This document shows, piece after piece, positions 1-64,000 of a DNA stretch of 64,000 nucleotides. The number at the start of each line of letters is the position of its first letter. Position 1 is the stretch's first letter. Under the pieces are notes generated by a model. The model was not told the DNA's origin. It did not search any database and saw only the letters and a program-made list of their open reading frames with translations. Source of the DNA: Polynucleobacter sp. MWH-Svant-W18. GTDB lineage: Bacteria; Pseudomonadota; Gammaproteobacteria; Burkholderiales; Burkholderiaceae. A program made the translations under genes and the position numbers. Where the stretch lies: positions 992,001 through 1,056,000 of the forward strand of contig NZ_CP061293.1 in the NCBI RefSeq assembly GCF_018687495.1, given 5' to 3'.

Positions 1-44
1 GAAGAAACAACCCTAAGATAGATGGCATTGCATACCGATAAGAA

Positions 45-314
45 TTACTTACGGAGACCTAATTTCTCAATCAATGCGCGATAGCGATCCAAATCTTTGC
101 CCTTGAGGTAATCCAAGAGGCGACGGCGACGTGAAACCATCTTCAACAAGCCACGACGGCTGTGATGATCTTTAGCGTTAGCCTTGAAATGGGGGGTTAA
201 TTCATTGATGCGGGCTGTAAGCAATGAAACTTGAACTTCAGGGCTACCCGTATCGTTTGCGCTGCGCGCGTTGTCTTTGACGATTTCCGCCGTTTTAATA
301 TCAGCAACTGCCAT
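45..314 (-). CDS. rpsO: 30S ribosomal protein S15
   Basis: Encodes S15, which binds 16S rRNA early in 30S assembly. The 89-residue product has the family length and carries the conserved [14 protein letters not shown] segment and the basic [15 protein letters not shown] helix that contacts rRNA. The frame is open upstream to 377, but I place the start at the ATG at 312-314: it gives the family N-terminus [11 protein letters not shown] and has a GGAG ribosome site just upstream. The gene usually precedes pnp, which would lie outside the window. The leader of roughly 95 bases from the candidate promoter leaves room for the autoregulation known for S15; I did not resolve a pseudoknot. Confidence 0.97.
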
Positions 315-415
315 TTTTAATACTCCTAACTTGCGAACACATGAGCTTTCACCCAATTTGTGTCGTGCGATTAACAAAAATAAAACAAAAAAGCTTTATA
401 AATCAAAGCCCTCGA

Positions 416-424
416 ATTGTAGCA
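416..424 (-). promoter_or_regulatory. extended -10 promoter element for rpsO
   Basis: On the minus strand this reads TGCTACAAT, an extended -10 box (TGnTAnnnT), about 100 bases before the rpsO start. No convincing -35 box is visible, which is common for extended -10 promoters. Assignment to rpsO is by position. Confidence 0.45.
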
Positions 425-523
425 GATGAGGACTGCAAACTAAGAGCCTACTTTGAAATATTGGTATGCTCTAGCAATCCATTGTAGTCAAATAAATAAA
501 ATATCCATATAAATCAATATCTT

Positions 524-1126
524 ATGAAAATCTATCCAATTCTGCGTACTTTCCTCGCCTTGGTTATATTGGGTTTAGGCTTAAATCAAGCCACATATGC
601 CCAATTCTCAAACCCTTTTAGCTCAGACAAAACGGTTGCCCAACAAAGGCAAGACATCCTCAAAAAGAATGACGAAATTCTGCAACATCTCTACAAGATG
701 AGGCCAAAAGTAAAAGAGCTAATTGACCAGTCACCTGGATATGCCACCTTTAGTAACTTTGGTATGAAGATTTTGATTGCAGGTGGCGGCACTGGGACTG
801 GAGTAGTGATTAATCAACGTACTAAAAAGCCGGTATTCATGGATATGGCTGAGGTTCAAGCGGGACTTGGCTTGGGAATTAAGTCATTCCAAAATATTTT
901 TATCTTCCAAACCGAAGCTGCGCTCAATGACTTTGTTGACTCTGGCTGGACTTTTGGTGGACAGGTCACCGCTGCAGCTAAATACGATAAAAATGGTGAT
1001 GCCTTTCAAGACGCTGTTAGCGTAGCGCCTGGTGTCTTGATGTATCAGCTCACTGATGCAGGCCTTGCTGCTGAGATCACTGGCAAGGGCACTAAATACT
1101 ACAAAGATTCCGAACTAAATAAGTAA
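524..1126 (+). CDS. secreted SYLF/YSC84-domain protein
   Basis: A 200-residue protein with a Sec signal peptide (residues 1-26, cleavage likely after TYA). The rest resembles the SYLF (YSC84-like) lipid-binding domain: GYATFSNFGM, the glycine-rich GGGTGTGVV, a QAGLGLG segment and the DSGWTFGG block follow in the family order. Bacterial members are exported proteins of unclear role, probably membrane-lipid or envelope associated. It stands alone, divergent from rpsO and convergent with leuA. Domain assignment is firm; function is not known. Confidence 0.85.
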   Translation: MKIYPILRTFLALVILGLGLNQATYAQFSNPFSSDKTVAQQRQDILKKNDEILQHLYKMRPKVKELIDQSPGYATFSNFGMKILIAGGGTGTGVVINQRTKKPVFMDMAEVQAGLGLGIKSFQNIFIFQTEAALNDFVDSGWTFGGQVTAAAKYDKNGDAFQDAVSVAPGVLMYQLTDAGLAAEITGKGTKYYKDSELNK

Positions 1127-1175
1127 GCACTCAGATGACGCGAATAGCCGCGATAGCTTATGGCGTCATCTGTGC
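1127..1175. terminator. inverted repeat between convergent genes, possible bidirectional terminator
   Basis: Perfect 10-base arms CAGATGACGC (1132-1141) and GCGTCATCTG (1163-1172), extendable at the outer ends with a two-base bulge, enclose a 21-base loop. The right arm overlaps the last codons of leuA. There is no U-tract on either side, so intrinsic termination is uncertain; the stem could instead protect 3' ends of both transcripts. Confidence 0.4.
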
Positions 1176-2705
1176 ATTGAGCTTGGCTTGACTAGGATCA
1201 TGCAATTTATTTAAGGCTGATAAATAGGCCTTAGCCGATGCAGCAATGATGTCAGGATCTGTGCCAACGCCATTCACAATGCGGCCTCCTTTTGCTAAAC
1301 GCACTGTCACTTCACCTTGGGACTGCGTACCAGAGGTAATCGCGTTTACGGAATAGAGCAACTGCTCTGCCCCACTTTTGGCGATCTCTTCAATAGCATT
1401 CAAGCTTGCGTCTACTGGGCCATTACCTTCTGCTTCTGAGCTGACTTCTGTATTGCCCATCCGGAAAGTGACCCGTGACTTTGGACGCTCACCTGTTTCT
1501 GAGTGCTGACTCAAAGAAATGAAGTGGTAATGCTCACCCTCTTCTGCCGCTGCAGAATCAGACATGATGGCGATGATGTCTTCATCAAAGATTTCGGCTT
1601 TTTGATCTGCCAAGGCCTTGAATCTTGCAAATGCTTCATTTAACTCCGCCTCTGCCTCAACCGTAATACCCAACTCATGTAAACGTTGCTTGAAAGCATT
1701 ACGCCCAGACAATTTACCCAAGACGATTTTGTTTGTAGACCAACCTACATCTTCAGCGCGCATAATTTCATAGGTTTCGCGGTTCTTCAAAATACCATCT
1801 TGATGGATGCCGGAAGCATGGGCAAAGGCATTAGCACCAACAACAGCCTTATTCGGTTGCACCACAAAGCCGGTTATTTGAGAAACCAATTTGGATGCTG
1901 GAACTATCTGCGTAGCGTCAATTCCGCAGACCATATCAAAATAATCCTTACGGGTACGCAAGGACATCACAATCTCTTCCAAGGCAGTGTTTCCAGCTCT
2001 TTCACCTAAACCGTTAATGGTGCACTCGATTTGACGAGCCCCGCCAATCTTCACGCCGGCCAAAGAATTTGCAACAGCCATACCTAAATCATTATGACAA
2101 TGAACCGACCAAATGGCTTTATCAGAATTTGGCACGCTAGTCCGCAAAGTTTTTATGAACTCACCATACAACTCAGGCGTTGCATAGCCCACAGTGTCCG
2201 GAATATTGATCGTAGTGGCACCCTCCTTGATGACAGCTTCGACTACTCTGCATAAAAAATCCATCTCCGAGCGATAGCCATCTTCTGCAGAGAACTCAAT
2301 ATCTTCCGCCAAATTTCTGGCAAACCGAATGGAGCGCTTAGCTTGCTCCAAAACATCCTCTGGAGACATGCGCAATTTGACAGCCATATGCAAAGGACTA
2401 GTTGCCAAGAAAGCATGAATCCGTTTTGACTTAGCTGCCTTTAAGGCATCAGAGGCACGCGTAATATCTTTTTCATTTGCTCTGGCCAAAGAACACACAA
2501 TCGAATCCTTCACTGCAGCAGCCACAGCAGAGATTGCCTGAAAATCACCTTCAGAGCTTGCCGCAAAGCCGGCTTCGATGACATCAACCTTAAGGCGCTC
2601 TAATTGGCGCGCAATGCGAACCTTCTCGTCTTTGGTCATTGAGGCGCCAGGGGACTGCTCGCCATCACGCAAGGTGGTATCAAAAATGATTACTTTATCG
2701 CTCAT
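1158..2705 (-). CDS. leuA: 2-isopropylmalate synthase
   Basis: First committed enzyme of leucine synthesis: condenses acetyl-CoA with 2-oxoisovalerate. The 515-residue length fits the long bacterial LeuA with a C-terminal leucine-binding regulatory domain. The catalytic [12 protein letters not shown] motif is near residue 10, the metal-binding H-x-H (VHCHNDLGM) near residue 203, and [13 protein letters not shown] follows. Two ATGs are adjacent (2708 and 2705); the GGAGAG ribosome site sits only two bases before the first, so the second is preferred. The gene follows ilvBHC-psd-pssA on the same strand, but a 222-base leader with an attenuator separates it from pssA, implying its own leucine control. 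Confidence 0.97.
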
Positions 2706-2755
2706 CATTACTCTCCGGTTCTAACTACAGTCTTTACTAATATTCAACTTGAATC

Positions 2756-2787
2756 TAAAAACAAAAAACCCCAGCAAATTGCTGGGG
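2756..2787 (-). terminator. leuA attenuator terminator
   Basis: On the minus strand CCCCAGCAATTTGCTGGGG (2769-2787) forms a stem of seven to nine pairs and is followed directly by a T-rich run (2756-2768), a textbook intrinsic terminator. It lies after the leucine-rich leader peptide and before leuA, where it can only act as an attenuator. A segment inside the leader peptide (2842-2847, UGGGGC in RNA) can pair with GCCCCA (2783-2788) and so compete with the terminator stem. Confidence 0.85.
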
Positions 2788-2800
2788 CTGGTATGTGGTG

Positions 2801-2828
2801 GTTAATGAATTATCTAGATTTCATCAAC
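2801..2828 (-). promoter_or_regulatory. leuA leader stem-loop
   Basis: In the leader RNA, GUUGAUGAA (2820-2828) can pair with UUCAUUAAC (2801-2809) over nine positions with one G-U pair, closing a ten-base loop. It starts immediately after the leader-peptide stop codon and precedes the terminator. It may be the pause hairpin or part of the ribosome-dependent switch; this is inference from pairing alone. Confidence 0.5.
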
Positions 2829-2903
2829 TCAGGCCTTACCCGCCCCAAGCTTTAGGCTTAGTGCTAGTAGAAGAAGGCTGGTTAAGGAAAAGTGCATCAA
2901 CAT
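2829..2903 (-). CDS. leuL: leucine-rich leader peptide of leuA
   Basis: A 24-codon reading frame beginning ATG-TTG-ATG and ending TGA at 2829-2831. Nine of its 24 residues are leucine, with the dense stretch L-L-L-L-A-L-S-L-K-L using four CTA codons among the nine. It lies between pssA and leuA and is followed by a stem-loop and an intrinsic terminator, the arrangement of classical ribosome-mediated attenuators of leucine operons. Stalling at the leucine codons would free 2842-2847 to pair with the terminator 5' arm, allowing leuA transcription. No strong ribosome site is visible; translation could start at the ATG at 2903 or 2897. Identity rests on composition and architecture. Confidence 0.8.
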   Translation of the reverse strand: MLMHFSLTSLLLLALSLKLGAGKA

Positions 2904-2931
2904 GGAATTAATATACCCGAAAATTCCAAAA

Positions 2932-3792
2932 TTAGCTAAAACGCTTACCGCTGAGTCGTTCCCAGCCCCAAATCACATAGCCGGAGATGGAATACACCAC
3001 AAATAGACCAAAAAGGGTCAACGGCGGGTTTGAGGAGATCAAAACAAAAGTGAGGATCATTAAAACCATGACGCCAAACGGTACGCGATAGCGCACATCC
3101 AATGCTTTGCCGCTATAGAAACGGGCATTGGAGACCATGGTCAAGCCAGCGTAGACGGCTATGAAAAAGGTAACCCAAGGAATTGCTGTATCTCGGACGG
3201 GAATCTTGTTATCGTCAGCCAACCATATGAATCCGGCCATCAATGCGCCTGCGGCTGGACTAGGTAAGCCCTGAAAAAACTTTTTATCAACAACACCAGT
3301 ATTTACATTGAAGCGGGCAAGCCTGAGTGCTGCGCCTGCGCAATAGGTAAAAGCAGCCAACCAACCCCACTTACCTAAATCTTTGAGAGCCCACTCATAT
3401 GCAACGAGTGCTGGTGCCACTCCAAAGGACACCATATCCGCCAATGAGTCATATTGCTCACCAAATGCACTTTGGGTATTGGTCATGCGTGCTACACGGC
3501 CATCCATACCATCCAATACTAGAGACGCAAAGATTGCAATTGCCGCCACCTGAAACTGATCATTCATCGCGTTAACGATGGCAAAAAAACCACTAAAAAG
3601 TGCTGCAGTCGTAAACGCATTAGGCAGCAAGTAAATGCCTTTACCACGTGGACGAGGCTTATCGTGCACCTCTTCTACTTCATAATCAACACCATCCCCT
3701 AAAGCGTCTACCCAATCACCCTCAGACTTCAAAATGCGTTTATGTGAGAGGCGACTGCGATCTATACGGCCACGACGACGAAATGTACTCAA
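2932..3792 (-). CDS. pssA: CDP-diacylglycerol-serine O-phosphatidyltransferase
   Basis: Makes phosphatidylserine from CDP-diacylglycerol and serine in the inner membrane; the next gene, psd, decarboxylates the product to phosphatidylethanolamine. The CDP-alcohol phosphotransferase signature is complete: D94-GMD-G98-RVAR, then G111, D115 and D119. Several hydrophobic segments follow to the C-terminus. About 50 hydrophilic residues precede the first membrane segment, a longer N-terminus than many family members. Only 26 bases separate it from psd, consistent with co-transcription. Confidence 0.95.
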   Translation of the reverse strand: MSTFRRRGRIDRSRLSHKRILKSEGDWVDALGDGVDYEVEEVHDKPRPRGKGIYLLPNAFTTAALFSGFFAIVNAMNDQFQVAAIAIFASLVLDGMDGRVARMTNTQSAFGEQYDSLADMVSFGVAPALVAYEWALKDLGKWGWLAAFTYCAGAALRLARFNVNTGVVDKKFFQGLPSPAAGALMAGFIWLADDNKIPVRDTAIPWVTFFIAVYAGLTMVSNARFYSGKALDVRYRVPFGVMVLMILTFVLISSNPPLTLFGLFVVYSISGYVIWGWERLSGKRFS

Positions 3793-3818
3793 AGCGTATC
3801 CCGGTTAATCAATACAAA

Positions 3819-4463
3819 TCAATCTAAGCCTGGCAGACGCGCCAAAGCCGTGTTTGTAGCAAATACTTTATCACCCACAGTAACGAGAGGTTCAGCAGTA
3901 AGAGGCAAGTAGACATCAACTCGTGAACCAAAGCGAATAAAGCCATAGCGCTCTCCGGCTTTAAGACGATCGCCCACATGGATGTAGCACAAGATGCGAC
4001 GGGCAATTAAACCTGCAACTTGAACTAAGGTGACGATCTGGCCGTTAGCATCGATCACTACAGCATTGCGCTCATTTTCAGTAGAGGCTTTATCCAAATC
4101 GGCATTCACAAACTTGCCTGGAAAATATTGAATCTCTTTCACAAGGCCATTGATGGCACTGCGGTTAGAGTGCACGTTGAAGACATTCATAAACACACTG
4201 ATTTTGAGTGCTTCACGTTCAGCATAAGGATCATGCGCTTTTTCAACTACGACAATGCGACCATCTGCTGGAGACAACACGAGATCACGACCCAGCGCAG
4301 GAATACGCTGAGGATCGCGAAAGAACTGTAGAACAAAAAAGAAGATGATCCAGAGCGGCCAAGACCAAGCAATACCGCCCAAAAAATGGACTAGCAAAGT
4401 CAGGGCCCCCACTAGTGCCAAATACGGCCAACCTTCTTTCGCAATAATGGGGTGCGGATACAT
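3819..4463 (-). CDS. psd: phosphatidylserine decarboxylase proenzyme
   Basis: Pyruvoyl-dependent enzyme making phosphatidylethanolamine. At 214 residues it is the short, single-domain type. An N-terminal membrane segment (about residues 12-46) is followed by SPADGRIV and, near the C-terminus, FGSRVDVY with the G179-S180 pair where self-cleavage creates the pyruvoyl group. The frame is open upstream to 4559 inside ilvC, but homologues start at the tandem ATGs 4466/4463. It lies 56 bases after ilvC and just before pssA, pairing the two steps of phospholipid synthesis. Confidence 0.92.
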
Positions 4464-4521
4464 CATCTTTGTTCTGAGCCTTTTTGGTTTACTACTTTCA
4501 TTGGAATGCGGAGTGATCGGC

Positions 4522-5571
<1,050 letters not shown>

Positions 5572-5590
5572 TTATAAATCAGTTAAAAAA

Positions 5591-6082
5591 TTAAACCTTC
5601 AAGATACGTTCACCGCGCCCGATACCAGAACCGCCAGAACGCACGGTCTCCAGAATCGATGCACGATCAATCGAATCAATAAATGCATCCAATTTAGCGC
5701 CATCCCCAGTGAGCTCGATGGTGTAGCTTTTATCAGTGACATCAATAATGCGGCCACGGAAAATATCGGTTGTGCGCTTGAGTTCTTCGCGCTCTTTACC
5801 TACGGCACGCACCTTAATCATCATGAGTTCACGCTCAATATGCGGTCCTTCACTTAAATCAAATACCTTCACCACCTCAACGAGGCGATTTAAGTGCTTG
5901 GTGATTTGCTCAATCACATCATCGGAGCCAAAAGTCACAATGGTCATCCGTGAAAGCGATGGATCTTCAGTAGGCGCAACGCTTAAGGTGTCAATGTTGT
6001 AGCCACGAGCAGAAAACAGCCCGACCACCCGTGACAAAGCACCGGGTTCGTTCTCAATCAATACAGAAATAATGTGTCGCAT
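5591..6082 (-). CDS. ilvH: acetolactate synthase small (regulatory) subunit
   Basis: Regulatory partner of the acetohydroxyacid synthase encoded just upstream; confers valine feedback inhibition. The 163-residue length is typical of IlvH/IlvN. An N-terminal ACT domain is visible (HIISVLIENEPGALSRVVG, then RGYNIDTLSV), with a second conserved half carrying the TGDGAKLDAFI segment. Its start codon overlaps the ilvB stop (TAATG), implying translational coupling and roughly equal subunit output. Confidence 0.96.
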   Translation of the reverse strand: MRHIISVLIENEPGALSRVVGLFSARGYNIDTLSVAPTEDPSLSRMTIVTFGSDDVIEQITKHLNRLVEVVKVFDLSEGPHIERELMMIKVRAVGKEREELKRTTDIFRGRIIDVTDKSYTIELTGDGAKLDAFIDSIDRASILETVRSGGSGIGRGERILKV

Positions 6083-7869
6083 TAGAGATCCTCGCTACCC
6101 AAGAGCATTTCTGTAATGCCCTTACCTGCTTGAACCATTGGCCAAACGTTTTCTTCTGGGTCGGTCTGGAAATCCATAAATACCGTACGATCTTTTAAGC
6201 GAATTGCTTCTTTGAGTGCACCCTCAACATCAGACTTTTTCTCAATGCGCATACCAACGTGACCATAGGCCTCCGCCAACTTCACAAAGTCAGGCAAAGA
6301 ATCCATGTAAGAGCTGGAATAACGCTTGTTATAGGTGAGCTCTTGCCATTGACGAACCATACCGAGATAACGGTTGTTCAAAGACACGATCTTCACAGGC
6401 GTGTTGTATTGCTTACAGGTAGACAACTCCTGAATACACATCTGGATGGAGCCTTCACCAGTAATCGCGAAGACATCCTGATCGGGGAAGGCTTTCTTAA
6501 TGCCCATAGCATATGGCAAACCAACGCCCATGGTGCCTAAACCACCAGAATTAATCCAACGACGAGGCTTATCGAACTTATAGAACTGCGCAGCCCACAT
6601 TTGGTGTTGGCCTACGTCAGAGGTAATGAAAGCATCGCCACCGGTGAGCTCCCACAATTTCTGGACCACATACTGTGGTTTCACAATTTGCGAAGCTTCG
6701 TCGTATTTGAGGCAGTCTTTCTTGCGCCATTCATTGATCTGATCCCACCAAGCAGCAAGCTTGTCGCCATTCTTGCGTGGACCAGCTGCTTTTAATTGCG
6801 CAGTCATCTCTTGCAATACTTCTTTGAGATTGCCAACAATCGGAACATCAACCTTCACGCGCTTGGAGATAACAGAAGGATCAATATCGATGTGAATGAT
6901 TTTGCGGGGATGGCTTGCAAAGTGCTCGGTATTGCCAATCACGCGGTCGTCAAAACGCGCACCAATCGCAATCAACACATCACTATGTTGCATTGTCATA
7001 TTGGCTTCGTAGGTACCGTGCATACCAAGCATACCCAAAAATTGTGGGCTTGATCCTGGGAATCCACCTAAACCCATCAAGGTATTGGTTACTGGATAGC
7101 CTAAGAGATCAGCGAACTCTTTCAACTCAGGCGCTGCATCTGCCAAGATCACACCACCACCAGCATAAATATATGGGCGCTCCGCTTCTTGTAACAAAGC
7201 AACAGCCTTACGAATTTGGCCGCTATGGCCCTTCACTACTGGGTTGTAAGAGCGCATCTCCAAAGTTTCTGGATATACAAAGGGCGCCTTGGCTGCTGAG
7301 ACATCCTTGGGGATATCAATCAGGACAGGACCTGGACGGCCAGTTTGTGCAATGTGAAATGCCTTTTTCAAAACGAGTGGCAAATCTCTCACATCCTTCA
7401 CGAGGAAGTTGTGCTTTACCACTGGGCGAGTAATACCAACGGTATCTGCCTCTTGGAAGGCATCTTCCCCAATTGCATAGGTTGGTACGTTACCGCTGAT
7501 GATCACCATCGGGATTGAATCAGTGTAAGCAGTCGCAATTCCGGTAACTGCATTGGTTACACCCGGACCTGAGGTCACTAATGCAACGCCAACCTTACCA
7601 GTTGCACGTGCATAACCATCCGCCGCATGAATTGCTGCTTGTTCATGACGAACCAGAATATGTTCGAACTTATCTTGTTTAAAAATTTCATCGTAGATAA
7701 AGAGCACTGAACCACCTGGGTAACCCCAAACGTATTCAACACCTTCTTTGTGCAATGCATGCACGAGCATTTCAGCGCCAATCATTTCTGGGGGCGCTGC
7801 TACGGGATTTGTATTTGCTGAGTCTTTATTAGCTTTAGTAGCTAAAAATTCGGCGCTGCTTGTATTCAT
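6082..7869 (-). CDS. ilvB: acetolactate synthase large (catalytic) subunit
   Basis: ThDP-dependent enzyme making 2-acetolactate or 2-aceto-2-hydroxybutyrate, the first common step of branched-chain synthesis. The 595 residues contain the cofactor-activating glutamate in VRHEQAAIHAADGYAR, the central FAD-binding domain, and the ThDP motif from G471-E-G to N498-N499. About 28 residues precede the conserved MIGAEMLVHAL start, slightly long for the family. First gene of ilvB-ilvH-ilvC; a candidate promoter lies about 135 bases upstream. Confidence 0.97.
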   Translation of the reverse strand: MNTSSAEFLATKANKDSANTNPVAAPPEMIGAEMLVHALHKEGVEYVWGYPGGSVLFIYDEIFKQDKFEHILVRHEQAAIHAADGYARATGKVGVALVTSGPGVTNAVTGIATAYTDSIPMVIISGNVPTYAIGEDAFQEADTVGITRPVVKHNFLVKDVRDLPLVLKKAFHIAQTGRPGPVLIDIPKDVSAAKAPFVYPETLEMRSYNPVVKGHSGQIRKAVALLQEAERPYIYAGGGVILADAAPELKEFADLLGYPVTNTLMGLGGFPGSSPQFLGMLGMHGTYEANMTMQHSDVLIAIGARFDDRVIGNTEHFASHPRKIIHIDIDPSVISKRVKVDVPIVGNLKEVLQEMTAQLKAAGPRKNGDKLAAWWDQINEWRKKDCLKYDEASQIVKPQYVVQKLWELTGGDAFITSDVGQHQMWAAQFYKFDKPRRWINSGGLGTMGVGLPYAMGIKKAFPDQDVFAITGEGSIQMCIQELSTCKQYNTPVKIVSLNNRYLGMVRQWQELTYNKRYSSSYMDSLPDFVKLAEAYGHVGMRIEKKSDVEGALKEAIRLKDRTVFMDFQTDPEENVWPMVQAGKGITEMLLGSEDL

Positions 7870-8004
7870 TTTCTTTCGTCCTTTGCAATTTTCGGCAAAA
7901 AATTGTTTGGTCTGTTCTGTCTCTTGCTTGTGGCCCGAGTTCGAACGGCGCTGCTACCGGAAAAACCACTTCGTAAATGAGAATCTAGGTAGTAAGCCCT
8001 ATAT

Positions 8005-8032
8005 TCTATAGCAATCCCCTAAAATAGCCCAA
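8005..8032 (-). promoter_or_regulatory. candidate promoter for ilvBHC
   Basis: Minus-strand TTGGGC (8027-8032) and TATAGA (8005-8010) are separated by 16 bases. They lie in the 192-base divergent region between ilvB and the sigma-factor gene. The predicted leader is about 130 bases. I looked for a branched-chain leader peptide there and saw none. Confidence 0.35.
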
Positions 8033-8061
8033 TTCTTACTGATTCAGGTCTAATCCATTGC

Positions 8062-8631
8062 ATGGCATCAGCCCAAGAACTATCTGATTTTCTGAGCAGT
8101 GTTGAACAGCGGGCTTTCAAGCAAGCGGTATATGCCGTGCGTGACGACGATGCCGCGCTAGATATTGTTCAAGATGCCATGATCAAGTTAGCCGAAAAAT
8201 ATGGTGATCGCCCTGCTGCTGAACTTCCACTAGTTTTCACTCGAATCTTACAAAATCGGATTCACGACTATTTTCGACGTCAAAAGGTCAGAAATACTTG
8301 GGTCACCCTGTTTTCCAATATGGGTAAAAAAACTGATGAAAACGAGGATTTTGACCCCTTAGAGTCACTTTCAGCCCCAGACGACAGTGAAATTCACCAA
8401 GACGGCTCCCAAAAAATGGAGCAAAGTCAGCTTTTACAGGCTTTGGAGTCAGAAATAGCTAAATTACCTGTACGTCAACGAGAAGCCTTCCTAATGCGTT
8501 ATTGGGATGAGCTAAGTATTTCTGAGACTGCCAAAGCAATGAGTTGTAGCGAAGGTAGTGTCAAAACGCATTGTTCTAGAGCAACACAAACCTTAGCTAA
8601 AGCATTGAAATTAAAAGGAATTACGCTGTGA
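8062..8631 (+). CDS. ECF-type RNA polymerase sigma factor
   Basis: A 189-residue sigma-70 family protein with only regions 2 and 4. Region 2 spans roughly residues 15-75 (DAALDIVQDAMIKLAEKY through NRIHDYFRRQKVR); region 4 roughly 125-178 (LPVRQREAFLMRYWDELS, then the helix-turn-helix SISETAKAMSCSEGSVKTH). An acidic linker joins them. The next gene starts inside its stop codon (GTGA) and encodes a single-pass membrane protein, the usual position and topology of an anti-sigma factor. Target promoters are unknown. Confidence 0.9.
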   Translation: MASAQELSDFLSSVEQRAFKQAVYAVRDDDAALDIVQDAMIKLAEKYGDRPAAELPLVFTRILQNRIHDYFRRQKVRNTWVTLFSNMGKKTDENEDFDPLESLSAPDDSEIHQDGSQKMEQSQLLQALESEIAKLPVRQREAFLMRYWDELSISETAKAMSCSEGSVKTHCSRATQTLAKALKLKGITL

Positions 8632-9089
8632 AACACTTTGAAGAGCAACTTACTGAGATCCAGGCTGACCAATTTGGTCGGGCTAGTGCCGCCCTGCTTA
8701 GCCATGGCGCCCAAAGCCTGCCTACTGGCATCAAAGAACGCCTCCATGCTGCTCGCATGAAAGCCCTTTCCGTCAGAAAAGCAGAAAAGGTGCGCGTCCA
8801 AACCAGAATCTTGGCTGGAGCTACCGGCAATTGGGGTTCACAGTCCAGCGGTCTATGGGATGCAATGAGTTGGGTAGCACCCCTCGCCGTTTTAGTCTTC
8901 GGACTCATTGGCATTGCTCAGTGGCAAGATAACTCTCGTATTAATGACATTGCTGAAGTCGATGCAGCCTTGCTGTCTGATGATGTCCCTCCAGATGCTT
9001 ATGCTGATAGTGGTTTTATGGCCTTTTTAAAACACGGTCCACTATCTGATGCTGACGACAATGCTACAGATTCCCTATCCAGCAAATAA
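8628..9089 (+). CDS. DUF3619 membrane protein, putative anti-sigma factor
   Basis: A 153-residue protein starting at GTG, overlapping the sigma-factor stop by four bases, so translation is probably coupled. The N-terminal 80 residues are soluble and would be cytoplasmic, one membrane segment spans about residues 83-99, and an acidic tail of about 50 residues follows. It fits the DUF3619 family. Coupling to an ECF sigma gene and this topology suggest an anti-sigma factor, but no ZAS zinc motif (H-x3-C-x2-C) is present. Function is inferred from context only. Confidence 0.75.
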   Translation: MKHFEEQLTEIQADQFGRASAALLSHGAQSLPTGIKERLHAARMKALSVRKAEKVRVQTRILAGATGNWGSQSSGLWDAMSWVAPLAVLVFGLIGIAQWQDNSRINDIAEVDAALLSDDVPPDAYADSGFMAFLKHGPLSDADDNATDSLSSK

Positions 9090-9104
9090 TTAGTTATTTC
9101 ATCA

Positions 9105-9719
9105 ATGCCACTTCATTTGAAGTCTCTATTCGCTAGCCTCTCTAGCGCGCTAGTCATTGCGGTCTTTTGCTGCGGCATTACCCCTGCGATGGCCCAAACT
9201 GCTGGGAGTGCTGCTCATGGTAAATCTACCGCTATTCCAGAGAAAACACCTGACGGTACTTGGGAAAGTCTCAAGCCAGCACAACAACAGATTCTGAATC
9301 CGCTCAAAGACGACTGGGACTATATGTTGCCCGACAGTCGCAAAAAGTGGACTCAAGTAGCCAACATCTACCCAAAGATGAGCGAACAAGATCAACAACG
9401 CTTGCAGTCACGCATGGCTAGTTGGTCTAACCTATCGCAAAAAGAGCGTCGGATTGCACGTGAAAATTACCTCAGTAGCCTCAAGTTCCCAGCTGAGAAA
9501 AAAGCAGAGGCGTGGAGCGCCTATCAAAAACTCAGTGACGAGCAAAAGAAAAAATTAGCTGAAGTTGAAGCTAAGAAAAAACCGAAGGCGGTCAATGCTC
9601 CGACATTACAGCAGCATGCCATCAATCCACAGACAACCCCTCCCCCGCCTGCTCCTAAACCTAGAAGCATGACGACTGAGGGAGCTCCACCAGCCTCTGA
9701 TACCGGCTCGGCTTACTAA
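9105..9719 (+). CDS. secreted DUF3106 protein
   Basis: A 204-residue protein with a signal peptide (residues 1-30, cleavage after AMA). The core, about residues 48-155, shows the DUF3106 pattern of helical blocks: WESLKPAQQQILNPL, DWDYMLPDSRKKW, YPKMSEQDQQRLQSRMASW, LSQKERRIARENY. The layout recalls periplasmic helical sensors such as CpxP or CnrX, although I claim no homology. The tail is proline-rich. It lies 15 bases after the putative anti-sigma gene and could be the periplasmic part of that signalling set. Confidence 0.8.
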   Translation: MPLHLKSLFASLSSALVIAVFCCGITPAMAQTAGSAAHGKSTAIPEKTPDGTWESLKPAQQQILNPLKDDWDYMLPDSRKKWTQVANIYPKMSEQDQQRLQSRMASWSNLSQKERRIARENYLSSLKFPAEKKAEAWSAYQKLSDEQKKKLAEVEAKKKPKAVNAPTLQQHAINPQTTPPPPAPKPRSMTTEGAPPASDTGSAY

Positions 9720-9745
9720 GCCTGCTTGTATTCTGGGGGAGTACC

Positions 9746-10282
9746 ATGACACCAACTGAACTCAAGGCTTTACCAGCACCCCATTTTTGGCGACGGGTAT
9801 CGTGCTCCCTCTACGAGCAATTGGTTCTACTGGGTGTGATTTCCCTTACCTTTCTACTTCCCAATCTGGGCTTAGGCATTTTGTTTGGCGTCTCGCTGCC
9901 CAGCTGGCTTACCTTCTTATATCTCTACATCGTCCTCGGGATTTATTTTGTTTGGTACTGGACTAAATCTGGCCAAACACTGGCAATGCAAACCTGGCGC
10001 ATTCGAATAATTGATCTTCAGGGTCACACCTTAAATAGACCTCAAGCCCTATGGCGCTATGTCTATAGCTCCCTGTGGATGATTCCTTGTATTGGATTGC
10101 AATGGGCATTGCATTTAGAGAAATGGCAAATCATTGAGATGCTATTTACGGTTGCACTGTTCTTATGGCCGCTCACTATCTACCTAGACCGTAGAGATTC
10201 AGCACATCGTCAAGCCTTGCCAGACCGCTTTGCCGGAACCCGTTTAGTTGAGTTACCAAAGAACCTAGTAACCCTCTCGTAG
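9746..10282 (+). CDS. RDD family membrane protein
   Basis: A 178-residue integral membrane protein with the RDD pattern: an arginine near the first membrane segment (FWRRVSCSLYEQLVLLG), GQTLAMQTWRIRIID in the middle, and a C-terminal RQALPDRFAGTRLV. Family members are poorly characterised; some have been linked to ion transport. It lies 26 bases after the DUF3106 gene with GGGGGA-type spacing to its ATG. Its last 18 bases overlap the end of the convergent permease gene. Confidence 0.85.
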   Translation: MTPTELKALPAPHFWRRVSCSLYEQLVLLGVISLTFLLPNLGLGILFGVSLPSWLTFLYLYIVLGIYFVWYWTKSGQTLAMQTWRIRIIDLQGHTLNRPQALWRYVYSSLWMIPCIGLQWALHLEKWQIIEMLFTVALFLWPLTIYLDRRDSAHRQALPDRFAGTRLVELPKNLVTLS

Positions 10283-12790
10283 GCACTCCATCGCAGTAGC
10301 AGCCTGAATCTTTTGTCCGAAGCGATACCCTGCCAATAAACAAGCAAGCACCCCAAAGGTAATGCCCAGCGCAAGGGCTTGAAAAAAAGCATGAAATTCA
10401 ATTTCTAGTACAAAGTGCCCCAAAGCCCAAGCGGCAATTCCAGAGAATAATCCGGCTAAGGCACCAGCGGTAATACCAATGACGAGCAATTCAAAACAAG
10501 CGATGCTTGCTAAGGTTTGACGTGAGGCTCCTATCGCTTTTAATACAGCGGCATTTCGATAGCGGTCATCTTGAGTAGCAGCCATTGCGGAAATTAAAAC
10601 CAGGACTGCTGCTGCAATCGTAAAGCTAAACAGTAAACCCAAAGCGGCAGAGAGTTTATTGAGCACATCCTGAATTTGACGCAGGGATGTAGAAACATCA
10701 ACTACCGTTAGATTCGGAAAAGATTGGCTTATCTGAAAATCCAATACTGCTTGATCGGGGGTCTGATAGTAAGATGTGATCCATGACTGTGGCAAAGCAT
10801 TTAGTTGAGCAGGCGGCATGATAACGAAGAAATTCACGCGCATAGAACTCCAGTCCAATTTGCGTAATGAGGTAATGGGTGCGGTGATTTGTTCCCCAGC
10901 CACTTCAAAAGTGAGCTGATCACCCATCTTGAGATTGAGGGTCTTTGCAATACCCGTTTCCATCGAAATCTGTGGACTATCTCCAGAGATCCACTGCCCC
11001 GCAGTAATACGATTACCAGGAGGTAATTGCTCGGTATAGGATAAATTGAACTCCCGATCTACCAGCCGCTTTGCATTGTCTTCTTTAAAGTCTGCAGAAG
11101 AAACTTCGCGTTTATTAATGGCGATGAGACGGCCGCGCACCATGGGGTAGAAATCAGGCTTACTAATACCAGCCGCCACCAGTGATTGAGTAATTGCGGA
11201 TTTCTGTTCGTCTTGCACATTAATCATAAATCGATTGGGTGCATCGGGAGGAATATTGCCCTGCCAAGCACTCAGTAGATCCTGTCGTAAGAGCAAGATC
11301 ATTAAGAGCGCCATTAACGCGATACCCAAGGCGGTAATCTGCATGACTGCAAACCCCATTCTTCTGCTTTGCGCTGTAATAGCAAAATGGATTGAGAAGC
11401 GCTGCGTCTGGATACTTGCCAAGGCGTTTAATACCAAGTATGCGCAGCTTAGAAATACCAGAATTGCTCCGCCAAAACTGAATCCAGCCCAGAGAGCCAA
11501 CTTCCAATCTTGCGCAGCGATGGCTACTAATGCAGCACAGGTGCCCAGACCACAAATGCCCACCCAAAATGAAGATGCATTGATGCTATTGAATTCTTTA
11601 CGGATTAAACGTATCGGTGACACTTTTACCAGGGCCATTAAAGGCGGTCCTGCAAAGCCAAGCAACAAGAATAGTGCCAAGAGTGAACTCCACAGTACTG
11701 GCCACATGGAGATACCAGGCAGGTTCGTCAAAATCAAATTGCCCAGCAATGAAGTCAATATCAACTGAACAAGGTAGCCTAGAGCCGAGCCCAATCCAGC
11801 AGAGACAATCCCCAAAAACACAATATTCAAAACTTGTTTTTGAAGAATCCATCCTGAGGTAGCGCCAAAACATTTCAGAACGGCACAGCTGTCTGCTTGC
11901 TTGATGGCATAGCGACGTGCAGATAGCGCAATCGCTACGGATGCAACCATGGCTGTTAATACCGCGATCAAGGATAGAAAGCGCTCTGCCCGCTCTAGAG
12001 TTTTACGCAATACGGGCTGGGCATTATCAAGCGCCTCAATACGTATACCTCGCAAGTTTTGCGACTCAATGGCTGCTTTTGCCCATTGTTCATAAGCAGC
12101 GATTTGATCATCTCGACCCGCGAGCAATAATCGATAGGTCGCCCGACTTCCCGGACCAAGTAATTCTGTTGCAGATAAATCGGCTAAGGACATCATCACT
12201 CGAGGCGCAAAGTTCATAAAGCCAGCACCACGATCTAACTCACGCTCTAATACGCCTGCAATCACAAATGATTTTTGACCAAGCTGCATCTGATCACCCA
12301 GCGCTGCTTGCATGCTACCCAGCATGGCTGGATCAACCCATACGGATCCACTGGGTGGGCTAGAGATTAACGGTGTTAATGGAGAGCCGTCAGCAAGACC
12401 TTGAACTTGAAGTGCTCCGCGCAAGGGATATTGAGGACTCACTGCCTTCAGAGAGGCAAGCTTGCTCTGCTGCCCTACCGTAGCCATACTGGGGAAGACT
12501 ACTGTTTGCGCTATCTGCAATTGCTTGCTGTGCGCCTGCTCAATGAATGTCTCTGGAATCGGTTGATCGGCAGCGATTAATAAATCGGCCGCCAATAACT
12601 GACGGGCATCGTACTGAAATGCCCTTTGCATGCGGTCAGCCAAAAAAGAAACACTGGATAAGGCTGCGACCGAGAGCGTGACTGCAAGTAATAAGCTGAT
12701 TAACTCACTAGAGCGCAGCTCTTGTCTTAAACCTCTGCAGAAGCTTGATAGTGACTGTCTCACATTACTTGAACGAGAAAAATTTGCCAA
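10265..12790 (-). CDS. FtsX-like ABC transporter permease (YbbP type)
   Basis: An 841-residue membrane protein. An N-terminal membrane segment (about residues 32-52) is followed by a large periplasmic domain, a central cluster of membrane segments (about 265-520), a second periplasmic domain and three C-terminal segments, the duplicated FtsX/MacB plan of YbbP. YbbP normally works with a YbbA-like ATPase; none is adjacent here. It ends the minus-strand operon of Mla-like genes, 39 bases after the lipoprotein gene. Confidence 0.85.
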   Translation of the reverse strand: MANFSRSSNVRQSLSSFCRGLRQELRSSELISLLLAVTLSVAALSSVSFLADRMQRAFQYDARQLLAADLLIAADQPIPETFIEQAHSKQLQIAQTVVFPSMATVGQQSKLASLKAVSPQYPLRGALQVQGLADGSPLTPLISSPPSGSVWVDPAMLGSMQAALGDQMQLGQKSFVIAGVLERELDRGAGFMNFAPRVMMSLADLSATELLGPGSRATYRLLLAGRDDQIAAYEQWAKAAIESQNLRGIRIEALDNAQPVLRKTLERAERFLSLIAVLTAMVASVAIALSARRYAIKQADSCAVLKCFGATSGWILQKQVLNIVFLGIVSAGLGSALGYLVQLILTSLLGNLILTNLPGISMWPVLWSSLLALFLLLGFAGPPLMALVKVSPIRLIRKEFNSINASSFWVGICGLGTCAALVAIAAQDWKLALWAGFSFGGAILVFLSCAYLVLNALASIQTQRFSIHFAITAQSRRMGFAVMQITALGIALMALLMILLLRQDLLSAWQGNIPPDAPNRFMINVQDEQKSAITQSLVAAGISKPDFYPMVRGRLIAINKREVSSADFKEDNAKRLVDREFNLSYTEQLPPGNRITAGQWISGDSPQISMETGIAKTLNLKMGDQLTFEVAGEQITAPITSLRKLDWSSMRVNFFVIMPPAQLNALPQSWITSYYQTPDQAVLDFQISQSFPNLTVVDVSTSLRQIQDVLNKLSAALGLLFSFTIAAAVLVLISAMAATQDDRYRNAAVLKAIGASRQTLASIACFELLVIGITAGALAGLFSGIAAWALGHFVLEIEFHAFFQALALGITFGVLACLLAGYRFGQKIQAATAMECLREGY

Positions 12791-12829
12791 CCAAATACAT
12801 TGGTTGGCATCGTATGAATTACCGAGAGA

Positions 12830-13468
12830 TTACTTTGCAGGTGCCTGACCTAAAGGCGGCGGTAAATTACCAGCATATTTATACAGCTGGGTCTCATACT
12901 CTTTCAAGATCTCAGCCAAGGCTTGTTGTTGACCCAATACCAATGCTTCAGGGGTATTGTCTTTGAGAGCAATACGCTTGGTATAGCTATTAGCACCGAT
13001 CAAGGGATTATTTTTACCGCCATATTCAACGGTTAAGAAAAATTCCATACTCACAACAGCCTCGGGCTTAACGCGATAGTCGCCATAGAAATCATTGACA
13101 GTGACCTGCAAGCTGTAGAAAGGAAAGAAGGCATTGCCTTGTCCAACCGCTGCTGAAAAAATATTGGCTTTGTTGAGCCACTGTCTCTCGGCGTTGCCAA
13201 TCATCTCTGATGGGATCGCTGAATACACGTTATAGAAATCTTTTTCATAACGTTGATCACCTAAGCGATACACCAAAGACTTTCCATCAAATGGAGGTGC
13301 AACACTGACAGTGCCAATTTTTAACCAGAATGGGGTACGTGCTGTTAAAGGTGCTCCGGTGCGCTCGGGCATCACCATCCAGCTAGTTGGGGTCACCGGA
13401 GCGCGGGTTGGCAATGAGCATGCCATCAAGCCTGCAGAAAGGATGCCCCAGAATAAATATTTAATCAT
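12830..13468 (-). CDS. ABC-type transport auxiliary lipoprotein (PqiC/DUF330-like)
   Basis: A 212-residue lipoprotein. The signal peptide ends in the lipobox LMAC with C17 as the lipidated residue, so the protein should be anchored in the outer or inner membrane. The remainder resembles the ABC-type transport auxiliary lipoprotein family that partners MCE transporters (PqiC/LetB-type systems). It overlaps the preceding MCE gene by four bases, which supports a role in the same complex. Confidence 0.85.
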   Translation of the reverse strand: MIKYLFWGILSAGLMACSLPTRAPVTPTSWMVMPERTGAPLTARTPFWLKIGTVSVAPPFDGKSLVYRLGDQRYEKDFYNVYSAIPSEMIGNAERQWLNKANIFSAAVGQGNAFFPFYSLQVTVNDFYGDYRVKPEAVVSMEFFLTVEYGGKNNPLIGANSYTKRIALKDNTPEALVLGQQQALAEILKEYETQLYKYAGNLPPPLGQAPAK

Positions 13469-14397
13469 TTAGATGCTCCTGTCTGTCCTTGGGTACCGTT
13501 CGAAGGAAGTACGATCTTGGGAGGTGGCTCACCCCAAATCAAGCTTGCAGGTGACTGGCTAGCAATCCGGGTCAGTTCGTTGAGCTGCTCGCTGGTTTGC
13601 TTGAGGTTCTCGATCGTATATTGAGTATCGCCCTGCATACTGGTAATCGTTTGACGTAATGCCACCATCGAACCCACCAACTCTCGCATCAATACATTCA
13701 ACTCATCATTATCAGTAACTTTCGCAAGGCGGCCGAGAATGACATTCATATTCTGAACAGAAACCGCTAAACCTTGATTACCCTTGCCATCTCCAGCCAT
13801 GATGGTATTCAGATTAACTAGGAGTTGATCAAACTTTTGAGTGGTGCTATCAAGATCCATACCATTGAGTGTGGAAATAAACTTCTGGAGGCCAGAGAGA
13901 ATTTCATCCGCCTGATTGGGCATTGAGGGAATCACTGGATACTCAGACTTCCAATTGAATACCAGCGCTGGCGTGAGGTTTGCGGGAGCCACGAAATCAA
14001 ACTCGACATAGTTCACGCCCGTAATACCCATGGACTTTACCCTGGCGCGCAAATTATTCGCAACAAACTCTTGGATTTGGTCTGGGCTCACCTTATCACC
14101 ATAAATTTGCATCCGCACAACGACGTATTGGCGACGCTCATTGAAAGGAACATCCCTTTCATAGATATCGCCCGATAAGCCAATCAAGGTAACCTGACCA
14201 ATTTTGACGCCCCTAAAGCGCACATCCGCACCCGTATCTAAACCAGTAACCGATTGCTTGATATAGGTTTCCACCATGAAGGATTTTTGAAAGATTTTTC
14301 CCCCTCCAAAAATCAATATCACAGCAATCAGTACGGCAATTGCTGCGAGCACAAAAACACCTAAGCGAAAATAATTGGGATTTGAGTTAGCGCTCAT
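13465..14397 (-). CDS. MCE/MlaD-family periplasmic lipid-binding protein
   Basis: A 310-residue protein with one N-terminal membrane anchor (residues 12-30) and an MCE domain at about 38-120 (VTGLDTGADVRFRGVKIGQV). A long alpha-helical region follows, as in MCE proteins that form needle- or ring-like channels for phospholipids between the membranes. It overlaps the ATPase gene start and the lipoprotein gene by four bases each, so the four proteins are probably made in fixed ratio. Confidence 0.92.
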   Translation of the reverse strand: MSANSNPNYFRLGVFVLAAIAVLIAVILIFGGGKIFQKSFMVETYIKQSVTGLDTGADVRFRGVKIGQVTLIGLSGDIYERDVPFNERRQYVVVRMQIYGDKVSPDQIQEFVANNLRARVKSMGITGVNYVEFDFVAPANLTPALVFNWKSEYPVIPSMPNQADEILSGLQKFISTLNGMDLDSTTQKFDQLLVNLNTIMAGDGKGNQGLAVSVQNMNVILGRLAKVTDNDELNVLMRELVGSMVALRQTITSMQGDTQYTIENLKQTSEQLNELTRIASQSPASLIWGEPPPKIVLPSNGTQGQTGASK

Positions 14398-15170
14398 GCT
14401 ACGTCCTTGCTCATAATGCGATTAAAGAATTGATGCACCCTAGGATCCGTACTGGTATCCCGTAATACCTTAGGATCGCCTTCGGCAATAATGCCTTTAG
14501 CACCCTTGTCCAACATAATGACTTTGTCAGCAATCGCGTAAATACTGGCAAGCTCATGCGACACGATCACAAAAGTAATGCCTAAATTTTTAGATAGGTC
14601 CTGGATAGTGCTATCGAGATCAGCGGAGGTAATAGGATCTAAGCCTGCAGACGGTTCATCCAGAAAGAGGATTTTGGGATCTAATGCCATTGCCCGAGCA
14701 ATTGCAGCCCGCTTTTGCATACCGCCACTAATCTCGCTCGGCATGTAGGATTCATAAGGTAGCAACCCTACGAGATCCAACTTGCAACGTGCCAATAAAT
14801 CCATTTGGGTTTGGGTTAAATTGGTGTACTCCTGCATAAAGAGTGTCACATTATCCAAAAGATTCATGGAGCCAAACAATGCGCCTTGTTGATACATCAC
14901 ACCAAAACTGGTCATGATCTTCTGACGTGCAGCACCTTGGGCTTTAGTGATGTTTTGACCTTCGATCAAGACATCACCAGACAGGGGCTGATAGAGGCCA
15001 AAGAGGTTCTTTAATAAGCTTGATTTACCGCAACCTGAGCCACCCAAGATCACAAAGATTTCTCCGTTATTCACTGAGAAATTGAGATCCTTCATCAAAA
15101 TATTTGAACCATAACCCACAGTAAGGTTTTGGACTTCAATGGCGTAGGTGGAATTATTTGGCGCGTCCAT
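14394..15170 (-). CDS. ABC transporter ATP-binding protein (MlaF-like)
   Basis: A 258-residue cytoplasmic ATPase. Walker A is GGSGCGKS (residues 43-50), the signature motif ISGGMQKRAAIARA, and Walker B ILFLDEPSAGLD followed by the switch histidine in VSHE. The GGMQKR signature is typical of Mla/MCE ATPases. Start and stop codons overlap neighbouring genes for the STAS-MlaE permease and the MCE protein, so it energises that lipid transporter. Confidence 0.94.
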   Translation of the reverse strand: MDAPNNSTYAIEVQNLTVGYGSNILMKDLNFSVNNGEIFVILGGSGCGKSSLLKNLFGLYQPLSGDVLIEGQNITKAQGAARQKIMTSFGVMYQQGALFGSMNLLDNVTLFMQEYTNLTQTQMDLLARCKLDLVGLLPYESYMPSEISGGMQKRAAIARAMALDPKILFLDEPSAGLDPITSADLDSTIQDLSKNLGITFVIVSHELASIYAIADKVIMLDKGAKGIIAEGDPKVLRDTSTDPRVHQFFNRIMSKDVA

Positions 15171-16336
15171 TAGAAGCCAGTCTTGTAAGAAATAAAGGCG
15201 AAAATACCGTCAACCAAAACAATCATCACGATACTGCTCACTACCGCACGCGTTGCGGAGATACCCACCGCAGCTGCGCCGGTGCCTGTCTGCATACCAC
15301 GCAAGCAGCCCATTGCTGAAATGACAATACCAAACAGCGTGGCTTTAATAAGACCTGAACAGACATCTTCCACAGTCACTGCGGACAACATACCGTTATA
15401 GAAATTTACAAAAGGAATCCCGTAAATCAACATGGTGAACATGGAAGCAATTACGCTTACGATGTCGGCATACAAAGTCAAAATCGGTGCCACCAAAATG
15501 CCAGCCAGCACTCTTGGCACGACCAGAAAACGGATCGGGCTTAATCCTCCGGTTACCAAAGCATCAACCTCACTATTGACTGTCATGGTGCCAATCTCTG
15601 CCGCAAAAGCCGCAGAGGATCGACCAGCAAGCAAGATGGCGGTAATCAAAGGCCCCATCTCTCGCACAATTCCCAACGCGGCCAATGGGCCCACAAAGGA
15701 AACGGCGCCAAATTGCTGCATGCCGATAGCAGCCTGGAAAGAGAGAATCACGCCAATGAGGAAAGCAACCAGTCCCACAATTGGCAAGGCTGCAATACCT
15801 GCTTGAACAGCGGCATTGACGAAATCACCCCAACGCACATCGTTTGGGTGTCGCAAAGACCAAAAAAGATCTGCTGCAAGGTGACCAGTAAATGAGACCA
15901 AGCCCCGCGTGTCATCAATTAAGTTCTGCGCTGCCATGCCAGTACTCACCACAAAACTTCTTTGAGGTTTCACTACCGGTACCGGGAACAAATTCGCAAT
16001 AGGATCAAACTCTTTTAGCAGAGGTTGATAACGAGGATCTAAACCGACAATCGAAAATGTTCCACCAGCAGCTTGCTGCATTTTTTCAAGATCGATCAGA
16101 AATGCAATACCGGCACCATCAAATGAAGAGATGGCTGTGGCATCAAAAATGAGATTGTGTTGACCAGCAGTCTTTAACCACGCATCTTGTTGTTGACGAA
16201 TCTGGGTCCAGACACCTGCAAGGGTGTAGACATCCACTCTGCCGGTAATGACCACTTTTGCATTTTCAGAGTTGGACTGCTCCCACTTCGCTATCGAAGT
16301 TTTTTCAGTAGAAGAGTCAGGAGTCATTGGCATCAT
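15170..16336 (-). CDS. STAS-MlaE fusion permease
   Basis: A 388-residue permease with an N-terminal STAS domain (about residues 25-115) fused to a MlaE-type membrane domain (about 155-388; the loop EMGPLITAILLAGRSSAAFAAE and the segment GTMTVNSEVDAL are conserved). In the E. coli Mla system the STAS protein MlaB is separate; here the two functions are in one chain. Several ATGs are near the start (16336, 16333, 16327) with no clear ribosome site, so the exact start is uncertain. First gene of the operon. Confidence 0.92.
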   Translation of the reverse strand: MMPMTPDSSTEKTSIAKWEQSNSENAKVVITGRVDVYTLAGVWTQIRQQQDAWLKTAGQHNLIFDATAISSFDGAGIAFLIDLEKMQQAAGGTFSIVGLDPRYQPLLKEFDPIANLFPVPVVKPQRSFVVSTGMAAQNLIDDTRGLVSFTGHLAADLFWSLRHPNDVRWGDFVNAAVQAGIAALPIVGLVAFLIGVILSFQAAIGMQQFGAVSFVGPLAALGIVREMGPLITAILLAGRSSAAFAAEIGTMTVNSEVDALVTGGLSPIRFLVVPRVLAGILVAPILTLYADIVSVIASMFTMLIYGIPFVNFYNGMLSAVTVEDVCSGLIKATLFGIVISAMGCLRGMQTGTGAAAVGISATRAVVSSIVMIVLVDGIFAFISYKTGF

Positions 16337-16470
16337 TAAACAAGTGGCTGGTCGTGGTTTTGATACTACAGGATTGTCACGGCATAGGCCTAAAGAAACG
16401 CCCTAGAAATAGTGCCTTAAAGCTCAAATTGAGAACCTTCCGAATATAAGGGATCTGCATGAAAGGCTAA

Positions 16471-16507
16471 AGAAAAACGAAAAGGGCCCAGTTTTTCAAC
16501 TAGGCCC
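16471..16507 (-). terminator. intrinsic terminator of tRNA-Arg
   Basis: On the minus strand GGGCCTAGTT pairs with AACTGGGCCC over ten positions (one U-G pair) closing a GAAA tetraloop (stem arms 16498-16507 and 16484-16493). A T-rich stretch (16471-16483) follows. It lies nine bases past the tRNA 3' end and separates it from the Mla-like operon. Confidence 0.88.
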
Positions 16508-16516
16508 AGTATGGGA

Positions 16517-16593
16517 TGGTGCGGCTGGCAGGAATTGAACCCACGACCCCTTGGTTCGTAGCCAAGTACTCTATCCAGCTGAGCTACAGCCGC
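16517..16593 (-). tRNA. tRNA-Arg (anticodon ACG)
   Basis: A 77-base cloverleaf with acceptor GCGGCTG, D-stem GCTC, anticodon stem-loop CTTGG-CTACGAA-CCAAG giving ACG, T-loop GGTTCAATTCC, and an encoded CCA. ACG reads CGN arginine codons after A-to-I editing. It is divergent from greB with only 18 bases between them. Confidence 0.97.
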
Positions 16594-16603
16594 AACATCC
16601 ATA

Positions 16604-16609
16604 ATTATG
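16604..16609 (-). promoter_or_regulatory. -10 box of the tRNA-Arg promoter
   Basis: Minus-strand CATAAT lies 11 bases upstream of the tRNA 5' end, the same spacing as the TATAAT before tRNA-Ser(GGA) at 44076-44081. Its -35 region would fall inside the first codons of greB. No consensus -35 hexamer is visible. Confidence 0.45.
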
Positions 16610-16611
16610 CC

Positions 16612-17112
16612 ATGGAAGAGAAAAACTACATCACCCCTGCCGGCCACGAACGCATCAAAACCGAGCTTCTACAGCTCCTAAACCTTGATCGGCCTGAGAT
16701 TGTGAAGGTGGTTCACTGGGCAGCCTCCAATGGCGATCGCTCAGAAAATGGCGACTACATTTATGGAAAAAAGCGCTTGCGGGAGATTGATCGCCGTATT
16801 CGCTTTCTAAACAAGCGCCTGGAATTCGCGGTGGTTGTCGATAATTCGGCCAGAAAATCGGGTGATGCTGATGCAGAGCAAGTCTTCTTTGGGGCTACAG
16901 TGAGTTATTCAGCACTCGAAGGACCGGAAGCCGGAAAAGAAACCACCATCACGATTGTGGGGGTTGACGAGGTAGATCTAGATAAGGGCCATGTCAGTTG
17001 GGTATCACCAATTGCTAAGGCACTCATCAAGTCTCGCTTGGGTGATTGTGTCGTGATCCAAACGCCGACTGGACCTAGTGAAATTGAAATCTTAGACGTG
17101 AAGTATCTTTAA
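16612..17112 (+). CDS. greB: transcription elongation factor GreB
   Basis: Stimulates transcript cleavage by backtracked RNA polymerase. The 166 residues have the Gre plan: an N-terminal coiled coil whose tip GDRSENGDYIYGKK (residues 41-54) matches GreB rather than GreA and holds the acidic residues D42, E45 and D48, then a C-terminal FKBP-like domain. The ATG at 16612 gives the normal N-terminus; the frame is open further upstream but only through the tRNA gene. No ribosome site is visible. Its stop overlaps the convergent spoT stop by four bases. Confidence 0.94.
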   Translation: MEEKNYITPAGHERIKTELLQLLNLDRPEIVKVVHWAASNGDRSENGDYIYGKKRLREIDRRIRFLNKRLEFAVVVDNSARKSGDADAEQVFFGATVSYSALEGPEAGKETTITIVGVDEVDLDKGHVSWVSPIAKALIKSRLGDCVVIQTPTGPSEIEILDVKYL

Positions 17113-19517
17113 TCAGTCCGAATACGGGTGACACGTAATACGTCGTGATTGGTGCGCAAGCTGCGCATCACCTTAGAGAGATGCAGACGATCGTAGACCT
17201 GAATGGTGAAGCGAATCATCACAGAATCTTCTTTGAAGCGATCTTCCATTGATACATTCATGATGTTGGAATCTGCTGCTGTGACACTGCTCGCAACGCG
17301 AGCCAGTACACCCTTCCCTTGGCGAGTATCAATTGCTAAATCGACTTCGAATTCTCGATGAACATCCCTACTCCACTCAACCTCGACCCACTTCTCGCCA
17401 TCTTTTGAAAGCATGCGCAAGGCAACTGGGCAATCATTGGTGTGCACCTGTAAGCCCTCACCCTTACCCAAATAGCCAATGATGTTGTCCCCGGGAATCG
17501 GATGACAGCAGGTCTGGAAGTGAATGGAATTACCTTCGCGCCCATCCACCAAAATCGCTTGACGTTGATGGTGATGCTGATGGACTTCGGGGGGCGATAC
17601 CATCCAGTCTGCCGCGCCCAGACGCATCTGCTCTGTACCGCCCTCATCATCAATCAGAATTTTGAGGCGAATCGCCAACTCTTGTGGTGAACGACGCCCT
17701 AGGGCAATATTGACGCAGGCCTCCTCGCGGGTTTTATCCCCAGTCCAGTGCATGAGTTTTTCCCAAATATCGGGGGTCAGTAAGGCTGCATCGACCCCCT
17801 GCTGGCGCAAACTATTTGCTAATAAACGCTCGCCCAATTGCAGTGATTCTGAGTAATGCTTAGTCTTTAAGGAATGGCGAATCGATGCGCGTGCTTTACC
17901 GGTGCGCACAAAAGCTAACCAACCCGGATTCGGCTGGGAGTTTGCAGAGGTTACTACTTCAATAATGTCGCCATTTTTTAGCTCACTGCGCAATGGCAAT
18001 TGCAAACCATTGATCTTGACGGCAACGCAGGTATTGCCCAGGTCGCTATGAATGGAGTATGCAAAATCTAAAGCGGTAGCGCCACGCGGTAATGCCCGAA
18101 TTTGACCTTTAGGTGTAAAGACATAAACCGCATCTGGGAATAAATCAATCTTGACGTGCTCTAAAAACTCTTGAGAGTCACCACTACTATCCTGAATATC
18201 AATCAAGGACTGCAGCCATTGGTGAGCACGATTTTGGACTTCGCTCATATCTGGAGAGCCATCCTTATAGGCCCAGTGCGCTGCAACCCCAGCCTCCGCT
18301 ACAGCATGCATGTCCTTGGTACGAATCTGAAACTCGACCGGCACACCTGAAGGCCCCAAGAGAGTCGTATGCAAGGATTGGTAGCCGTTGAGCTTTGGAA
18401 TCGCAATGTAATCCTTAAACTTGCCAGGCATCGGCTTAAAGAGCGAATGCAAAATGCCCAGCGAGCGATAGCATTCATCAATGCTATGAACTGTCACCCG
18501 AAATGCGTACACATCTAAGACTTGCGAGAAACTCACACGCTTAGTCCGCATCTTGTTATAGATGCTGTAAAGGGTCTTCTCACGGCCACGCAAATCTGCA
18601 TCGAGATTGGCTTTTGCAAAGGCCATCCGTGAAGCTTGCAAAATCTTCTCAATGATCTCTTTGCGATTACCGCGCGCCCGCTTTACTGCAGTCTCAATGA
18701 CCCGAAACCGCATTGGCATGGAGTAACGAAAACTCAAGTCCTGCAAGTCGCGGTAAATAATGTTCAAGCCCAGGCGGTGAGCAATTGGGGCATAGATCTC
18801 GATTGTCTCGGCAGCTACCCTACGGCGTTTCTCCATCGGCACCGCATCGAGGGTGCGCATATTGTGCGTGCGGTCTGCTAGTTTGACGAGAATGACGCGG
18901 ACATCGCGCGCCATCGCCATAAACATTTTGCGAAAGCTCTCAGCTTGCGCTTCAGCATGACTTTGAAACTCGAGCTTATCGAGTTTGGTGAGACCTTCAA
19001 CTAGCTCAGCAACTTTAGCGCCAAACTTCTCAACCAAGTCTGCCTTGCTACAGCCGGTATCCTCAATCACGTCATGCAATAAGGCAGCCATGATGGAAGG
19101 TGCATCTAGACGCCAGGTAGCACAGAGCTCAGCAACCGCTACTGGATGGGTAATGTAAGGCTCGCCACTATGGCGGTACTGACCTAAGTGCGCAGTATCT
19201 GAAAACTGAAACGCTTTCTTGATCTGCGTAATCTCCTCAGGCTTGAGATATGTCAGCTTAGCCAGCAAACCTTCAATCGAGACAACTTGGTGCTTTAAGG
19301 GAAGATTGGGTGCTGAGGTAGGTCCAAATAAATGACGGCTCGACTGCGCGAGTAGACTCGCCAAAATCGATTTTTTACCACTGTCTTTGCTAGATTGAAT
19401 TGCTGTATCTGAAGGTGTACTTAATAGATCAGCTTGACTTGCTACTACCGGAGTCTCTTTGGACGAGACCCCGCCTACTAATTCCGATGTTTTGCGAATG
19501 CCTAAAGGGAGCTCCAC
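17109..19517 (-). CDS. spoT: bifunctional (p)ppGpp synthetase/hydrolase
   Basis: Makes and degrades the alarmone ppGpp. The 802 residues contain an intact HD hydrolase site (H124, H148-D149, E152-D153 in LLHDVIEDTG), a synthetase domain (YAFRVTV, PKLNGYQSLHTT), a TGS domain (FTPKGQIRALPRGATALDFAY) and a C-terminal ACT domain. Intact hydrolase residues make it SpoT/Rel-type rather than RelA. About 80 residues precede the HD domain, a longer extension than in E. coli SpoT. It follows gmk and rpoZ, a common order. Confidence 0.95.
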   Translation of the reverse strand: MELPLGIRKTSELVGGVSSKETPVVASQADLLSTPSDTAIQSSKDSGKKSILASLLAQSSRHLFGPTSAPNLPLKHQVVSIEGLLAKLTYLKPEEITQIKKAFQFSDTAHLGQYRHSGEPYITHPVAVAELCATWRLDAPSIMAALLHDVIEDTGCSKADLVEKFGAKVAELVEGLTKLDKLEFQSHAEAQAESFRKMFMAMARDVRVILVKLADRTHNMRTLDAVPMEKRRRVAAETIEIYAPIAHRLGLNIIYRDLQDLSFRYSMPMRFRVIETAVKRARGNRKEIIEKILQASRMAFAKANLDADLRGREKTLYSIYNKMRTKRVSFSQVLDVYAFRVTVHSIDECYRSLGILHSLFKPMPGKFKDYIAIPKLNGYQSLHTTLLGPSGVPVEFQIRTKDMHAVAEAGVAAHWAYKDGSPDMSEVQNRAHQWLQSLIDIQDSSGDSQEFLEHVKIDLFPDAVYVFTPKGQIRALPRGATALDFAYSIHSDLGNTCVAVKINGLQLPLRSELKNGDIIEVVTSANSQPNPGWLAFVRTGKARASIRHSLKTKHYSESLQLGERLLANSLRQQGVDAALLTPDIWEKLMHWTGDKTREEACVNIALGRRSPQELAIRLKILIDDEGGTEQMRLGAADWMVSPPEVHQHHHQRQAILVDGREGNSIHFQTCCHPIPGDNIIGYLGKGEGLQVHTNDCPVALRMLSKDGEKWVEVEWSRDVHREFEVDLAIDTRQGKGVLARVASSVTAADSNIMNVSMEDRFKEDSVMIRFTIQVYDRLHLSKVMRSLRTNHDVLRVTRIRTD

Positions 19518-19532
19518 ACCGGAACTCCTAAA

Positions 19533-19736
19533 TTACAAAGGTACTTTGGTCAACATGTCACGGTCGGTAACGCCAGCAGCAACTTCACGTAATGCAACAA
19601 CTGTGGCTTTGTCTCTGGACTCAACACGTGGGGAGTGACCTTGAACCAATTGGCGAGCGCGATAAGTCGCAGCCAAAACCAGTTCAAAACGATTGGGGAT
19701 AGTTTTAAGGCAATCTTCTACAGTAATACGGGCCAT
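19533..19736 (-). CDS. rpoZ: RNA polymerase omega subunit
   Basis: Small subunit that aids beta-prime folding and forms part of a ppGpp site. The 67-residue product has the conserved [20 protein letters not shown] start and the [17 protein letters not shown] block. The frame extends nine codons upstream, but the ATG at 19736 gives the family start. Located between gmk and spoT. Confidence 0.95.
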
Positions 19737-19781
19737 CCTGAACTCACTTAAATTTAGCTTCAATACCTATAGGATAACTGA

Positions 19782-20420
19782 TTAGACCCCGAGCCGCCTT
19801 AAAAGGGCTGGATTTCTGGCCATGCTGGGCCCAGAACGCAGGCGGCTAGCAGCCAAAATGTGCTTTAGATCCACCAGGGCCTGTTCAAAAGAATCATTGA
19901 CCACGATATAGTCCGCCTCATGCGCATGTAATAACTCCACATGGGCTGCTGCCAGGCGCTTTTGAATGGTCGCCTCATCATCCTGACCACGATGACGCAA
20001 GCGTTGCTCTAAGGCTTCAATCGACGGGGGAAAAATGAAGATCCATTGGGCTGCAGGAATCAAGTTCCGAATTTGTTGCGCGCCCTGCCAGTCAATTTCC
20101 AATAAGACATCACTGCCCGCTTGCATTTGAGATTCGATCCACGGTTTCGAGGTGCCATAAAAATTGCCATGTACCTGCGCCCACTCTAAATAATGTCCTT
20201 GATCTCGTTCAGCCAGGAAGTCTTCTTGAGAGAGAAAGCGATAATCTTTGCCATCTACCTCTCCCGGTCTCGGTGCACGGGTTGTGATGGATAAAGACAA
20301 CTTGATTCCGGCATCATCTTGCAGCAAAGCATTCACTAAAGAGGATTTGCCTGCACCGGATGGCGCAACAATCATCAACATGCTGCCTTGATAAGATGGG
20401 TTTTGACTAGCGCTTGTCAT
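19782..20420 (-). CDS. gmk: guanylate kinase
   Basis: Phosphorylates GMP to GDP. The 212 residues carry the P-loop APSGAGKSS (residues 19-27), the GMP-binding SITTRAPRPGEVDGKDY segment, and LEWAQVHGNFYGT. Sixteen bases downstream of yicC and upstream of rpoZ. Confidence 0.97.
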   Translation of the reverse strand: MTSASQNPSYQGSMLMIVAPSGAGKSSLVNALLQDDAGIKLSLSITTRAPRPGEVDGKDYRFLSQEDFLAERDQGHYLEWAQVHGNFYGTSKPWIESQMQAGSDVLLEIDWQGAQQIRNLIPAAQWIFIFPPSIEALEQRLRHRGQDDEATIQKRLAAAHVELLHAHEADYIVVNDSFEQALVDLKHILAASRLRSGPSMARNPALLRRLGV

Positions 20421-20436
20421 GGGAAGATTGTACGGA

Positions 20437-21375
20437 CTATTCTAGGTTCTGAACTTGTTCACGCATCTGCTCAATAAAGAGCTTGAGCTCTAGGGCTGCT
20501 TGGGTACATTCTTCTGAGACTGACTTTGAACTCAGCGTATTGGCTTCCCGATTGAGCTCTTGCATCAGAAAATCTAAACGTTTACCCACTGGCCCTTTAC
20601 CCGCCAATGCAGTATCGACTGCTTGTAGGTGTGTCTTGAGACGAGCGAACTCTTCGGCAACATCAATACGCACTGCATACAGAACTACCTCTTGACGAAT
20701 GCGCTCCATCAACTCTGCGCCCGCTTTAGCCTGCTCTTGAGCAGCTAAGGCTTCAGACAAACGTTCTGTGAGCTTTTCTTGATACTGAGCCACATACTGT
20801 GGCACCTTAGGCTCAATGGTTTTCACAATCTCACGCATCTGAGTGGTGATATGGTTTAAGACGCCAACCAAGGCCTTGCCTTCAGCGTGACGACTTTCTA
20901 ATAAGACGGCTAGAGCAGCCTTACCCGCTTCAATCGTGGCGGCCACCCAACCCTCTTCCTCACCGCGCGGTTCAGATACGATTCCAGGCCAGCGCAAAAT
21001 CTCACCCATTCTTAATTCTGGAGCATTAGGAAAGCTCAATTGGGCTTTTTCTTGAAGTGTATAGAGGGCATCTAGACGATCTTGATTCAAAGTACCCAGG
21101 GAATGGGGATTGGCTGTCGCAGCACCGCTATTGTTATTGTTACTGCTATTGATACGCCAGGCAGCCCGAAACTCGACCTTGCCCCGCGATAGGCTTTGAC
21201 TGACTAGCTCCCGTAAAGCAGGCTCAGCGCCCCGGCATTCATCCGGCAGGCGAAAGCCCAGATCCAGAAAGCGGCTATTCACAGCCCGACATTCCACCTG
21301 CAGATCAGCAACTACACCCGCTCCTAGGGAGACTTGGCGAGAAGCGCTGCCATAACCAGTCATGCTCGATATCAT
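20437..21375 (-). CDS. yicC: YicC family endoribonuclease
   Basis: A 312-residue YicC protein with the conserved SMTGYGSA N-terminus, the NSRFLDLGFRLPDE block, and the C-terminal pattern GKRLDFLMQELNREANTLSSK. YicC of E. coli and its relatives are metal-dependent endoribonucleases implicated in RNA turnover. Compared with the family an inserted low-complexity stretch (SSNNNNSG, about residues 75-85) is present. It begins the yicC-gmk-rpoZ-spoT array and is divergent from rph with 52 bases between. Confidence 0.92.
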   Translation of the reverse strand: MISSMTGYGSASRQVSLGAGVVADLQVECRAVNSRFLDLGFRLPDECRGAEPALRELVSQSLSRGKVEFRAAWRINSSNNNNSGAATANPHSLGTLNQDRLDALYTLQEKAQLSFPNAPELRMGEILRWPGIVSEPRGEEEGWVAATIEAGKAALAVLLESRHAEGKALVGVLNHITTQMREIVKTIEPKVPQYVAQYQEKLTERLSEALAAQEQAKAGAELMERIRQEVVLYAVRIDVAEEFARLKTHLQAVDTALAGKGPVGKRLDFLMQELNREANTLSSKSVSEECTQAALELKLFIEQMREQVQNLE

Positions 21376-21427
21376 ATGGACATTGTAGATTCTTTATAGC
21401 CCCCCAGACGAAATACAGGACAAATCC

Positions 21428-22168
21428 ATGAGTAGCCCAAATTCAAGCACTGTCACCCGCCCAAGCGGCCGCAAACCGAAAGACTTGCGCCCCGTCACGA
21501 TTACGCGCTCCTTTACCAAGCATGCGGAAGGCTCTGTTCTGATTGCCTTTGGCGACACTAAGGTGCTATGCACTGCCAGTATCTTGGATAAGGTACCCCC
21601 TCATAAAAGAGGCTCCGGAGAGGGTTGGGTTACCGCCGAGTACGGCATGCTCCCCCGCTCTACTCACACCCGCAGTGATCGTGAAGCTGCAAGAGGCAAA
21701 CAGTCTGGTCGTACACAAGAAATCCAACGCCTCATTGGCCGCGCCATGCGTAGCATCTTTAATCTCGAAATTTTGGGTGAGCGCACCATTCATTTAGATT
21801 GTGATGTCTTGCAAGCAGATGGTGGCACTCGCACCGCTTCTATCACTGGCGCTTATGTTGCCGCTAGAGATGCTGTGAACCAACTACTCAAAAGTGGTGC
21901 CTTGGCACAAGACCCCATCATCGATAGCGTTGCAGCCATCTCCGTTGGGATTTATCAAGGGACTCCGGTACTCGATTTGGATTATCCAGAAGATTCTTCT
22001 TGCGACACTGATATGAATGTCGTGATGACTGGTAAAGGTGGAATGATTGAGGTGCAAGGCACCGCTGAAGGCGTTGCCTTCTCCAGGGCAGAGCTGACTG
22101 CCCTACTGGATTTGGCAGAGCATGGAATTACTGAACTTACTCAATTACAAATGGATGCTTTGCGCTAA
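21428..22168 (+). CDS. rph: ribonuclease PH
   Basis: Phosphorolytic 3'-5' exoribonuclease that trims tRNA 3' ends. The 246 residues show [17 protein letters not shown] at the N-terminus, [17 protein letters not shown], and [16 protein letters not shown] with phosphate-binding arginines. Full length, unlike the frameshifted rph of E. coli K-12. First of rph-rdgB-hemW, with a six-base gap to the next gene. Confidence 0.97.
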
Positions 22169-22174
22169 GGCCTT

Positions 22175-22765
22175 ATGCAAAAGCTTGTACTCGCCTCTAA
22201 TAATGCTGGCAAGGTCAAAGAGTTTCAGGCGCTCTTGGCGCCCTTGAACTTTGAAGTTATTACTCAGGGATCTCTCAATATTTCTGCAGCAGAGGAACCA
22301 CATCACACCTTTGTGGAGAATGCCTTAGCGAAAGCACGCCATGCCAGTGCTGCCAGTGGGCTCCCCGCTTTAGCAGATGATTCCGGAATATGCGTTCATG
22401 CATTAGATGGGCGCCCAGGCGTTCACTCTGCTCGCTTTGCTGGTGAACCCGCAAATGATGCTGCCAATAATCAAAAGCTCATTGCTGAGTTACGAAGCAA
22501 AACCGATCGCAGTGCCCACTATGTCTGCGCGCTTGTATTTGTCAAAAGCGCCGATGATCCACAGCCCCTCATTGTGGAAACGCAGTGGCATGGAGTGATT
22601 GTGGAAGAGCCAAAAGGCACTTACGGCTTTGGCTATGATCCTCACTTTTATATACCGGAACAGAATAAGACCGCTGCAGAACTTGATCCAACAGAAAAAA
22701 ATGTCATCAGTCATCGCGGCCAAGCCTTGCGTCAACTGATTAAGCAATTGCAGACTCGTGCTTAA
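22175..22765 (+). CDS. rdgB: dITP/XTP pyrophosphatase (RdgB/HAM1)
   Basis: Removes non-canonical purine triphosphates (dITP, XTP) from the nucleotide pool. The 196 residues include ASNNAGKVKEF, LADDSGICVHALDGRPGVHSAR and the C-terminal SHRGQALRQL. Its stop overlaps the hemW start (TAATG). Confidence 0.96.
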   Translation: MQKLVLASNNAGKVKEFQALLAPLNFEVITQGSLNISAAEEPHHTFVENALAKARHASAASGLPALADDSGICVHALDGRPGVHSARFAGEPANDAANNQKLIAELRSKTDRSAHYVCALVFVKSADDPQPLIVETQWHGVIVEEPKGTYGFGYDPHFYIPEQNKTAAELDPTEKNVISHRGQALRQLIKQLQTRA

Positions 22766-23940
22766 TGGCTGCGCTCAATCAACCCTCCCTCGCTGCATTG
22801 CCACCCCTGGCTTTGTATATTCACTTTCCGTGGTGTGAAAAGAAATGTCCTTATTGCGACTTCAATTCTCATCAGATAAAAGAGGGCAAATCGGGATTTG
22901 ATGAACAGCGCTATATCCAAGCCTTAATAAGCGATCTAGAAACGGAAATCCCGAATACCTGGGGACGCCAAGTCCACAGCATCTTTATTGGCGGGGGCAC
23001 ACCGAGTTTGCTCTCGGTGGCAGGTATGGATCAACTCCTTTGCGCAGTGCGTGCCCGGATGAACTTAGAACCCGGTGCTGAAATCACAATGGAGGCCAAT
23101 CCCGGCTCTATTGAAGTTGAAAAACTGGCAGGCTTTGCTAAAGCAGGCATCAATCGCATTTCTTTAGGAATCCAGAGCTTTCAAGATGAGCAACTCAAAG
23201 CCTTAGGTCGTATCCACAATGGTGAGCAAGCCAAAGCAGCTGTACAGATCGCTTTGAATCACTTTAAATCCGTGAATCTAGATCTAATGTATGGCTTACC
23301 CAATCAAAGTCTCGAGTCAGCGAAAGCCGATTTAGAGACGGCTCTGTCATTTCAGACTCCCCATCTCTCTTTGTATAACCTTACTCTTGAGCCTAATACC
23401 TACTTTGCCAACTTTCCACCAAAGTTGCCAACTGATGATGAGATTGATGCCATCTTTGAGCAGAACTTAGAGCTACTGACTAAAGCGGGATACAAACGCT
23501 ATGAAGTATCGGCCTATGCTCAGAAAGATCAAGAGTGCAAACACAATCTCAATTACTGGCGCTTTGGAGATTACATTGGGATTGGCGCAGGTGCTCATGG
23601 GAAAATTTCATATCCAGGAAAAATTACTCGGCAAGTGCGCGAGCGCCATCCTGAAACCTATATGCAAGCGATGGAAACTAAAGGCAATGCCTTGATTGAG
23701 CAAAGAGATATTGATGCTCAAGATCTCCCTTTTGAATTTATGCTCAACGCCCTGCGCTTGAGTGATGGTGTTGATACCAGCACTTTTAGTGAGCGCACCG
23801 GTTTACCACTCAGCGTGATTAGCAAAGGGCTTGATGAAGCCAGCAAAAAAGGTTTGCTAGATGAGAACCCCAGCAAACTCAAGCCAACCGCATTAGGCCT
23901 GCGCTATCTCAATAATCTGCAAGAAATGTTTTTAACTTAG
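22765..23940 (+). CDS. hemW: HemW-type radical SAM protein
   Basis: Radical SAM protein of the HemN/HemW family, in other species a heme chaperone rather than a coproporphyrinogen oxidase. The CxxxCxxC cluster motif is C24, C28, C31 (WCEKKCPYC), followed by GGGTPSLL and NRISLGIQSFQDEQLKALGRIH. At 391 residues it is the HemW length, and the motif lacks the extra residue of HemN's CxxxCxxCxC. Co-transcribed with rdgB. Confidence 0.93.
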   Translation: MAALNQPSLAALPPLALYIHFPWCEKKCPYCDFNSHQIKEGKSGFDEQRYIQALISDLETEIPNTWGRQVHSIFIGGGTPSLLSVAGMDQLLCAVRARMNLEPGAEITMEANPGSIEVEKLAGFAKAGINRISLGIQSFQDEQLKALGRIHNGEQAKAAVQIALNHFKSVNLDLMYGLPNQSLESAKADLETALSFQTPHLSLYNLTLEPNTYFANFPPKLPTDDEIDAIFEQNLELLTKAGYKRYEVSAYAQKDQECKHNLNYWRFGDYIGIGAGAHGKISYPGKITRQVRERHPETYMQAMETKGNALIEQRDIDAQDLPFEFMLNALRLSDGVDTSTFSERTGLPLSVISKGLDEASKKGLLDENPSKLKPTALGLRYLNNLQEMFLT

Positions 23941-23998
23941 CTGGTGAATCCGTAACGCGGGCTTACTTGCTAACTTGCTTGCTAACTTAATTGAAAAC

Positions 23999-24808
23999 TC
24001 ACTTGCCAGTCCAGACAGGTGGCTCACCCTTTAAAAATGCAGCCACGCCATTTTTAAAGTCATTGCTACCATACGTTTCACGTATCAGATCTTTGCAATC
24101 GGGTAATTGACTAATAATGATTCTGGCCATGGCGAGCTTGCTGGCTTTTTGTGTGATGGGGGCTAGTTTTGCTAAGCGCTGTGCCAAAGCATCAGCTTCG
24201 TTACCGAGCTGATCTGCTTCATAGGTCGCTAGCAAATAACCTTGTGTTTGCAATTCCTTCGCAGGAATCATTTCCGCTAACAGCAGCATACGCCGTACGA
24301 TATTCATATTCAGATGCGCTACCAGCCAGGCAATATTGCCGGGATAGAGGCAATTGCCTAGGGTTCTAGCGATAGGAACGCCGAACTTGGCATCGGGTGT
24401 TGAAATCCGAAAGTCACAACAAGTGGCAATTGCTAAACCACCACCGACTGCCATGCCATCAATCACAGCAATGGTTGGCATGGGTAGCATCGCCAATGGA
24501 TTTAAATAGTCATGAATTGCCTCTTCATAGCGAACGCCATCTTCACCATCTTTAAAGCTAGAGAATTGCGCAATATCGCTACCAGAGACAAACGATTTAC
24601 CGCCTGCACCCCGAAAGATCGCCACCCGAATGTCCGGATTCTTAGCCAGATCCAAGCAAATGGATTTAAGACTTTCATACATACCAACCGTCATGGCATT
24701 ACGTGCTGCCACATGATCAAAAGTAATGTGCGCAATCTGGCCGCGCACTTCAAGACTAACTTGAGCCACTGGGGATGCTGGTGTGTCCAAATCTTTTGAT
24801 GTCATCAA
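23999..24808 (-). CDS. enoyl-CoA hydratase/isomerase family protein
   Basis: A 269-residue crotonase-fold enzyme: VEVRGQIAHITFDHVAARNAM at the N-terminus, the oxyanion-hole segment SGSDIAQFSSFKDG, and AVIDGMAVGGGLAIATCCDFRI. The usual catalytic glutamate positions are not clear by eye, so hydratase versus other crotonase activity is open. Seven bases before it ends the Bug binding-protein gene on the same strand, suggesting a small catabolic operon with the divergent CoA-transferase. Confidence 0.85.
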   Translation of the reverse strand: MMTSKDLDTPASPVAQVSLEVRGQIAHITFDHVAARNAMTVGMYESLKSICLDLAKNPDIRVAIFRGAGGKSFVSGSDIAQFSSFKDGEDGVRYEEAIHDYLNPLAMLPMPTIAVIDGMAVGGGLAIATCCDFRISTPDAKFGVPIARTLGNCLYPGNIAWLVAHLNMNIVRRMLLLAEMIPAKELQTQGYLLATYEADQLGNEADALAQRLAKLAPITQKASKLAMARIIISQLPDCKDLIRETYGSNDFKNGVAAFLKGEPPVWTGK

Positions 24809-24814
24809 CTCTAC

Positions 24815-25804
24815 TTATTCTGCTTTGATGTTCAAGCTCTTGACCAAACGCTGATACTTCGCCAGTTCTGCATTTAAGAACAAACTAAATGCTGCAGGCG
24901 TCGCAGGTCCTTCTGGTTGTAGACCCTGGGCATCTAGGGTCTTTTTGATTTGGGGATCAGCCATCGCCATTTTGACTGCATGGTCAATCTTATTCACCAC
25001 CGCAGGATCCATACCCTTTGGCCCCATGACGGAATACCAATTGGTGACATCAAAACCCACAATCCCCACTTCGCCAAACGTAGGCACATTTGGCAGAATC
25101 GGCAAGCGTTTTGGTGTCGAGATTGCCAAGGCTTTTAAGCTTCCTTCTTTAATTTGCTGAAGGTTTGGTGGCAGAGTATCAAAATTCATCGTGATCTGAC
25201 CACCCAGCAAATCAATAATGGCTTGACCGCTGCCTTTATAGGGAACGTGATTGAGTTGGATGCCAGCGATTTTGGCAAACAAGGCGCCTGCTAAATGTTG
25301 AGTGCTACCGATACCAGAAGAGCCATAAGTCATTTGACCAGGATTCGCTTTAGCCAATGCAATCAATTGCGCTACAGAGTTCACTGGTAGAGATGCTTTA
25401 ACAACTAGTACATTGGGTACATAACCTAAATAGGTAATCGGTGTGAAATCTGTTGCAGGGTTGTATTGCACATTAGTCAATACAAAGGGTGCAATCGCAT
25501 TAGAATTCGAGTGCCCAACTAACAAGGTATAGCCATCTGGATTGGCTTTAGCCACGAGGTCTGCACCAATAGTGCCTGCTGCACCAGACTTGTTCTCAAC
25601 AATGATGCTTTGGCCCAAAATCTCGCCCATTTTGGGAGCGAGGGCGCGAGCCACAATATCAGTACCCCCGCCAGGTGCAAACCCCACGATTAAACGAATT
25701 GGTTTAGTGGGATACGCTTGTTGCGCGATTGACAAAAATGAGGTGCCAGCTAAGGCCAGCGCAATCAGTCCACGCAACATGAACTTAGGGGATTTGTGCA
25801 GCAT
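24815..25804 (-). CDS. Bug family tripartite tricarboxylate transporter binding protein
   Basis: A 329-residue periplasmic binding protein with a signal peptide (cleavage near residue 27, SIAQQAYP) and the Bug signature YPTKPIRLIVGFAPGGGTDIVARALA, then the NKSGAAGTIGAD ligand loop. Such proteins bind carboxylates and usually act with TctAB or as sensors; no TctAB is adjacent, as is common for the large Bug families of Burkholderiales. Context with a CoA-transferase and a crotonase suggests an organic acid substrate. Confidence 0.92.
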   Translation of the reverse strand: MLHKSPKFMLRGLIALALAGTSFLSIAQQAYPTKPIRLIVGFAPGGGTDIVARALAPKMGEILGQSIIVENKSGAAGTIGADLVAKANPDGYTLLVGHSNSNAIAPFVLTNVQYNPATDFTPITYLGYVPNVLVVKASLPVNSVAQLIALAKANPGQMTYGSSGIGSTQHLAGALFAKIAGIQLNHVPYKGSGQAIIDLLGGQITMNFDTLPPNLQQIKEGSLKALAISTPKRLPILPNVPTFGEVGIVGFDVTNWYSVMGPKGMDPAVVNKIDHAVKMAMADPQIKKTLDAQGLQPEGPATPAAFSLFLNAELAKYQRLVKSLNIKAE

Positions 25805-25881
25805 ACAGTCTCCAAATATTGTTTTAATTGTGTTTGATACTATTAGACATTCATTCTAAACATATAAAAACCATCGAGACA
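25805..25881. promoter_or_regulatory. divergent regulatory region with inverted repeat
   Basis: The 77 bases between the divergent Bug and CoA-transferase genes hold TTAGA-N7-TCTAA (25843-25859) as perfect five-base arms, plus AT-rich -10-like sequence (CATATAAAA at 25860-25868). A dimeric regulator could bind here to control both directions, but no regulator gene is adjacent. Confidence 0.35.
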
Positions 25882-27117
25882 ATGACGAAAACACCTATAA
25901 AAGAGGGTTCTAGACCCCTTCCCTTATCTGGGGTCCGAGTGCTGGATGTCAGCCAGGTGATGGCGGGTCCCTACTGCTGCATGCTGCTAGCGGACTTGGG
26001 TGCAGATGTCATCAAAATCGAGCCGCCCGGTACTGGTGATCAAACTCGGGGCGCTATGGGTTTCAAGATGAAAGGCTCTGACAGCATGGGCTTTTTAAAT
26101 ATGAACCGCAACAAGCGCAGCGTAACGCTCAACCTGAAAACCGAAGCCGGCAAGAAAGTCTTCTTTGAATTAGTAAAGACTGCGGACATCTTGGTTGAAA
26201 ACTATCGTCCCGGTGTCATGAAAAAATTGGGAATTGATTATGCTTCCCTGCAATCAATTAATCCCGGCTTGGTCTACGCCAGCATTTCTGGATTTGGTCA
26301 AACGGGCCCCTGGGCTGATCGCCCTGGCTTTGATCTTATGGCACAAGCGATGTCAGGTGTGATGAGTGTGACTGGCTATCCTGATGGCCCGCCAGTTAAA
26401 GCAGGCGTTCCAGTAGCCGACATAGGTTGCGCGCTATTTGCAGTCTACGGAATTTTGTCTGCTTATATTGGCAAGACTAAAACTGGTGAAGGTCAATTTA
26501 TTGATGCTTCTTTATTTGATTCTGCCTTGGCATTTTCCATTTGGGATACCGCACAGTACTGGGGTACTGGCGTTGAGCCCTATAAGCTGGGTACCGCAAA
26601 CCACATGAGTGCACCTTACCAGGCCATGAAAGCCTCTGATGGTTACTTTGTGATGGGTGCTACCAATCAAAAGCTGTGGAAACTCCTGTGCGAAAAAATT
26701 GCGCGTCCTGAATTATTTGAAGATGCGCGCTTTAAAACCAATCCACTACGCTTAGCCAATCGTTTAGAACTTGCAGCTGAATTAGAAAAAACATTTACAA
26801 GCAAATCTTGCGAAGAATGGGTTAATGATCTTTTAGCAGCAGGTATCCCTGCGGGCCCGATTAATACTTATCCAGAAGCATTTGATAGCGATCACGGTCG
26901 TCATCGCAAGATGCGCATGGAGATTGATCATCCGATTGAAGGCAGTGTTCCCAATATTGGTTTTGCCGTCAAGCTGATGGGTACACCTCAGCAAGTTCGT
27001 AAGCATCCACCACTACTGGGCGAGCATACTAGTGAAGTATTGAGTGAACTCGGTATCGCAGGCGATGAACTCAAGGCTCTTGAGGCTGGCGGTGCGTTTG
27101 CACCGGAAAGACAATAA
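25882..27117 (+). CDS. CaiB/BaiF family (type III) CoA-transferase
   Basis: A 411-residue type III CoA-transferase, moving CoA between carboxylic acids. The N-terminus GVRVLDVSQVMAGPYCCMLLADLGADVIKIE and the block NRNKRSVTLNLKTEAGKK are diagnostic; the catalytic aspartate lies in the RPGFDLMAQAMSG segment. The frame is open 18 codons further upstream, but the ATG at 25882 follows a GAG-type ribosome site and gives the family start. Substrate is not predictable from sequence alone. Confidence 0.9.
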   Translation: MTKTPIKEGSRPLPLSGVRVLDVSQVMAGPYCCMLLADLGADVIKIEPPGTGDQTRGAMGFKMKGSDSMGFLNMNRNKRSVTLNLKTEAGKKVFFELVKTADILVENYRPGVMKKLGIDYASLQSINPGLVYASISGFGQTGPWADRPGFDLMAQAMSGVMSVTGYPDGPPVKAGVPVADIGCALFAVYGILSAYIGKTKTGEGQFIDASLFDSALAFSIWDTAQYWGTGVEPYKLGTANHMSAPYQAMKASDGYFVMGATNQKLWKLLCEKIARPELFEDARFKTNPLRLANRLELAAELEKTFTSKSCEEWVNDLLAAGIPAGPINTYPEAFDSDHGRHRKMRMEIDHPIEGSVPNIGFAVKLMGTPQQVRKHPPLLGEHTSEVLSELGIAGDELKALEAGGAFAPERQ

Positions 27118-27127
27118 TTAGAGCTGA

Positions 27128-27217
27128 TGGCGGAAGAGGTGAGATTCGAACTCACGGAGGACTTTCATCCTCGCCAGTTTTCAAGACTGGTGCATTCAAC
27201 CGCTCTGCCACTCTTCC
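27128..27217 (-). tRNA. tRNA-Ser (anticodon TGA)
   Basis: A 90-base class II tRNA with acceptor GGAAGAG, a long variable arm (GAGGATGAAAGTCCTC), anticodon stem-loop CCAGT-CTTGAAA-ACTGG giving TGA, T-loop GTTCGAATC and encoded CCA. Reads UCN serine codons. Confidence 0.97.
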
Positions 27218-27251
27218 ATTTGTGTGAATCTCGGTTGGATCCAAGCCCTAG

Positions 27252-27257
27252 ATTATA
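27252..27257 (-). promoter_or_regulatory. -10 box of the tRNA-Ser(TGA) promoter
   Basis: Minus-strand TATAAT, a perfect -10 box, 35 bases upstream of the tRNA. The -35 region is not clearly recognisable. Confidence 0.5.
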
Positions 27258-27341
27258 GAGAACTTTTGGTTTTCTCTTGCGAAATCCCAGTATTTTCAGT
27301 GTTTTACGGGTTTTGACATCCCTTCTTGATAAAATCCGCTC

Positions 27342-28841
27342 ATGTCTTCTAGACCAGAAAATCTGTCCGATACCGCCCTTTTGAGCACCCATTCTGCGGT
27401 AGACATGGTGCTCGATACCGCTTACCAAAATATCAGTGCAGCGCAGTGGCAAGACCTATTCTCATTTGCGCGCAAATCCCAGTTAGAGCAATTTATTGCC
27501 GATCTGTTTGCAGGCAAGCATATTAATCAGAGTGAGGATCGCCCTGCACTACATTCTGCCCTACGCAATCTGTCTAAATCACCAGTAGTACTAGATGGCC
27601 AAGATGTCATGCCCGCTGTTACAGAGGTCTGGCGCCGTATACAGGCTCTTTGTAACCAATGGGTAGGCGTGACTGATGTAATCCATATTGGTATTGGTGG
27701 ATCCGACTTCGGCCCCCGACTAGCCATTGAAGCTTTAGCCCATGTCCCTGGCATTGAGAGTCGCGGCATGCGCATGCACTTTTTAGCCAATATTGATACC
27801 GCTGAATTAGCACGCATTCTGGATCGTGCTCTGCCGCATAGCACCCGGGTCGTAATTGTTTCGAAGTCTTTTACCACCTTAGAAACTACGATGAATGCCA
27901 AGGCTGTAGTGTCTTGGCTCAAAGCTTCGGGCTGCACTAAGAGTCAAATTGCTAAATCCTTATTTGCAGTGACGGCAAATGTCCCTGCTGCTCAAGCATT
28001 TGGTGTTGAAGAAGATCATATTTTCCCGTTCTGGGATTGGGTTGGCGGCCGTTATTCAGTATGGTCTGCAGTTGGCTTACCCATTGCCTTGCAATACGGC
28101 TTTAAAACCTTTGAAGAATTTTTAGCGGGTGCCCATGCAATGGATTTGCATTTTAAGAATGCGCCACTCGAGCAAAATATTCCCGTCATCATGGCCTTGG
28201 CTTTATTGCATCAACAAGAAACTCATGACATCAAGGCTTATGCTGCCATTCCCTATGCTGATGCTCTGGACTGGTTTCCAAAATGGTTACAACAGTTAGA
28301 TATGGAGAGCAATGGCAAGTCGGTTGATCGTAATGGCAAGCCGGTGAAACACTCTTCACCAGTAGTCTTTGGTAGTGCAGGCAGCAATGCCCAGCACTCC
28401 TACTTCCAACTTTTACACCAAGGTACTGATGTAGTGCCGATTGATTTCATTGCGGTTCGCAAGCCTATGAGTGATCGACCTGAGGCGCTTGCCCACCACC
28501 GCATTTTGCTATCAAACTGCTTAGCGCAGGCACAGGCATTGGCGCATGGTAAACAAGCAGACAACCCAAATGATGTGTATCCCGGTAATCGCCCTAGCAA
28601 CCTACTGCTCTTACCAGAGCTCAATGCCTTCTATTTAGGTGCACTACTTGCTCTTTATGAAAACCGTACCGCTAGCTTGGGCGCAGTGTGGAATATCAAT
28701 AGCTTTGATCAACCTGGCGTTGAATACGGCAAAGTACTTGCTAAACCCATCGAAAAAGCCCTGCTGGATGGCACGCCTGTTGTAGCAAATGACAATATTG
28801 ATGCCGTCACAGCTGCGCGTATTAATTTATTGAACTCTTAG
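27342..28841 (+). CDS. pgi: glucose-6-phosphate isomerase
   Basis: Interconverts glucose-6-phosphate and fructose-6-phosphate. The 499 residues show the sugar-phosphate pocket IGIGGSDFGPRLA, SKSFTTLET, WDWVGGRYSVWSAVGLP and the GSNAQHSYFQLLHQG segment with the catalytic histidine. Somewhat shorter than the 550-residue E. coli enzyme. The phosphomannomutase gene follows after eight bases, pairing central sugar-phosphate steps. Confidence 0.96.
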   Translation: MSSRPENLSDTALLSTHSAVDMVLDTAYQNISAAQWQDLFSFARKSQLEQFIADLFAGKHINQSEDRPALHSALRNLSKSPVVLDGQDVMPAVTEVWRRIQALCNQWVGVTDVIHIGIGGSDFGPRLAIEALAHVPGIESRGMRMHFLANIDTAELARILDRALPHSTRVVIVSKSFTTLETTMNAKAVVSWLKASGCTKSQIAKSLFAVTANVPAAQAFGVEEDHIFPFWDWVGGRYSVWSAVGLPIALQYGFKTFEEFLAGAHAMDLHFKNAPLEQNIPVIMALALLHQQETHDIKAYAAIPYADALDWFPKWLQQLDMESNGKSVDRNGKPVKHSSPVVFGSAGSNAQHSYFQLLHQGTDVVPIDFIAVRKPMSDRPEALAHHRILLSNCLAQAQALAHGKQADNPNDVYPGNRPSNLLLLPELNAFYLGALLALYENRTASLGAVWNINSFDQPGVEYGKVLAKPIEKALLDGTPVVANDNIDAVTAARINLLNS

Positions 28842-28849
28842 GATCCTCT

Positions 28850-30247
28850 GTGCAACTATCCCCCTCTATTTTCAAAGCCTATGACATTCGCGGGATTATT
28901 GATGAGACCTTAGATCCATCCATCGCCAAGTTTATTGGTCAGGCTTTTGGTACGGAGATGCGTGAGCTAGGTGAAACCGAGATTGTCATTGGTCGTGATG
29001 GTCGCCTATCTGGCCCCTCTTTAATAGAAGCTTTAACTGAAGGCTTACTCTCCACTGGAATTAACGTCATTGATTTAGGGATGGTTGCCACCCCGATGGT
29101 CTACTTTGCTGCCAATCAAGAAATCCACGGCAAGAAACCCAAGTCCGGGATCATGATTACAGGAAGTCATAACCCACCAAACTATAACGGCTTCAAGATG
29201 GTTCTGGGTGGCGCCGCTATCTATGGCGATCAAATCCAGGGATTACGTAAACGTATTGAAGCTAAGCAATTTTCCGAAGGCGAATCTAATAAATTTGGAA
29301 CTCGCTCTACTTTTGATATCTTTCCGATGTATCTCCAGCATATCGTTGGCGATGTGAAGCTGGCTCGCCCCATGAAGATTGCTGTCGATTGTGGCAATGG
29401 TGTTGGTGGCGCTTTTGCTGGTCAATTATTTCGAGCGCTGGGCTGTGAAGTGCAAGAACTCTTTTGTGAAGTGGATGGTCATTTTCCAAACCACCATCCA
29501 GATCCTGCGCACATTGAAAACTTGCAAGATCTCATCAAAAACTTACAGACTACTGATAATGAGCTCGGCCTTGCCTTTGATGGCGATGCAGATCGCCTAG
29601 GCGTAGTAACTAAAGATGGTCAAGTAATCTTTCCTGATCGTCAAATGATGCTGTTTGCCAAAGATGTTCTTTCCAGAAATCCTGGTGGTCAAATTATTTA
29701 TGATGTGAAATGCACTCGTAATCTAGCAACTTGGGTCAAACAACATGGCGGCGAGCCTTTGATGTGGAAAACAGGTCACTCTTTAGTGAAAGCCAAACTC
29801 AAAGAAACTGGTGCACCCCTTGCTGGGGAGATGTCTGGTCATATCTTCTTCAAAGACCGCTGGTTTGGCTTTGATGATGGTCTTTATACGGGCGCACGTC
29901 TTTTGGAGATTCTGTCTAAAGAGAAAGATCCAAACAAAACTCTCAATGACTTACCAAATGCTATTTGTACGCCAGAATTACAACTTACTTGCGCTGAAGG
30001 TGAGCCTTTTGCCTTACTAGAAACCATCAAAGCCAATGCGAAGTTTCCTACTTCCGAATCCATCAACACGATTGATGGTGTGCGTGTGGAATATGCCGAT
30101 GGCTTCGGTTTGGCCCGGCCGTCAAACACAACACCAGTAGTGGTGATGCGCTTTGAGGCGGATAGTGAGGAAGCGATTAAACGTATTCAGGCAGAGTTTA
30201 AGACGGTATTGTTGGCTGCTAAGCCAGATGCGAAGTTACCGTTTTAA
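28850..30247 (+). CDS. phosphomannomutase/phosphoglucomutase
   Basis: Alpha-D-phosphohexomutase (AlgC/ManB type) interconverting hexose 1- and 6-phosphates for glycan precursors. The 465 residues include FKAYDIRG at the N-terminus, the phosphoserine loop TGSHNPPNYNGFK (S106), the metal loop DGDADR (residues 244-249) and the substrate loop EMSGHIFFKDR. Starts at GTG (28850), eight bases after pgi. Confidence 0.94.
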   Translation: MQLSPSIFKAYDIRGIIDETLDPSIAKFIGQAFGTEMRELGETEIVIGRDGRLSGPSLIEALTEGLLSTGINVIDLGMVATPMVYFAANQEIHGKKPKSGIMITGSHNPPNYNGFKMVLGGAAIYGDQIQGLRKRIEAKQFSEGESNKFGTRSTFDIFPMYLQHIVGDVKLARPMKIAVDCGNGVGGAFAGQLFRALGCEVQELFCEVDGHFPNHHPDPAHIENLQDLIKNLQTTDNELGLAFDGDADRLGVVTKDGQVIFPDRQMMLFAKDVLSRNPGGQIIYDVKCTRNLATWVKQHGGEPLMWKTGHSLVKAKLKETGAPLAGEMSGHIFFKDRWFGFDDGLYTGARLLEILSKEKDPNKTLNDLPNAICTPELQLTCAEGEPFALLETIKANAKFPTSESINTIDGVRVEYADGFGLARPSNTTPVVVMRFEADSEEAIKRIQAEFKTVLLAAKPDAKLPF

Positions 30248-30266
30248 TGAGCTATTGGCTAGCGGA

Positions 30267-32033
30267 TCAAAAGGTATAACTGGCAGTAGCCCAAGCTCGG
30301 GGTTGTGTTGTGGTTCCGTCTGTATTAACGGGTTGACCAGTAGAGCTATAGAGTGGATTTTGGCCAACTTTCCAGGCAACCATTGCACCAATACCCCATC
30401 CTTCATAATCCCACTTCACCCCAAAACCAGCACCCATGAGTGAGTAGGTATTGTTGGCATTGGTTTGGCCTTGCCAGCCTGGATACAAATTCTTGTACTG
30501 TTGCACAACGCCAGCATCAAAGAAAGTGGATAAGGTGAACTTTTCATGTAATTGATGTCTCAGCTCAAGTGTAAAAATACCCCCTTGGGCCCCGCCAGAC
30601 TGAGCAACTGGATAAGCGCGTACTCCATATGGTCCACCCAAATACAGTTGTTCCGCAGTGTTCAAGTTAACCGAAGAAAACTGTCCCGATACAGCAGCGT
30701 AGAGATTGGTTGTGCCATCTTCAACCAATTGCTGCGTCCGGTTCGCAGCAAAAGCAAGCTTTGTAAAGTTTGCTGGTGTGACTACACCATACTGGGTAGG
30801 CGTAGTGTTCGGAATGGAATACATCCCATAGTTAGCCTGACTAGTTGCCAAGATATCTAAATGCCCAAATATTAAAGAGACAGAACCACTGTTAACGGCT
30901 CCATGCCAAAAGCTATCGGCAATATTTCCGGAAAGACCTGCAGAAATATTATTGATGTTGTATGCACTAACAACTGAGTCAGTTAAGAAGTTGCGGTTGT
31001 TATAACTTTTAATGTCGTAGTTTAGTGAGCCATTTAAATTAGCGCCTTGACTACGAATCAAAGGATAGGCCGCACTCACACCGGTTGTCCATGCATCGCC
31101 TGCACCACCATTGGACGTATAGTTACTCACGTTCTTGTAATTTAGAAAAGTGCCTGCTAAACCCAAACGTAATCCATCTGGAGATACGGGGACGGAGATT
31201 GCGCCTTGTAAGTATTGCGATCCTTGTGAAGCAATCCCATTTAATGAGAATTGATCACCAATGCCAATGGGATTATTGATGTTGAGGGCAACCACTCCTT
31301 GGTTTGCACCAGTCGTCCTACTGCCGTAGTTATTTGCCTCCACCCTTCCCTGCACCAGCTCAGGTTGGGTTAATTGCAAACGCAGATCTGTATCCCCATC
31401 CTTTGCGCCAGGCTCTAATTGACTTGACACTATTACGCCAGGAGTTTCATTCAAAATGATTAGGGCGCGCTCAATGGAGGGCATGCTCAGTGGATCGCCC
31501 ACTGGGTTGGCATAAGTAATGTATTCGGCGGCACGCTCTTTACTAAAACGCGTCGGTCCTTTGGGAGTCTCGACTACGACCTTACCCAGCTTTGCTTCGG
31601 TTACCAAAATCTTGACGACCCCACCAGCAATTTTTTGTGGGGGCAGAATTGCTTGAACGGTGTAGCCTTTTTTACGGTAATAATCTTGAATGGCATTGCA
31701 GGCATTTTGCAAATCATCAAAGCCAATATCTTTACCAAGCCATGGTTTAAGTACTGCCTGAATATCTGCCTCAGGCAGAAGCTTGACGCCCTCAAGCACG
31801 AAAGAGTTCACTGTAAAACGCACATCGCCTGCTTTGGCTTGTGTCGCCTTTTCTTGCTCCTTAGTAGTGGCTTCTGGAAGCGCTAATGGGGAAGGCAATG
31901 GCAATTGCTGCTCCAGCCCCCGCTGGAGAGCGCCGGCATCTACTTGAGCATGGGCCAAAGAAAATGCACCGATGAGGTGGCAAATAAAGGCCGCAGACAA
32001 TAACCTGAGGAGGGTGGTGATTGGTGCTGCCAT
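30267..32033 (-). CDS. TpsB-type outer-membrane transporter (ShlB/FhaC/HecB family)
   Basis: Outer-membrane partner of two-partner secretion, exporting a TpsA exoprotein. After a signal peptide ending SLAHA come a proline-rich linker, POTRA-like region (FTVNSFVLEGVKLLPEADI and DYYRKKGYTVQAILPPQ) and a 16-stranded barrel with alternating hydrophobic strands and a C-terminal phenylalanine. The conserved VRGY loop motif reads VRAY here. The frame begins at 32075, but the ATG at 32033 gives a better signal peptide; no ribosome site decides it. No TpsA is adjacent; the candidate substrate gene is at 54655-58149. Confidence 0.88.
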   Translation of the reverse strand: MAAPITTLLRLLSAAFICHLIGAFSLAHAQVDAGALQRGLEQQLPLPSPLALPEATTKEQEKATQAKAGDVRFTVNSFVLEGVKLLPEADIQAVLKPWLGKDIGFDDLQNACNAIQDYYRKKGYTVQAILPPQKIAGGVVKILVTEAKLGKVVVETPKGPTRFSKERAAEYITYANPVGDPLSMPSIERALIILNETPGVIVSSQLEPGAKDGDTDLRLQLTQPELVQGRVEANNYGSRTTGANQGVVALNINNPIGIGDQFSLNGIASQGSQYLQGAISVPVSPDGLRLGLAGTFLNYKNVSNYTSNGGAGDAWTTGVSAAYPLIRSQGANLNGSLNYDIKSYNNRNFLTDSVVSAYNINNISAGLSGNIADSFWHGAVNSGSVSLIFGHLDILATSQANYGMYSIPNTTPTQYGVVTPANFTKLAFAANRTQQLVEDGTTNLYAAVSGQFSSVNLNTAEQLYLGGPYGVRAYPVAQSGGAQGGIFTLELRHQLHEKFTLSTFFDAGVVQQYKNLYPGWQGQTNANNTYSLMGAGFGVKWDYEGWGIGAMVAWKVGQNPLYSSTGQPVNTDGTTTQPRAWATASYTF

Positions 32034-32129
32034 GGATTCAGAGACAATATTCAGAAAGGTTAAAAGTTGTGTCATTTTAGAGCTTTAAGGAGCTTTGCAT
32101 CAAAACTGCCATACAGGTTAATATTTCGT

Positions 32130-33257
32130 ATGAATTCAACTGTTAGCGCCCCCATCGCCTTTGACTACCCCCAGCAAGACTCGGCTGGGGTGACTTGCAC
32201 CGCCCAAGCCTGGGCAAAGGTGCCGCCCCACCTTGCAGGATCTGAAAAATCTGTTGTCATTGCTCGGATTAAGCAACTATTGGTGGAAAAGGATGCGGCT
32301 TTGGTTGCCCACTACTATGTAGATGGCGACATTCAAGATCTCGCCATGGAGACAGGTGGTTTTGTTGCTGACTCCCTCGAGATGGCGCGCTTTGGTAAGA
32401 ACCATCCTGCTAAGAATCTCATTGTTGCTGGCGTGCGCTTCATGGGTGAATCTGCCAAGATTCTGAGCCCAGAAAAACGCATCTTCATGCCAGATCTTGA
32501 GGCAACCTGTTCTTTGGATTTAGGTTGTGACGCCTCTGATTTTGCTGCTTTTAAAGCTTTGCATCCCGATCGCGTTGTCGTTGTTTATGCAAACACTTCT
32601 GCTGCTGTAAAAGCACAAGCGGACTGGATGGTGACGAGTTCATGTGCATTGGCAATTGTCCACCAATTAAAACTCGAAGGTAAAAAAATTCTGTGGGCTC
32701 CTGATCGCCACTTAGGTCGTTATATTCAAGAGCAAACTGGTGCGGATATGTTGTTGTGGAATGGCGCCTGCATTGTTCATGATGAATTTAAGGCTGCTGA
32801 ATTAGAGGTGCTCAAAGCAGCCCACCCTAACGCCATGATCTTGGTTCACCCTGAATCACCACAAGCTGTTGTTGACCTGGCAGACGTTGTGGGGTCTACC
32901 TCCGCCATGATTAAGGCGGTTGTTGAAGGAACTGCTACTGAATATATTGTGGCAACCGATAATGGCATCTTGCACCGTATGCGCCAATTAGCACCACACA
33001 AGGTTTTGATAGAAGCACCGACTGCTGGTAATAGCGCCACCTGCAAGAGTTGTGCGCACTGTCCTTGGATGGCTATGAATGGCTTGCAAGGAATCTTGGA
33101 TTGCCTTGAGAATGCCTCTGGTGAAATCTTCATCGATGAACCCATTCGTGCAAAAGCCTTAACGTGCATTGATCGCATGCTTGATTTCACTAAAAACCAT
33201 CCTGATCTTCTCGCTAAAGCACAACATGGCTTTGTGAAAAATATTGGCGCTGCCTAA
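32130..33257 (+). CDS. nadA: quinolinate synthase
   Basis: Iron-sulfur enzyme condensing iminoaspartate with dihydroxyacetone phosphate to quinolinate. The 375 residues include [13 protein letters not shown], and candidate cluster cysteines in [10 protein letters not shown] and in the C-terminal [12 protein letters not shown]. The frame is open upstream to 32067; the ATG at 32130 fits homologues. It precedes nadC, and nadB lies nearby on the other strand: all three steps of quinolinate-based NAD synthesis are together. Confidence 0.96.
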
Positions 33258-33281
33258 CTGAAGTATTTTTGATTGAATCCC

Positions 33282-34136
33282 ATGTTTGACCACAACGAAA
33301 CTCTAGAGCAAGCGCGTCAACGCAATATTCATGATGCGCTCATGGAAGATATTGGCACTGGTGATTGGACTACCAAACTGGTTCCCAATAAACGTGTTCA
33401 TGCACAATTGATCGTGCGCCAAGAGGCAGTATTGTGTGGGGTTGATTGGTTTGAGGGTACTCTCAAAAAACTTGATGCCAATGCTAAAGTCACTTGGCAT
33501 TACATGGAAGGCAACCTCATGGCTGCAGACAGCAAAGTCTGTGATATTGAGGCAGATGCTCAAGCCCTACTCTCTGCAGAACGCACCTGTATTAATTTTT
33601 TGCAAACACTGTCTTGGACTGCCAGCATTACCCGGCAACACGTCGATGCGATTGCGAATGTCAGCCCCAATCCCAAGGGCTGTGCCGTACTAGATACCCG
33701 CAAGACTATTCCAGGTTTGCGCCAGGCACAAAAATATGCTGTTCGGGTTGGTGGTGGCCAGAACCAAAGGCTTGCTCTATGGCATGGCATTTTGATCAAA
33801 GAGAATCATATCGCTGCAGCGGGTAGCGTTACTGCTGCCCTGAAGAATGCTGCCGCTCTCAATGCTGGGGTAGATATTCAGATTGAAGTAGAAAACTTTG
33901 CAGAACTCGAAGAAGCTTTGGCTGCCGGCGCCAAAAGCATTTTGATTGATAACTTCAATACCGATCAAATGAAAGAGGCCGTTGCTTTGACAGCTGGCCG
34001 TGCGTTACTCGAAGCTTCTGGTGGCATTAATTTGGACCAAATGCGTGCGATTGCTACAACTGGTGTGGATCGCATCTCCCTTGGAAAGTTAACCAAGGAT
34101 GTGCATGCGGTTGATTTCTCGATGCGCATCCTTTAA
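33282..34136 (+). CDS. nadC: nicotinate-nucleotide pyrophosphorylase (quinolinate phosphoribosyltransferase)
   Basis: Converts quinolinate and PRPP to nicotinate mononucleotide. The 284 residues carry EDIGTGDWTTKLV, TRKTIPGLRQAQKYAVRVGGGQNQR with substrate-binding basic residues, and LEASGGINLDQMRAIATTGVDRIS. An in-frame TTG lies three codons upstream (33273), but the ATG at 33282 is preferred. Follows nadA by about 24 bases. Confidence 0.95.
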   Translation: MFDHNETLEQARQRNIHDALMEDIGTGDWTTKLVPNKRVHAQLIVRQEAVLCGVDWFEGTLKKLDANAKVTWHYMEGNLMAADSKVCDIEADAQALLSAERTCINFLQTLSWTASITRQHVDAIANVSPNPKGCAVLDTRKTIPGLRQAQKYAVRVGGGQNQRLALWHGILIKENHIAAAGSVTAALKNAAALNAGVDIQIEVENFAELEEALAAGAKSILIDNFNTDQMKEAVALTAGRALLEASGGINLDQMRAIATTGVDRISLGKLTKDVHAVDFSMRIL

Positions 34137-34182
34137 GGTTTTTCAGTAAATTCCCATCTAAATTACATACTTTCCTGCAGAT

Positions 34183-34208
34183 TTAATGTATCCTATTGGC
34201 TACATTAA
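34183..34208. promoter_or_regulatory. inverted-repeat operator before the toxin-antitoxin genes
   Basis: TTAATGTA (34183-34190) and TACATTAA (34201-34208) are perfect eight-base inverted arms around ten bases. The right arm ends three bases before the toxin ATG, so a bound repressor would block both transcription and the start region. HigA-type antitoxins commonly autoregulate this way; the match to this antitoxin is inference. Confidence 0.6.
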
Positions 34209-34211
34209 TGA

Positions 34212-34502
34212 ATGCTCGAAATCAGGAAAACCGAAGAATTTACAGTCTGGCTAGATTCCCTGAATGATTTGATGGGAAGAGCAAAAATTCAAGCCCGAAT
34301 TAAACGTTTGTCCGAAGGAAATTCAGGAATTACAAAATCCGTTGGCAGTAAGGTCTTTGAGATGAAGATTGATTTTGGACCCGGCTACAGAATTTATTAC
34401 ACAAAACATGAGAATGTAATGTATCTATTACTTATCGGGGGCAATAAAAGAACTCAGGTTAAAGATATTCAGATTGCAAAATATTTAGCCAAAAACATAT
34501 AG
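34212..34502 (+). CDS. RelE/ParE-family toxin (addiction-module killer protein)
   Basis: A 96-residue protein like the HigB/RelE-type addiction-module killer family: EFTVWLDSLNDLMGRAKIQARIKRL at the N-terminus, the FEMKIDFGPGYRIYY core strand, and LLLIGGNKRTQVKDIQIAK at the C-terminus with the basic residues typical of ribosome-dependent RNases. The toxin gene comes first, as in higBA modules. It has no ribosome site; the operator occupies that region. The pair lies between nadC and nadB, as if inserted there. Confidence 0.85.
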   Translation: MLEIRKTEEFTVWLDSLNDLMGRAKIQARIKRLSEGNSGITKSVGSKVFEMKIDFGPGYRIYYTKHENVMYLLLIGGNKRTQVKDIQIAKYLAKNI

Positions 34503-34510
34503 TGAATGAG

Positions 34511-34819
34511 ATGAAAAAGACAATCACCAGCCCTTATGATGTAGCAGAACATCTACGTACCCCTAAAGAAATGGCTCTTTATCTGCAAGCATGCATTGAA
34601 GAATCCAATGGGGATGCAGCGTTTATAGCAAAAGCACTTGGCGATATAGCGCGCGCAAAAGGAATGGCTCAAGTAGCTAAGGAATCTGGGCTCTCAAGAG
34701 AAAGCCTATACAAAGCCTTGTCTGGGGATCGAATACCGGGGTTTGATACTGTATTGAAGGTACTTGCAGCTCTTGGTCTGAGCCTACATACAAAACCGAC
34801 TAGCAAAGCTCGTGCTTAA
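34511..34819 (+). CDS. HigA-type antitoxin (helix-turn-helix)
   Basis: A protein of about 102 residues with the addiction-module antidote pattern: [24 protein letters not shown], then a helix-turn-helix of Cro/C1 type at roughly residues 55-95 ([21 protein letters not shown]). A GTG at 34502 overlaps the toxin stop and is an alternative start giving three more residues. Expected to neutralise the toxin and repress the operon. Its stop overlaps the convergent nadB stop by four bases. Confidence 0.87.
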
Positions 34820-36471
34820 CTTTTCTTAAGCAAATCAGAGCCTTCTGCCTGAGGAGTCAAGATCGTTGGATACGAGACCGCCCAAGTTCCAGGGTAGTCG
34901 CGGCTGTAGTGCAATCCCCTGCTTTCTCTTCTCATCAGGGCTGACCTGACGATGAGTTCCGCACACTCTAGCAAGTTACGCAACTCAATCAGATCTCGCG
35001 TGACCTTAAAGTTGGCGTAATACTCTTGTACTTCATATCTGAGTAACTTGATTCTGTGGAGTGCCCGCTCTAGTCGGCGATTGGTTCTCACAATGCCAAC
35101 GTAGTTCCACATCAAGGAACGCAACTCATCCCAGTTATGGGCAATCACCACTTGTTCATCCGCATCTTCTACTTGGCTCTCGTCCCAAAGCGGTAAATTA
35201 GGCATCATTGGCGCTTTGAGCTCTGAGATGTCTTCGGCTGCTGCCTTACCAATCACCACGCACTCCAATAAGGAGTTGCTGGCGAGTCGATTAGCGCCGT
35301 GTAAACCGGTGTAGGTTGCCTCACCAACTGCATAAAGACCTGGTAGATCGGCTCTACCTTTTAGATCGGTTACAACTCCACCGCAGGTGTAATGTGCCGC
35401 TGGAACAACAGGAATAGCCTCTTTGGTAATGTCCAGCCCAAGACTTAAGCAACGTGCATAAATCATGGGAAAATGTTCCTTGATAAATGCCTCACCGAGA
35501 TGGGTCGCATCTAAGTGCACATAATCCAAACCATGCTTCTTCATCTCAAAGTCGATAGCACGGGCGACGATATCTCGTGGCGCTAGTTCATTGCGCTCAT
35601 CATGCTCTGGCATAAAGCGAGTGCCATCTGGCAGCTTTAATAAACCACCCTCACCCCGCATGGCTTCAGTAATCAAGAAGGTACGATCACTAGGGTGATA
35701 CAAACAAGTTGGGTGGAACTGAATAAATTCCATATTGCCAACCCGGCAACCTGCCCGCCAGGCCATCGCAATACCATCACCAGTAGCAGTATCTGGGTTA
35801 CTGGTGTAGCGATAAACTTTGCCAACGCCGCCGGTCGCTAGTACCACTGACTTAGCTGGAATGGTTTCTACGCGATTGTTTTTGATATCTAGGGCGTACA
35901 CACCATAGCAGCGGTTTGGCTTAGTGCGCTGTGTCTTTGCGTCGAGATGACGGTTGGTAATCAGATCGAGCGCAATCCAATGTTCCAGAATACGAATATT
36001 TTGATGTGCCTTAGCTTTATCCAGCAACACTTCATGAATTGCTTTACCAGTAGCATCGGCAGCATGGGCAATTCGGCGATGCGTATGTCCGCCCTCACGA
36101 GTGAGATGTAATCCCATTGGGCCAGTTTCATCGGCGGTAAAGGGAACGCCTTGGTCTACTAACCATTTAATCGCATCCGCACTTTCTTCAGCAATGTAAC
36201 GTGCGGTCGATTCCACTACGAGGCCTGCACCGGCATCAATAGTGTCCGCTACATGAGAATCAATGCTGTCATGCTCTTTATCCACTACCCCAACAATACC
36301 GCCTTGAGCCCAAGCTGTTGCAGCCTCACCTAAACCGCGCTTTGCCATCAGAATCACTGGCTGAGTTTCAGCCATATGTAGGGCAACCGTTAGGCCAGCT
36401 AGACCTGCCCCAATGATGAGCACTGGTAACTCGGCTTGAGCCTGTGAGGGAGTGGGTTTTGAACTGGCCAT
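34816..36471 (-). CDS. nadB: L-aspartate oxidase
   Basis: FAD enzyme oxidising aspartate to iminoaspartate, which NadA uses. The 551 residues begin with the FAD motif [19 protein letters not shown] and contain [28 protein letters not shown] and [13 protein letters not shown]. Convergent with nadA-nadC across the toxin-antitoxin pair. Confidence 0.96.
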
Positions 36472-36516
36472 AGAGGGTTCATTCTAAAGGGCAATTCAAA
36501 TTAGTGAGGCCTAAGT

Positions 36517-36543
36517 AAAAAGGCTCCAAATTTGGAGTCTTTC
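36517..36543 (-). terminator. intrinsic terminator of the formate dehydrogenase operon
   Basis: Minus-strand hairpin built on the palindrome CTCCAAATTTGGAG (36524-36537), with outer AAAG/CTTT pairs across one mismatch and a following CCTTTTTACTT. It lies 20 bases past the alpha-subunit stop and before nadB. Confidence 0.7.
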
Positions 36544-36563
36544 TAGGATTGCTAGTTTGACGC

Positions 36564-39458
36564 TCAGACGTTTGAAGTCACTTTAGAGCCGCCAGGAGCA
36601 TTCGTGCCATATCCCATAATCTTGGCTGCATCCCCGCCTTTGGCGAGCTTGACAGCGCAGTACTTAAATTCTGGGATCTTGCCAAATGGATCTAGGGCAG
36701 GATTGGTAATCAAGTTAGCCGCAGCTTCATAGTAAGCAAACGGAATAAAGATCACGCCTCTTGGTGTACCGTCATCCCTACGTACATGAATACCTACTTC
36801 GCCACGACGGGATTGAACGGTAATCACCTCACCAGCAGATACACCTAACTGGGTCATGTCTTCACCATTCATCGAGACGGTTGCCATTGGCTCGATGGCA
36901 TCAAGCACCGTTGCGCGTCTCGTCATACTACCGGTATGCCAATGCTCTAACTGACGGCCCGTAATCAACACAAACGGGTATTCGGTATCAGGTCTTTCAT
37001 TTGCGGGAATAATGTCAGCAGGAACCAGTTTGACCTTGCCATCTGGTGTCGCAAACTCATCATCAAATACGATTGGGCGTCCTGGATCTTCTGCTGACAA
37101 GCATGGGTATGTCACGCTCGATTCTTTTTCCAGACGTTCCCAAGTAATGCCCTGAATAGCTCCATGCATTGCTTGACGCATCTCGTCATAGACTTGCGCT
37201 ACACCATCATCTGGCCCTTGATAGTTCCAGTTCAGACCCATCTGTTTGGCAATTTGCTGAATGATCCACAAGTCTGCCTTAGCGTCACCCGGAGGGTTGA
37301 TTGCTTTCTTACCCATCTGCACCATACGGTCGGTATTACTTGCTGTACCCACCTTCTCTGGCCAGGCACTTGCTGGCAATACAACGTCTGCAAGTAAGGC
37401 GGTTTCGGTCATGAAGATGTCTTGCACTACAAGATGCTCAAGGGATGCCAAAGCATGACGTGCATGATTTAAATCAGGGTCACTCATCGCAGGGTTTTCA
37501 CCTTCGACATACATGCCACGAATCTTATCTGGGTCACTGTCGGGTGCAGTGATCTTATGCATGATCTCCACAACGGTGTAGCCAGGCTTCTTATCGAGCG
37601 GTGTATTCCAGAACTTCTCAAACCACGCGTGCGCTTCTGGGTTATCAACGCGCTGATAGTTCGGGAACATCATCGGAATCAAACCAGCATCACTAGCGCC
37701 CTGCACATTATTTTGGCCACGCAGTGGGTGTAAGCCTGAGCCAGGCTTACCAATTTGACCAGTGATACTCACCAAAGCAATTAAGCAGCGGGCATTATCC
37801 GTACCATGAACGTGTTGGCTGACACCCATGCCCCACAAAATCATCGCTGACTTAGTAGTAGCAAATTCTCTGGCAACTTCACGCAAGGTCTCTGCCGGAA
37901 TACCACAGATCGGCGCCATTGCTTCAGGGCTATAACCCTTGATATTTTCTTTTAAGGCTTCAAAGTTATTGGCGCGGTTCGCAATAAATTCTTGATCAGC
38001 CAAACCCTCTTCGATGATTGTATAGATCATGGCATTGAGCATTGCCACATCCGTATCAGGCTTGAACTGCATCGTGCGCCAGGCATGCTTACTGATTTCA
38101 GTCATGCGAGGATCACACAGCACAATCTTGGCGCCACGTTTTGCGGCGTTCTTAAACCAAGTAGCCGCTACAGGATGGTTTGCCGTTGGATTAGATCCAA
38201 TCAAGAAAATCAAGCTGGAATGCTCAACGTCATTCACCTGATTACTTACAGCACCAGAGCCCACGCCTTCTAGCAATGCCGCAACAGAGGATGCATGGCA
38301 CAGACGGGTGCAATGGTCCACATTATTGCTACCAAATCCTGTACGAACCAATTTTTGGAATAGATAGGCTTCTTCGTTACTGCCCTTTGCAGAACCAAAA
38401 CCAGCCAAGACTTTTAGGCCATGCTGGTCTTTGAGTTTTTTGAGGCCGCCGCCTGCAAACTCAAGCGCTTCTTCCCAAGTAGCCTCACGGAAAATATCGG
38501 ACCAGTCTTGCTTACCTTCCAGAATAGTTTCGTCCTTTGCTACACCCGCTTTACGAATTAAAGGCTTAGTTAAACGCTGTGGGTTGTGGATGTAATCCAT
38601 ACCAAAGCGACCTTTGACGCATAGGCGATTGTGATTGGCAGGGCCGTCACGGCCTTCTACGCTCACAATCTCTTCATCTTTAACGTTATATGTAATTTGG
38701 CAACCGACGCCACAGAATGGGCAAACAGAATCCACCTTACGATCTACTATCTGAGAGCCAATCAAACCCTTCGGCATCAATGCGCCGGTTGGGCAAGCTT
38801 GCACACACTCTCCACAGGCAACGCAAGTACTATCACCCATTGGATCGTTCAAGTCGAATACGATCTCACTGTGAGCACCACGCATAGCGTAGCCGATCAC
38901 ATCATTTACTTGCTCTTCACGGCAAGCACGTACACAGCGGTTGCACTGAATACAGGCATCGAGGTTTACAGCCATCGCTGGGTGGGAAATATCATTTGCC
39001 ACTTTGTCACGACGCAAGGCTTTGAGCTCAGGACGAACAGTGACATCCATTTGTGCAGCCCAGGTACTGAGTTCGCCATGTTGATGTTGTTGCTCTTCTG
39101 CTGCGCTGTCACCAACCCATTTAAAGCCTTCGTCTGGCATATCGGAGAGCAGCATCTCCAGCACAAGTTTTTGACTCTTTAGTGCACGCTCACTATTGGC
39201 TTTGACTTCCATACCTGGCGTAGCACTTCTGCAGCAACTCGGAGCTAATGTGCGCTCGCCATTAATTTCGACAACGCAAGCACGGCAGTTACCATCAGGA
39301 CGATAGCCATCTTTAAAGCAAAGATGTGGAATATCAATACCATGACGTTTAGCTGCCTTCAGAATCGTTTCGCCTTCATAGGAAACAATCGTCTTGCCGT
39401 CTAGCTTGAACTCAACAGTTTGTAGCTCGAGTTCTTTTGGATTGGTTGGTGCGTTCAT
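36564..39458 (-). CDS. NAD-dependent formate dehydrogenase, alpha (catalytic) subunit
   Basis: A 964-residue molybdopterin oxidoreductase oxidising formate to CO2. A NuoG-like N-terminus has a 2Fe-2S site (C47, C58, C61, C75) and two 4Fe-4S motifs (CIQCNRCVRACR and CVACGECVQACP), then another 4Fe-4S site (CPFCGVGCQ) of the MopB domain. The metal ligand is a cysteine (DHCTRLCHASS); no selenocysteine is needed. The length and two-subunit set-up resemble the alpha-beta FDH1 of methylotrophs, which uses tungsten; metal choice here is unknown. Paired with the fused beta subunit upstream. Confidence 0.92.
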   Translation of the reverse strand: MNAPTNPKELELQTVEFKLDGKTIVSYEGETILKAAKRHGIDIPHLCFKDGYRPDGNCRACVVEINGERTLAPSCCRSATPGMEVKANSERALKSQKLVLEMLLSDMPDEGFKWVGDSAAEEQQHQHGELSTWAAQMDVTVRPELKALRRDKVANDISHPAMAVNLDACIQCNRCVRACREEQVNDVIGYAMRGAHSEIVFDLNDPMGDSTCVACGECVQACPTGALMPKGLIGSQIVDRKVDSVCPFCGVGCQITYNVKDEEIVSVEGRDGPANHNRLCVKGRFGMDYIHNPQRLTKPLIRKAGVAKDETILEGKQDWSDIFREATWEEALEFAGGGLKKLKDQHGLKVLAGFGSAKGSNEEAYLFQKLVRTGFGSNNVDHCTRLCHASSVAALLEGVGSGAVSNQVNDVEHSSLIFLIGSNPTANHPVAATWFKNAAKRGAKIVLCDPRMTEISKHAWRTMQFKPDTDVAMLNAMIYTIIEEGLADQEFIANRANNFEALKENIKGYSPEAMAPICGIPAETLREVAREFATTKSAMILWGMGVSQHVHGTDNARCLIALVSITGQIGKPGSGLHPLRGQNNVQGASDAGLIPMMFPNYQRVDNPEAHAWFEKFWNTPLDKKPGYTVVEIMHKITAPDSDPDKIRGMYVEGENPAMSDPDLNHARHALASLEHLVVQDIFMTETALLADVVLPASAWPEKVGTASNTDRMVQMGKKAINPPGDAKADLWIIQQIAKQMGLNWNYQGPDDGVAQVYDEMRQAMHGAIQGITWERLEKESSVTYPCLSAEDPGRPIVFDDEFATPDGKVKLVPADIIPANERPDTEYPFVLITGRQLEHWHTGSMTRRATVLDAIEPMATVSMNGEDMTQLGVSAGEVITVQSRRGEVGIHVRRDDGTPRGVIFIPFAYYEAAANLITNPALDPFGKIPEFKYCAVKLAKGGDAAKIMGYGTNAPGGSKVTSNV

Positions 39459-39479
39459 GTTTGTCTCGTTATTCCCTTG

Positions 39480-41282
39480 TTATGCTACTTCTTGCGGGAA
39501 ATATTTAGCAATGCAACGAATTGGATTTGGCGCAGCTTGGCCTAGACCGCAGATTGAAGCGTCTACCATCACAGTAGCTAAGTCTTCTAGTGTTTCTTTG
39601 TCCCAAGATGTGGCTTGCATGAGTTTGGCAGCTTTGCCGGTACCGACACGACATGGGGTGCATTGACCACAGCTCTCATGCTCAAAGAAATGCATGACGT
39701 TAAGAGCCATATCACGTGCTTTATCTTTGTCGCTAAAGACCATCACCGCAGCAGAGCCGATGAAACAACCGTAAGGCTGTAAGGTATCGAAGTCGAGTGG
39801 AATGTCGTTCATGGTGGCTGGCAAGATACCGCCGGATGCCCCACCAGGTAAGTAGCCATAGAACTGATGGCCATCTTGCATACCACCACAGTACTCGTCG
39901 ATCAGCTCTTGAATGGTGATGCCTGCGGGCGCCAATTTGACACCAGGATTTTTTACGCGCCCACTCACGCTAAAGCTACGTAAACCTTTACGATCATGAC
40001 GGCCAAAAGAGCTAAACCACTCTGGTCCACGCTGCACAATATCGCGCACCCAGTAGAGAGTTTCAAAGTTGTGCTCAAGCGTTGGTCGACCAAATAAACC
40101 CACTTGCGCAATATAAGGAGGACGCATACGAGGCTCGCCGCGCTTACCCTCAATACTTTCGATCATGGCAGATTCTTCGCCACAGATGTAAGCCCCCGCA
40201 CCACGACGCAATTCAATCATCGGCAATGGGAACGGCGGATTAGCTTTGAGCTTGGCGATTTCTGCTTCGAGCAATTCACGGCAGCCGTGATACTCATCAC
40301 GCAAATAGATATAGCAAGCATCAATGCCCACCACATTAGCTGCAATCAATAGACCCTCTAAAAAACGATGGGGATCACGCTCTAGGTAAGTGCGGTCTTT
40401 AAATGTGCCTGGCTCACCTTCGTCAATATTCACAGCCATTAACTTTGGTGCAACTTGATCTTTCACAATACGCCATTTGCGTCCTGCCGGAAAACCTGCA
40501 CCACCCAGACCGCGCAAGCCAGAGCTTTCCATCGCCTTGATGATGCTCTCAGCATCTTGCTTGCCGTCATGAATCTCTTTTGCTAAAGCGTAACCACCTT
40601 TAGAGCGATAGATTTCATAACCAACGTAATCTGGGGAGACTGTTTGGTTTTGACCTTGAGGAGAAATGCCCTGCTCGGCTAAGGCTGCTGGCTCAAAATT
40701 GGCATCATCTTTTGCAATTGGGTGAGTCGTCAGTTTGTTCTTAACGGCGGCTACAACTTTATCTGGGGTGGCAAAGAGCACTGGGTACTGATGCACTACA
40801 GCTACAGGAGCCTGCTCGCAGCGTCCTACGCAGGGAGCTGCTTCAACTTTAATCTTGGAATTACCCAAAATGTCTGGCAATTTAGCCAAGAGATTTTGCG
40901 CGCCACCTAACTCACAAGCAATGCCATCGCAAACACGAATCAGAATATCGGCAACCGGATCATTACCGCGCACGACTTCAAAGTGGTGATAGAAGGTAGC
41001 AACTTCATAAACTTCTGCCATCGGCAAATTCATTTCTTTTGCCAAGGCAACTAAATGACGATCGTGCAAGGCACGGTACTCATCATTGAGCTTGTGTAGA
41101 TTCTCAATCAATAAATCACGACGATGTGGTGCATGACCTATCAGTTGGCGCACTTCTGCAATGGAAGCATCGTCAGCCTGACGACCTTTTAACTTACTCT
41201 TACGACGAATGGTCTCCCTCAAATCGTCTGCTGTTGCAATAGCAACCGCTTTGACTTCTTGAGAAGGCTTTGGGTGATTCAT
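39480..41282 (-). CDS. formate dehydrogenase beta subunit (NuoE-NuoF fusion)
   Basis: A 600-residue diaphorase subunit passing electrons from the alpha subunit to NAD+. Residues about 40-190 are NuoE-like with a 2Fe-2S site C118, C123, C151, C155; the rest is NuoF-like with the NADH/FMN motif GLRGLGGAGFPAGRKW and the 4Fe-4S motif ESCGQCTPCRVG. In many FDHs these are separate proteins (FdsG and FdsB); here they are fused. No FdsD-like small subunit or fdhD chaperone is adjacent. 21 bases separate it from the alpha gene. Confidence 0.92.
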   Translation of the reverse strand: MNHPKPSQEVKAVAIATADDLRETIRRKSKLKGRQADDASIAEVRQLIGHAPHRRDLLIENLHKLNDEYRALHDRHLVALAKEMNLPMAEVYEVATFYHHFEVVRGNDPVADILIRVCDGIACELGGAQNLLAKLPDILGNSKIKVEAAPCVGRCEQAPVAVVHQYPVLFATPDKVVAAVKNKLTTHPIAKDDANFEPAALAEQGISPQGQNQTVSPDYVGYEIYRSKGGYALAKEIHDGKQDAESIIKAMESSGLRGLGGAGFPAGRKWRIVKDQVAPKLMAVNIDEGEPGTFKDRTYLERDPHRFLEGLLIAANVVGIDACYIYLRDEYHGCRELLEAEIAKLKANPPFPLPMIELRRGAGAYICGEESAMIESIEGKRGEPRMRPPYIAQVGLFGRPTLEHNFETLYWVRDIVQRGPEWFSSFGRHDRKGLRSFSVSGRVKNPGVKLAPAGITIQELIDEYCGGMQDGHQFYGYLPGGASGGILPATMNDIPLDFDTLQPYGCFIGSAAVMVFSDKDKARDMALNVMHFFEHESCGQCTPCRVGTGKAAKLMQATSWDKETLEDLATVMVDASICGLGQAAPNPIRCIAKYFPQEVA

Positions 41283-41428
41283 AGTCTGTAGTCTCTATTT
41301 TTTATAGTTTTATTGCACTGCTATTTAGCGCCTTGGAACCGATGCGGCTAAAGCGCTAGATTAGTACATTAACCGCTTGATTTTGGGTTATTTTCCCCTT
41401 GAAGTCCTTGACGGCGCTCAAGGGAATG

Positions 41429-41450
41429 AACCTAGGGTTAACCCTAGGTT
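41429..41450. repeat. 22-bp perfect palindrome
   Basis: AACCTAGGGTT followed directly by its reverse complement. It overlaps the stop codon of the small lipoprotein gene and lies about 150 bases upstream of the formate dehydrogenase start. A second, weaker inverted pair (CCCTTGA / TCAAGGG) is just beside it at about 41398-41424. It has no U-tract, so it is either a stem stabilising the lipoprotein mRNA or a protein site for the FDH promoter. Confidence 0.55.
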
Positions 41451-41667
41451 AAAGCATGGATGGATAAGGTCGGTCGCCAGGCGGGTTGGAGTAATCCAAT
41501 TTCCGCTCATAAACCCGTGCTTTGTAGCACTCTTCATAACCCTTACTGCCGATCTGCCAGCCAATAGAAGTGCAGTCATCTTGAGCAGCCGACTCAATCG
41601 AGCCACAGCCAGAAACCATGAGGGTCAAAATGAAGGAAGAGAGGATAGATAGATTTCTTAAATTCAT
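41449..41667 (-). CDS. small lipoprotein, unknown function
   Basis: A 72-residue protein with a signal peptide and the lipobox VSGC near residue 21. The mature part is about 50 residues with a conserved-looking C-x6-G-S-x4-C spacing (CTSIGWQIGSKGYEECY). I do not recognise a family. Divergent from the DUF1080 gene. Confidence 0.7.
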   Translation of the reverse strand: MNLRNLSILSSFILTLMVSGCGSIESAAQDDCTSIGWQIGSKGYEECYKARVYERKLDYSNPPGDRPYPSML

Positions 41668-41807
41668 CCCTCAAGTCTACTTGATTCCGGACCCAAAATC
41701 GAGGATTGGATCAGGGGATCTCCAGGGAAATCTCTACTTGTGATTATTTCTGATTATCAGTAACAATGGATTGATTACTAGACACCTATAAAAGCGCGGG
41801 AGGCATT

Positions 41808-42401
41808 ATGAAATCCTTAAAACAATCGATAGCAGCATTGAGCGTAACCAGTGCCCTGCTCTTTTGCGGGACCCCCGCCCTCGCTCAGAACTCAGATGGA
41901 TTTGTGGATCTCATCGATGGCGTGAGTCTCAATGGCTGGAACATCATCGGCACTGCAAATTGGGTGATTGGTAAGGGCATGGTCGAAGGCAATAAACCCA
42001 ACGGTTTTTTAGTGAGTACCAAGAACTATCAGAACTTCATTATCAAGGCTGAGTTTTGGGCGGAATCCAATACCAATAGCGGCATCTTTATCCGTTGCCA
42101 AGATCCCAACAAGGTGAATCAGTACACCTGCTATGAAATCAATATCTACGATACTCGCCCAGAGCAAGCCTATGCGACTGGTGCAATTGTGGATGTCGCC
42201 AAGGTCGACCCCGTTCCAAAAGCAGGAGGTCGCTGGAATACTATGGAGATCACTGCCAACGGCTCACATTTCAAAGTAGTGCTAAATGGTGCAGTAACCG
42301 TAGCTGATGCCCAAGACAGCAGATATCAGGATGGTCCGATTGCGCTGCAGTCCGCCGGTGGCGTTGTGAAGTTTCGCAAACTACAAATCAAGCCACTTTA
42401 A
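41808..42401 (+). CDS. secreted DUF1080 (3-keto-disaccharide hydrolase-like) protein
   Basis: A 197-residue protein with a signal peptide (cleavage after ALA, residue 26) and one DUF1080 domain: GFVDLIDGVSLNGWNIIG, FWAESNTNSGIFIRCQDPN, YEINIYDTRPEQAYATGAI. Family members are beta-jelly-roll, concanavalin-like proteins; some have been shown to hydrolyse 3-ketoglucosides. A strong GGGAGG ribosome site precedes the ATG. Ends four bases into the convergent YciI gene. Confidence 0.88.
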   Translation: MKSLKQSIAALSVTSALLFCGTPALAQNSDGFVDLIDGVSLNGWNIIGTANWVIGKGMVEGNKPNGFLVSTKNYQNFIIKAEFWAESNTNSGIFIRCQDPNKVNQYTCYEINIYDTRPEQAYATGAIVDVAKVDPVPKAGGRWNTMEITANGSHFKVVLNGAVTVADAQDSRYQDGPIALQSAGGVVKFRKLQIKPL

Positions 42402-42718
42402 TTGGCTGGCGGGAAACCCACTTTTTGCGGCCACATATTGGTAAAGACGTGGATGATGGGTTTCTCATAGACGCCAGCTTTAGTAAACGGCTCATCTTTT
42501 AACCATGCATCGACATCTGCCCTACTCGGAAAATCAATCGCCAATAGACTTCCAACAGTGGTTTTGCCGTCCTCTGATGTGAGGGGTCCTGCGAAAGCCA
42601 TACGATCAGATAGCTGAGCCAAATATGCGCGATGCTCAGGTCTAACCTGCACACGAAGTTCTGCAGTTCCAGGACGATCCATTAACAAAATTGCAAAAAT
42701 CATTTCATCTCCAATCAT
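42398..42718 (-). CDS. YciI family protein
   Basis: A 106-residue YciI-like protein of the dimeric alpha-beta barrel superfamily: RPGTAELRVQVRPEHRAYLAQL, then GSLLAIDFPSRADVDAWLKDEPFTKAGVYEK. The histidine and aspartate of the proposed YciI active site appear at EHRAYL and the AIDF segment. Function unknown. Confidence 0.85.
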   Translation of the reverse strand: MIGDEMIFAILLMDRPGTAELRVQVRPEHRAYLAQLSDRMAFAGPLTSEDGKTTVGSLLAIDFPSRADVDAWLKDEPFTKAGVYEKPIIHVFTNMWPQKVGFPPAN

Positions 42719-42803
42719 TGATCTGTTTTAGCAATATTACGCCAAATATCGTGGCTGTTGCTTTTCCCCATCAATCGTCATTATTTCCATGTGATTGATA
42801 GAC

Positions 42804-42962
42804 ATGTCAAATGAATTTGATCAGACTGCGCTCAACTTACAGATAAATGGAGCGACTGAGTTCATCACCACATCAATGAAATCGCTCTATGAGTCTTTGG
42901 GCCAAAAACCTAAACTCTTTGGAGGTAATGATGAAGATCCACCATTACGTAGCGGAAGATGA
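42804..42962 (+). CDS. small ORF, unrecognised
   Basis: A 52-codon frame starting ATG-TCA-AAT and ending within the following small ORF. Composition is ordinary, hydrophilic and slightly acidic, with no membrane segment. No ribosome site precedes it, and I find no family. Its 3' part contains the ribosome site of the next ORF, as in translationally coupled pairs. Weak support. Confidence 0.3.
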   Translation: MSNEFDQTALNLQINGATEFITTSMKSLYESLGQKPKLFGGNDEDPPLRSGR

Positions 42963-43101
42963 TGAGTATTTTGATGAGTATGCCGATTCGCTGAAGTATC
43001 AGTTGCTAAAAGATCGCCTGATTTGGCAGCACCATACTCGCAAAGAAATCCATCTCGAGTACAAAATCTTTGATGATGATTGTGATTTCGACTACGCATA
43101 G
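42931..43101 (+). CDS. small acidic protein, unrecognised
   Basis: A 56-codon frame with a strong GGAGG site (42921-42925) five bases before the ATG at 42931; an ATG at 42928 is adjacent. The product is very acidic at both ends (EDDEYFDEY and IFDDDCDFDY). The ribosome site is the main evidence that it is real. It overlaps the end of the preceding small ORF in another frame. Confidence 0.5.
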   Translation: MKIHHYVAEDDEYFDEYADSLKYQLLKDRLIWQHHTRKEIHLEYKIFDDDCDFDYA

Positions 43102-43216
43102 TAGTCAGTAAGCTTGGTCAGCACAGCTTCAATCACACCACCCTGAGGTGGCTTGGCTAGGGCTTTTGCTCAATCAAACGCAAACCGCCCCAAAAAAAAG
43201 GTGTGTAGAAGTCTTT

Positions 43217-43244
43217 TTGGAGCCGACATATATCACTGTAGAAT
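43217..43244 (+). promoter_or_regulatory. candidate promoter for the 207-residue membrane protein
   Basis: TTGGAG (43217-43222) and TAGAAT (43239-43244) with a 16-base spacer, 38 bases upstream of the ATG at 43282. Confidence 0.4.
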
Positions 43245-43281
43245 AAATCGACCAACAACCTACATCCATCAGAGACCAAAT

Positions 43282-43905
43282 ATGCTCGACGAAGAAAAGA
43301 AGAAACTGATTGAGGCCGAGGAGCGTTATCGACATGAAATCATCGCGAAGGTCCGCTCTGAGATGCAGTCTGCCGTTGACACTACCATTCGGATTGAAAG
43401 AAATCTCTGGGGGAAGCTGTATGAGCTGTTTAACAGCAATCTTGGCATGTGGCTCCTATCCTCCGTCTTCATCTCCGGTGGAGCCGCCCTGTATCAAAGT
43501 GCCCAACACCAATACGAGACCAAATTAGCGGTTCAAAAAGAGGTGCTCACTTGTGAGTTTGAGATCGCTAACCGCCTCAATGCCATGCGGTTTTTATTAA
43601 AAAGAGCAAAAACAGTTGGTGATGCACAGAATGCATTAACTCCTATTTCAAAGAGTTTTGGCGCTGTGAGTCCTGAGTACGAGCATGTCAATATTGCCGC
43701 CCTATTCTTTAAAGCATTCCAACTGACTGGCACGATTGATAGGCAGGTTGAAGATGGCGTTAAAGAACTGGAAGAAAAGAACCTTGAAATCCAAGCCAGC
43801 AATCCAAGTGCCATGTTTACTGAAGCTGACCGCAAAAGATTATTAGAGATCGTTCACACACTTTATACGTTTGAAAAAGAGCAAATTAATAATAGAAAAA
43901 GTTGA
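43282..43905 (+). CDS. membrane protein of unknown function with N-terminal coiled coil
   Basis: A 207-residue protein starting MLDEEKKKLIEAEERYRHE. Residues 1-45 are charged and probably coiled-coil, one membrane segment lies at 54-71 (LGMWLLSSVFISGGAALY), and about 135 mostly helical residues follow. The frame is open 43 codons upstream, but the candidate promoter lies inside that stretch, so the later ATG is preferred. I do not recognise the family. Confidence 0.65.
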   Translation: MLDEEKKKLIEAEERYRHEIIAKVRSEMQSAVDTTIRIERNLWGKLYELFNSNLGMWLLSSVFISGGAALYQSAQHQYETKLAVQKEVLTCEFEIANRLNAMRFLLKRAKTVGDAQNALTPISKSFGAVSPEYEHVNIAALFFKAFQLTGTIDRQVEDGVKELEEKNLEIQASNPSAMFTEADRKRLLEIVHTLYTFEKEQINNRKS

Positions 43906-43940
43906 GTCGAGCGTATTGCTAGATTCCAGCAACAGACAAT

Positions 43941-43964
43941 AAAAAAACCACCCGAAGGTGGTTT
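43941..43964 (-). terminator. intrinsic terminator of tRNA-Ser(GGA)
   Basis: Minus-strand AAACCACC-TTCG-GGTGGTTT, an eight-base stem with a UUCG tetraloop, followed by TTTT. It starts ten bases past the tRNA 3' end. Confidence 0.88.
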
Positions 43965-43974
43965 AGATACAGCT

Positions 43975-44065
43975 TGGCGGAAGGGGCGGGATTCGAACCC
44001 GCGGTAGGCTATTAACCTACGCACGCTTTCCAGGCGTGTGACTTAAACCGCTCATCCACCCTTCC
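43975..44065 (-). tRNA. tRNA-Ser (anticodon GGA)
   Basis: A 91-base class II tRNA with acceptor GGAAGGG, anticodon stem-loop CACGC-CTGGAAA-GCGTG giving GGA, a long variable arm (GTAGGTTAATAGCCTAC), T-loop GTTCGAATC and encoded CCA. Reads UCU and UCC. Confidence 0.97.
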
Positions 44066-44075
44066 GGAACCGCTA

Positions 44076-44081
44076 ATTATA
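44076..44081 (-). promoter_or_regulatory. -10 box of the tRNA-Ser(GGA) promoter
   Basis: Minus-strand TATAAT, perfect consensus, 11 bases upstream of the tRNA and downstream of acs. It shows that the tRNA has its own promoter. The -35 is not evident. Confidence 0.55.
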
Positions 44082-44122
44082 CGATTCCTGAAGGATTTGG
44101 ATTTAAAAGCGAGTTTAGGTAG

Positions 44123-46096
44123 TTATAGAGACTCTTTGAGTTGGTCCAAAATCGCTGGATTCTCTAGGGTAGAAGTGTCTTGAGTCACTTCTTCGCCTTT
44201 AGCAATCACACGCAAAAGACGACGCATGATCTTGCCTGAACGCGTCTTAGGCAAGTTATCACCAAAGCGCACATCCTTTGGTTTAGCAATTGGGCCGATC
44301 TCTTTGCCAACCCAGTTACGCAGTTCAGTAGCAAGCTTTTTCGCTTCTTCACCTGTTGGACGACCGCCCTTCAGCACAACGAATACGCAAATTGCTTCAC
44401 CAGTGAGTTCGTCTGGACGACCGACTACTGCAGCTTCAGCAACCAATGGATTTGCCACTAAGCAAGATTCGATTTCCATGGTGCCCATACGGTGACCAGA
44501 AACGTTCAAGACGTCATCGATACGACCTGTAATTGTGAAGTAACCAGTATCTTTGTTACGAATTGCACCGTCACCCGCAAGATACAAAGTACCACCCAAT
44601 TCTTCTGGGAAATAGGATTTCACAAAACGGTCTGGATCATTCCAAATCGTGCGAATCATAGAAGGCCATGGACGTTTCACAACCAAGATGCCACCGTTAC
44701 CGTTAGGCACATCAACCCCTGCTTCATCCACAATCGCCGCCTGAATACCGGGCAATGGCAATGTGCATGATCCTGGAATCATGGGTGTTGCACCAGGCAA
44801 CGGAGAAATCATGTGGCCACCAGTTTCGGTTTGCCAGAAAGTATCAGCAATTGGGCAACGTGAGCCACCCACATTCTCGTAGTACCACATCCAAGCCTCT
44901 GGATTAATTGGCTCGCCTACTGAACCTAAGAGGCGGAGCGAAGATAAGTCATAACTCTTTGGATGTACTGCTGCATCGTTGCTCGATGCTTTAATCAAAG
45001 AACGAATTGCAGTTGGTGCTGTGTAGAAAATCGTGGCTTTGTGTTTTTGAATCATTTCCCAGAAACGGCCTGCATTGGGATAGGTTGGAACACCTTCAAA
45101 CACAATCTCCGTTGCACCCACTGCGAGTGGACCATACGTAATATAGGAGTGACCGGTTACCCAACCGATGTCTGCAGTACACCAGAACACATCATTTGGC
45201 TTAATGTCAAAGGTCCACTTCATTGTCAGAATCGCCCACAAGAGATAACCGCCAGTGGAATGTTGAACACCCTTTGGCTTACCAGTGGATCCTGATGTAT
45301 ACAAAATAAATAGTGGATGCTCAGCGCTAACCCACTCTGGCTCACACGTTGTTGACTCGTTAGCAACAATCTCTTGCATCCAAACGTCACGACCAGCAGT
45401 CATGGCAATATCAGCACCAGTGCGCTTGCTTACGATCACATGCTTTACTTTGCCGCATTCGCCGGTAGAGAGAGCTTCATCACAAATGGTTTTTAATGGC
45501 AATGCTTTGCCGCCACGGAACTGGCCATCAGCAGTAATGACTGCTACTGCACCAACGTCAACAATACGATCACGCAATGCTTGAGCTGAGAAGCCACCAA
45601 ACACGACGGAGTGAATAGCGCCAATACGAGCACACGCTTGCATTGCAACAATGCCTTCGATCGTCATTGCCATATAAATGATGACGCTGTCACCAGACTT
45701 AATGCCCATTTTGCGCAGTGCGTTTGCCATTTTGCAAACACGCTCGAGCATCTCTTTATAGGAAACTTTAGTAACGGTGCCGTCATCGGCTTCAAAGATA
45801 ATTGCTGTCTTATCGCCCAAGCCAGCTTCAACTTGACGATCTAAACAGTTATATGAAGCATTGGTTGTGCCATCTTCGAACCATTTATAAAAAGGCGCTT
45901 TAGATTCGTCTAAGACTTTAGTGAATGGCTTTTTCCAGAAGATATTTTCTTTAGCAAGACGACCCCAAAAACCGTCATAATCTTTTTCCGCCTCAGCGCA
46001 TAGCTTGTTATAGGCATCCATCCCTGGAATGGCAGCATTCTTCACAAAATCTGCAGGTGGGTTAAAAATGCGGTTTTCTTGCATTAATGGTTCCAT
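44123..46096 (-). CDS. acs: acetyl-CoA synthetase
   Basis: AMP-forming ligase activating acetate. The 657 residues carry the P-loop [57 protein letters not shown] and the C-terminal [14 protein letters not shown] with the lysine that is acetylated in homologues. A second in-frame ATG lies at 46084; neither has a strong ribosome site. Divergent from the fumarase gene with 200 bases between. Confidence 0.96.
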
Positions 46097-46296
46097 GCTT
46101 CACGGCCCTCTATCGAATAATAAATAATCTAGTAATAGCTACAAATAACAGGTAAAAATGCGAGAAAATATCGCAAAATGACAGTTTTCCACCCTCAAGA
46201 CCTAAGAAGATAAGTGAAAACACTCGGGATTTGCTCTATGGCAAACCCTTAAAATAGGCCAAACCCTACTAATAATGTGGAAATAAGCAGAAAACC

Positions 46297-47820
46297 ATGA
46301 CAAATATCAAACAAAACGACCTCATTCAAAGCGTTGCCGATGCCTTTCAGTTCATTTCTTACTACCACCCTAAGGACTTTATTACTGCGATGGGTAAGGC
46401 CTATGAGCTCGAGCAAGGACATGGAGCTAAAGATGCCATCGCGCAAATCCTGACCAATAGCCGCATGTGTGCGGAAGGTCATCGTCCGATGTGTCAGGAC
46501 ACGGGTATTGCGGTGGTGTTTCTGAAAATTGGTATGAACGTGCAGTGGCCAGATGCCACTATGAGTGTTACCGACATGGTGAACGAGGGTGTGCGTCGTG
46601 CTTACCTCAATCCAGACAACATGCTGCGTGCCTCAGTCTTAGCTGATCCTGCAGGCAAACGAAAAAATACGGGCGATAACACCCCGGCAGTCATCCATTA
46701 CGAAATCGTACCGGGTGATGATGTTGAAGTCATTTGCGCTGCTAAGGGTGGTGGCTCTGAAAACAAAGCCAAGATGGTCATGCTCAATCCTTCCGATTCG
46801 ATTGTGGATTGGGTTCTCAAAACTGTACCAACCATGGGTGCTGGCTGGTGCCCTCCTGGCATCTTGGGTATCGGCATCGGTGGTACTCCAGAAAAAGCGA
46901 TGTTGATGGCTAAAGAGTCCTTGATGGGTCCAGTGGATATTCAAGAGCTGATTGCACGTGGTGCTAAGACTCGTGCTGAAGAACTCCGCCTAGAAATCTA
47001 TGACAAGGTCAATAAATTAGGCATTGGGGCACAAGGCTTGGGCGGCTTAACCACCGTACTCGATATCAAGATTATGGAATACCCAACGCATGCAGCATCC
47101 TTGCCGGTAGCGATGATTCCAAACTGCGCAGCAACCCGTCATGTGCATTTCCATTTACATGGTGATGGACCCGCAAAACTGGAGCAACCCTCTCTTGCTG
47201 ATTGGCCAGATGTCACTTGGACACCGGATGTTAAACAATCCAAACGCATCAACTTAGACACCCTAACCGCCGCTGAGGTAGCGAGCTGGAAACCAGGTGA
47301 AACCTTATTGTTAAACGGCAAAATTTTGACTGGTCGTGATGCTGCTCATAAGCGCATTGCTGACATGCTGGCAAAAGGTGAAGAATTGCCGGTGAGCTTT
47401 AAAGATCGTGTTATTTACTACGTTGGACCAGTTGATCCAGTTCGCGAAGAGGCAGTTGGCCCAGCCGGACCTACGACTGCAACTCGTATGGATAAATTCA
47501 CTGAGATGATGCTAGCTAAAACTGGTTTGATTTCGATGATTGGTAAAGCCGAACGTGGACCAGAAGCGATCGAAGCGATTAAGAAACATAAGTCCGCTTA
47601 CCTTATGGCTGTAGGTGGAGCAGCTTACTTAGTTTCTAAAGCGATTCAGTCAGCAAAAGTGGTTGGTTTCGCTGACCTGGGCATGGAAGCCATTTACGAG
47701 TTCGATGTGAAGGATATGCCTGTCACGGTTGCCGTGAACTCTGAAGGTATTTCGATGCATAACGAGGGTCCGCGTGAGTGGCAAGCCAAGATTGCTGGTA
47801 TTCCAGTGAAGATTGTCTAA
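46297..47820 (+). CDS. fumarate hydratase, class I
   Basis: Iron-sulfur fumarase interconverting fumarate and malate. The 507 residues include the conserved RPMCQDTGIAVVFLKIG and PNCAATRHVHFHLHGDGP cysteine regions and the C-terminal GPTTATRMDKF segment of the beta domain. It is the single-chain oxygen-sensitive type. Followed by murI. Confidence 0.94.
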   Translation: MTNIKQNDLIQSVADAFQFISYYHPKDFITAMGKAYELEQGHGAKDAIAQILTNSRMCAEGHRPMCQDTGIAVVFLKIGMNVQWPDATMSVTDMVNEGVRRAYLNPDNMLRASVLADPAGKRKNTGDNTPAVIHYEIVPGDDVEVICAAKGGGSENKAKMVMLNPSDSIVDWVLKTVPTMGAGWCPPGILGIGIGGTPEKAMLMAKESLMGPVDIQELIARGAKTRAEELRLEIYDKVNKLGIGAQGLGGLTTVLDIKIMEYPTHAASLPVAMIPNCAATRHVHFHLHGDGPAKLEQPSLADWPDVTWTPDVKQSKRINLDTLTAAEVASWKPGETLLLNGKILTGRDAAHKRIADMLAKGEELPVSFKDRVIYYVGPVDPVREEAVGPAGPTTATRMDKFTEMMLAKTGLISMIGKAERGPEAIEAIKKHKSAYLMAVGGAAYLVSKAIQSAKVVGFADLGMEAIYEFDVKDMPVTVAVNSEGISMHNEGPREWQAKIAGIPVKIV

Positions 47821-47851
47821 TTAGTTCGCTTCAGAATTCACTGGTTCCGCA

Positions 47852-48658
47852 TTGTCACTAATAGGCGTTTTTGATTCTGGCGTTGGAGGCTTATCCATTT
47901 TGGATGAGGCTCTGCGTCAGCTTCCACAACACGACTACATCTATCTAGCAGATTCAGCAAATGCACCTTATGGCGAAAAGTCGAGTGACTGGATTGCAGC
48001 GCGTAGCTTGGTCTTATGCAAATACCTTGCCAGCCAAGGATGTGATGCGATTGTGGTGGCCTGCAACACTGCTACTGCACAAGCGATACAACAAATTCGC
48101 GCAGAGTTAGCGATTCCGATCATTGGTGTTGAACCAGGTATTAAGCCCGCAGCAATGCAATCGCAGAATGGCGTTGTCGGTGTACTAGCTACCGAGGCCA
48201 CCCTTAATAGCGATAAATTCAATGCTTTATTAGCCACCCTTCCAAAGGATTGCCGCTTCGTAAAGCAATCTGGTGCAGGCCTCGTCCCTTTGATCGAAGC
48301 AGGTCAAGCAGATAGCGCACAAACTTTAGAGTTACTGGAACAGCATCTTGAGCCGATTTTGGAAGCTGGCGCAGACACCTTGGTACTCGGATGCACACAC
48401 TACCCATTTCTCAAAAAAGCTATTCACCAACTCTTAGGGCAGCACATTACCCTGGTGGATACGAGTCATGCAGTAGTGAAGCAACTAGGACGACAACTGG
48501 ATTCTTTGAATAAGAGTTCTGCTCATCAAGAGTACGGCTCAGTAGCATTCATTAGCAGCCAGGATGAGGAACGGCTCCTAGCAATGGCAAATGATCTGCT
48601 ATCGCATGATCTCAAATCCCATCGCGTCAGTGCCGCATTGCTGGGCCAGGTTTCGTGA
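47852..48658 (+). CDS. murI: glutamate racemase
   Basis: Makes D-glutamate for peptidoglycan. The 268 residues hold LIGVFDSGVGGLSIL, the first catalytic cysteine in VVACNTATA and the second in LGCTHYPFL. The only suitable start is a TTG at 47852; an in-frame stop lies 27 bases earlier with no ATG between, and no strong ribosome site is visible, which suggests modest expression. Its stop overlaps the tonB start (GTGA). Confidence 0.93.
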   Translation: MSLIGVFDSGVGGLSILDEALRQLPQHDYIYLADSANAPYGEKSSDWIAARSLVLCKYLASQGCDAIVVACNTATAQAIQQIRAELAIPIIGVEPGIKPAAMQSQNGVVGVLATEATLNSDKFNALLATLPKDCRFVKQSGAGLVPLIEAGQADSAQTLELLEQHLEPILEAGADTLVLGCTHYPFLKKAIHQLLGQHITLVDTSHAVVKQLGRQLDSLNKSSAHQEYGSVAFISSQDEERLLAMANDLLSHDLKSHRVSAALLGQVS

Positions 48659-49341
48659 GCGCTATTCTTCAAAAGCTAGATGCTCATCTACCGTTCACAA
48701 AATCAGAACGGATCATCATTGCGATTGTGGTGTTGGCCCATCTCTTGCCAGCATTAGAGTTCCTACACTTCAGTAATCGCTCTGAAGTCAAAGATGATGA
48801 TCGAGTTATGGCCAATCTCGTCAGCCCATCGCCTGCCCAAAGCCCCCAGGCAGCACCTACTCCAAAGACACCGCCGCCCAAACCAAAAGAAGAGCCGAAG
48901 AAGAAGGTTGAAGAAAAACCAACATCCAAACCTGTGCCAGCTCAACCCAAGGACACTTCAGCAGCGCAAAAGCAAGCAGAAAGCAAAAGCGACTCTCCCC
49001 CACCAAATGCAGCAGTCGCCCCCTCTACTGCAGGTGGGGCTAGTGGCACACCGATTCAGACCGACATTGGTAAACTGGAAGTGCTCTATCAACCGGATGC
49101 CGATGCTTACTATCCCTCGTTCTCGAAACGATCAGGCGAACAAGGTACTGCTGTAGTACGCTTGATCATTGACCAAACCGGTAGCGTTGAAGATGTCACC
49201 TTGTTGCAATCCAGTAGCTTTCCGCGTTTGGATCGTGCAGCCAGTGAAATTGGTAGACGTTATCGCTTTAAACCTTTTATAGTAAACGGCTCACCCCAAA
49301 GAATCTCCACCAATCTTTTAATCAAATTTAATCTTAAGTAA
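48655..49341 (+). CDS. tonB: TonB energy-transducing protein
   Basis: Links the inner-membrane proton motive force to outer-membrane receptors. The 228 residues have one N-terminal anchor (about 19-37), a proline/lysine-rich periplasmic spacer (about 58-115, PPPKPKEEPKKKVEEKP) and a C-terminal TonB domain (about 140-228, YYPSFSKRSGEQGTAVVRL and RYRFKPF). GTG start overlapping murI. First of tonB-exbB-exbD; no TonB-dependent receptor is adjacent. Confidence 0.92.
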   Translation: MSAILQKLDAHLPFTKSERIIIAIVVLAHLLPALEFLHFSNRSEVKDDDRVMANLVSPSPAQSPQAAPTPKTPPPKPKEEPKKKVEEKPTSKPVPAQPKDTSAAQKQAESKSDSPPPNAAVAPSTAGGASGTPIQTDIGKLEVLYQPDADAYYPSFSKRSGEQGTAVVRLIIDQTGSVEDVTLLQSSSFPRLDRAASEIGRRYRFKPFIVNGSPQRISTNLLIKFNLK

Positions 49342-49349
49342 ACCTGAAC

Positions 49350-50042
49350 ATGAATACACCATTTGGCATAGCAAATCTCTGGCTTGAAGGCGACTTCATT
49401 ACCCGTTTTGTGGCAATTGCCTTACTCATTTGCTCGATTGTTACTTGGGTGATTTTGTTAAGCCGTTTTTGGGAATTGCGCAATTTACGCAAACTCAGGC
49501 CTGAGCTGGAGCAATTCTGGCGTGCCACTTCCTACGAACAAGGTTTGCAATTTTTTACGAATAGAGCCACCAATCCCTACTATCGGATTGCTGTAGAGGC
49601 AACTACTGCTTCTGCCCATCATCAAAGTCAGTCCAACAATCATCGCGAACTCCTGCAAACGCTGAATTACTCTGACTGGATGAGTAGAAGCCTTAAGAAT
49701 ACGATTGATAGTATTGCGGCAAGCTTTCAGAAGGGATTAACGTTCTTGGGCTCTACTGGAGCGATCGCTCCCTTTATCGGTTTATTCGGAACTGTATGGG
49801 GTATTTACCATGCCTTGATTGCAATTAGTAGCTCCGGTAGCGCCCAGCTGGACCAAGTAGCCGGCCCGATTGGTGAAGCCTTGATCATGACTGCCTTAGG
49901 TTTAGCGGTGGCGATTCCAGCAGTGTTGGCGTTCAATGCCATTAACCGCGCTAATAAGTTATTGGTCGCTGATCTCAACCGCTTTGGCAATGATTTACTT
50001 GCCTATTTTGTGACTGGTGCCCGCGTTAAATCCGGAGAATAA
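49350..50042 (+). CDS. exbB: ExbB/TolQ-family proton channel protein
   Basis: A 230-residue inner-membrane protein with three membrane segments (about 18-37, 130-150, 170-195) and the MotA/TolQ/ExbB block GSTGAIAPFIGLFGTVWGIYHA. Directly before exbD and nine bases after tonB, so ExbB rather than TolQ. Confidence 0.92.
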   Translation: MNTPFGIANLWLEGDFITRFVAIALLICSIVTWVILLSRFWELRNLRKLRPELEQFWRATSYEQGLQFFTNRATNPYYRIAVEATTASAHHQSQSNNHRELLQTLNYSDWMSRSLKNTIDSIAASFQKGLTFLGSTGAIAPFIGLFGTVWGIYHALIAISSSGSAQLDQVAGPIGEALIMTALGLAVAIPAVLAFNAINRANKLLVADLNRFGNDLLAYFVTGARVKSGE

Positions 50043-50044
50043 GT

Positions 50045-50458
50045 ATGGCCTTTCATATTCACGACGACCAGAACGAGGACAGCATCATGTCCGAAATCAA
50101 CATGACGCCCATGGTAGACGTCATGTTGGTTCTATTGATTATTTTCATTATTACCCTGCCCGTGATTCAGCAAGCAGTCAAAATTGAACTGCCCAAAGCC
50201 AACAGCGTGCGCAATGAAGTGAAGCCAGAGTCTGTGCAACTCACCATCGATGGCAAAGGCCAGATCTTTTGGAACAGTACCGCGATTGATTTAAAAACTT
50301 TCGATGGCTATGCAGAGAAAGCGGCTCAAAAAGAGCCGCAACCAGAGATTAACTTGCGTGCTGATAAATCCGTTAAGTATGAATACGTCGCTCAAGTACT
50401 TGCAGCTTCACGCCGCGCAGGCCTAACAAAGCTGGGGTTTGTAACAGAGCCTGATTGA
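50045..50458 (+). CDS. exbD: ExbD biopolymer transport protein
   Basis: A 137-residue protein with MSEINMTPMVDVMLVLLIIFII, including the channel aspartate in the single membrane segment, and a periplasmic domain ending GLTKLGFVTEP. Two bases after exbB. Confidence 0.94.
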   Translation: MAFHIHDDQNEDSIMSEINMTPMVDVMLVLLIIFIITLPVIQQAVKIELPKANSVRNEVKPESVQLTIDGKGQIFWNSTAIDLKTFDGYAEKAAQKEPQPEINLRADKSVKYEYVAQVLAASRRAGLTKLGFVTEPD

Positions 50459-50467
50459 GTTTTACTA

Positions 50468-50947
50468 TTACTTGGACTGCTCTTTAGTTTTATAGGGCAT
50501 CTTGCTCAGGAGGCAGACTTCTTCGCTCACATGCGTTCCATTTCCAAGACTTGCCCCCAAAATACCACCCTGAATTTTTTCTACCTTCCTTAGCTTACCG
50601 CTTATCGGATCTAAGGTAATCAGTGTAGACACTTTACCTGCCGGGTAAGCAACATTCATAATCTCTTCAGGCTCAAAGCTTGCCTCAATTGCAATCAGAA
50701 TATTTGGCCTAGCCATGGTAATGCTCTTGACTTCTTGCTTGCCAAATTCGTCAGATTGATCAAGGTCGCGACCATCGAGAAATACCTTAGCCTTCTGAGT
50801 GCCTGAGGCTAAGGTGAGCTTCATTTCATATTCTTCTACATAGTCTTTTTCGGTGCGTTTGCACTGAAACTCAAGAACATCTACGCCCCATGCGGCAAGA
50901 GAGGAAACACTTAAGCAAACGCAGACGAAGGATTTTAGTAGAGTCAT
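50468..50947 (-). CDS. secreted protein of unknown function
   Basis: A 159-residue protein with a signal peptide (about residues 1-20). The mature part has two cysteines and a beta-rich pattern (VLEFQCKRTEKDYVEEYEMKLTL). I do not recognise a family. Convergent with exbD. Confidence 0.65.
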   Translation of the reverse strand: MTLLKSFVCVCLSVSSLAAWGVDVLEFQCKRTEKDYVEEYEMKLTLASGTQKAKVFLDGRDLDQSDEFGKQEVKSITMARPNILIAIEASFEPEEIMNVAYPAGKVSTLITLDPISGKLRKVEKIQGGILGASLGNGTHVSEEVCLLSKMPYKTKEQSK

Positions 50948-50998
50948 AAGTGAAGCAACTGAAATGCAGTAATTTCAATAGCGCCTAAATCAAAGGTG

Positions 50999-52219
50999 CT
51001 ATGTAAATTTAGAAATGGTATTTGCAATATTGTTGATGTGGTCTGAAACACCAGATCCACTATCGTCAGCACTGGGAGTCGGAGGCTGATTATCACTGTC
51101 ATCATCATCTTCACTTGCAGTGACAGCCATGACTTCCTCGGGAGCTTTGAACCATTTGAATATAACCAATAACACTGAAATCAGCGACATGACTAAACCA
51201 AAAAGGTTTTGAATCTGAGAAATCATTGCTGCAGTAATCAGGGGCTGCTTACTCGCAATGTATGCCTCAGTACCATCCGATATTGGAAAGCCAGACGGTG
51301 TCAACATCTTATCTTCTGAAATAGTGAAATTAAAACGAGAGGCTACTTGCGGGCTGTATAGGACTGGCAGTAAGGCAGCGATTGCCTTAGGATCCACGTT
51401 TTTATTGGCAAGAAGATTCAAATTAACACCTACCACCTGAATGTCTGTTGCGGGTATTGGTGGAGAAATTTGATACATATAGGCCAAGATCTTGGTATCT
51501 GCTACCCACCCCATCCGCAGTGCCAGGGATGGTGGAAAAGACATCTCTAAAAGCTGATACCCCCGTTTTTGAACCAAAAAGTCGACTATGGCTGATGGCG
51601 CATATGAAACTTGCACAACTACATCAGGGAGTCGTTCAGGCTTCATGCTGAGCAATTGCTCATCGCTAAAGTTGGTCTCAACATAGTCTACCTCGGGCAT
51701 TAGGCCTGAGAAGCGCAGAATTTGATTAGAGACAATACTAGGGCCGCCATTCTTTTCACCAAGATTGACAGTCTTGCCGTGAATGTCATGAATGTTTTTG
51801 ACGTCGCCCTTCACTAAGAACTGGATAAGTTGGGGTGCTATCGATGCGACTTGTCGGACATCATCGTAACCAACTGGATCAATACCTCCTTGGACAAATG
51901 CCAAGTCTAAAGTGCCACTATTCAAATCATTCAGCGCCTCAAAAGATCCCGCTGTTGGTGTAATCGTTAATGTGATATTCCTGCGGGCAGCTTCGTCTTG
52001 CAAAACTTTCGCTAACTGGTGACTCTTGGTAAGCATACCGCCGCCACTGATGCTTAACTCATAATTGCGTGGGTATAAGTCATAAGCAAATTTACCAGCC
52101 AATATTAGCAAGGCTCCAATCAGACCAAGCGCTAAACCCCTGCGAATGTGATGCTTGCTTCTCAGCCAATCAAGGGCTTTAAATAAATATTCCTCTACTT
52201 CGTTTGATGGAGTTGCCAT
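50999..52219 (-). CDS. TAXI-family TRAP transporter binding protein with membrane anchors
   Basis: A 406-residue protein. After an N-terminal membrane segment (28-47) comes a TAXI-type solute-binding domain (SISGGGMLTKSHQLAKVL, FVQGGID, KTVNLGEKNGGPSIVSNQIL). A second membrane segment (about 333-353) and an acidic 50-residue tail (SEDDDDSDNQPP) follow. TAXI proteins normally feed DctQ/DctM permeases; none is nearby. The anchors suggest a sensing or assembly role rather than free transport. Last gene of the tpsA operon. Confidence 0.8.
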   Translation of the reverse strand: MATPSNEVEEYLFKALDWLRSKHHIRRGLALGLIGALLILAGKFAYDLYPRNYELSISGGGMLTKSHQLAKVLQDEAARRNITLTITPTAGSFEALNDLNSGTLDLAFVQGGIDPVGYDDVRQVASIAPQLIQFLVKGDVKNIHDIHGKTVNLGEKNGGPSIVSNQILRFSGLMPEVDYVETNFSDEQLLSMKPERLPDVVVQVSYAPSAIVDFLVQKRGYQLLEMSFPPSLALRMGWVADTKILAYMYQISPPIPATDIQVVGVNLNLLANKNVDPKAIAALLPVLYSPQVASRFNFTISEDKMLTPSGFPISDGTEAYIASKQPLITAAMISQIQNLFGLVMSLISVLLVIFKWFKAPEEVMAVTASEDDDDSDNQPPTPSADDSGSGVSDHINNIANTISKFT

Positions 52220-52231
52220 GATTGTGATGCC

Positions 52232-53071
52232 CTATCTTGAGACCTGAGTTAAGCCATTCTTCACAAATATCTCTTGACCTGCTTCACTCATGCTGTAGTG
52301 GACAAAATCTTTAGCAATCTCGCTGGCAGAATTTTTGTTCACCAAGAACATATCTCTGCACAATGGGTAAAGCTTAAGTAGTAGGGTTTTGTCGCTAATT
52401 TCCACTCCATCAATCGCAACAGCCTTGACTTTATTGGTGAGATTTTTGATGGTGAGATATCCAATTCCATCGGGATCTTGAGCAACTGCTTCAGACAAGG
52501 CAACAGCGTTATCGGTAACTTTGGCATCCCGAGCAAATTTAGCCCCCCTCAGAATGACATCCTCGACAAATGCTCGCGTGCTTGATCCCTCGCTGCGGCT
52601 ATACACATTAATTTTTTTATGTGGCCCGCCTAGTTGATCCCAATTTGTGATCACCCCTTCGAATATGCCATTTAGTTGCGCAAGAGAAATATTATTAATA
52701 TTCATCTTCGGATGGACAACAATGGCTATACCCTCAATACCAATCAGGTGACTATGTATGTCGAGGTTGAATTCTTCAAAATTTAAATCCCGGGACATCA
52801 TGGCTAAATCGATTCCGCCATTCTCCAAGGTCACGAGACCTACAAATGAGCCACCGCCCTCAAGACTTACTTTGACAAGAGGGTTCTTCTCAATAAACGG
52901 TGCAATCAGTAAAGCAATAAAACGGGTTACAGCTGTCGACCCAGAAATCATCAACTCTTTTTTTGCTCTAGCCAAAATATAAGGATAGGCAATCAGGCCG
53001 GCTAGCGCTGCTCCGCCAACACCAGCGCCAATTGCAATATTTCGGAGTAATTGACGGCGATTCATCATCAT
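52232..53071 (-). CDS. PstS-like substrate-binding protein with twin-arginine-like signal
   Basis: A 279-residue PstS-like binding protein: SGSTAVTRF (residues 43-51) matches the oxyanion-binding loop, then NWDQLGG and SRSEGSSTRAF. The N-terminus NRRQLLRN followed by a hydrophobic stretch resembles a Tat signal, possibly uncleaved. No pstCAB is near. Overlaps the next gene upstream by four bases, so the two PstS-like proteins are made together. Confidence 0.78.
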   Translation of the reverse strand: MMMNRRQLLRNIAIGAGVGGAALAGLIAYPYILARAKKELMISGSTAVTRFIALLIAPFIEKNPLVKVSLEGGGSFVGLVTLENGGIDLAMMSRDLNFEEFNLDIHSHLIGIEGIAIVVHPKMNINNISLAQLNGIFEGVITNWDQLGGPHKKINVYSRSEGSSTRAFVEDVILRGAKFARDAKVTDNAVALSEAVAQDPDGIGYLTIKNLTNKVKAVAIDGVEISDKTLLLKLYPLCRDMFLVNKNSASEIAKDFVHYSMSEAGQEIFVKNGLTQVSR

Positions 53072-53856
53072 TTACCCGCTACTGGAACTAAGCCCAGCTC
53101 CTTAATCATGGCCTGCCCTTTGTTTACATCCAAACAATAGGCAATAAATTCTTTCACTTCTTTATGCGCATTAGGTGCTACCAAAAGCTGTAAGTCATTG
53201 CGAATAGGGTATTCATGTTGCTTGATGGCCTGATAAGTTGGCAAAACCCCATTGATTGCTAAAGTCTTTACTTTCTCTTTTCTTAAAAAAGTTGTTCCAA
53301 CCCATCCAATGGCAAACGGATCGGTTGAGATCTCTTGCATCAAAGAATGGATTCCAGTGATCACCTTAGCCTTTAAGGTGATGTGATCATTACCAGTAAC
53401 CTGCCGCTTCCAAGGCTCATAGGTGCCTAGTTGAGGATCATGACTAACGACATTGATAGGGCCAGAATATTTTCCTAAAGCATTCCAGTTGGTAATACTT
53501 CCAGTAAAAATGTCATGCAGCTGATCCAAAGTCAACTCATTGATCGGATTGGCTGGATTGACAATCGCGGCTAAACCATCGGTTGCAATTGTCACTTCTT
53601 CAATCTTGTATTTGTATTTATGTGCCCATACTTGAATATTAGGGGGCATTTGCCCAGAAGCCATACCAATATTGGTAGTGCCGTCCAAGGCAGATTTATA
53701 GCCCATGGCAGTTCCACCAGCGAGCAAAGGGATGCGAATATTGGGATGCTCATCCATATACCGCATGCCAATCTGTTGCATCAATTTCATCACTGTGGAT
53801 GAGCCACGCATTTGAATGAAATGCAGATCTTTCAGATTCAAAGCATCACTGGACAT
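53068..53856 (-). CDS. PstS-like substrate-binding protein without signal peptide
   Basis: A 262-residue PstS-type protein: MRGSSTVMKLMQQIG (residues 16-30) and the EELTLDQLHDIFTGSITNWNAL-like block are clear. No signal peptide is visible and no alternative upstream ATG restores one; the frame closes inside the DUF4239 gene. It begins two bases after that gene's stop. Either it stays in the cytoplasm or it is exported in an unusual way. Confidence 0.75.
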   Translation of the reverse strand: MSSDALNLKDLHFIQMRGSSTVMKLMQQIGMRYMDEHPNIRIPLLAGGTAMGYKSALDGTTNIGMASGQMPPNIQVWAHKYKYKIEEVTIATDGLAAIVNPANPINELTLDQLHDIFTGSITNWNALGKYSGPINVVSHDPQLGTYEPWKRQVTGNDHITLKAKVITGIHSLMQEISTDPFAIGWVGTTFLRKEKVKTLAINGVLPTYQAIKQHEYPIRNDLQLLVAPNAHKEVKEFIAYCLDVNKGQAMIKELGLVPVAGK

Positions 53857-53858
53857 CG

Positions 53859-54632
53859 TTAAGGCCCCAGAGAAGGAATCACGTGGACAATCGCCTCTGG
53901 AGTCACTTGACTCTCACCCACAAACAATCCCTCTAGGGCAATGACTAGGGTGAACAAAACTGCCACGCCAATAGTCACCCCGCCTACATAGGCCACCATT
54001 TTGGGTAAAGGGTTCTGTAGCCAACCAAAAATGATGAGCATAGCGACGGATATAGCTAATGCGTCCCATAAATACGATGGCACTTTGAGTCTGGCAGCAG
54101 ACAAACGCGCTTCTCTCACATCTGATAATTGATTGAGGGTGGTGACAATTTCAACCCGCGCCATTTGTTGCACGGGATTTTTGGGATCCAAGAGTCGAAT
54201 ACCCTGGGTCAAATCTGTTAATACATTAGAGGCTTCTTCACTGCGCTCATTTTTAGCCATCAGTGGCCACTCATCAGTCACAACAGCCTGCGCATAATTT
54301 TTCAAATCACCTTGCAGCTCTGGAGCATGTTGCCCGTTAAAAGAGGCAAGCGAACGATTGAGCTTGAACATTAAAGCTGCTTCACGGGACACTAAATCTT
54401 CCACGTTCCGGTGATCGCCTTGAACGCGCACTAAAGAAAAGGCAATCAACAGTAAAGTTATGGAGGTGAATAATTTAAAGCCCTCTTCCGCGCCCTTAGC
54501 CAAATGCTCGTCAGGGTTAAGTTTATATTTCCAGCGGATGTAAAGAGGAATAGCGGTTGATAGTATTAAACCTATCACCATGATGCTGATCCCAATAACA
54601 ATATTGGGCAGCGAGTGCAGAAAGCTCATCAT
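53859..54632 (-). CDS. DUF4239-like membrane protein
   Basis: A 257-residue membrane protein with about four segments (10-31, 53-69, 189-205, 211-236) and a soluble helical loop between the second and third containing NVEDLVSREAALMFKLNRSL and DVREARLSAARLKVPS. This resembles the DUF4239 family, some members of which are bestrophin-like. Function unknown. Located 22 bases after tpsA. Confidence 0.72.
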   Translation of the reverse strand: MMSFLHSLPNIVIGISIMVIGLILSTAIPLYIRWKYKLNPDEHLAKGAEEGFKLFTSITLLLIAFSLVRVQGDHRNVEDLVSREAALMFKLNRSLASFNGQHAPELQGDLKNYAQAVVTDEWPLMAKNERSEEASNVLTDLTQGIRLLDPKNPVQQMARVEIVTTLNQLSDVREARLSAARLKVPSYLWDALAISVAMLIIFGWLQNPLPKMVAYVGGVTIGVAVLFTLVIALEGLFVGESQVTPEAIVHVIPSLGP

Positions 54633-54654
54633 TCTCTAGTAATCCCCAAGTCCA

Positions 54655-57600
54655 TTAGTGGATGATAAATAAATTCAAAGTAGACATGAGATTCACTGAC
54701 TCAAGACTTTCATAATAATTTTCAGTACTACGGGACCGACCCGCATTTGCTACACCAGAATTTCGTATCGATGGTACATCATCATAGGACTGAGCTAGGC
54801 TATCCCCACCCCGTATGACCGGTGCTGGCATCACTTCAGTGGCTACCCCAGGTGGAAACGCAGAAATATTTCCAGCAAAGGGATTTTGTCTCATCGCGGC
54901 AATCGCAGCAGGGTTATTGTTGACGGCATTGATACGATTGGCGTACTTACCCTCTCTTGGGGCATTCGGCTTGGTACCAGCCACAGGCTTATTTGAACCC
55001 TCTTTAGTTCCTGGCTTATCAGTGTTGCGTACGCCATTGGCGTATTTACTAACGTACTTGGTTGAGCCGGTAGTCGACTTAGTGCTGCCATCTTTACCAT
55101 CCACCTTGTCCGTACCATCCTTATTGGAGCCATATTTTCTTGACTCAGAGTTGGTTCCGTCCTTGTTACTTGAACCCTCCTTATTTGCACTCTCTCGTGC
55201 TGAAGAAGAGGGACGTGCTGGTGGTGGATTGGCCGCAGCTGGAGGTGGAGCCTCAGCGGGTGCATTGGGCGCTGCTGGCGGAGTCAACTGGATACTGCCA
55301 TCAGCCAAAACGCTCAAAGGTGCTGCTTTTGCTGGTGGTGCAGCCACCTCTCCTTTTGCAGCGGAAGGAGGGGCCTCTGGCGCCACAGGAGCTGCAGGGG
55401 CAACATTCGCCTCTTTAGTTGAAACTATATCTAATTTTGCTGGCGCTGGCTTTGCCACAGGAATACTAAATACTGCTGGTGGCGGAGCTGGAGGCGGTGG
55501 AGGTGGTGCAGTAACTACTGCGGGTGAAGTTGTGCCTGTTGCTGAGGTTCCTGTTGCTGAGGTGCCTGTTGCAGAGGTGCCTGTTGCAGAGGTGCCTGTT
55601 GCTGAGGTTCCTGTTGCTGAGGTGCCTGTTGCAGAGGTGCCTGTTGCAGAGGTGGCAGCACTAGCTGTGAGTGTGCCTTCATTTGCACTTACCTGTGAAG
55701 AGAAGCTAGTAATTTGTGATGATGAGATGGCTGAACTCATGATGATGGGGGTGATTGCCTGAGAATTAATGGTTTTACCCATGACACTGAAATAGCCAGA
55801 GCCACCAACATTAATAATGGTGTGCCCATCAACATTAGTAGAAAGCGTTGTTGTGTCACCTAACAATGCAATACCACCCACGGCACTACCGTTAGCATCA
55901 ATCTGAGAATTACTGATAGTAAGGTTATTGGTAGCTGTTAACGCAATATCACCACCCACTCCACCTGCAGCTTGTGCAGCTTGAATGATTGCATTAGAAA
56001 TTGATAGGTTCCCCGCCACTGTTGCCAGAATAATGGTGCCGCCACTTGTCAGGCTGGATGCGGAACCATTGGCCTGGATCATTAATTGCTGAGAAAGGGG
56101 GCTAGTCGAAGGCGGAAAGTAATCGATCGTTATTGCGTTTGCTGCAAGCAGTACAATTGTGCCGCCGTTACCACTAATAGTTCCGTTAGCCTGAATTAAG
56201 CCCTCTGAGTAAATAGAATCGTTTGCGGCGACCATAATTAAACCGCCCCCATGATCGCCATTGGCTTCCAATTTACTGCCTGCGCCAAGGTTGATGGTAT
56301 TAGCTAGCAACTTCATATTGCCAGCGGTACCACCTACCACTGAACTGGTAGTGGAAAGTCCACCAGAAACGTAAATGGCTTGAGCTAGCAACTCAATCGC
56401 ATAACCCAAGCTACCAGAGCTTGCTCCAAGTAGATCATTAAAAGCCCAAATCTTGCCTGAGATCCCCACGTTAATGGTTCCACCTTGAGCTTGTGCATAT
56501 ACAGCACCCGCCTGTATGGTGCTATTAATGTTAATAGTGCCGTTATCGGCGTAGAGGTATAGACTGGTTAAGGGATTGGATGAAAGTACATTGGCTAAAA
56601 AGCTGATTACCGCTGTGGAGCTCGATGCACAACTCCCGATAGGACCACACGCTGAGGTCATCGCATCTAAAGTCACATTGGTATTAGCCAGTGCATTAGT
56701 CAGCGCAATAGCTGCTGGTGCATCAATCACAATTGAAGTTGGATCGGTATACCAATTGCCATATTTGCCTTGAGGGGCTCTGGTATCAACCTCCAAACTC
56801 AGACCATAAATCACCCTACCCGCCGAGCTAGTTTCAATAAAACCACCATTACCGGATAACACACCGCCCATGGATTTGAGGATGCCAGCGACTGTGGTTT
56901 GCACTTGAGACCAAATTGCAATAACGCCACCGTTACCTGACTGGGTCGCTGACGCATCAATTAGTGCGCCCTCTTGGACAAGCACGGTTTGTGCGAGCTG
57001 ATGATTGATTGCTGCTTGGCTTGCGTTAGCTTTAACACCGGCTTGAGTTGGAGAGTTGATTTGCATGCCGCCAGATACTTGGGTGTTCGCTAAGCCAACA
57101 TTCACCTGTCCACCACCAGTTGCTCCGGTGGCTGTTGTCTTAGAGTTGGTCACCAGCGTAATGTCACTACCCACGAGATTAATTTGGCCGCCTTCTGCAG
57201 CCTTACTATTGGCGCTCAATTTGCCAGCTTGGTTCACGGTATTGGCAACCAGCTCTATAACACCGCCGTTATTGACGGCAGAGCTTGCTGATATACGGCC
57301 CGTATTTTTGATAACGCCGGCCATCAATTGGTTTGCCGCACCTGCTGCAAGTACAACCAGGCCGCCATTCACCTCAACGACTCGCTTATTTTCAATCAGG
57401 CCGTTATAGGTGGCAATATCTACCTTGATACTGACCAGTGAATTGCCCTTAAAGTCCAAGGTTACTTGCTCACCCGAAGCCATGGCAACGGTGCCCGAGC
57501 CCTTTTTGGCTAACAAGTAGCCTTCATTACGGACTTCAGGAGCAAGTAAGGCAATGTAACCACCCTCAACATTGGTTTTGATTTTGCCTTCGTTAATCAC

Positions 57601-58149
57601 TGCCCCAGTGCCATTGCCTTTGAATGTCGACTTACCATCCATAAAATCTTTATCGGCGATATTCATGGTGCTGGCAACTACACCAGCGGCATTCACCTCT
57701 GCGCCCCTACCGAAAGTCACACCATTGGGATTAACAAATATCACTTGGCCATTTGCCTTGATTGCGCCATCGATCATCGATTGAGTAGCGCCAGTCACGC
57801 GATTGAGCGTCACCGCACTTGCATTGGGTTGATTGAAATTGACTGTCGCATTCTTGCCGACATTAAAACTATCCCAATTGATCACTGCACGTTGTGAACT
57901 CTGGTTCACATTCATCGTGGCAGTAGTTGGGGTTTGTGTTTGGGAAATCGTTGCGCTACCAGCAACCACTTGGCCGTTGGTCGGCAATGCAGTTGGTGCT
58001 GGTGCTAATGGGGCTGCCTGAATTACGCCAGGCAGGCAAGCCAGAAAAAAAGAAAGTGTTGATACCTGCTTAATCGCTGAGGAAAAAGTAAAGCACAACC
58101 CAGCAAGAGAACGACGGGATGAAATCCCCTTAGCAGTAGTCAAAATCAT
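54655..58149 (-). CDS. TpsA-type exoprotein (filamentous haemagglutinin N-terminal domain)
   Basis: A 1164-residue secreted protein of two-partner secretion. Signal peptide about 1-45, then the TPS secretion domain with NQPN (106-109) and NPNG (140-143), followed by beta-helix-like repeats (ANGGVIEL-type) to about residue 810. Residues 832-872 are eight GTSAT pentapeptides, then proline/alanine-rich and lysine/glycine/serine-rich low-complexity stretches to the C-terminus, which ends SVNLMSTLNLFIIH. The likely exporter is the TpsB at 30267-32033. First gene of the five-gene minus-strand operon; a tRNA-Leu gene lies 112 bases upstream. Confidence 0.9.
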   Translation of the reverse strand: MILTTAKGISSRRSLAGLCFTFSSAIKQVSTLSFFLACLPGVIQAAPLAPAPTALPTNGQVVAGSATISQTQTPTTATMNVNQSSQRAVINWDSFNVGKNATVNFNQPNASAVTLNRVTGATQSMIDGAIKANGQVIFVNPNGVTFGRGAEVNAAGVVASTMNIADKDFMDGKSTFKGNGTGAVINEGKIKTNVEGGYIALLAPEVRNEGYLLAKKGSGTVAMASGEQVTLDFKGNSLVSIKVDIATYNGLIENKRVVEVNGGLVVLAAGAANQLMAGVIKNTGRISASSAVNNGGVIELVANTVNQAGKLSANSKAAEGGQINLVGSDITLVTNSKTTATGATGGGQVNVGLANTQVSGGMQINSPTQAGVKANASQAAINHQLAQTVLVQEGALIDASATQSGNGGVIAIWSQVQTTVAGILKSMGGVLSGNGGFIETSSAGRVIYGLSLEVDTRAPQGKYGNWYTDPTSIVIDAPAAIALTNALANTNVTLDAMTSACGPIGSCASSSTAVISFLANVLSSNPLTSLYLYADNGTININSTIQAGAVYAQAQGGTINVGISGKIWAFNDLLGASSGSLGYAIELLAQAIYVSGGLSTTSSVVGGTAGNMKLLANTINLGAGSKLEANGDHGGGLIMVAANDSIYSEGLIQANGTISGNGGTIVLLAANAITIDYFPPSTSPLSQQLMIQANGSASSLTSGGTIILATVAGNLSISNAIIQAAQAAGGVGGDIALTATNNLTISNSQIDANGSAVGGIALLGDTTTLSTNVDGHTIINVGGSGYFSVMGKTINSQAITPIIMSSAISSSQITSFSSQVSANEGTLTASAATSATGTSATGTSATGTSATGTSATGTSATGTSATGTSATGTTSPAVVTAPPPPPPAPPPAVFSIPVAKPAPAKLDIVSTKEANVAPAAPVAPEAPPSAAKGEVAAPPAKAAPLSVLADGSIQLTPPAAPNAPAEAPPPAAANPPPARPSSSARESANKEGSSNKDGTNSESRKYGSNKDGTDKVDGKDGSTKSTTGSTKYVSKYANGVRNTDKPGTKEGSNKPVAGTKPNAPREGKYANRINAVNNNPAAIAAMRQNPFAGNISAFPPGVATEVMPAPVIRGGDSLAQSYDDVPSIRNSGVANAGRSRSTENYYESLESVNLMSTLNLFIIH
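55535..55654. repeat. 15-bp tandem repeat, eight copies, with exact 60-bp duplication
   Basis: Unit CCTGTTGC[T/A]GAGGT[T/G] on the plus strand, eight copies in a row, in frame with tpsA and encoding GTSAT pentapeptides. Copies 1-4 (55535-55594) and 5-8 (55595-55654) are identical in the order of their variants, so the last change was a 60-base tandem duplication. Copy number can vary without breaking the frame. Confidence 0.95.
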
Positions 58150-58261
58150 ATAAAGAGTTGCTTACCCCCTGATTTTACGAAGATTTATCGTATAAATGGG
58201 GGCGGGAATGCCTAAAATCAAGGCAAAAAGCTGCAATTTAAGGGGAAATATGGTCTAAAGA

Positions 58262-58350
58262 TGGTGCCCGAGGCCGGAATCGAACCGGCACGACTTTTTT
58301 GAGTCGGCAGATTTTAAATCTGCTGTGTCTACCGATTTCACCACTCGGGC
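58262..58350 (-). tRNA. tRNA-Leu (anticodon TAA)
   Basis: An 89-base class II tRNA with acceptor GCCCGAG, anticodon stem-loop GCAGA-TTTAAAA-TCTGC giving TAA, variable arm GACTCAAAAAAGTC, T-loop GTTCGATTC and encoded CCA. Reads UUA and UUG. Upstream of tpsA on the same strand with no clear terminator between. Confidence 0.97.
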
Positions 58351-58394
58351 TCGCACCAGCAGCAAAGCAGTGCTAATAAATCAAGACAAGGCAA

Positions 58395-58403
58395 ATTTTA
58401 GCA
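58395..58403 (-). promoter_or_regulatory. extended -10 candidate for tRNA-Leu
   Basis: Minus-strand TGCTAAAAT, an extended -10 box about 45 bases before the tRNA. No clear -35. Assignment by position. Confidence 0.35.
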
Positions 58404-58482
58404 TGCGAGGACCAAAGGCCTCGGCAAGCCGCGCTTGAAAGGTTTCGGACTCCTGAAATCTAATGCCACTAAACTAGCGCTC

Positions 58483-60942
58483 ATGAAATATCTTGGCAAA
58501 TTGAGTGGCTTCGCAAGGCTAATGCGGCCGGTCTTTTTGATCCTCGGCATTGCCGTGATTACTTGTGTTGCAGTTGTTACGGTCTATTTAATTTCCGCCC
58601 ACACTACCTCTTCCGGTAAAAGAAGCATCAAGAGCATTGGAGACTCAGTCACCATTACTTTTGACGAAGCTGATATTCCGCACATCAAAGCCAAGAGTCA
58701 AGCTGATGCTTTATTTGCATTAGGTTACTTACATGCTTCTGAACGCTCCTGGCAAATGGAAATCAATCGTCGTCTCGCTAGTGGCCGCCTCTCTGAAATT
58801 CTGGGAAGCGATACAGTGAAGATTGATCGCTTCATGCGCACTCTCGGTATTAAGCGTGCCGCTGAACAACAATTTGATCGTCACTCAGTAGGTACCAAGC
58901 GCTTGTTGCAAGCGTATGCAGATGGAGTGAATGCTGGCAATGCGCACTTAGGTTGGGCCCTACCAATAGAATATTTTTTAACAGGCTCTAAGCCTGGGCA
59001 CTGGTCACCTACTGACAGCATCGCATGGATGTTGATGATGGACTTTGACCTTGGTGGAAATTGGAGCAAAGAGTTGCAGCGCTTAGAGCTTTCTCAATTT
59101 TTGACAACAAAACAAGTCTGGGATGTTCTGCCCCCTTATATCCAGGGTGAACCTGTTACCAACGTCGACTTTTCGAAGATGTATCGTGACTTAGGCGTCT
59201 ATCCAGCAAGCGTCAAGGGTTCTAGCAGCCAGTCTCACAAACTACCCGCAAATGACCTGAGTGCGAATGATTTACCTGGTGGTAAAGATGGCATTGGCTC
59301 CAATAACTGGGCCTTAAGTGGAAAGCTCACAGCTAGCGGAAAACCTTTGTTGGCAAACGATCCTCATCTCGGTTTGTCGGCGCCGGCAATTTGGTATTTT
59401 GCTCATCTCGATGCGCCTGGCATGAATGTCATTGGAGGCACTCTCCCCGGTATACCAGCAATTATTTTAGGCCGCACCGATCAATTTGCATGGAGCTTTA
59501 CGAATACCAATCCTGATGTGCAAGATTTATATATAGAGCGGATCGACTCACAAAACCCTGGAATGTATCAAGGGCCTCAAGGGCTTATGCCTTTTAAAGT
59601 TCGCCAAGAGATTATTGATGTGAAAGGTGAGCCCTCGATCACCTTTATCGTTAAAGAAACTCGGCATGGTCCTGTGATTTCGGATGCGTACGCCCGGGCT
59701 AAAAGATCGATCGATACCGATCGCTTTGCTTTAGCACTGCGCTGGAATGCACTAGACGTTGAGAACCATTCTATGGATGGCATCTTGGAAATGAATCGCT
59801 CTAAAGATTTAAATGCGTTCAAACAAGCCTTACGAAATATTTTTGCGCCCATGCAAAACATTGTGATGGCAGATATTGATGGCAATATTGCCTATCAAGC
59901 TGCTGGTGTAGCACCAAAGCGAACCCTGCATCAGGGGCTTTATGGTGTTGCACCTGCCCTGGGTTGGGACAAACAATATGATTGGACGGGCTATGTTCCT
60001 TATGATCAACTGCCTGCCAGCAATAATCCAGAGCAAGGCTGGATTGCCACAGCCAACCAAAGAATTATTGCCGCCAACGATCCCAATCCTTTAACTGCTG
60101 ACTGGGACTTGCCCACTCGCTATAACCGCATCGTTGAACTGATTCAAGGAAAGTCTATGCATGATCTTGATTCAATGAAAGCCATGCAAGCTGATACCCT
60201 GTCCTTAGGCGCAACTCCACTATTAGACTTATTTAAATCCACCACTTCTTCACATCCTTTGGCGGCGCAAGCGCTAGCAGTTAGCAAGGATTTCAATGGC
60301 GACATGAAGATCGATAGCCCTGGTGCATTGATCTTTAATGTATGGGCGGATCAACTGACCCGCAATCTCTTTTCCAGACTCGGTTACTTATTTACTGACC
60401 AATATGGTGCACGAAGTTATCGCGCTGCATTAACTGAACAAGTTCAAAATCCCAATAGCCCGTGGTGCGATGACCCCAAAACACCTCAAGTAGAGTCTTG
60501 CCAAGATGCTTCGAACAATGCATTTGATAAAGCCCTTACTTATCTCAGTAAAGAATATGGCAGCAATCCCCAGCAATGGTCTTGGGGCAATGCGCATATT
60601 GCTGTCTCTGAACATCGACCACTAGGCAAAGTTCCTGTGCTTGGCAGATTCTTTAATATTCAAACCCCTTTTCCGGGTGACAGCTTTACTGTCAATGTAG
60701 GTCGATTGGAGTTAAATAATCCGAACAACCCTTATCAAACCTTACAAGCGCCCAGCATGCGTACGATCTATGACTTATCTGATCTAGAGAAGTCCCTCTT
60801 CATCTACCCTACCGGTCAATCTGGCTGGGTTCAGAGCAAGCTCTATCGCAATCTCAACTCACTGTGGGCAAAAAATGAATATTTGCCTTTACAAATGAAG
60901 CCCGCAAGCACCAAACGTCAGCTCGAACTCAATAGTCAATAA
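58483..60942 (+). CDS. penicillin acylase family protein
   Basis: An 819-residue Ntn-hydrolase precursor. An N-terminal hydrophobic segment (residues about 12-38) is a signal or anchor. The autocatalytic site is G-S273-N-N-W; the serine becomes the N-terminal nucleophile of the beta chain. DPHLGLSAPAIWYFAHL and the WIATANQRI segment follow, as in penicillin/acyl-homoserine-lactone acylases. Substrate could be a beta-lactam, an acyl-homoserine lactone or another amide; sequence does not decide. Starts at 58435 or 58522 are possible. Confidence 0.9.
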   Translation: MKYLGKLSGFARLMRPVFLILGIAVITCVAVVTVYLISAHTTSSGKRSIKSIGDSVTITFDEADIPHIKAKSQADALFALGYLHASERSWQMEINRRLASGRLSEILGSDTVKIDRFMRTLGIKRAAEQQFDRHSVGTKRLLQAYADGVNAGNAHLGWALPIEYFLTGSKPGHWSPTDSIAWMLMMDFDLGGNWSKELQRLELSQFLTTKQVWDVLPPYIQGEPVTNVDFSKMYRDLGVYPASVKGSSSQSHKLPANDLSANDLPGGKDGIGSNNWALSGKLTASGKPLLANDPHLGLSAPAIWYFAHLDAPGMNVIGGTLPGIPAIILGRTDQFAWSFTNTNPDVQDLYIERIDSQNPGMYQGPQGLMPFKVRQEIIDVKGEPSITFIVKETRHGPVISDAYARAKRSIDTDRFALALRWNALDVENHSMDGILEMNRSKDLNAFKQALRNIFAPMQNIVMADIDGNIAYQAAGVAPKRTLHQGLYGVAPALGWDKQYDWTGYVPYDQLPASNNPEQGWIATANQRIIAANDPNPLTADWDLPTRYNRIVELIQGKSMHDLDSMKAMQADTLSLGATPLLDLFKSTTSSHPLAAQALAVSKDFNGDMKIDSPGALIFNVWADQLTRNLFSRLGYLFTDQYGARSYRAALTEQVQNPNSPWCDDPKTPQVESCQDASNNAFDKALTYLSKEYGSNPQQWSWGNAHIAVSEHRPLGKVPVLGRFFNIQTPFPGDSFTVNVGRLELNNPNNPYQTLQAPSMRTIYDLSDLEKSLFIYPTGQSGWVQSKLYRNLNSLWAKNEYLPLQMKPASTKRQLELNSQ

Positions 60943-61028
60943 AAGTTCGTAAAATGAAAAAGAAGCTGTTTAGAATGCTTTATGAAGTTTGATTAATACA
61001 CACTAGCCACTATTGAGGACATATCCCC

Positions 61029-61442
61029 ATGAAAACCATTCGCTCACTCGCAACTGCTACCCTCGTTCTGGTAGCGATGTCTCCACTTAGCAATGCTTTT
61101 GCAGAATGGAAAGAGTTAGGCTCTAACGCAGTCATGGTGGTTTATGTCGATCTTGATACGATTCGAGATAGCGGTGAAAAAGCACAAATTATGTCCATGT
61201 TGGATTTCAAAAAGCCTGGAGTAAATCCAAATAACAAACAAACTGTTAATTCTATTGTTGGCCTCAATGAATACAACTGCCCTGAAATTAGTTATCGTCC
61301 AATCGCGTTTAACGAATTTTCTGGGAAAAAAGGCACAGGCAAAGTAGTGTCAGATAACAATACGCCGGATAGCCAGTTTGAACCCGTCATCAATGAATCA
61401 TGGACAGCTGGAGTATTTAATGTTGTCTGCCAGAGACGATAG
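61029..61442 (+). CDS. surface-adhesin protein E-like secreted protein
   Basis: A 137-residue protein with a signal peptide (cleavage after AFA, residue 25). The mature part, EWKELGSNAVMVVYVDLDTIRDSG and a final C-x-x-x pattern (NEYNCPEI, FNVVCQRR), matches the surface-adhesin protein E domain family. Two cysteines could form a disulfide. Its last 23 bases overlap the next gene. Confidence 0.78.
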   Translation: MKTIRSLATATLVLVAMSPLSNAFAEWKELGSNAVMVVYVDLDTIRDSGEKAQIMSMLDFKKPGVNPNNKQTVNSIVGLNEYNCPEISYRPIAFNEFSGKKGTGKVVSDNNTPDSQFEPVINESWTAGVFNVVCQRR

Positions 61443-61806
61443 GCTTCACTCGAGGTTTTGGGTAGCACTTCTTACCTGCAGTAGCTTCCTTTGCATCCAG
61501 GGATGTGTTGCACCGATTGCTGCGGTGGGGGCTTCAGGCTCTGCAGCGGCGAGTTCAGTTGGCACTGCTGCTGCAGGCACTGCAGCAGCCTATCCTGTCA
61601 CTGCAACCAGCCTAGCATCTAGCGCAGTAACCGGCAAGTCTCCTCTTGAACACGCTGCATCTGCTGCCACTAAAAAAGAATGTAACTTTTTAAATCCTTT
61701 GAGCTCCAAACCGATTTGCGTTGAAGTGACCGTACCGCCAATTACCGATAACAGCACACCACTATTAGGTCCAGCTGACTTATCCCCAGATCTAGCCAAG
61801 CAATAG
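61420..61806 (+). CDS. putative lipoprotein, Ala/Ser/Thr-rich
   Basis: A 128-residue protein starting at the ATG at 61420, inside the preceding gene. A hydrophobic segment ends CIQGC, a lipobox-like site although glutamine at -2 is unusual. The mature part is alanine/serine/threonine-rich (SGSAAASSVGTAAAGTAAA), then KECNFLNPLSSKPICVEV with a cysteine pair. No family recognised. Probably translated through coupling to the adhesin-E-like gene. Confidence 0.6.
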   Translation: MLSARDDRLHSRFWVALLTCSSFLCIQGCVAPIAAVGASGSAAASSVGTAAAGTAAAYPVTATSLASSAVTGKSPLEHAASAATKKECNFLNPLSSKPICVEVTVPPITDNSTPLLGPADLSPDLAKQ

Positions 61807-61864
61807 AGACTTTTAGCCGTAAGAGACTAAAATTGCGCTTTACCCGATTATTACTGCTCTAGCT

Positions 61865-62719
61865 ATGACCACAGAAAACTATTACCTCACCCTCACCTGC
61901 CCCAATAAGCCCGGCATTGTGGCCGCAGTGTCTACTTATATTTTTCAAGCTGGTGGCGATATTGAGGAAGCCCAGCAATTCGATGACAAAGCCTCAAAAC
62001 GTTTCTTCATGCGCGTCAGCTTTAGCTGTCCTACCGATGCCAACACTTTGCGATCTGGTTTTGTAGAAATCGCTAAACGGTTTGAGCTCACTTGGGAATT
62101 GCGTGCAGTGAAAGATCTGAAGCGTGTTCTCATCATGGCTTCGAAACTTGATCATTGCTTAGTAGATTTACTGTATCGTTGGCGCATTGGTGAATTGCCG
62201 ATGATTATCTGCGGGATTGTTTCCAATCATCCGCGTGAGGTTTATGCCAGCATCGACTTTGCAGACATTCCTTTTTACCATTTACCCGTTACCGCAGAAA
62301 CTAAGCCCGCTCAAGAAGCAAAACTCCTAGAGATCGTTGCGCAATCTAAAGTGGACATGGTGATACTGGCCCGCTATATGCAAATTTTGTCAGATGACTT
62401 ATCAAGCAAACTCTCTGGCCGCTGCATCAACGTACATCATTCATTCTTACCGAGCTTCAAAGGTGCCAAACCTTATCACCAGGCGCATGCCCGTGGCATT
62501 AAGCTGATTGGCGCTACTGCCCACTTTGTGACCAGTGATTTGGATGAAGGCCCAATCATTGAGCAAGACGTGACACGTGTGACGCATGGTGATACACCAG
62601 AGGATTTAGTGCGCAAAGGACGTGACTTGGAGCGTACTGTGCTTTCTCGCGCACTGCGGTACTACTTGCATGATCGTGTCCTAATTAACGGTGCTACATC
62701 AGTCGTCTTCTCCGACTAA
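61865..62719 (+). CDS. purU: formyltetrahydrofolate deformylase
   Basis: Hydrolyses 10-formyl-tetrahydrofolate to formate and tetrahydrofolate. The 284 residues have an N-terminal ACT domain (LTLTCPNKPGIVAAVSTYIFQAGG) and a C-terminal formyl-hydrolase domain with NVHHSFLPSFKGAKPYHQAHARG. Its formate can feed the formate dehydrogenase encoded elsewhere in the window. Convergent with soxA, six bases apart. Confidence 0.96.
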   Translation: MTTENYYLTLTCPNKPGIVAAVSTYIFQAGGDIEEAQQFDDKASKRFFMRVSFSCPTDANTLRSGFVEIAKRFELTWELRAVKDLKRVLIMASKLDHCLVDLLYRWRIGELPMIICGIVSNHPREVYASIDFADIPFYHLPVTAETKPAQEAKLLEIVAQSKVDMVILARYMQILSDDLSSKLSGRCINVHHSFLPSFKGAKPYHQAHARGIKLIGATAHFVTSDLDEGPIIEQDVTRVTHGDTPEDLVRKGRDLERTVLSRALRYYLHDRVLINGATSVVFSD

Positions 62720-62725
62720 TCAGCT

Positions 62726-63505
62726 CTAGGGTCTAACGCCGGGGGCTTCTAGAGGCATTCCTCTGGCGCGCCACATCAGAAACAGCTCTAGCTGAGCCAT
62801 TTCTGGAGAGCCATAGTCAAACTGTTGTGCACGAACGCCGCTCATGCAATTGCGTAAGCGTCGTTGTAAAGAACCTAAGGTTTGCCACTCTAAGCGATAA
62901 ATCGGATAGGCATTGGGATGCCCCTGTGGAATTGGGCTACCACCAAGCTTTAAACCTGCTCGCTCCTCATGACACTGAGCGCACGATAAATTGAGTTGAC
63001 CCATGCGTTCATTAAACCAACGGCGCCCTTGTTTTAGGTCTGGCTGATTCTGGGCGGTTTCTTTTACGGCAATCGGCATCCCTTTAGATTGAATCGCGAT
63101 GTAAGCAGTTAGTGATAGCAGATCTTTACTCTCGTATAGAAACGCAGAAGCACCTTGCGCACCTACACGGCATTGATTTATTTGACCCTCTAAGGTTTGA
63201 AGTTTGTCTTTGATCATTTTTGGGTATTGGGCTGCAACGCCTCGCATGGATTTTTTAGCATCGCCATGACAACTACTGCAAGCAATATTCTTCTCCCCTG
63301 CTTTACTCTGCCAAAGACTCTCGCCTTCAGCAACCCAAAACATGGCTGGATTAAGAGAGGGATCGTCTTGCATCGCCTGATTTTCAGGGGACATCAATGC
63401 GTAGCTCGACTGTTTCTGGGCCTGAATCTCAACAGCCCTTGCATTTACTGATAGTAAGAGTGCGCTGCACATCAGACCAAGATACAGGCAGCGTTTTTTA
63501 CTCAC
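62726..63505 (-). CDS. soxA: SoxA, dihaem c-type cytochrome of thiosulfate oxidation
   Basis: With SoxX, attaches thiosulfate to the SoxYZ carrier. The 259 residues have a signal peptide (1-24) and two haem sites, C76-SS-C79-H80 and C175-AQ-C178-H179; C112 and C220 (RNC-MSG) are placed like the cysteine haem ligands of SoxA, the second being the catalytic one. Dihaem type. Third gene of a soxY-soxZ-soxA run; other sox genes would lie beyond the window end. Confidence 0.92.
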   Translation of the reverse strand: MSKKRCLYLGLMCSALLLSVNARAVEIQAQKQSSYALMSPENQAMQDDPSLNPAMFWVAEGESLWQSKAGEKNIACSSCHGDAKKSMRGVAAQYPKMIKDKLQTLEGQINQCRVGAQGASAFLYESKDLLSLTAYIAIQSKGMPIAVKETAQNQPDLKQGRRWFNERMGQLNLSCAQCHEERAGLKLGGSPIPQGHPNAYPIYRLEWQTLGSLQRRLRNCMSGVRAQQFDYGSPEMAQLELFLMWRARGMPLEAPGVRP

Positions 63506-63511
63506 GATATC

Positions 63512-63841
63512 TTAGTTAACAGTAATGCTTGCTTGATTAATGGCCTCATAAGCATCGTCCCCGAGCCACTTAAACTCCAGAGTGCCCGACTCAACAGCAA
63601 TCGTTGTAAAGATAATTAAAGGATTGGCACCAATACCTGGATAGAAGTCAGCCCTGAATACTTCTACATCGTTATAGCTGCACGTAAATACCCGAATGAT
63701 GTCCCGAGGCACTAACTTACCGGACTCGGTGTACCGAAATCCAGACTCCATATCGTGCTGCGCAATTGCCCGAATCTCAATAATGGAGCCCTTTTTTGCA
63801 GTGCTGGGCATCGTAATAGAGGTGCGCGATGTTTTACTCAT
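63512..63841 (-). CDS. soxZ: SoxZ sulfur-carrier subunit
   Basis: Partner of SoxY in the SoxYZ carrier. The 109 residues start at the ATG at 63841 (five residues of open frame before it dropped) and include GSIIEIRAIAQHDMESG, VFTCSYNDVEVFRADFYPGIGANP and FKWLGDDAYEA. Start overlaps the soxY stop (ATGA). Soluble periplasmic, no own signal, normally exported with SoxY. Confidence 0.92.
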   Translation of the reverse strand: MSKTSRTSITMPSTAKKGSIIEIRAIAQHDMESGFRYTESGKLVPRDIIRVFTCSYNDVEVFRADFYPGIGANPLIIFTTIAVESGTLEFKWLGDDAYEAINQASITVN

Positions 63842-64000
63842 ACCAACTCCGTGCAAGCAGAAAGCGTCACCAGGGTTTCTGCATAGCCTTGATAAAAACT
63901 GCCATTACTCATTTGGGCGATCGCCCAAACACGCTGACTATCAGCCAAGCGCACTCGGGTTGTAATGGTGGCCGTGCATGAGCGCGGCGTAAGGTAAGCA
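63838..64000 (-). CDS. soxY: SoxY sulfur-carrier subunit, C-terminal part (cut by window end)
   Basis: The last 54 codons of a frame open to the window edge, ending in TGA shared with the soxZ start. The segment TTRVRLADSQRVWAIAQMSN followed by a C-terminal strand fits the SoxY immunoglobulin-like domain, and order soxY-soxZ-soxA is standard. The end reads TLVTLSACTELV; the usual GGCGG carrier arm is not seen, although a cysteine is kept five residues from the end. Confidence 0.75.
   Translation of the reverse strand, partial: AYLTPRSCTATITTRVRLADSQRVWAIAQMSNGSFYQGYAETLVTLSACTELV

Follow-up and report, generated by a model that had tools for sequence, protein, structure and literature searches.

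A conserved leucine-rich leader and putative ribosome-mediated attenuator upstream of leuA in Polynucleobacter

The DNA analysed here (the window) is a stretch of 64,000 nucleotides from Polynucleobacter sp. MWH-Svant-W18, a small freshwater bacterium. The genome forms one contig of 1.77 Mb, and its LeuA shows 96% identity to a Polynucleobacter record. On its minus strand leuA lies after pssA in one run of genes, as judged from the list of open reading frames (Table 1). The upstream gene is presumably pssA, a name taken from the first-pass annotation of this DNA and in agreement with our own reading of the frames. A short reading frame lies between the two genes, beginning with an ATG (2903-2901) 29 nt beyond the pssA stop codon and ending with a TGA (2831-2829). 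It has 24 codons, nine of them for leucine and four of these CTA (codons 12, 13, 15 and 17), exactly as the first-pass annotation had described it on the minus strand. The leuA gene itself has a ribosome-binding site, GGAGAG, at 2716-2711 on the same strand.

Table 1. Features of the pssA-leuA region (window coordinates)
Feature	Position	Strand	Basis and remarks
pssA	2932..3792	-	ORF list; upstream gene, last of the ilv-psd-pssA run
-10-like hexamer TATATT	2910..2915	-	Sequence; 6 nt before leader ATG
Leader peptide ORF, MLMHFSLTSLLLLALSLKLGAGKA	2829..2903	-	Sequence reading; stop codon included
Regulatory codons CTT CTT CTA CTA (codons 10-13)	2865..2876	-	Sequence and stall scan; predicted stall site
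1:2 hairpin CTAAGC-CTAAA-GCTTGG	2845..2861	-	Folding and sequence; inside leader; about -4.8 kcal/mol
Segment 2, antiterminator 5′ strand, TGGGGCGGGTA	2837..2847	-	Pairing analysis; inside leader ORF
Post-stop stem, GTTGATGA / TCATTAAC	2801..2828	-	Spacer between segments 2 and 3
Segment 3, antiterminator 3′ strand and terminator 5′ arm, TACCAGCCCCA	2783..2793	-	Pairing analysis
Intrinsic terminator, AGCCCCAGCA-ATT-TGCTGGGGTT, then T tract	2757..2789	-	Terminator search; 60/60 congeneric loci
leuA, 2-isopropylmalate synthase	1158..2708	-	Sequence and ORF list; regulated gene (predicted)

The first-pass annotation had also proposed a stem directly after the leader stop codon, an intrinsic terminator, and pairing of 2847-2842 inside the leader with 2788-2783 in the terminator 5′ arm. 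The stem is present, GTTGATGA (2828-2821) pairing with TCATTAAC (2808-2801), and so is the terminator, with its hairpin at 2789-2767 followed by the T tract; one terminator was found, compared with 0.3 expected in shuffled sequences. The pairing exists and is longer than had been claimed, joining 2847-2837 to 2793-2783 by 10 pairs with one mismatch (2841/2789), and 5 nt separate the end of segment 2 from the stop codon. Two further elements were absent from the earlier description: the -10-like hexamer, and a 1:2 hairpin with arms at 2861-2856 and 2850-2845, which overlaps segment 2 at 2847-2845. Folding of the region 2705-2931 as RNA gave a z of only -1.95. Because pssA ends so close to the leader, any transcript reading through from ilv-psd-pssA would also meet this terminator and may be ended by it.

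At the leucine frequency of the window, the probability of at least nine leucines in 23 codons is 1.7e-4. Among the 50 window genes of at least 150 amino acids, three are preceded by a leucine-cluster ORF behind a -10-like hexamer, and leuA is the only one that combines these with a terminator. Conservation across the genus is, on the sequences compared, a stronger argument against chance than these statistics. Sixty leuA loci with readable upstream DNA were obtained from 61 Polynucleobacter genomes; the remaining genome (G028), which gave a weak paralogue and no true leuA match, was left out. All 60 loci carry a single candidate leader of 22-29 codons with 6-11 leucines, together with a terminator of the form CCCCAG..CTGGGG, the rule used for this count presupposing at least five leucines and a -10-like hexamer, so that both are conditions of the count and not outcomes of it. 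A similar rule was satisfied by 3.5 of 60 loci on average under dinucleotide shuffling. CTA makes up 175 of the 515 leader leucine codons, compared with 10.2% of the leucine codons in the 50 window genes, the leaders being related and not independent of one another. Across 34 leaders, five different leucine codons occupy the first position of the LLLLALSL run and leucine is always kept, a synonymous drift that is as expected for selection on leucine, to judge from these codons.

The peptide pattern LLLLALSLxLGAGK is kept in most of the genus and the peptide is hydrophobic, as might be the case if the leader product were a small membrane peptide with a function of its own, the RNA structure being secondary. 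This is very unlikely: the C-terminal sequence shifts with the RNA segments from clade to clade (LGAGKA, LGQNLGSVHA or LTGARDRVC), leucine richness alone being kept, and seven leader peptides matched no family in Pfam or NCBIfam. The post-stop stem is missing in the congeneric clade with LGQNLGSVHA leaders. In one congener (locus L084:3096-3305, genome G023), the leader has lost one base downstream of the leucine run, which changes the frame and brings a different stop codon into use, nearer to the terminator; this deletion is a natural test of whether the position of the stop matters.

Base pairs of the 2:3 helix were counted with the sequences anchored on the GGGG core in the leader and the CCCC core in the terminator. 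The helix in register kept 8.78 of 10 pairs on average, and after a shift of one to three bases the value was 5.07 at most. For the 19 distinct pairs of segment 2 and segment 3, the mean was 9.05 of 12, compared with 8.33 when partners were shuffled, and none of 2000 shuffles reached 9.05. Compensatory changes turn C-G into T-A at 11 loci and A-T into G-C at nine; as most of them occur in two groups, the LGQNLGSVHA clade and L136, the independent events are few. The 1:2 hairpin retains all six pairs at 55 of the 60 loci, with letters changed on both sides (AAGC:GCTT, AGGT:ACCT and GAGC:GCTC). Judged from the sequences, both the antiterminator and the 1:2 helix keep their pairing through compensatory changes. 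On a MAFFT alignment, no two-sided change was found in the antiterminator, and at six of its nine pairs 5 to 7 of the 24 rows were unpaired. We attribute this to a register slip of one base in one clade, visible on inspection, because of which two-sided changes do not appear. A covariance model built on that alignment inherited the slip, and both it and the MAFFT-based covariation were set aside in favour of the anchored counts, so the compensatory evidence rests on those counts and on few independent events. The parts of the element, their conservation and these compensatory changes can all be read from the DNA itself. The earlier expectation that the leucine codons and stems would be conserved in relatives was borne out, since leader, terminator and 2:3 pairing occur throughout the genus.

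With its ordinary, strong stem, the terminator could in principle do nothing more than end the ilv-psd-pssA transcript, the leucine-rich frame having arisen by chance and a leuA promoter lying downstream of the terminator. We regard this as scarcely credible, since all 60 loci have the leucine-rich frame, with synonymous drift in its run, and the 2:3 complementarity is conserved in register.

The hexamer preceding the leader is TATATT at 48 of the 60 congeneric loci, TATAGT at 11 and TATGAT at one, and it is separated from the ATG by 6 nt in 50 loci, 7 in nine and 8 in one. The usual distance between a -10 element and the start of transcription would place the start at the leader ATG, and the predicted start in the window is the A at 2903 or a base no more than 1-2 nt away. 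Shine-Dalgarno-like motifs precede five of the 60 leaders, compared with 6.1% in shuffled sequences, and 56 of the 58 testable leuA starts, two loci being left out. Because the -10-like hexamer lies 6 nt before the ATG and a ribosome-binding site is lacking there, the leader is predicted to be leaderless and to have its own promoter. A -35 element matching 5 of 6 positions was found at 11 of the 60 loci, all outside the clade of the window; none in that clade is good, and the promoter in the window may be weak or need help. An extended -10 (TGn), first suspected in basal clades, was counted at 0 of 60 loci and dropped.

We also examined 149 leuA upstream regions from other Burkholderiales, of which three were too short, leaving 146, by a rule that does not presuppose a -10 element. 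A leucine-cluster frame with a -10 element at 5-9 nt was present at 68 of these loci, compared with 0.1 in shuffled sequences, and a leucine-cluster frame with a Shine-Dalgarno motif at two, compared with 0.7. These counts bear on the alternative that the same attenuator is not leaderless, its RNA arising mainly by read-through from ilv-psd-pssA, its translation by reinitiation after pssA, and TATATT by chance. Such an origin is suggested by the pssA stop codon only 29 nt upstream, by the position of leuA after pssA in one gene run and by the lack of a good -35 element in the window's clade, but we consider it unlikely in view of the -10-like hexamer at 6-8 nt in all 60 congeneric loci, the like spacing in so many other Burkholderiales and the leaders without Shine-Dalgarno motifs. 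The conserved -10 directly before the leader ATG also strengthens the first-pass proposal that leuA is under private control within the longer gene array.

Switching was simulated by removing the RNA up to 12 nt past the A-site codon of a ribosome and folding the remainder. With the ribosome on the leucine run and the nascent RNA ending just short of the terminator 3′ arm, the antiterminator exceeded 0.5 in 59 of 60 loci; with the ribosome at the leader stop codon, the terminator exceeded 0.9 in all 60. In a scan of stall positions along the window leader, segment 2 was free up to codon 15 and covered by the ribosome from codon 16 on, and most antiterminator was obtained at codons 10-13. When a ribosome was stalled on the full-length RNA, the equilibrium favoured the terminator (median 0.92 over loci); in the window, with the second leucine of the run in the A site, it stood at 0.96 and the antiterminator at 0.04. 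The first-pass suggestion that a stalled ribosome lets the antiterminator form and leuA be expressed thus agrees with the folding of nascent RNA, but not with the equilibrium of the complete transcript. Thermodynamic switching at equilibrium is unsupported and was rejected. As the terminator wins at equilibrium, the modelling implies that the switch must be kinetic and depend on timing, that is, be co-transcriptional. In the window the calculated energies of the antiterminator (-16.6 kcal/mol) and terminator (-16.4 kcal/mol) are nearly equal, which in this model is a balanced switch. The 1:2 (protector) hairpin is present but weak, and is not dominant in nascent RNA. Without any ribosome, the antiterminator exceeded 0.5 in the nascent RNA of 49 of 60 loci, and the weak hairpin may not guard against read-through when the leader is untranslated.

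Most probably the element controls leuA by ribosome-mediated transcription attenuation and senses charged tRNA-Leu, with translation starting on a bare 5′ AUG. The start of transcription, leaderless translation, stalling, termination and the response to leucine are inferred from the sequence and folding as follows. A promoter that overlaps the pssA end would set the transcription start on, or beside, the A of the leader ATG, and a ribosome would start on the bare 5′ AUG with no Shine-Dalgarno sequence. When leucine is plentiful, the ribosome would reach the stop codon and cover segment 2, so that the 3:4 terminator would form and transcription would end before leuA. When leucine is short, the ribosome would stall on the regulatory codons, holding the 1:2 hairpin open; the free segment 2 would then pair with segment 3 before the terminator 3′ arm is made, and RNA polymerase would enter leuA.

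In enterobacteria the leu attenuator (Leu_leader) has a leucine-rich leader peptide and alternative 1:2, 2:3 and 3:4 pairings before leuA. The trpL attenuator of rhizobia combines a leaderless leader peptide with an intrinsic terminator. Vitreschak and colleagues reportedly made a comparative study of proteobacterial attenuators in 2004. The Polynucleobacter locus has the parts of a ribosome-mediated attenuator, namely a leucine-rich leader ORF, an intrinsic terminator, an antiterminator, mutually exclusive with the terminator, that a ribosome at the stop codon would cover, and a 1:2 hairpin. With the enterobacterial element it shares the leucine-rich leader and alternative pairings before leuA, but there is no match in sequence or structure (RF00512, 16.3 bits where the gathering score is 50, below membership), the Polynucleobacter leader is predicted to be leaderless, and its leuA follows pssA. 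Rfam scans gave only tRNAs at gathering score in the window and nothing relevant at 20 related loci. The rhizobial trpL attenuator also resembles it in its intrinsic terminator and in the leaderless peptide predicted here, but is a Trp element and belongs to alphaproteobacteria. As described in PMC11857589, transcription of the ilvBNC attenuator (IlvL) of Corynebacterium glutamicum starts one nucleotide from the leader start codon; it likewise has a leaderless leader peptide (predicted in our case), a terminator and an antiterminator, but its leader is an Ile/Val/Leu leader, acts on ilvB, and is of unrelated, actinobacterial sequence. The actinobacterial LEU element, as described in PMC1262725, also places a leader ORF with leucine codons before leuA, but uses a pseudoknot and pairing of the leucine run with the leuA Shine-Dalgarno box, whereas Polynucleobacter has an intrinsic terminator. 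No leucine leader before betaproteobacterial leuA is described in the available portions of PMC2965389, PMC1262725, PMC5688073, PMC4603805, PMC10272879 and PMC11857589; the supplement of PMC5688073 holds 82 short 5′ UTRs of Burkholderia cenocepacia, among which an entry for leuA is possible. The leuA leader probably represents ribosome-mediated attenuation distinct from the Rfam Leu_leader family, a known kind of switch that looks uncatalogued in betaproteobacteria.

When its own genome was searched with an RNA model of the element, there was one strong match (148.4 bits), the next scoring 28.2 bits. Those of the next-best matches that were inspected as candidate second copies proved to be ordinary terminators. 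The leuC gene of this genome was located and the model gave no match there. An attenuator before ilvB was also considered; the upstream bases gave no notable Rfam match and no leucine-rich frame by eye.

Under an earlier rule, leaders were called before leuA at 48 of the 67 testable loci (of 69) among the named loci, which are the nearest LeuA relatives, and at 6 of 20 loci in a family sample. An order sample of 60 loci, hand-picked from 121 matching genomes with mostly one to three per family, gave 33 of 59 testable, with at least one leader in 25 of 44 families. Terminator-like hairpins, called by a relaxed rule, accompany 35 of the 48 named leaders, three of the six in the family sample and seven of the 33 in the order sample, several of these seven being doubtful by eye. 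Some leaders with no called terminator (e.g. L036) have a GC hairpin and a short T run, and the terminator-less count is therefore an upper bound. An ending in LLLRPAR or a like sequence, then a stop codon and a C-rich tract, is frequent among terminator-less leaders. In L017, L023, L042, L051, L055, L066, L162, L163, L173, L190 and others, the peptide ends in LLVR or LLLRPAR, the stop region is GCGC-rich, and the C-rich tract that comes next often contains ACAATTCG. Such leaders are candidates for a Rho-dependent or other output, Rho being only a guess. At six of the 59 order-sample loci, from six families (L165, L179, L197, L201, L212 and L220), the leuA frame extends upstream by about 80-100 codons with a Cro-like pattern, FGG..AAIYKWR; one of two extensions tested gave a weak match to Pfam P22_Cro (E 0.009), and a leucine leader was found in none of the six.

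It is quite possible, and we suggest it tentatively, that in Burkholderiales leuA has long and commonly been controlled by a leaderless leucine leader, with two outputs. One would be the intrinsic terminator, in Polynucleobacter, Comamonadaceae and some other genera; the other, in many further families, would be the terminator-less form, with a peptide often ending in LLLRPAR-stop and a C-rich tract that is perhaps a Rho loading site covered by the leucine-stalled ribosome. Some further lineages would lack the leader and have a LeuA with an in-frame Cro-like N-terminal extension.

The locus provides a concrete and widely conserved candidate leucine attenuator for betaproteobacteria, where we found no described one. 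Leaderless translation and ribosome-mediated attenuation, usually studied apart, are joined here in one predicted system. If transcription and translation begin at the same nucleotide, their coupling would be set without a ribosome-binding site, and the kinetics of attenuation would therefore be directly testable. With the terminator-less relatives, an intrinsic output and a possibly Rho-dependent one can be compared in nature for the same leader.

Follow-up and report, generated by a model that had tools for sequence, protein, structure and literature searches.

What can a secreted exoprotein, a channel-like membrane protein and three solute-binding proteins do together when they are encoded side by side with no permease? 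The question is raised by five minus-strand genes, running from position 58149 to 50999, in a stretch of 64,000 nucleotides (the window) from the 1.77-Mb, single-contig genome of Polynucleobacter sp. MWH-Svant-W18. An earlier note on this DNA had described the five ORFs and their spacing, and recomputation reproduced its coordinates and the gaps of 22, 2, −4 and 12 bases. It had named the products as a two-partner-secretion exoprotein (TpsA), a DUF4239 protein, two PstS-like proteins and one TAXI-type protein. The family profiles agree, and PF14023, the DUF4239 family, is now named Bestrophin-like. The Pfam matches of all five products (TPS, PF14023, PBP_like_2 twice and NMT1_3/TAXI) exceed the Pfam cut-offs, and the three binding proteins are also recognized by the TRAP_TAXI and PstS-family models of NCBIfam, with scores under the curated cut-offs. 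To this description we add a TpsB partner, a tRNA-Leu gene beside TpsA, the signal-less state of one PstS protein and a conserved TpsA tail.

Gene order, distribution and insertion site

The presence of the unit in other genomes was assessed with the bestrophin-like protein, for which an orthologue (68–100% identity) was found in 11 of 151 sampled Polynucleobacter genomes, the present one included; the next matches lie at about 25%. The gene order, which the earlier note had considered might be unique to this strain, is the same in all ten other carriers. Across the 11 carriers the junction gaps range from −7 to 51 bases, and several junctions overlap by 1 to 7 bases; to fit this count, an internal start codon was taken for PstS2 of L045. 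A promoter and terminator scan of the unit gave matches not above those in shuffled sequences, the promoter matches being fewer than in the shuffles, and in GC composition the unit is not set off from its surroundings.

Ten of the 11 units lie between orf159, which is next to exbD/exbB/tonB/murI, and a tRNA-Leu with a penicillin-acylase gene; the contigs of two of them, L039 and L042, stop short of the tRNA. In the window the tRNA-Leu (taa; 58262..58350, minus strand) adjoins tpsA and forms the upstream boundary of the unit without being a member of it. The eleventh unit (G016, L048) is found elsewhere, between serS/tRNA-Ser and other genes. An empty site, in which the tRNA-Leu is directly followed by orf159, was observed in 8 of 12 genomes that lack the unit at this place, namely seven species without the unit (L115–L118, L121, L122, L126) and the original site of G016 (L120). 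The other four species (L119, L123, L124, L125) carry other cargo there; in L123 and L124 the 12 kb inspected did not show the tRNA-Leu. A search for att-site repeats at the tRNA gave no sign of an integrase-type boundary: the best shared word is 10 bases long and lies inside TpsA. As no att-like repeats were seen, homologous exchange between the flanks is as likely as integration, in line with the description of giant-gene and cell-surface regions of Polynucleobacter as replacement islands (PMC5644125). The same order in all carriers, the second location and the clean empty site together indicate, on gene order, that the five genes are one inherited or exchanged block. That they also form a functional unit is very likely.

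Some features of the site stand on their own. The 3′ side of the tRNA-Leu (taa) is variable, being empty, occupied by the five-gene unit or filled with other cargo (L115–L126), which includes FIST and GGDEF-EAL proteins (L119), an outer-membrane efflux protein (L123) and a reverse transcriptase (L124). In L119 the penicillin-acylase gene (L119:9894-11897) is seemingly broken into several frames. orf159 (50468–50947 in the window) adjoins the tRNA-Leu with or without the unit, and its family match is a sub-cut-off NCBIfam one only.

The five-gene form was found in Polynucleobacter only. Other genera have TpsA and the bestrophin-like gene alone, which means that the core can do without the binding proteins. 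The order-wide search with the PstS1 profile gave matches outside the genus (E 1e-48 to 1e-59), and at the loci inspected (L081, L085, L086) these are ordinary PstS genes that the module does not accompany.

The TpsA tail and the bestrophin-like protein

TpsA (1164 aa; 54655..58149, minus strand; PF05860, 129.5 bits) carries the TPS secretion domain at its N-terminus (aa 65–312; 57214..57957), and this is the single TPS domain of the genome. With the genome's one ShlB gene, both hallmarks of type Vb secretion are present. That gene encodes the outer-membrane transporter TpsB (30267..32075, minus strand), the single ShlB-family match in the genome, which is the likely partner of TpsA and lies 22 kb away. 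In L048, a TpsB gene comes directly after TAXI and overlaps the end of the TAXI gene; its product has POTRA_2 and ShlB domains and is 66% identical to the window's TpsB. A homologue is present in all ten other carriers (67–82% identity), whereas only 5 of 30 non-carriers, which were hand-picked rather than random, have one at 60% identity or more. The same TpsB is found near giant TpsA genes (frames of 5,500 to 15,000 aa) in several species. A giant TpsA is absent from the window genome, in which the TpsB gene stands alone.

Towards the C-terminus of TpsA, eight copies of a 15-base tandem repeat coding for (SATGT)n (55532..55654, minus strand) precede a linker rich in proline and alanine (aa 881–980, 31 Pro; 55210..55509). 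In 12 Polynucleobacter TpsAs this Pro-rich segment (27–40 Pro per 100 aa) begins 277–311 residues before the C-terminus, independent of a total length that varies from 1149 to 2639 aa; in the TpsAs of other genera it is weak or absent. The last 50 residues form a conserved tail (54655..54807), ending in RSRxxENYxESLESVNLMSTLNLFIIH, that was recognized by alignment and by an order-wide profile search. Related tails outside the genus end TpsAs directly before a bestrophin-like gene (L064, L065, L066, L067, L068, L069; the resemblance is weak in L067 and L068), and tail-bearing TpsAs precede this gene in Massilia, Comamonadaceae, Jezberella and other MAG loci. At every locus examined, within and outside the genus, the two genes adjoin. 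Among 399 genomes of the order, strong tail matches (E below 1e-20) occur in five, the same five that carry the bestrophin-like subfamily (E below 1e-100), and the remaining tail matches (E 0.005–0.01) are at noise level. Each of the five contributed to the training alignments, either itself or through close kin (G463 = L068), so this co-occurrence shows specificity rather than the discovery of new cases. Where a genome holds several TpsAs, as G024 with two and G091 with three, the tail is on one TpsA each. These data show, at the level of sequence and gene neighbourhood, that the conserved TpsA tail is tied to one bestrophin-like subfamily.

The C-termini of TpsA proteins can stay in the periplasm and be regulated there, as with CdrA/LapG, HMW1 and HxuA, and surface display of CdrA is under inner-membrane control (PMC5422565). 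In the present TpsAs, no cysteine was found in the last 300 residues (11 of 11), which excludes a cysteine lock of the HMW1/HxuA type. A LapG-type (T/P/A)AAG site before the tail is not consistently present, being absent from the window TpsA and from 7 of the 11 TpsAs, and LapG-type retention was also rejected. Thus, neither of these known retention mechanisms applies.

The bestrophin-like protein (257 aa, four predicted membrane helices; 53859..54632, minus strand; PF14023, 115.4 bits) is the product of the most conserved of the five genes, with a mean pairwise identity of 84%. By sequence, no relative was found in the PDB. A structure model built from 12 sequences (pLDDT 70.9, pTM 0.58) gave KpBest as the top Foldseek match (E 7.8e-4), and alignment of the model to bestrophins with VIA-align covered the full length (Z 14.5, 230 residues, rmsd 4.3). 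The top 33 structural rows are bestrophins, one bestrophin fusion or VCCN1 and stand above the unrelated rows, in a type of comparison in which chance scores run high for helical proteins. The DUF4239 protein thus models as a bestrophin fold. A bestrophin fold alone is no proof of anion selectivity, which is not to be assumed here since KpBest itself conducts cations. The loop between TM1 and TM2 is rich in Lys and Arg; this charge speaks against the usual bestrophin orientation and makes the predicted membrane orientation ambiguous. Several PF14023 paralogues per genome are usual, with three in the window genome and a tandem pair in another genome of the genus (L057:5636-7240). A plasmid search with the protein returned remote relatives only.

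The conservation of order and the tail also bear on an alternative in which the five genes are a co-inherited cassette for surface adaptation, with separate roles, a shared tRNA-flanked exchangeable site and no physical complex. The unrelated cargo that four species carry at the tRNA-Leu site fits such a cassette, as does the replacement-island character of giant-gene and cell-surface regions in this genus (PMC5644125). Against it stand the identical order in 11 of 11 carriers, with overlapping junctions and also at a second genomic place, and the recurrence of the link between tail and channel outside the genus. We regard the cassette as unlikely.

Three binding proteins without a permease

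No permease gene lies beside the binding-protein genes, and pstC, pstA and pstB are absent from the operon and its flanks. The earlier note was right that neither pstCAB nor DctQM accompanies the unit: a complete pst-like operon was located elsewhere in the genome (L053, 932–942 kb), and the genome's single DctM (452 aa) is unfused and belongs to a separate three-gene set, whose 168-aa and 289-aa neighbours were assigned to DctQ and DctP by visual inspection. In a published survey, TAXI-TRAP systems were always accompanied by fused DctQM (PMC5812351). With the permeases elsewhere and with pocket and signal features that differ, the set was rejected as a fragment of an ordinary Pst or TRAP transporter.

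PstS1 (262 aa; 53068..53856, minus strand; PF12849, PBP_like_2, 97.6 bits) starts no more than a few bases from where the preceding gene ends and, by hydropathy, has no hydrophobic N-terminal stretch or export signal in any of the 11 orthologues. Its ligand motif is altered to SHDPQLGTY (53419..53445), compared to SRxxxSGT in PstS. In the general form SHxPxLGTY the pocket Arg is replaced by His in all 11 orthologues and the Ser by Leu in ten, with Arg in L048; this uniformity suggests constraint rather than decay. One cysteine is invariant, slightly favouring a cytoplasmic location. Because an export signal is missing in all orthologues, PstS1 would be either cytoplasmic or carried out together with PstS2.

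PstS2 (279 aa; 52232..53071, minus strand; PF12849, 115.8 bits) keeps the pocket Arg and Ser in an anion-type motif. Its N-terminus carries the twin-arginine motif NRRQLLR (53042..53062), identified by motif comparison and conserved as xRR[QE][FL]L[RKQ] in all 11 orthologues. The hydrophobic stretch of the signal is visible in the alignment and falls under the hydropathy threshold in some rows. With a TatC gene in the genome, Tat export of PstS2 is predicted. Proteins without a signal can leave the cell as hitchhikers on a Tat-signalled partner, for which PaoABC and others are precedents (PMC4273604), and by this analogy we infer that PstS1 may be exported with PstS2. If true, these binding proteins would be exported as a folded pair.

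The TAXI-like protein (406 aa; 50999..52219, minus strand; PF16868, NMT1_3, 50.9 bits) lies over the Pfam cut-off and under that of NCBIfam TIGR02122, and solved TAXI proteins match its profile with E values of 9e-7 to 3e-5. Its structure prediction reached a pLDDT of 35. Hydropathy indicates a membrane helix at each end in all 11 orthologues, here at aa 28–46 (52082..52138) and aa 339–357 (51149..51205). The earlier note had tentatively placed all binding proteins in the envelope. This is borne out for TAXI by its membrane helices and probably for PstS2 by its Tat-type signal, but not for PstS1. The small anion that the note saw as relayed stays hypothetical, with an anion-type pocket in PstS2, a pocket that has lost Arg and Ser in PstS1 and a channel fold that need not be anion-selective.

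The missing permease, the loss of the pocket Arg and Ser in PstS1 and the anchoring of TAXI at both ends would fit a reading in which the PstS and TAXI folds have given up nutrient binding and serve as periplasmic chaperones or scaffolds of TpsA, with the bestrophin-like protein as membrane anchor, in an accessory set for secretion or quality control. On the other hand, PstS2 retains its pocket motif, and TpsAs without binding-protein and bestrophin-like genes are common in Polynucleobacter, so that such a set is not needed for TPS secretion in general. This reading, too, seems improbable to us.

Three binding folds next to one channel fold, with no other permease, might also point to solute uptake, in which the binding proteins would deliver solute to the bestrophin-like protein as permease and the exoprotein would collect it at the surface; HxuA, also a TpsA, links capture at the surface to uptake (PMC5422565). 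Such a system is difficult to reconcile with the other genera, which have TpsA and the bestrophin-like gene without binding proteins, and with the missing signal peptide of PstS1, and we consider it very unlikely. Bestrophin-fold channels are not known to accept substrate from binding proteins, which counts further against uptake. Contact-dependent inhibition, with TpsA as CdiA and the small membrane-protein gene that follows as immunity gene, was rejected as extremely improbable, because the 50-residue C-terminus is conserved instead of being a variable toxin, the gene after it shows the highest conservation of the five, unlike immunity genes, and PADLOC gave no defence match.

Proposed mechanism and comparison with known systems

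The best explanation for the whole is, in our tentative view, a TPS exoprotein unit that brings along its own partner complex in the inner membrane, although we put it somewhat below an even chance. The beta-helical part of TpsA would reach the surface through TpsB, its Pro-rich linker would span the TpsB pore or the periplasm, and the conserved tail would be held in the periplasm. For docking of this tail on the bestrophin-fold channel, suggested by the constant neighbourhood of the two genes, the odds are slightly below even. PstS1 and PstS2, whose genes would be translationally coupled, would pair up, with PstS1 either exported by means of the Tat signal of PstS2 or remaining on the cytoplasmic side. 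PstS2 and TAXI would capture a small solute at the inner membrane and, once loaded, set the state of the channel or determine how firmly the TpsA tail is held. Exoprotein display or ion flux would then track solute supply. The three binding folds would have been added in Polynucleobacter, probably making this state solute-dependent. Such control of TpsA display or of channel gating by a solute is possible but doubtful. The most elaborate form, an envelope-spanning signalling device in which the tail is wired to a channel gated by membrane-bound binding proteins, one of them Tat-exported with a signal-less partner, is rather unlikely.

All parts belong to known families. In the searched literature, which was short on subscription papers, no paper was found that connects DUF4239 to TPS or reports a filamentous hemagglutinin of Polynucleobacter, and the combination of genes as well as the tail–channel link appear undescribed. 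Together with the shared order in other species, this supports the view of the earlier note that the genes form a conserved, undescribed unit linked to the surface. Little is known about the function of bacterial DUF4239 proteins and of orphan binding proteins, and the link between tail and subfamily gives them a concrete, testable partner. Because the carriers are freshwater bacteria that do no harm, such tests can be carried out in practice.

The TAXI-like protein resembles TRAP TAXI proteins in a family match that is weak but consistent (11 of 11), and differs from them by its helices at both ends, its score below the NCBIfam cut-off and the lack of a fused DctQM. PstS1 and PstS2 share fold and family with PstS (TIGR02136-like, below cut-off), and PstS2 the anion motif; unlike PstS, they have no PstCAB, PstS1 is without signal peptide and pocket Arg/Ser, and the signal of PstS2 is of the Tat type. 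The signal-less gene beside a twin-arginine gene is reminiscent of Tat hitchhiker pairs (PMC4273604), although these two are binding proteins rather than cofactor enzymes and form a putative pair. The bestrophin-like protein shares with bestrophins of the KpBest type the Pfam family PF14023 and, as a predicted model, a full-length structural match, whereas its identity is about 10%, its loops differ and it is linked to a TpsA. Like CdrA, HMW1 and HxuA, the present TpsA combines an N-terminal TPS domain with a special C-terminal segment that would stay periplasmic. In contrast to these proteins, its tail has neither a cysteine lock nor a consistent LapG site, and where CdrA is served by LapD, the inner-membrane protein linked here has a predicted bestrophin fold and is accompanied by binding proteins. 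The link between tail and channel thus suggests a form of exoprotein control that dispenses with both the cysteine lock and LapG.
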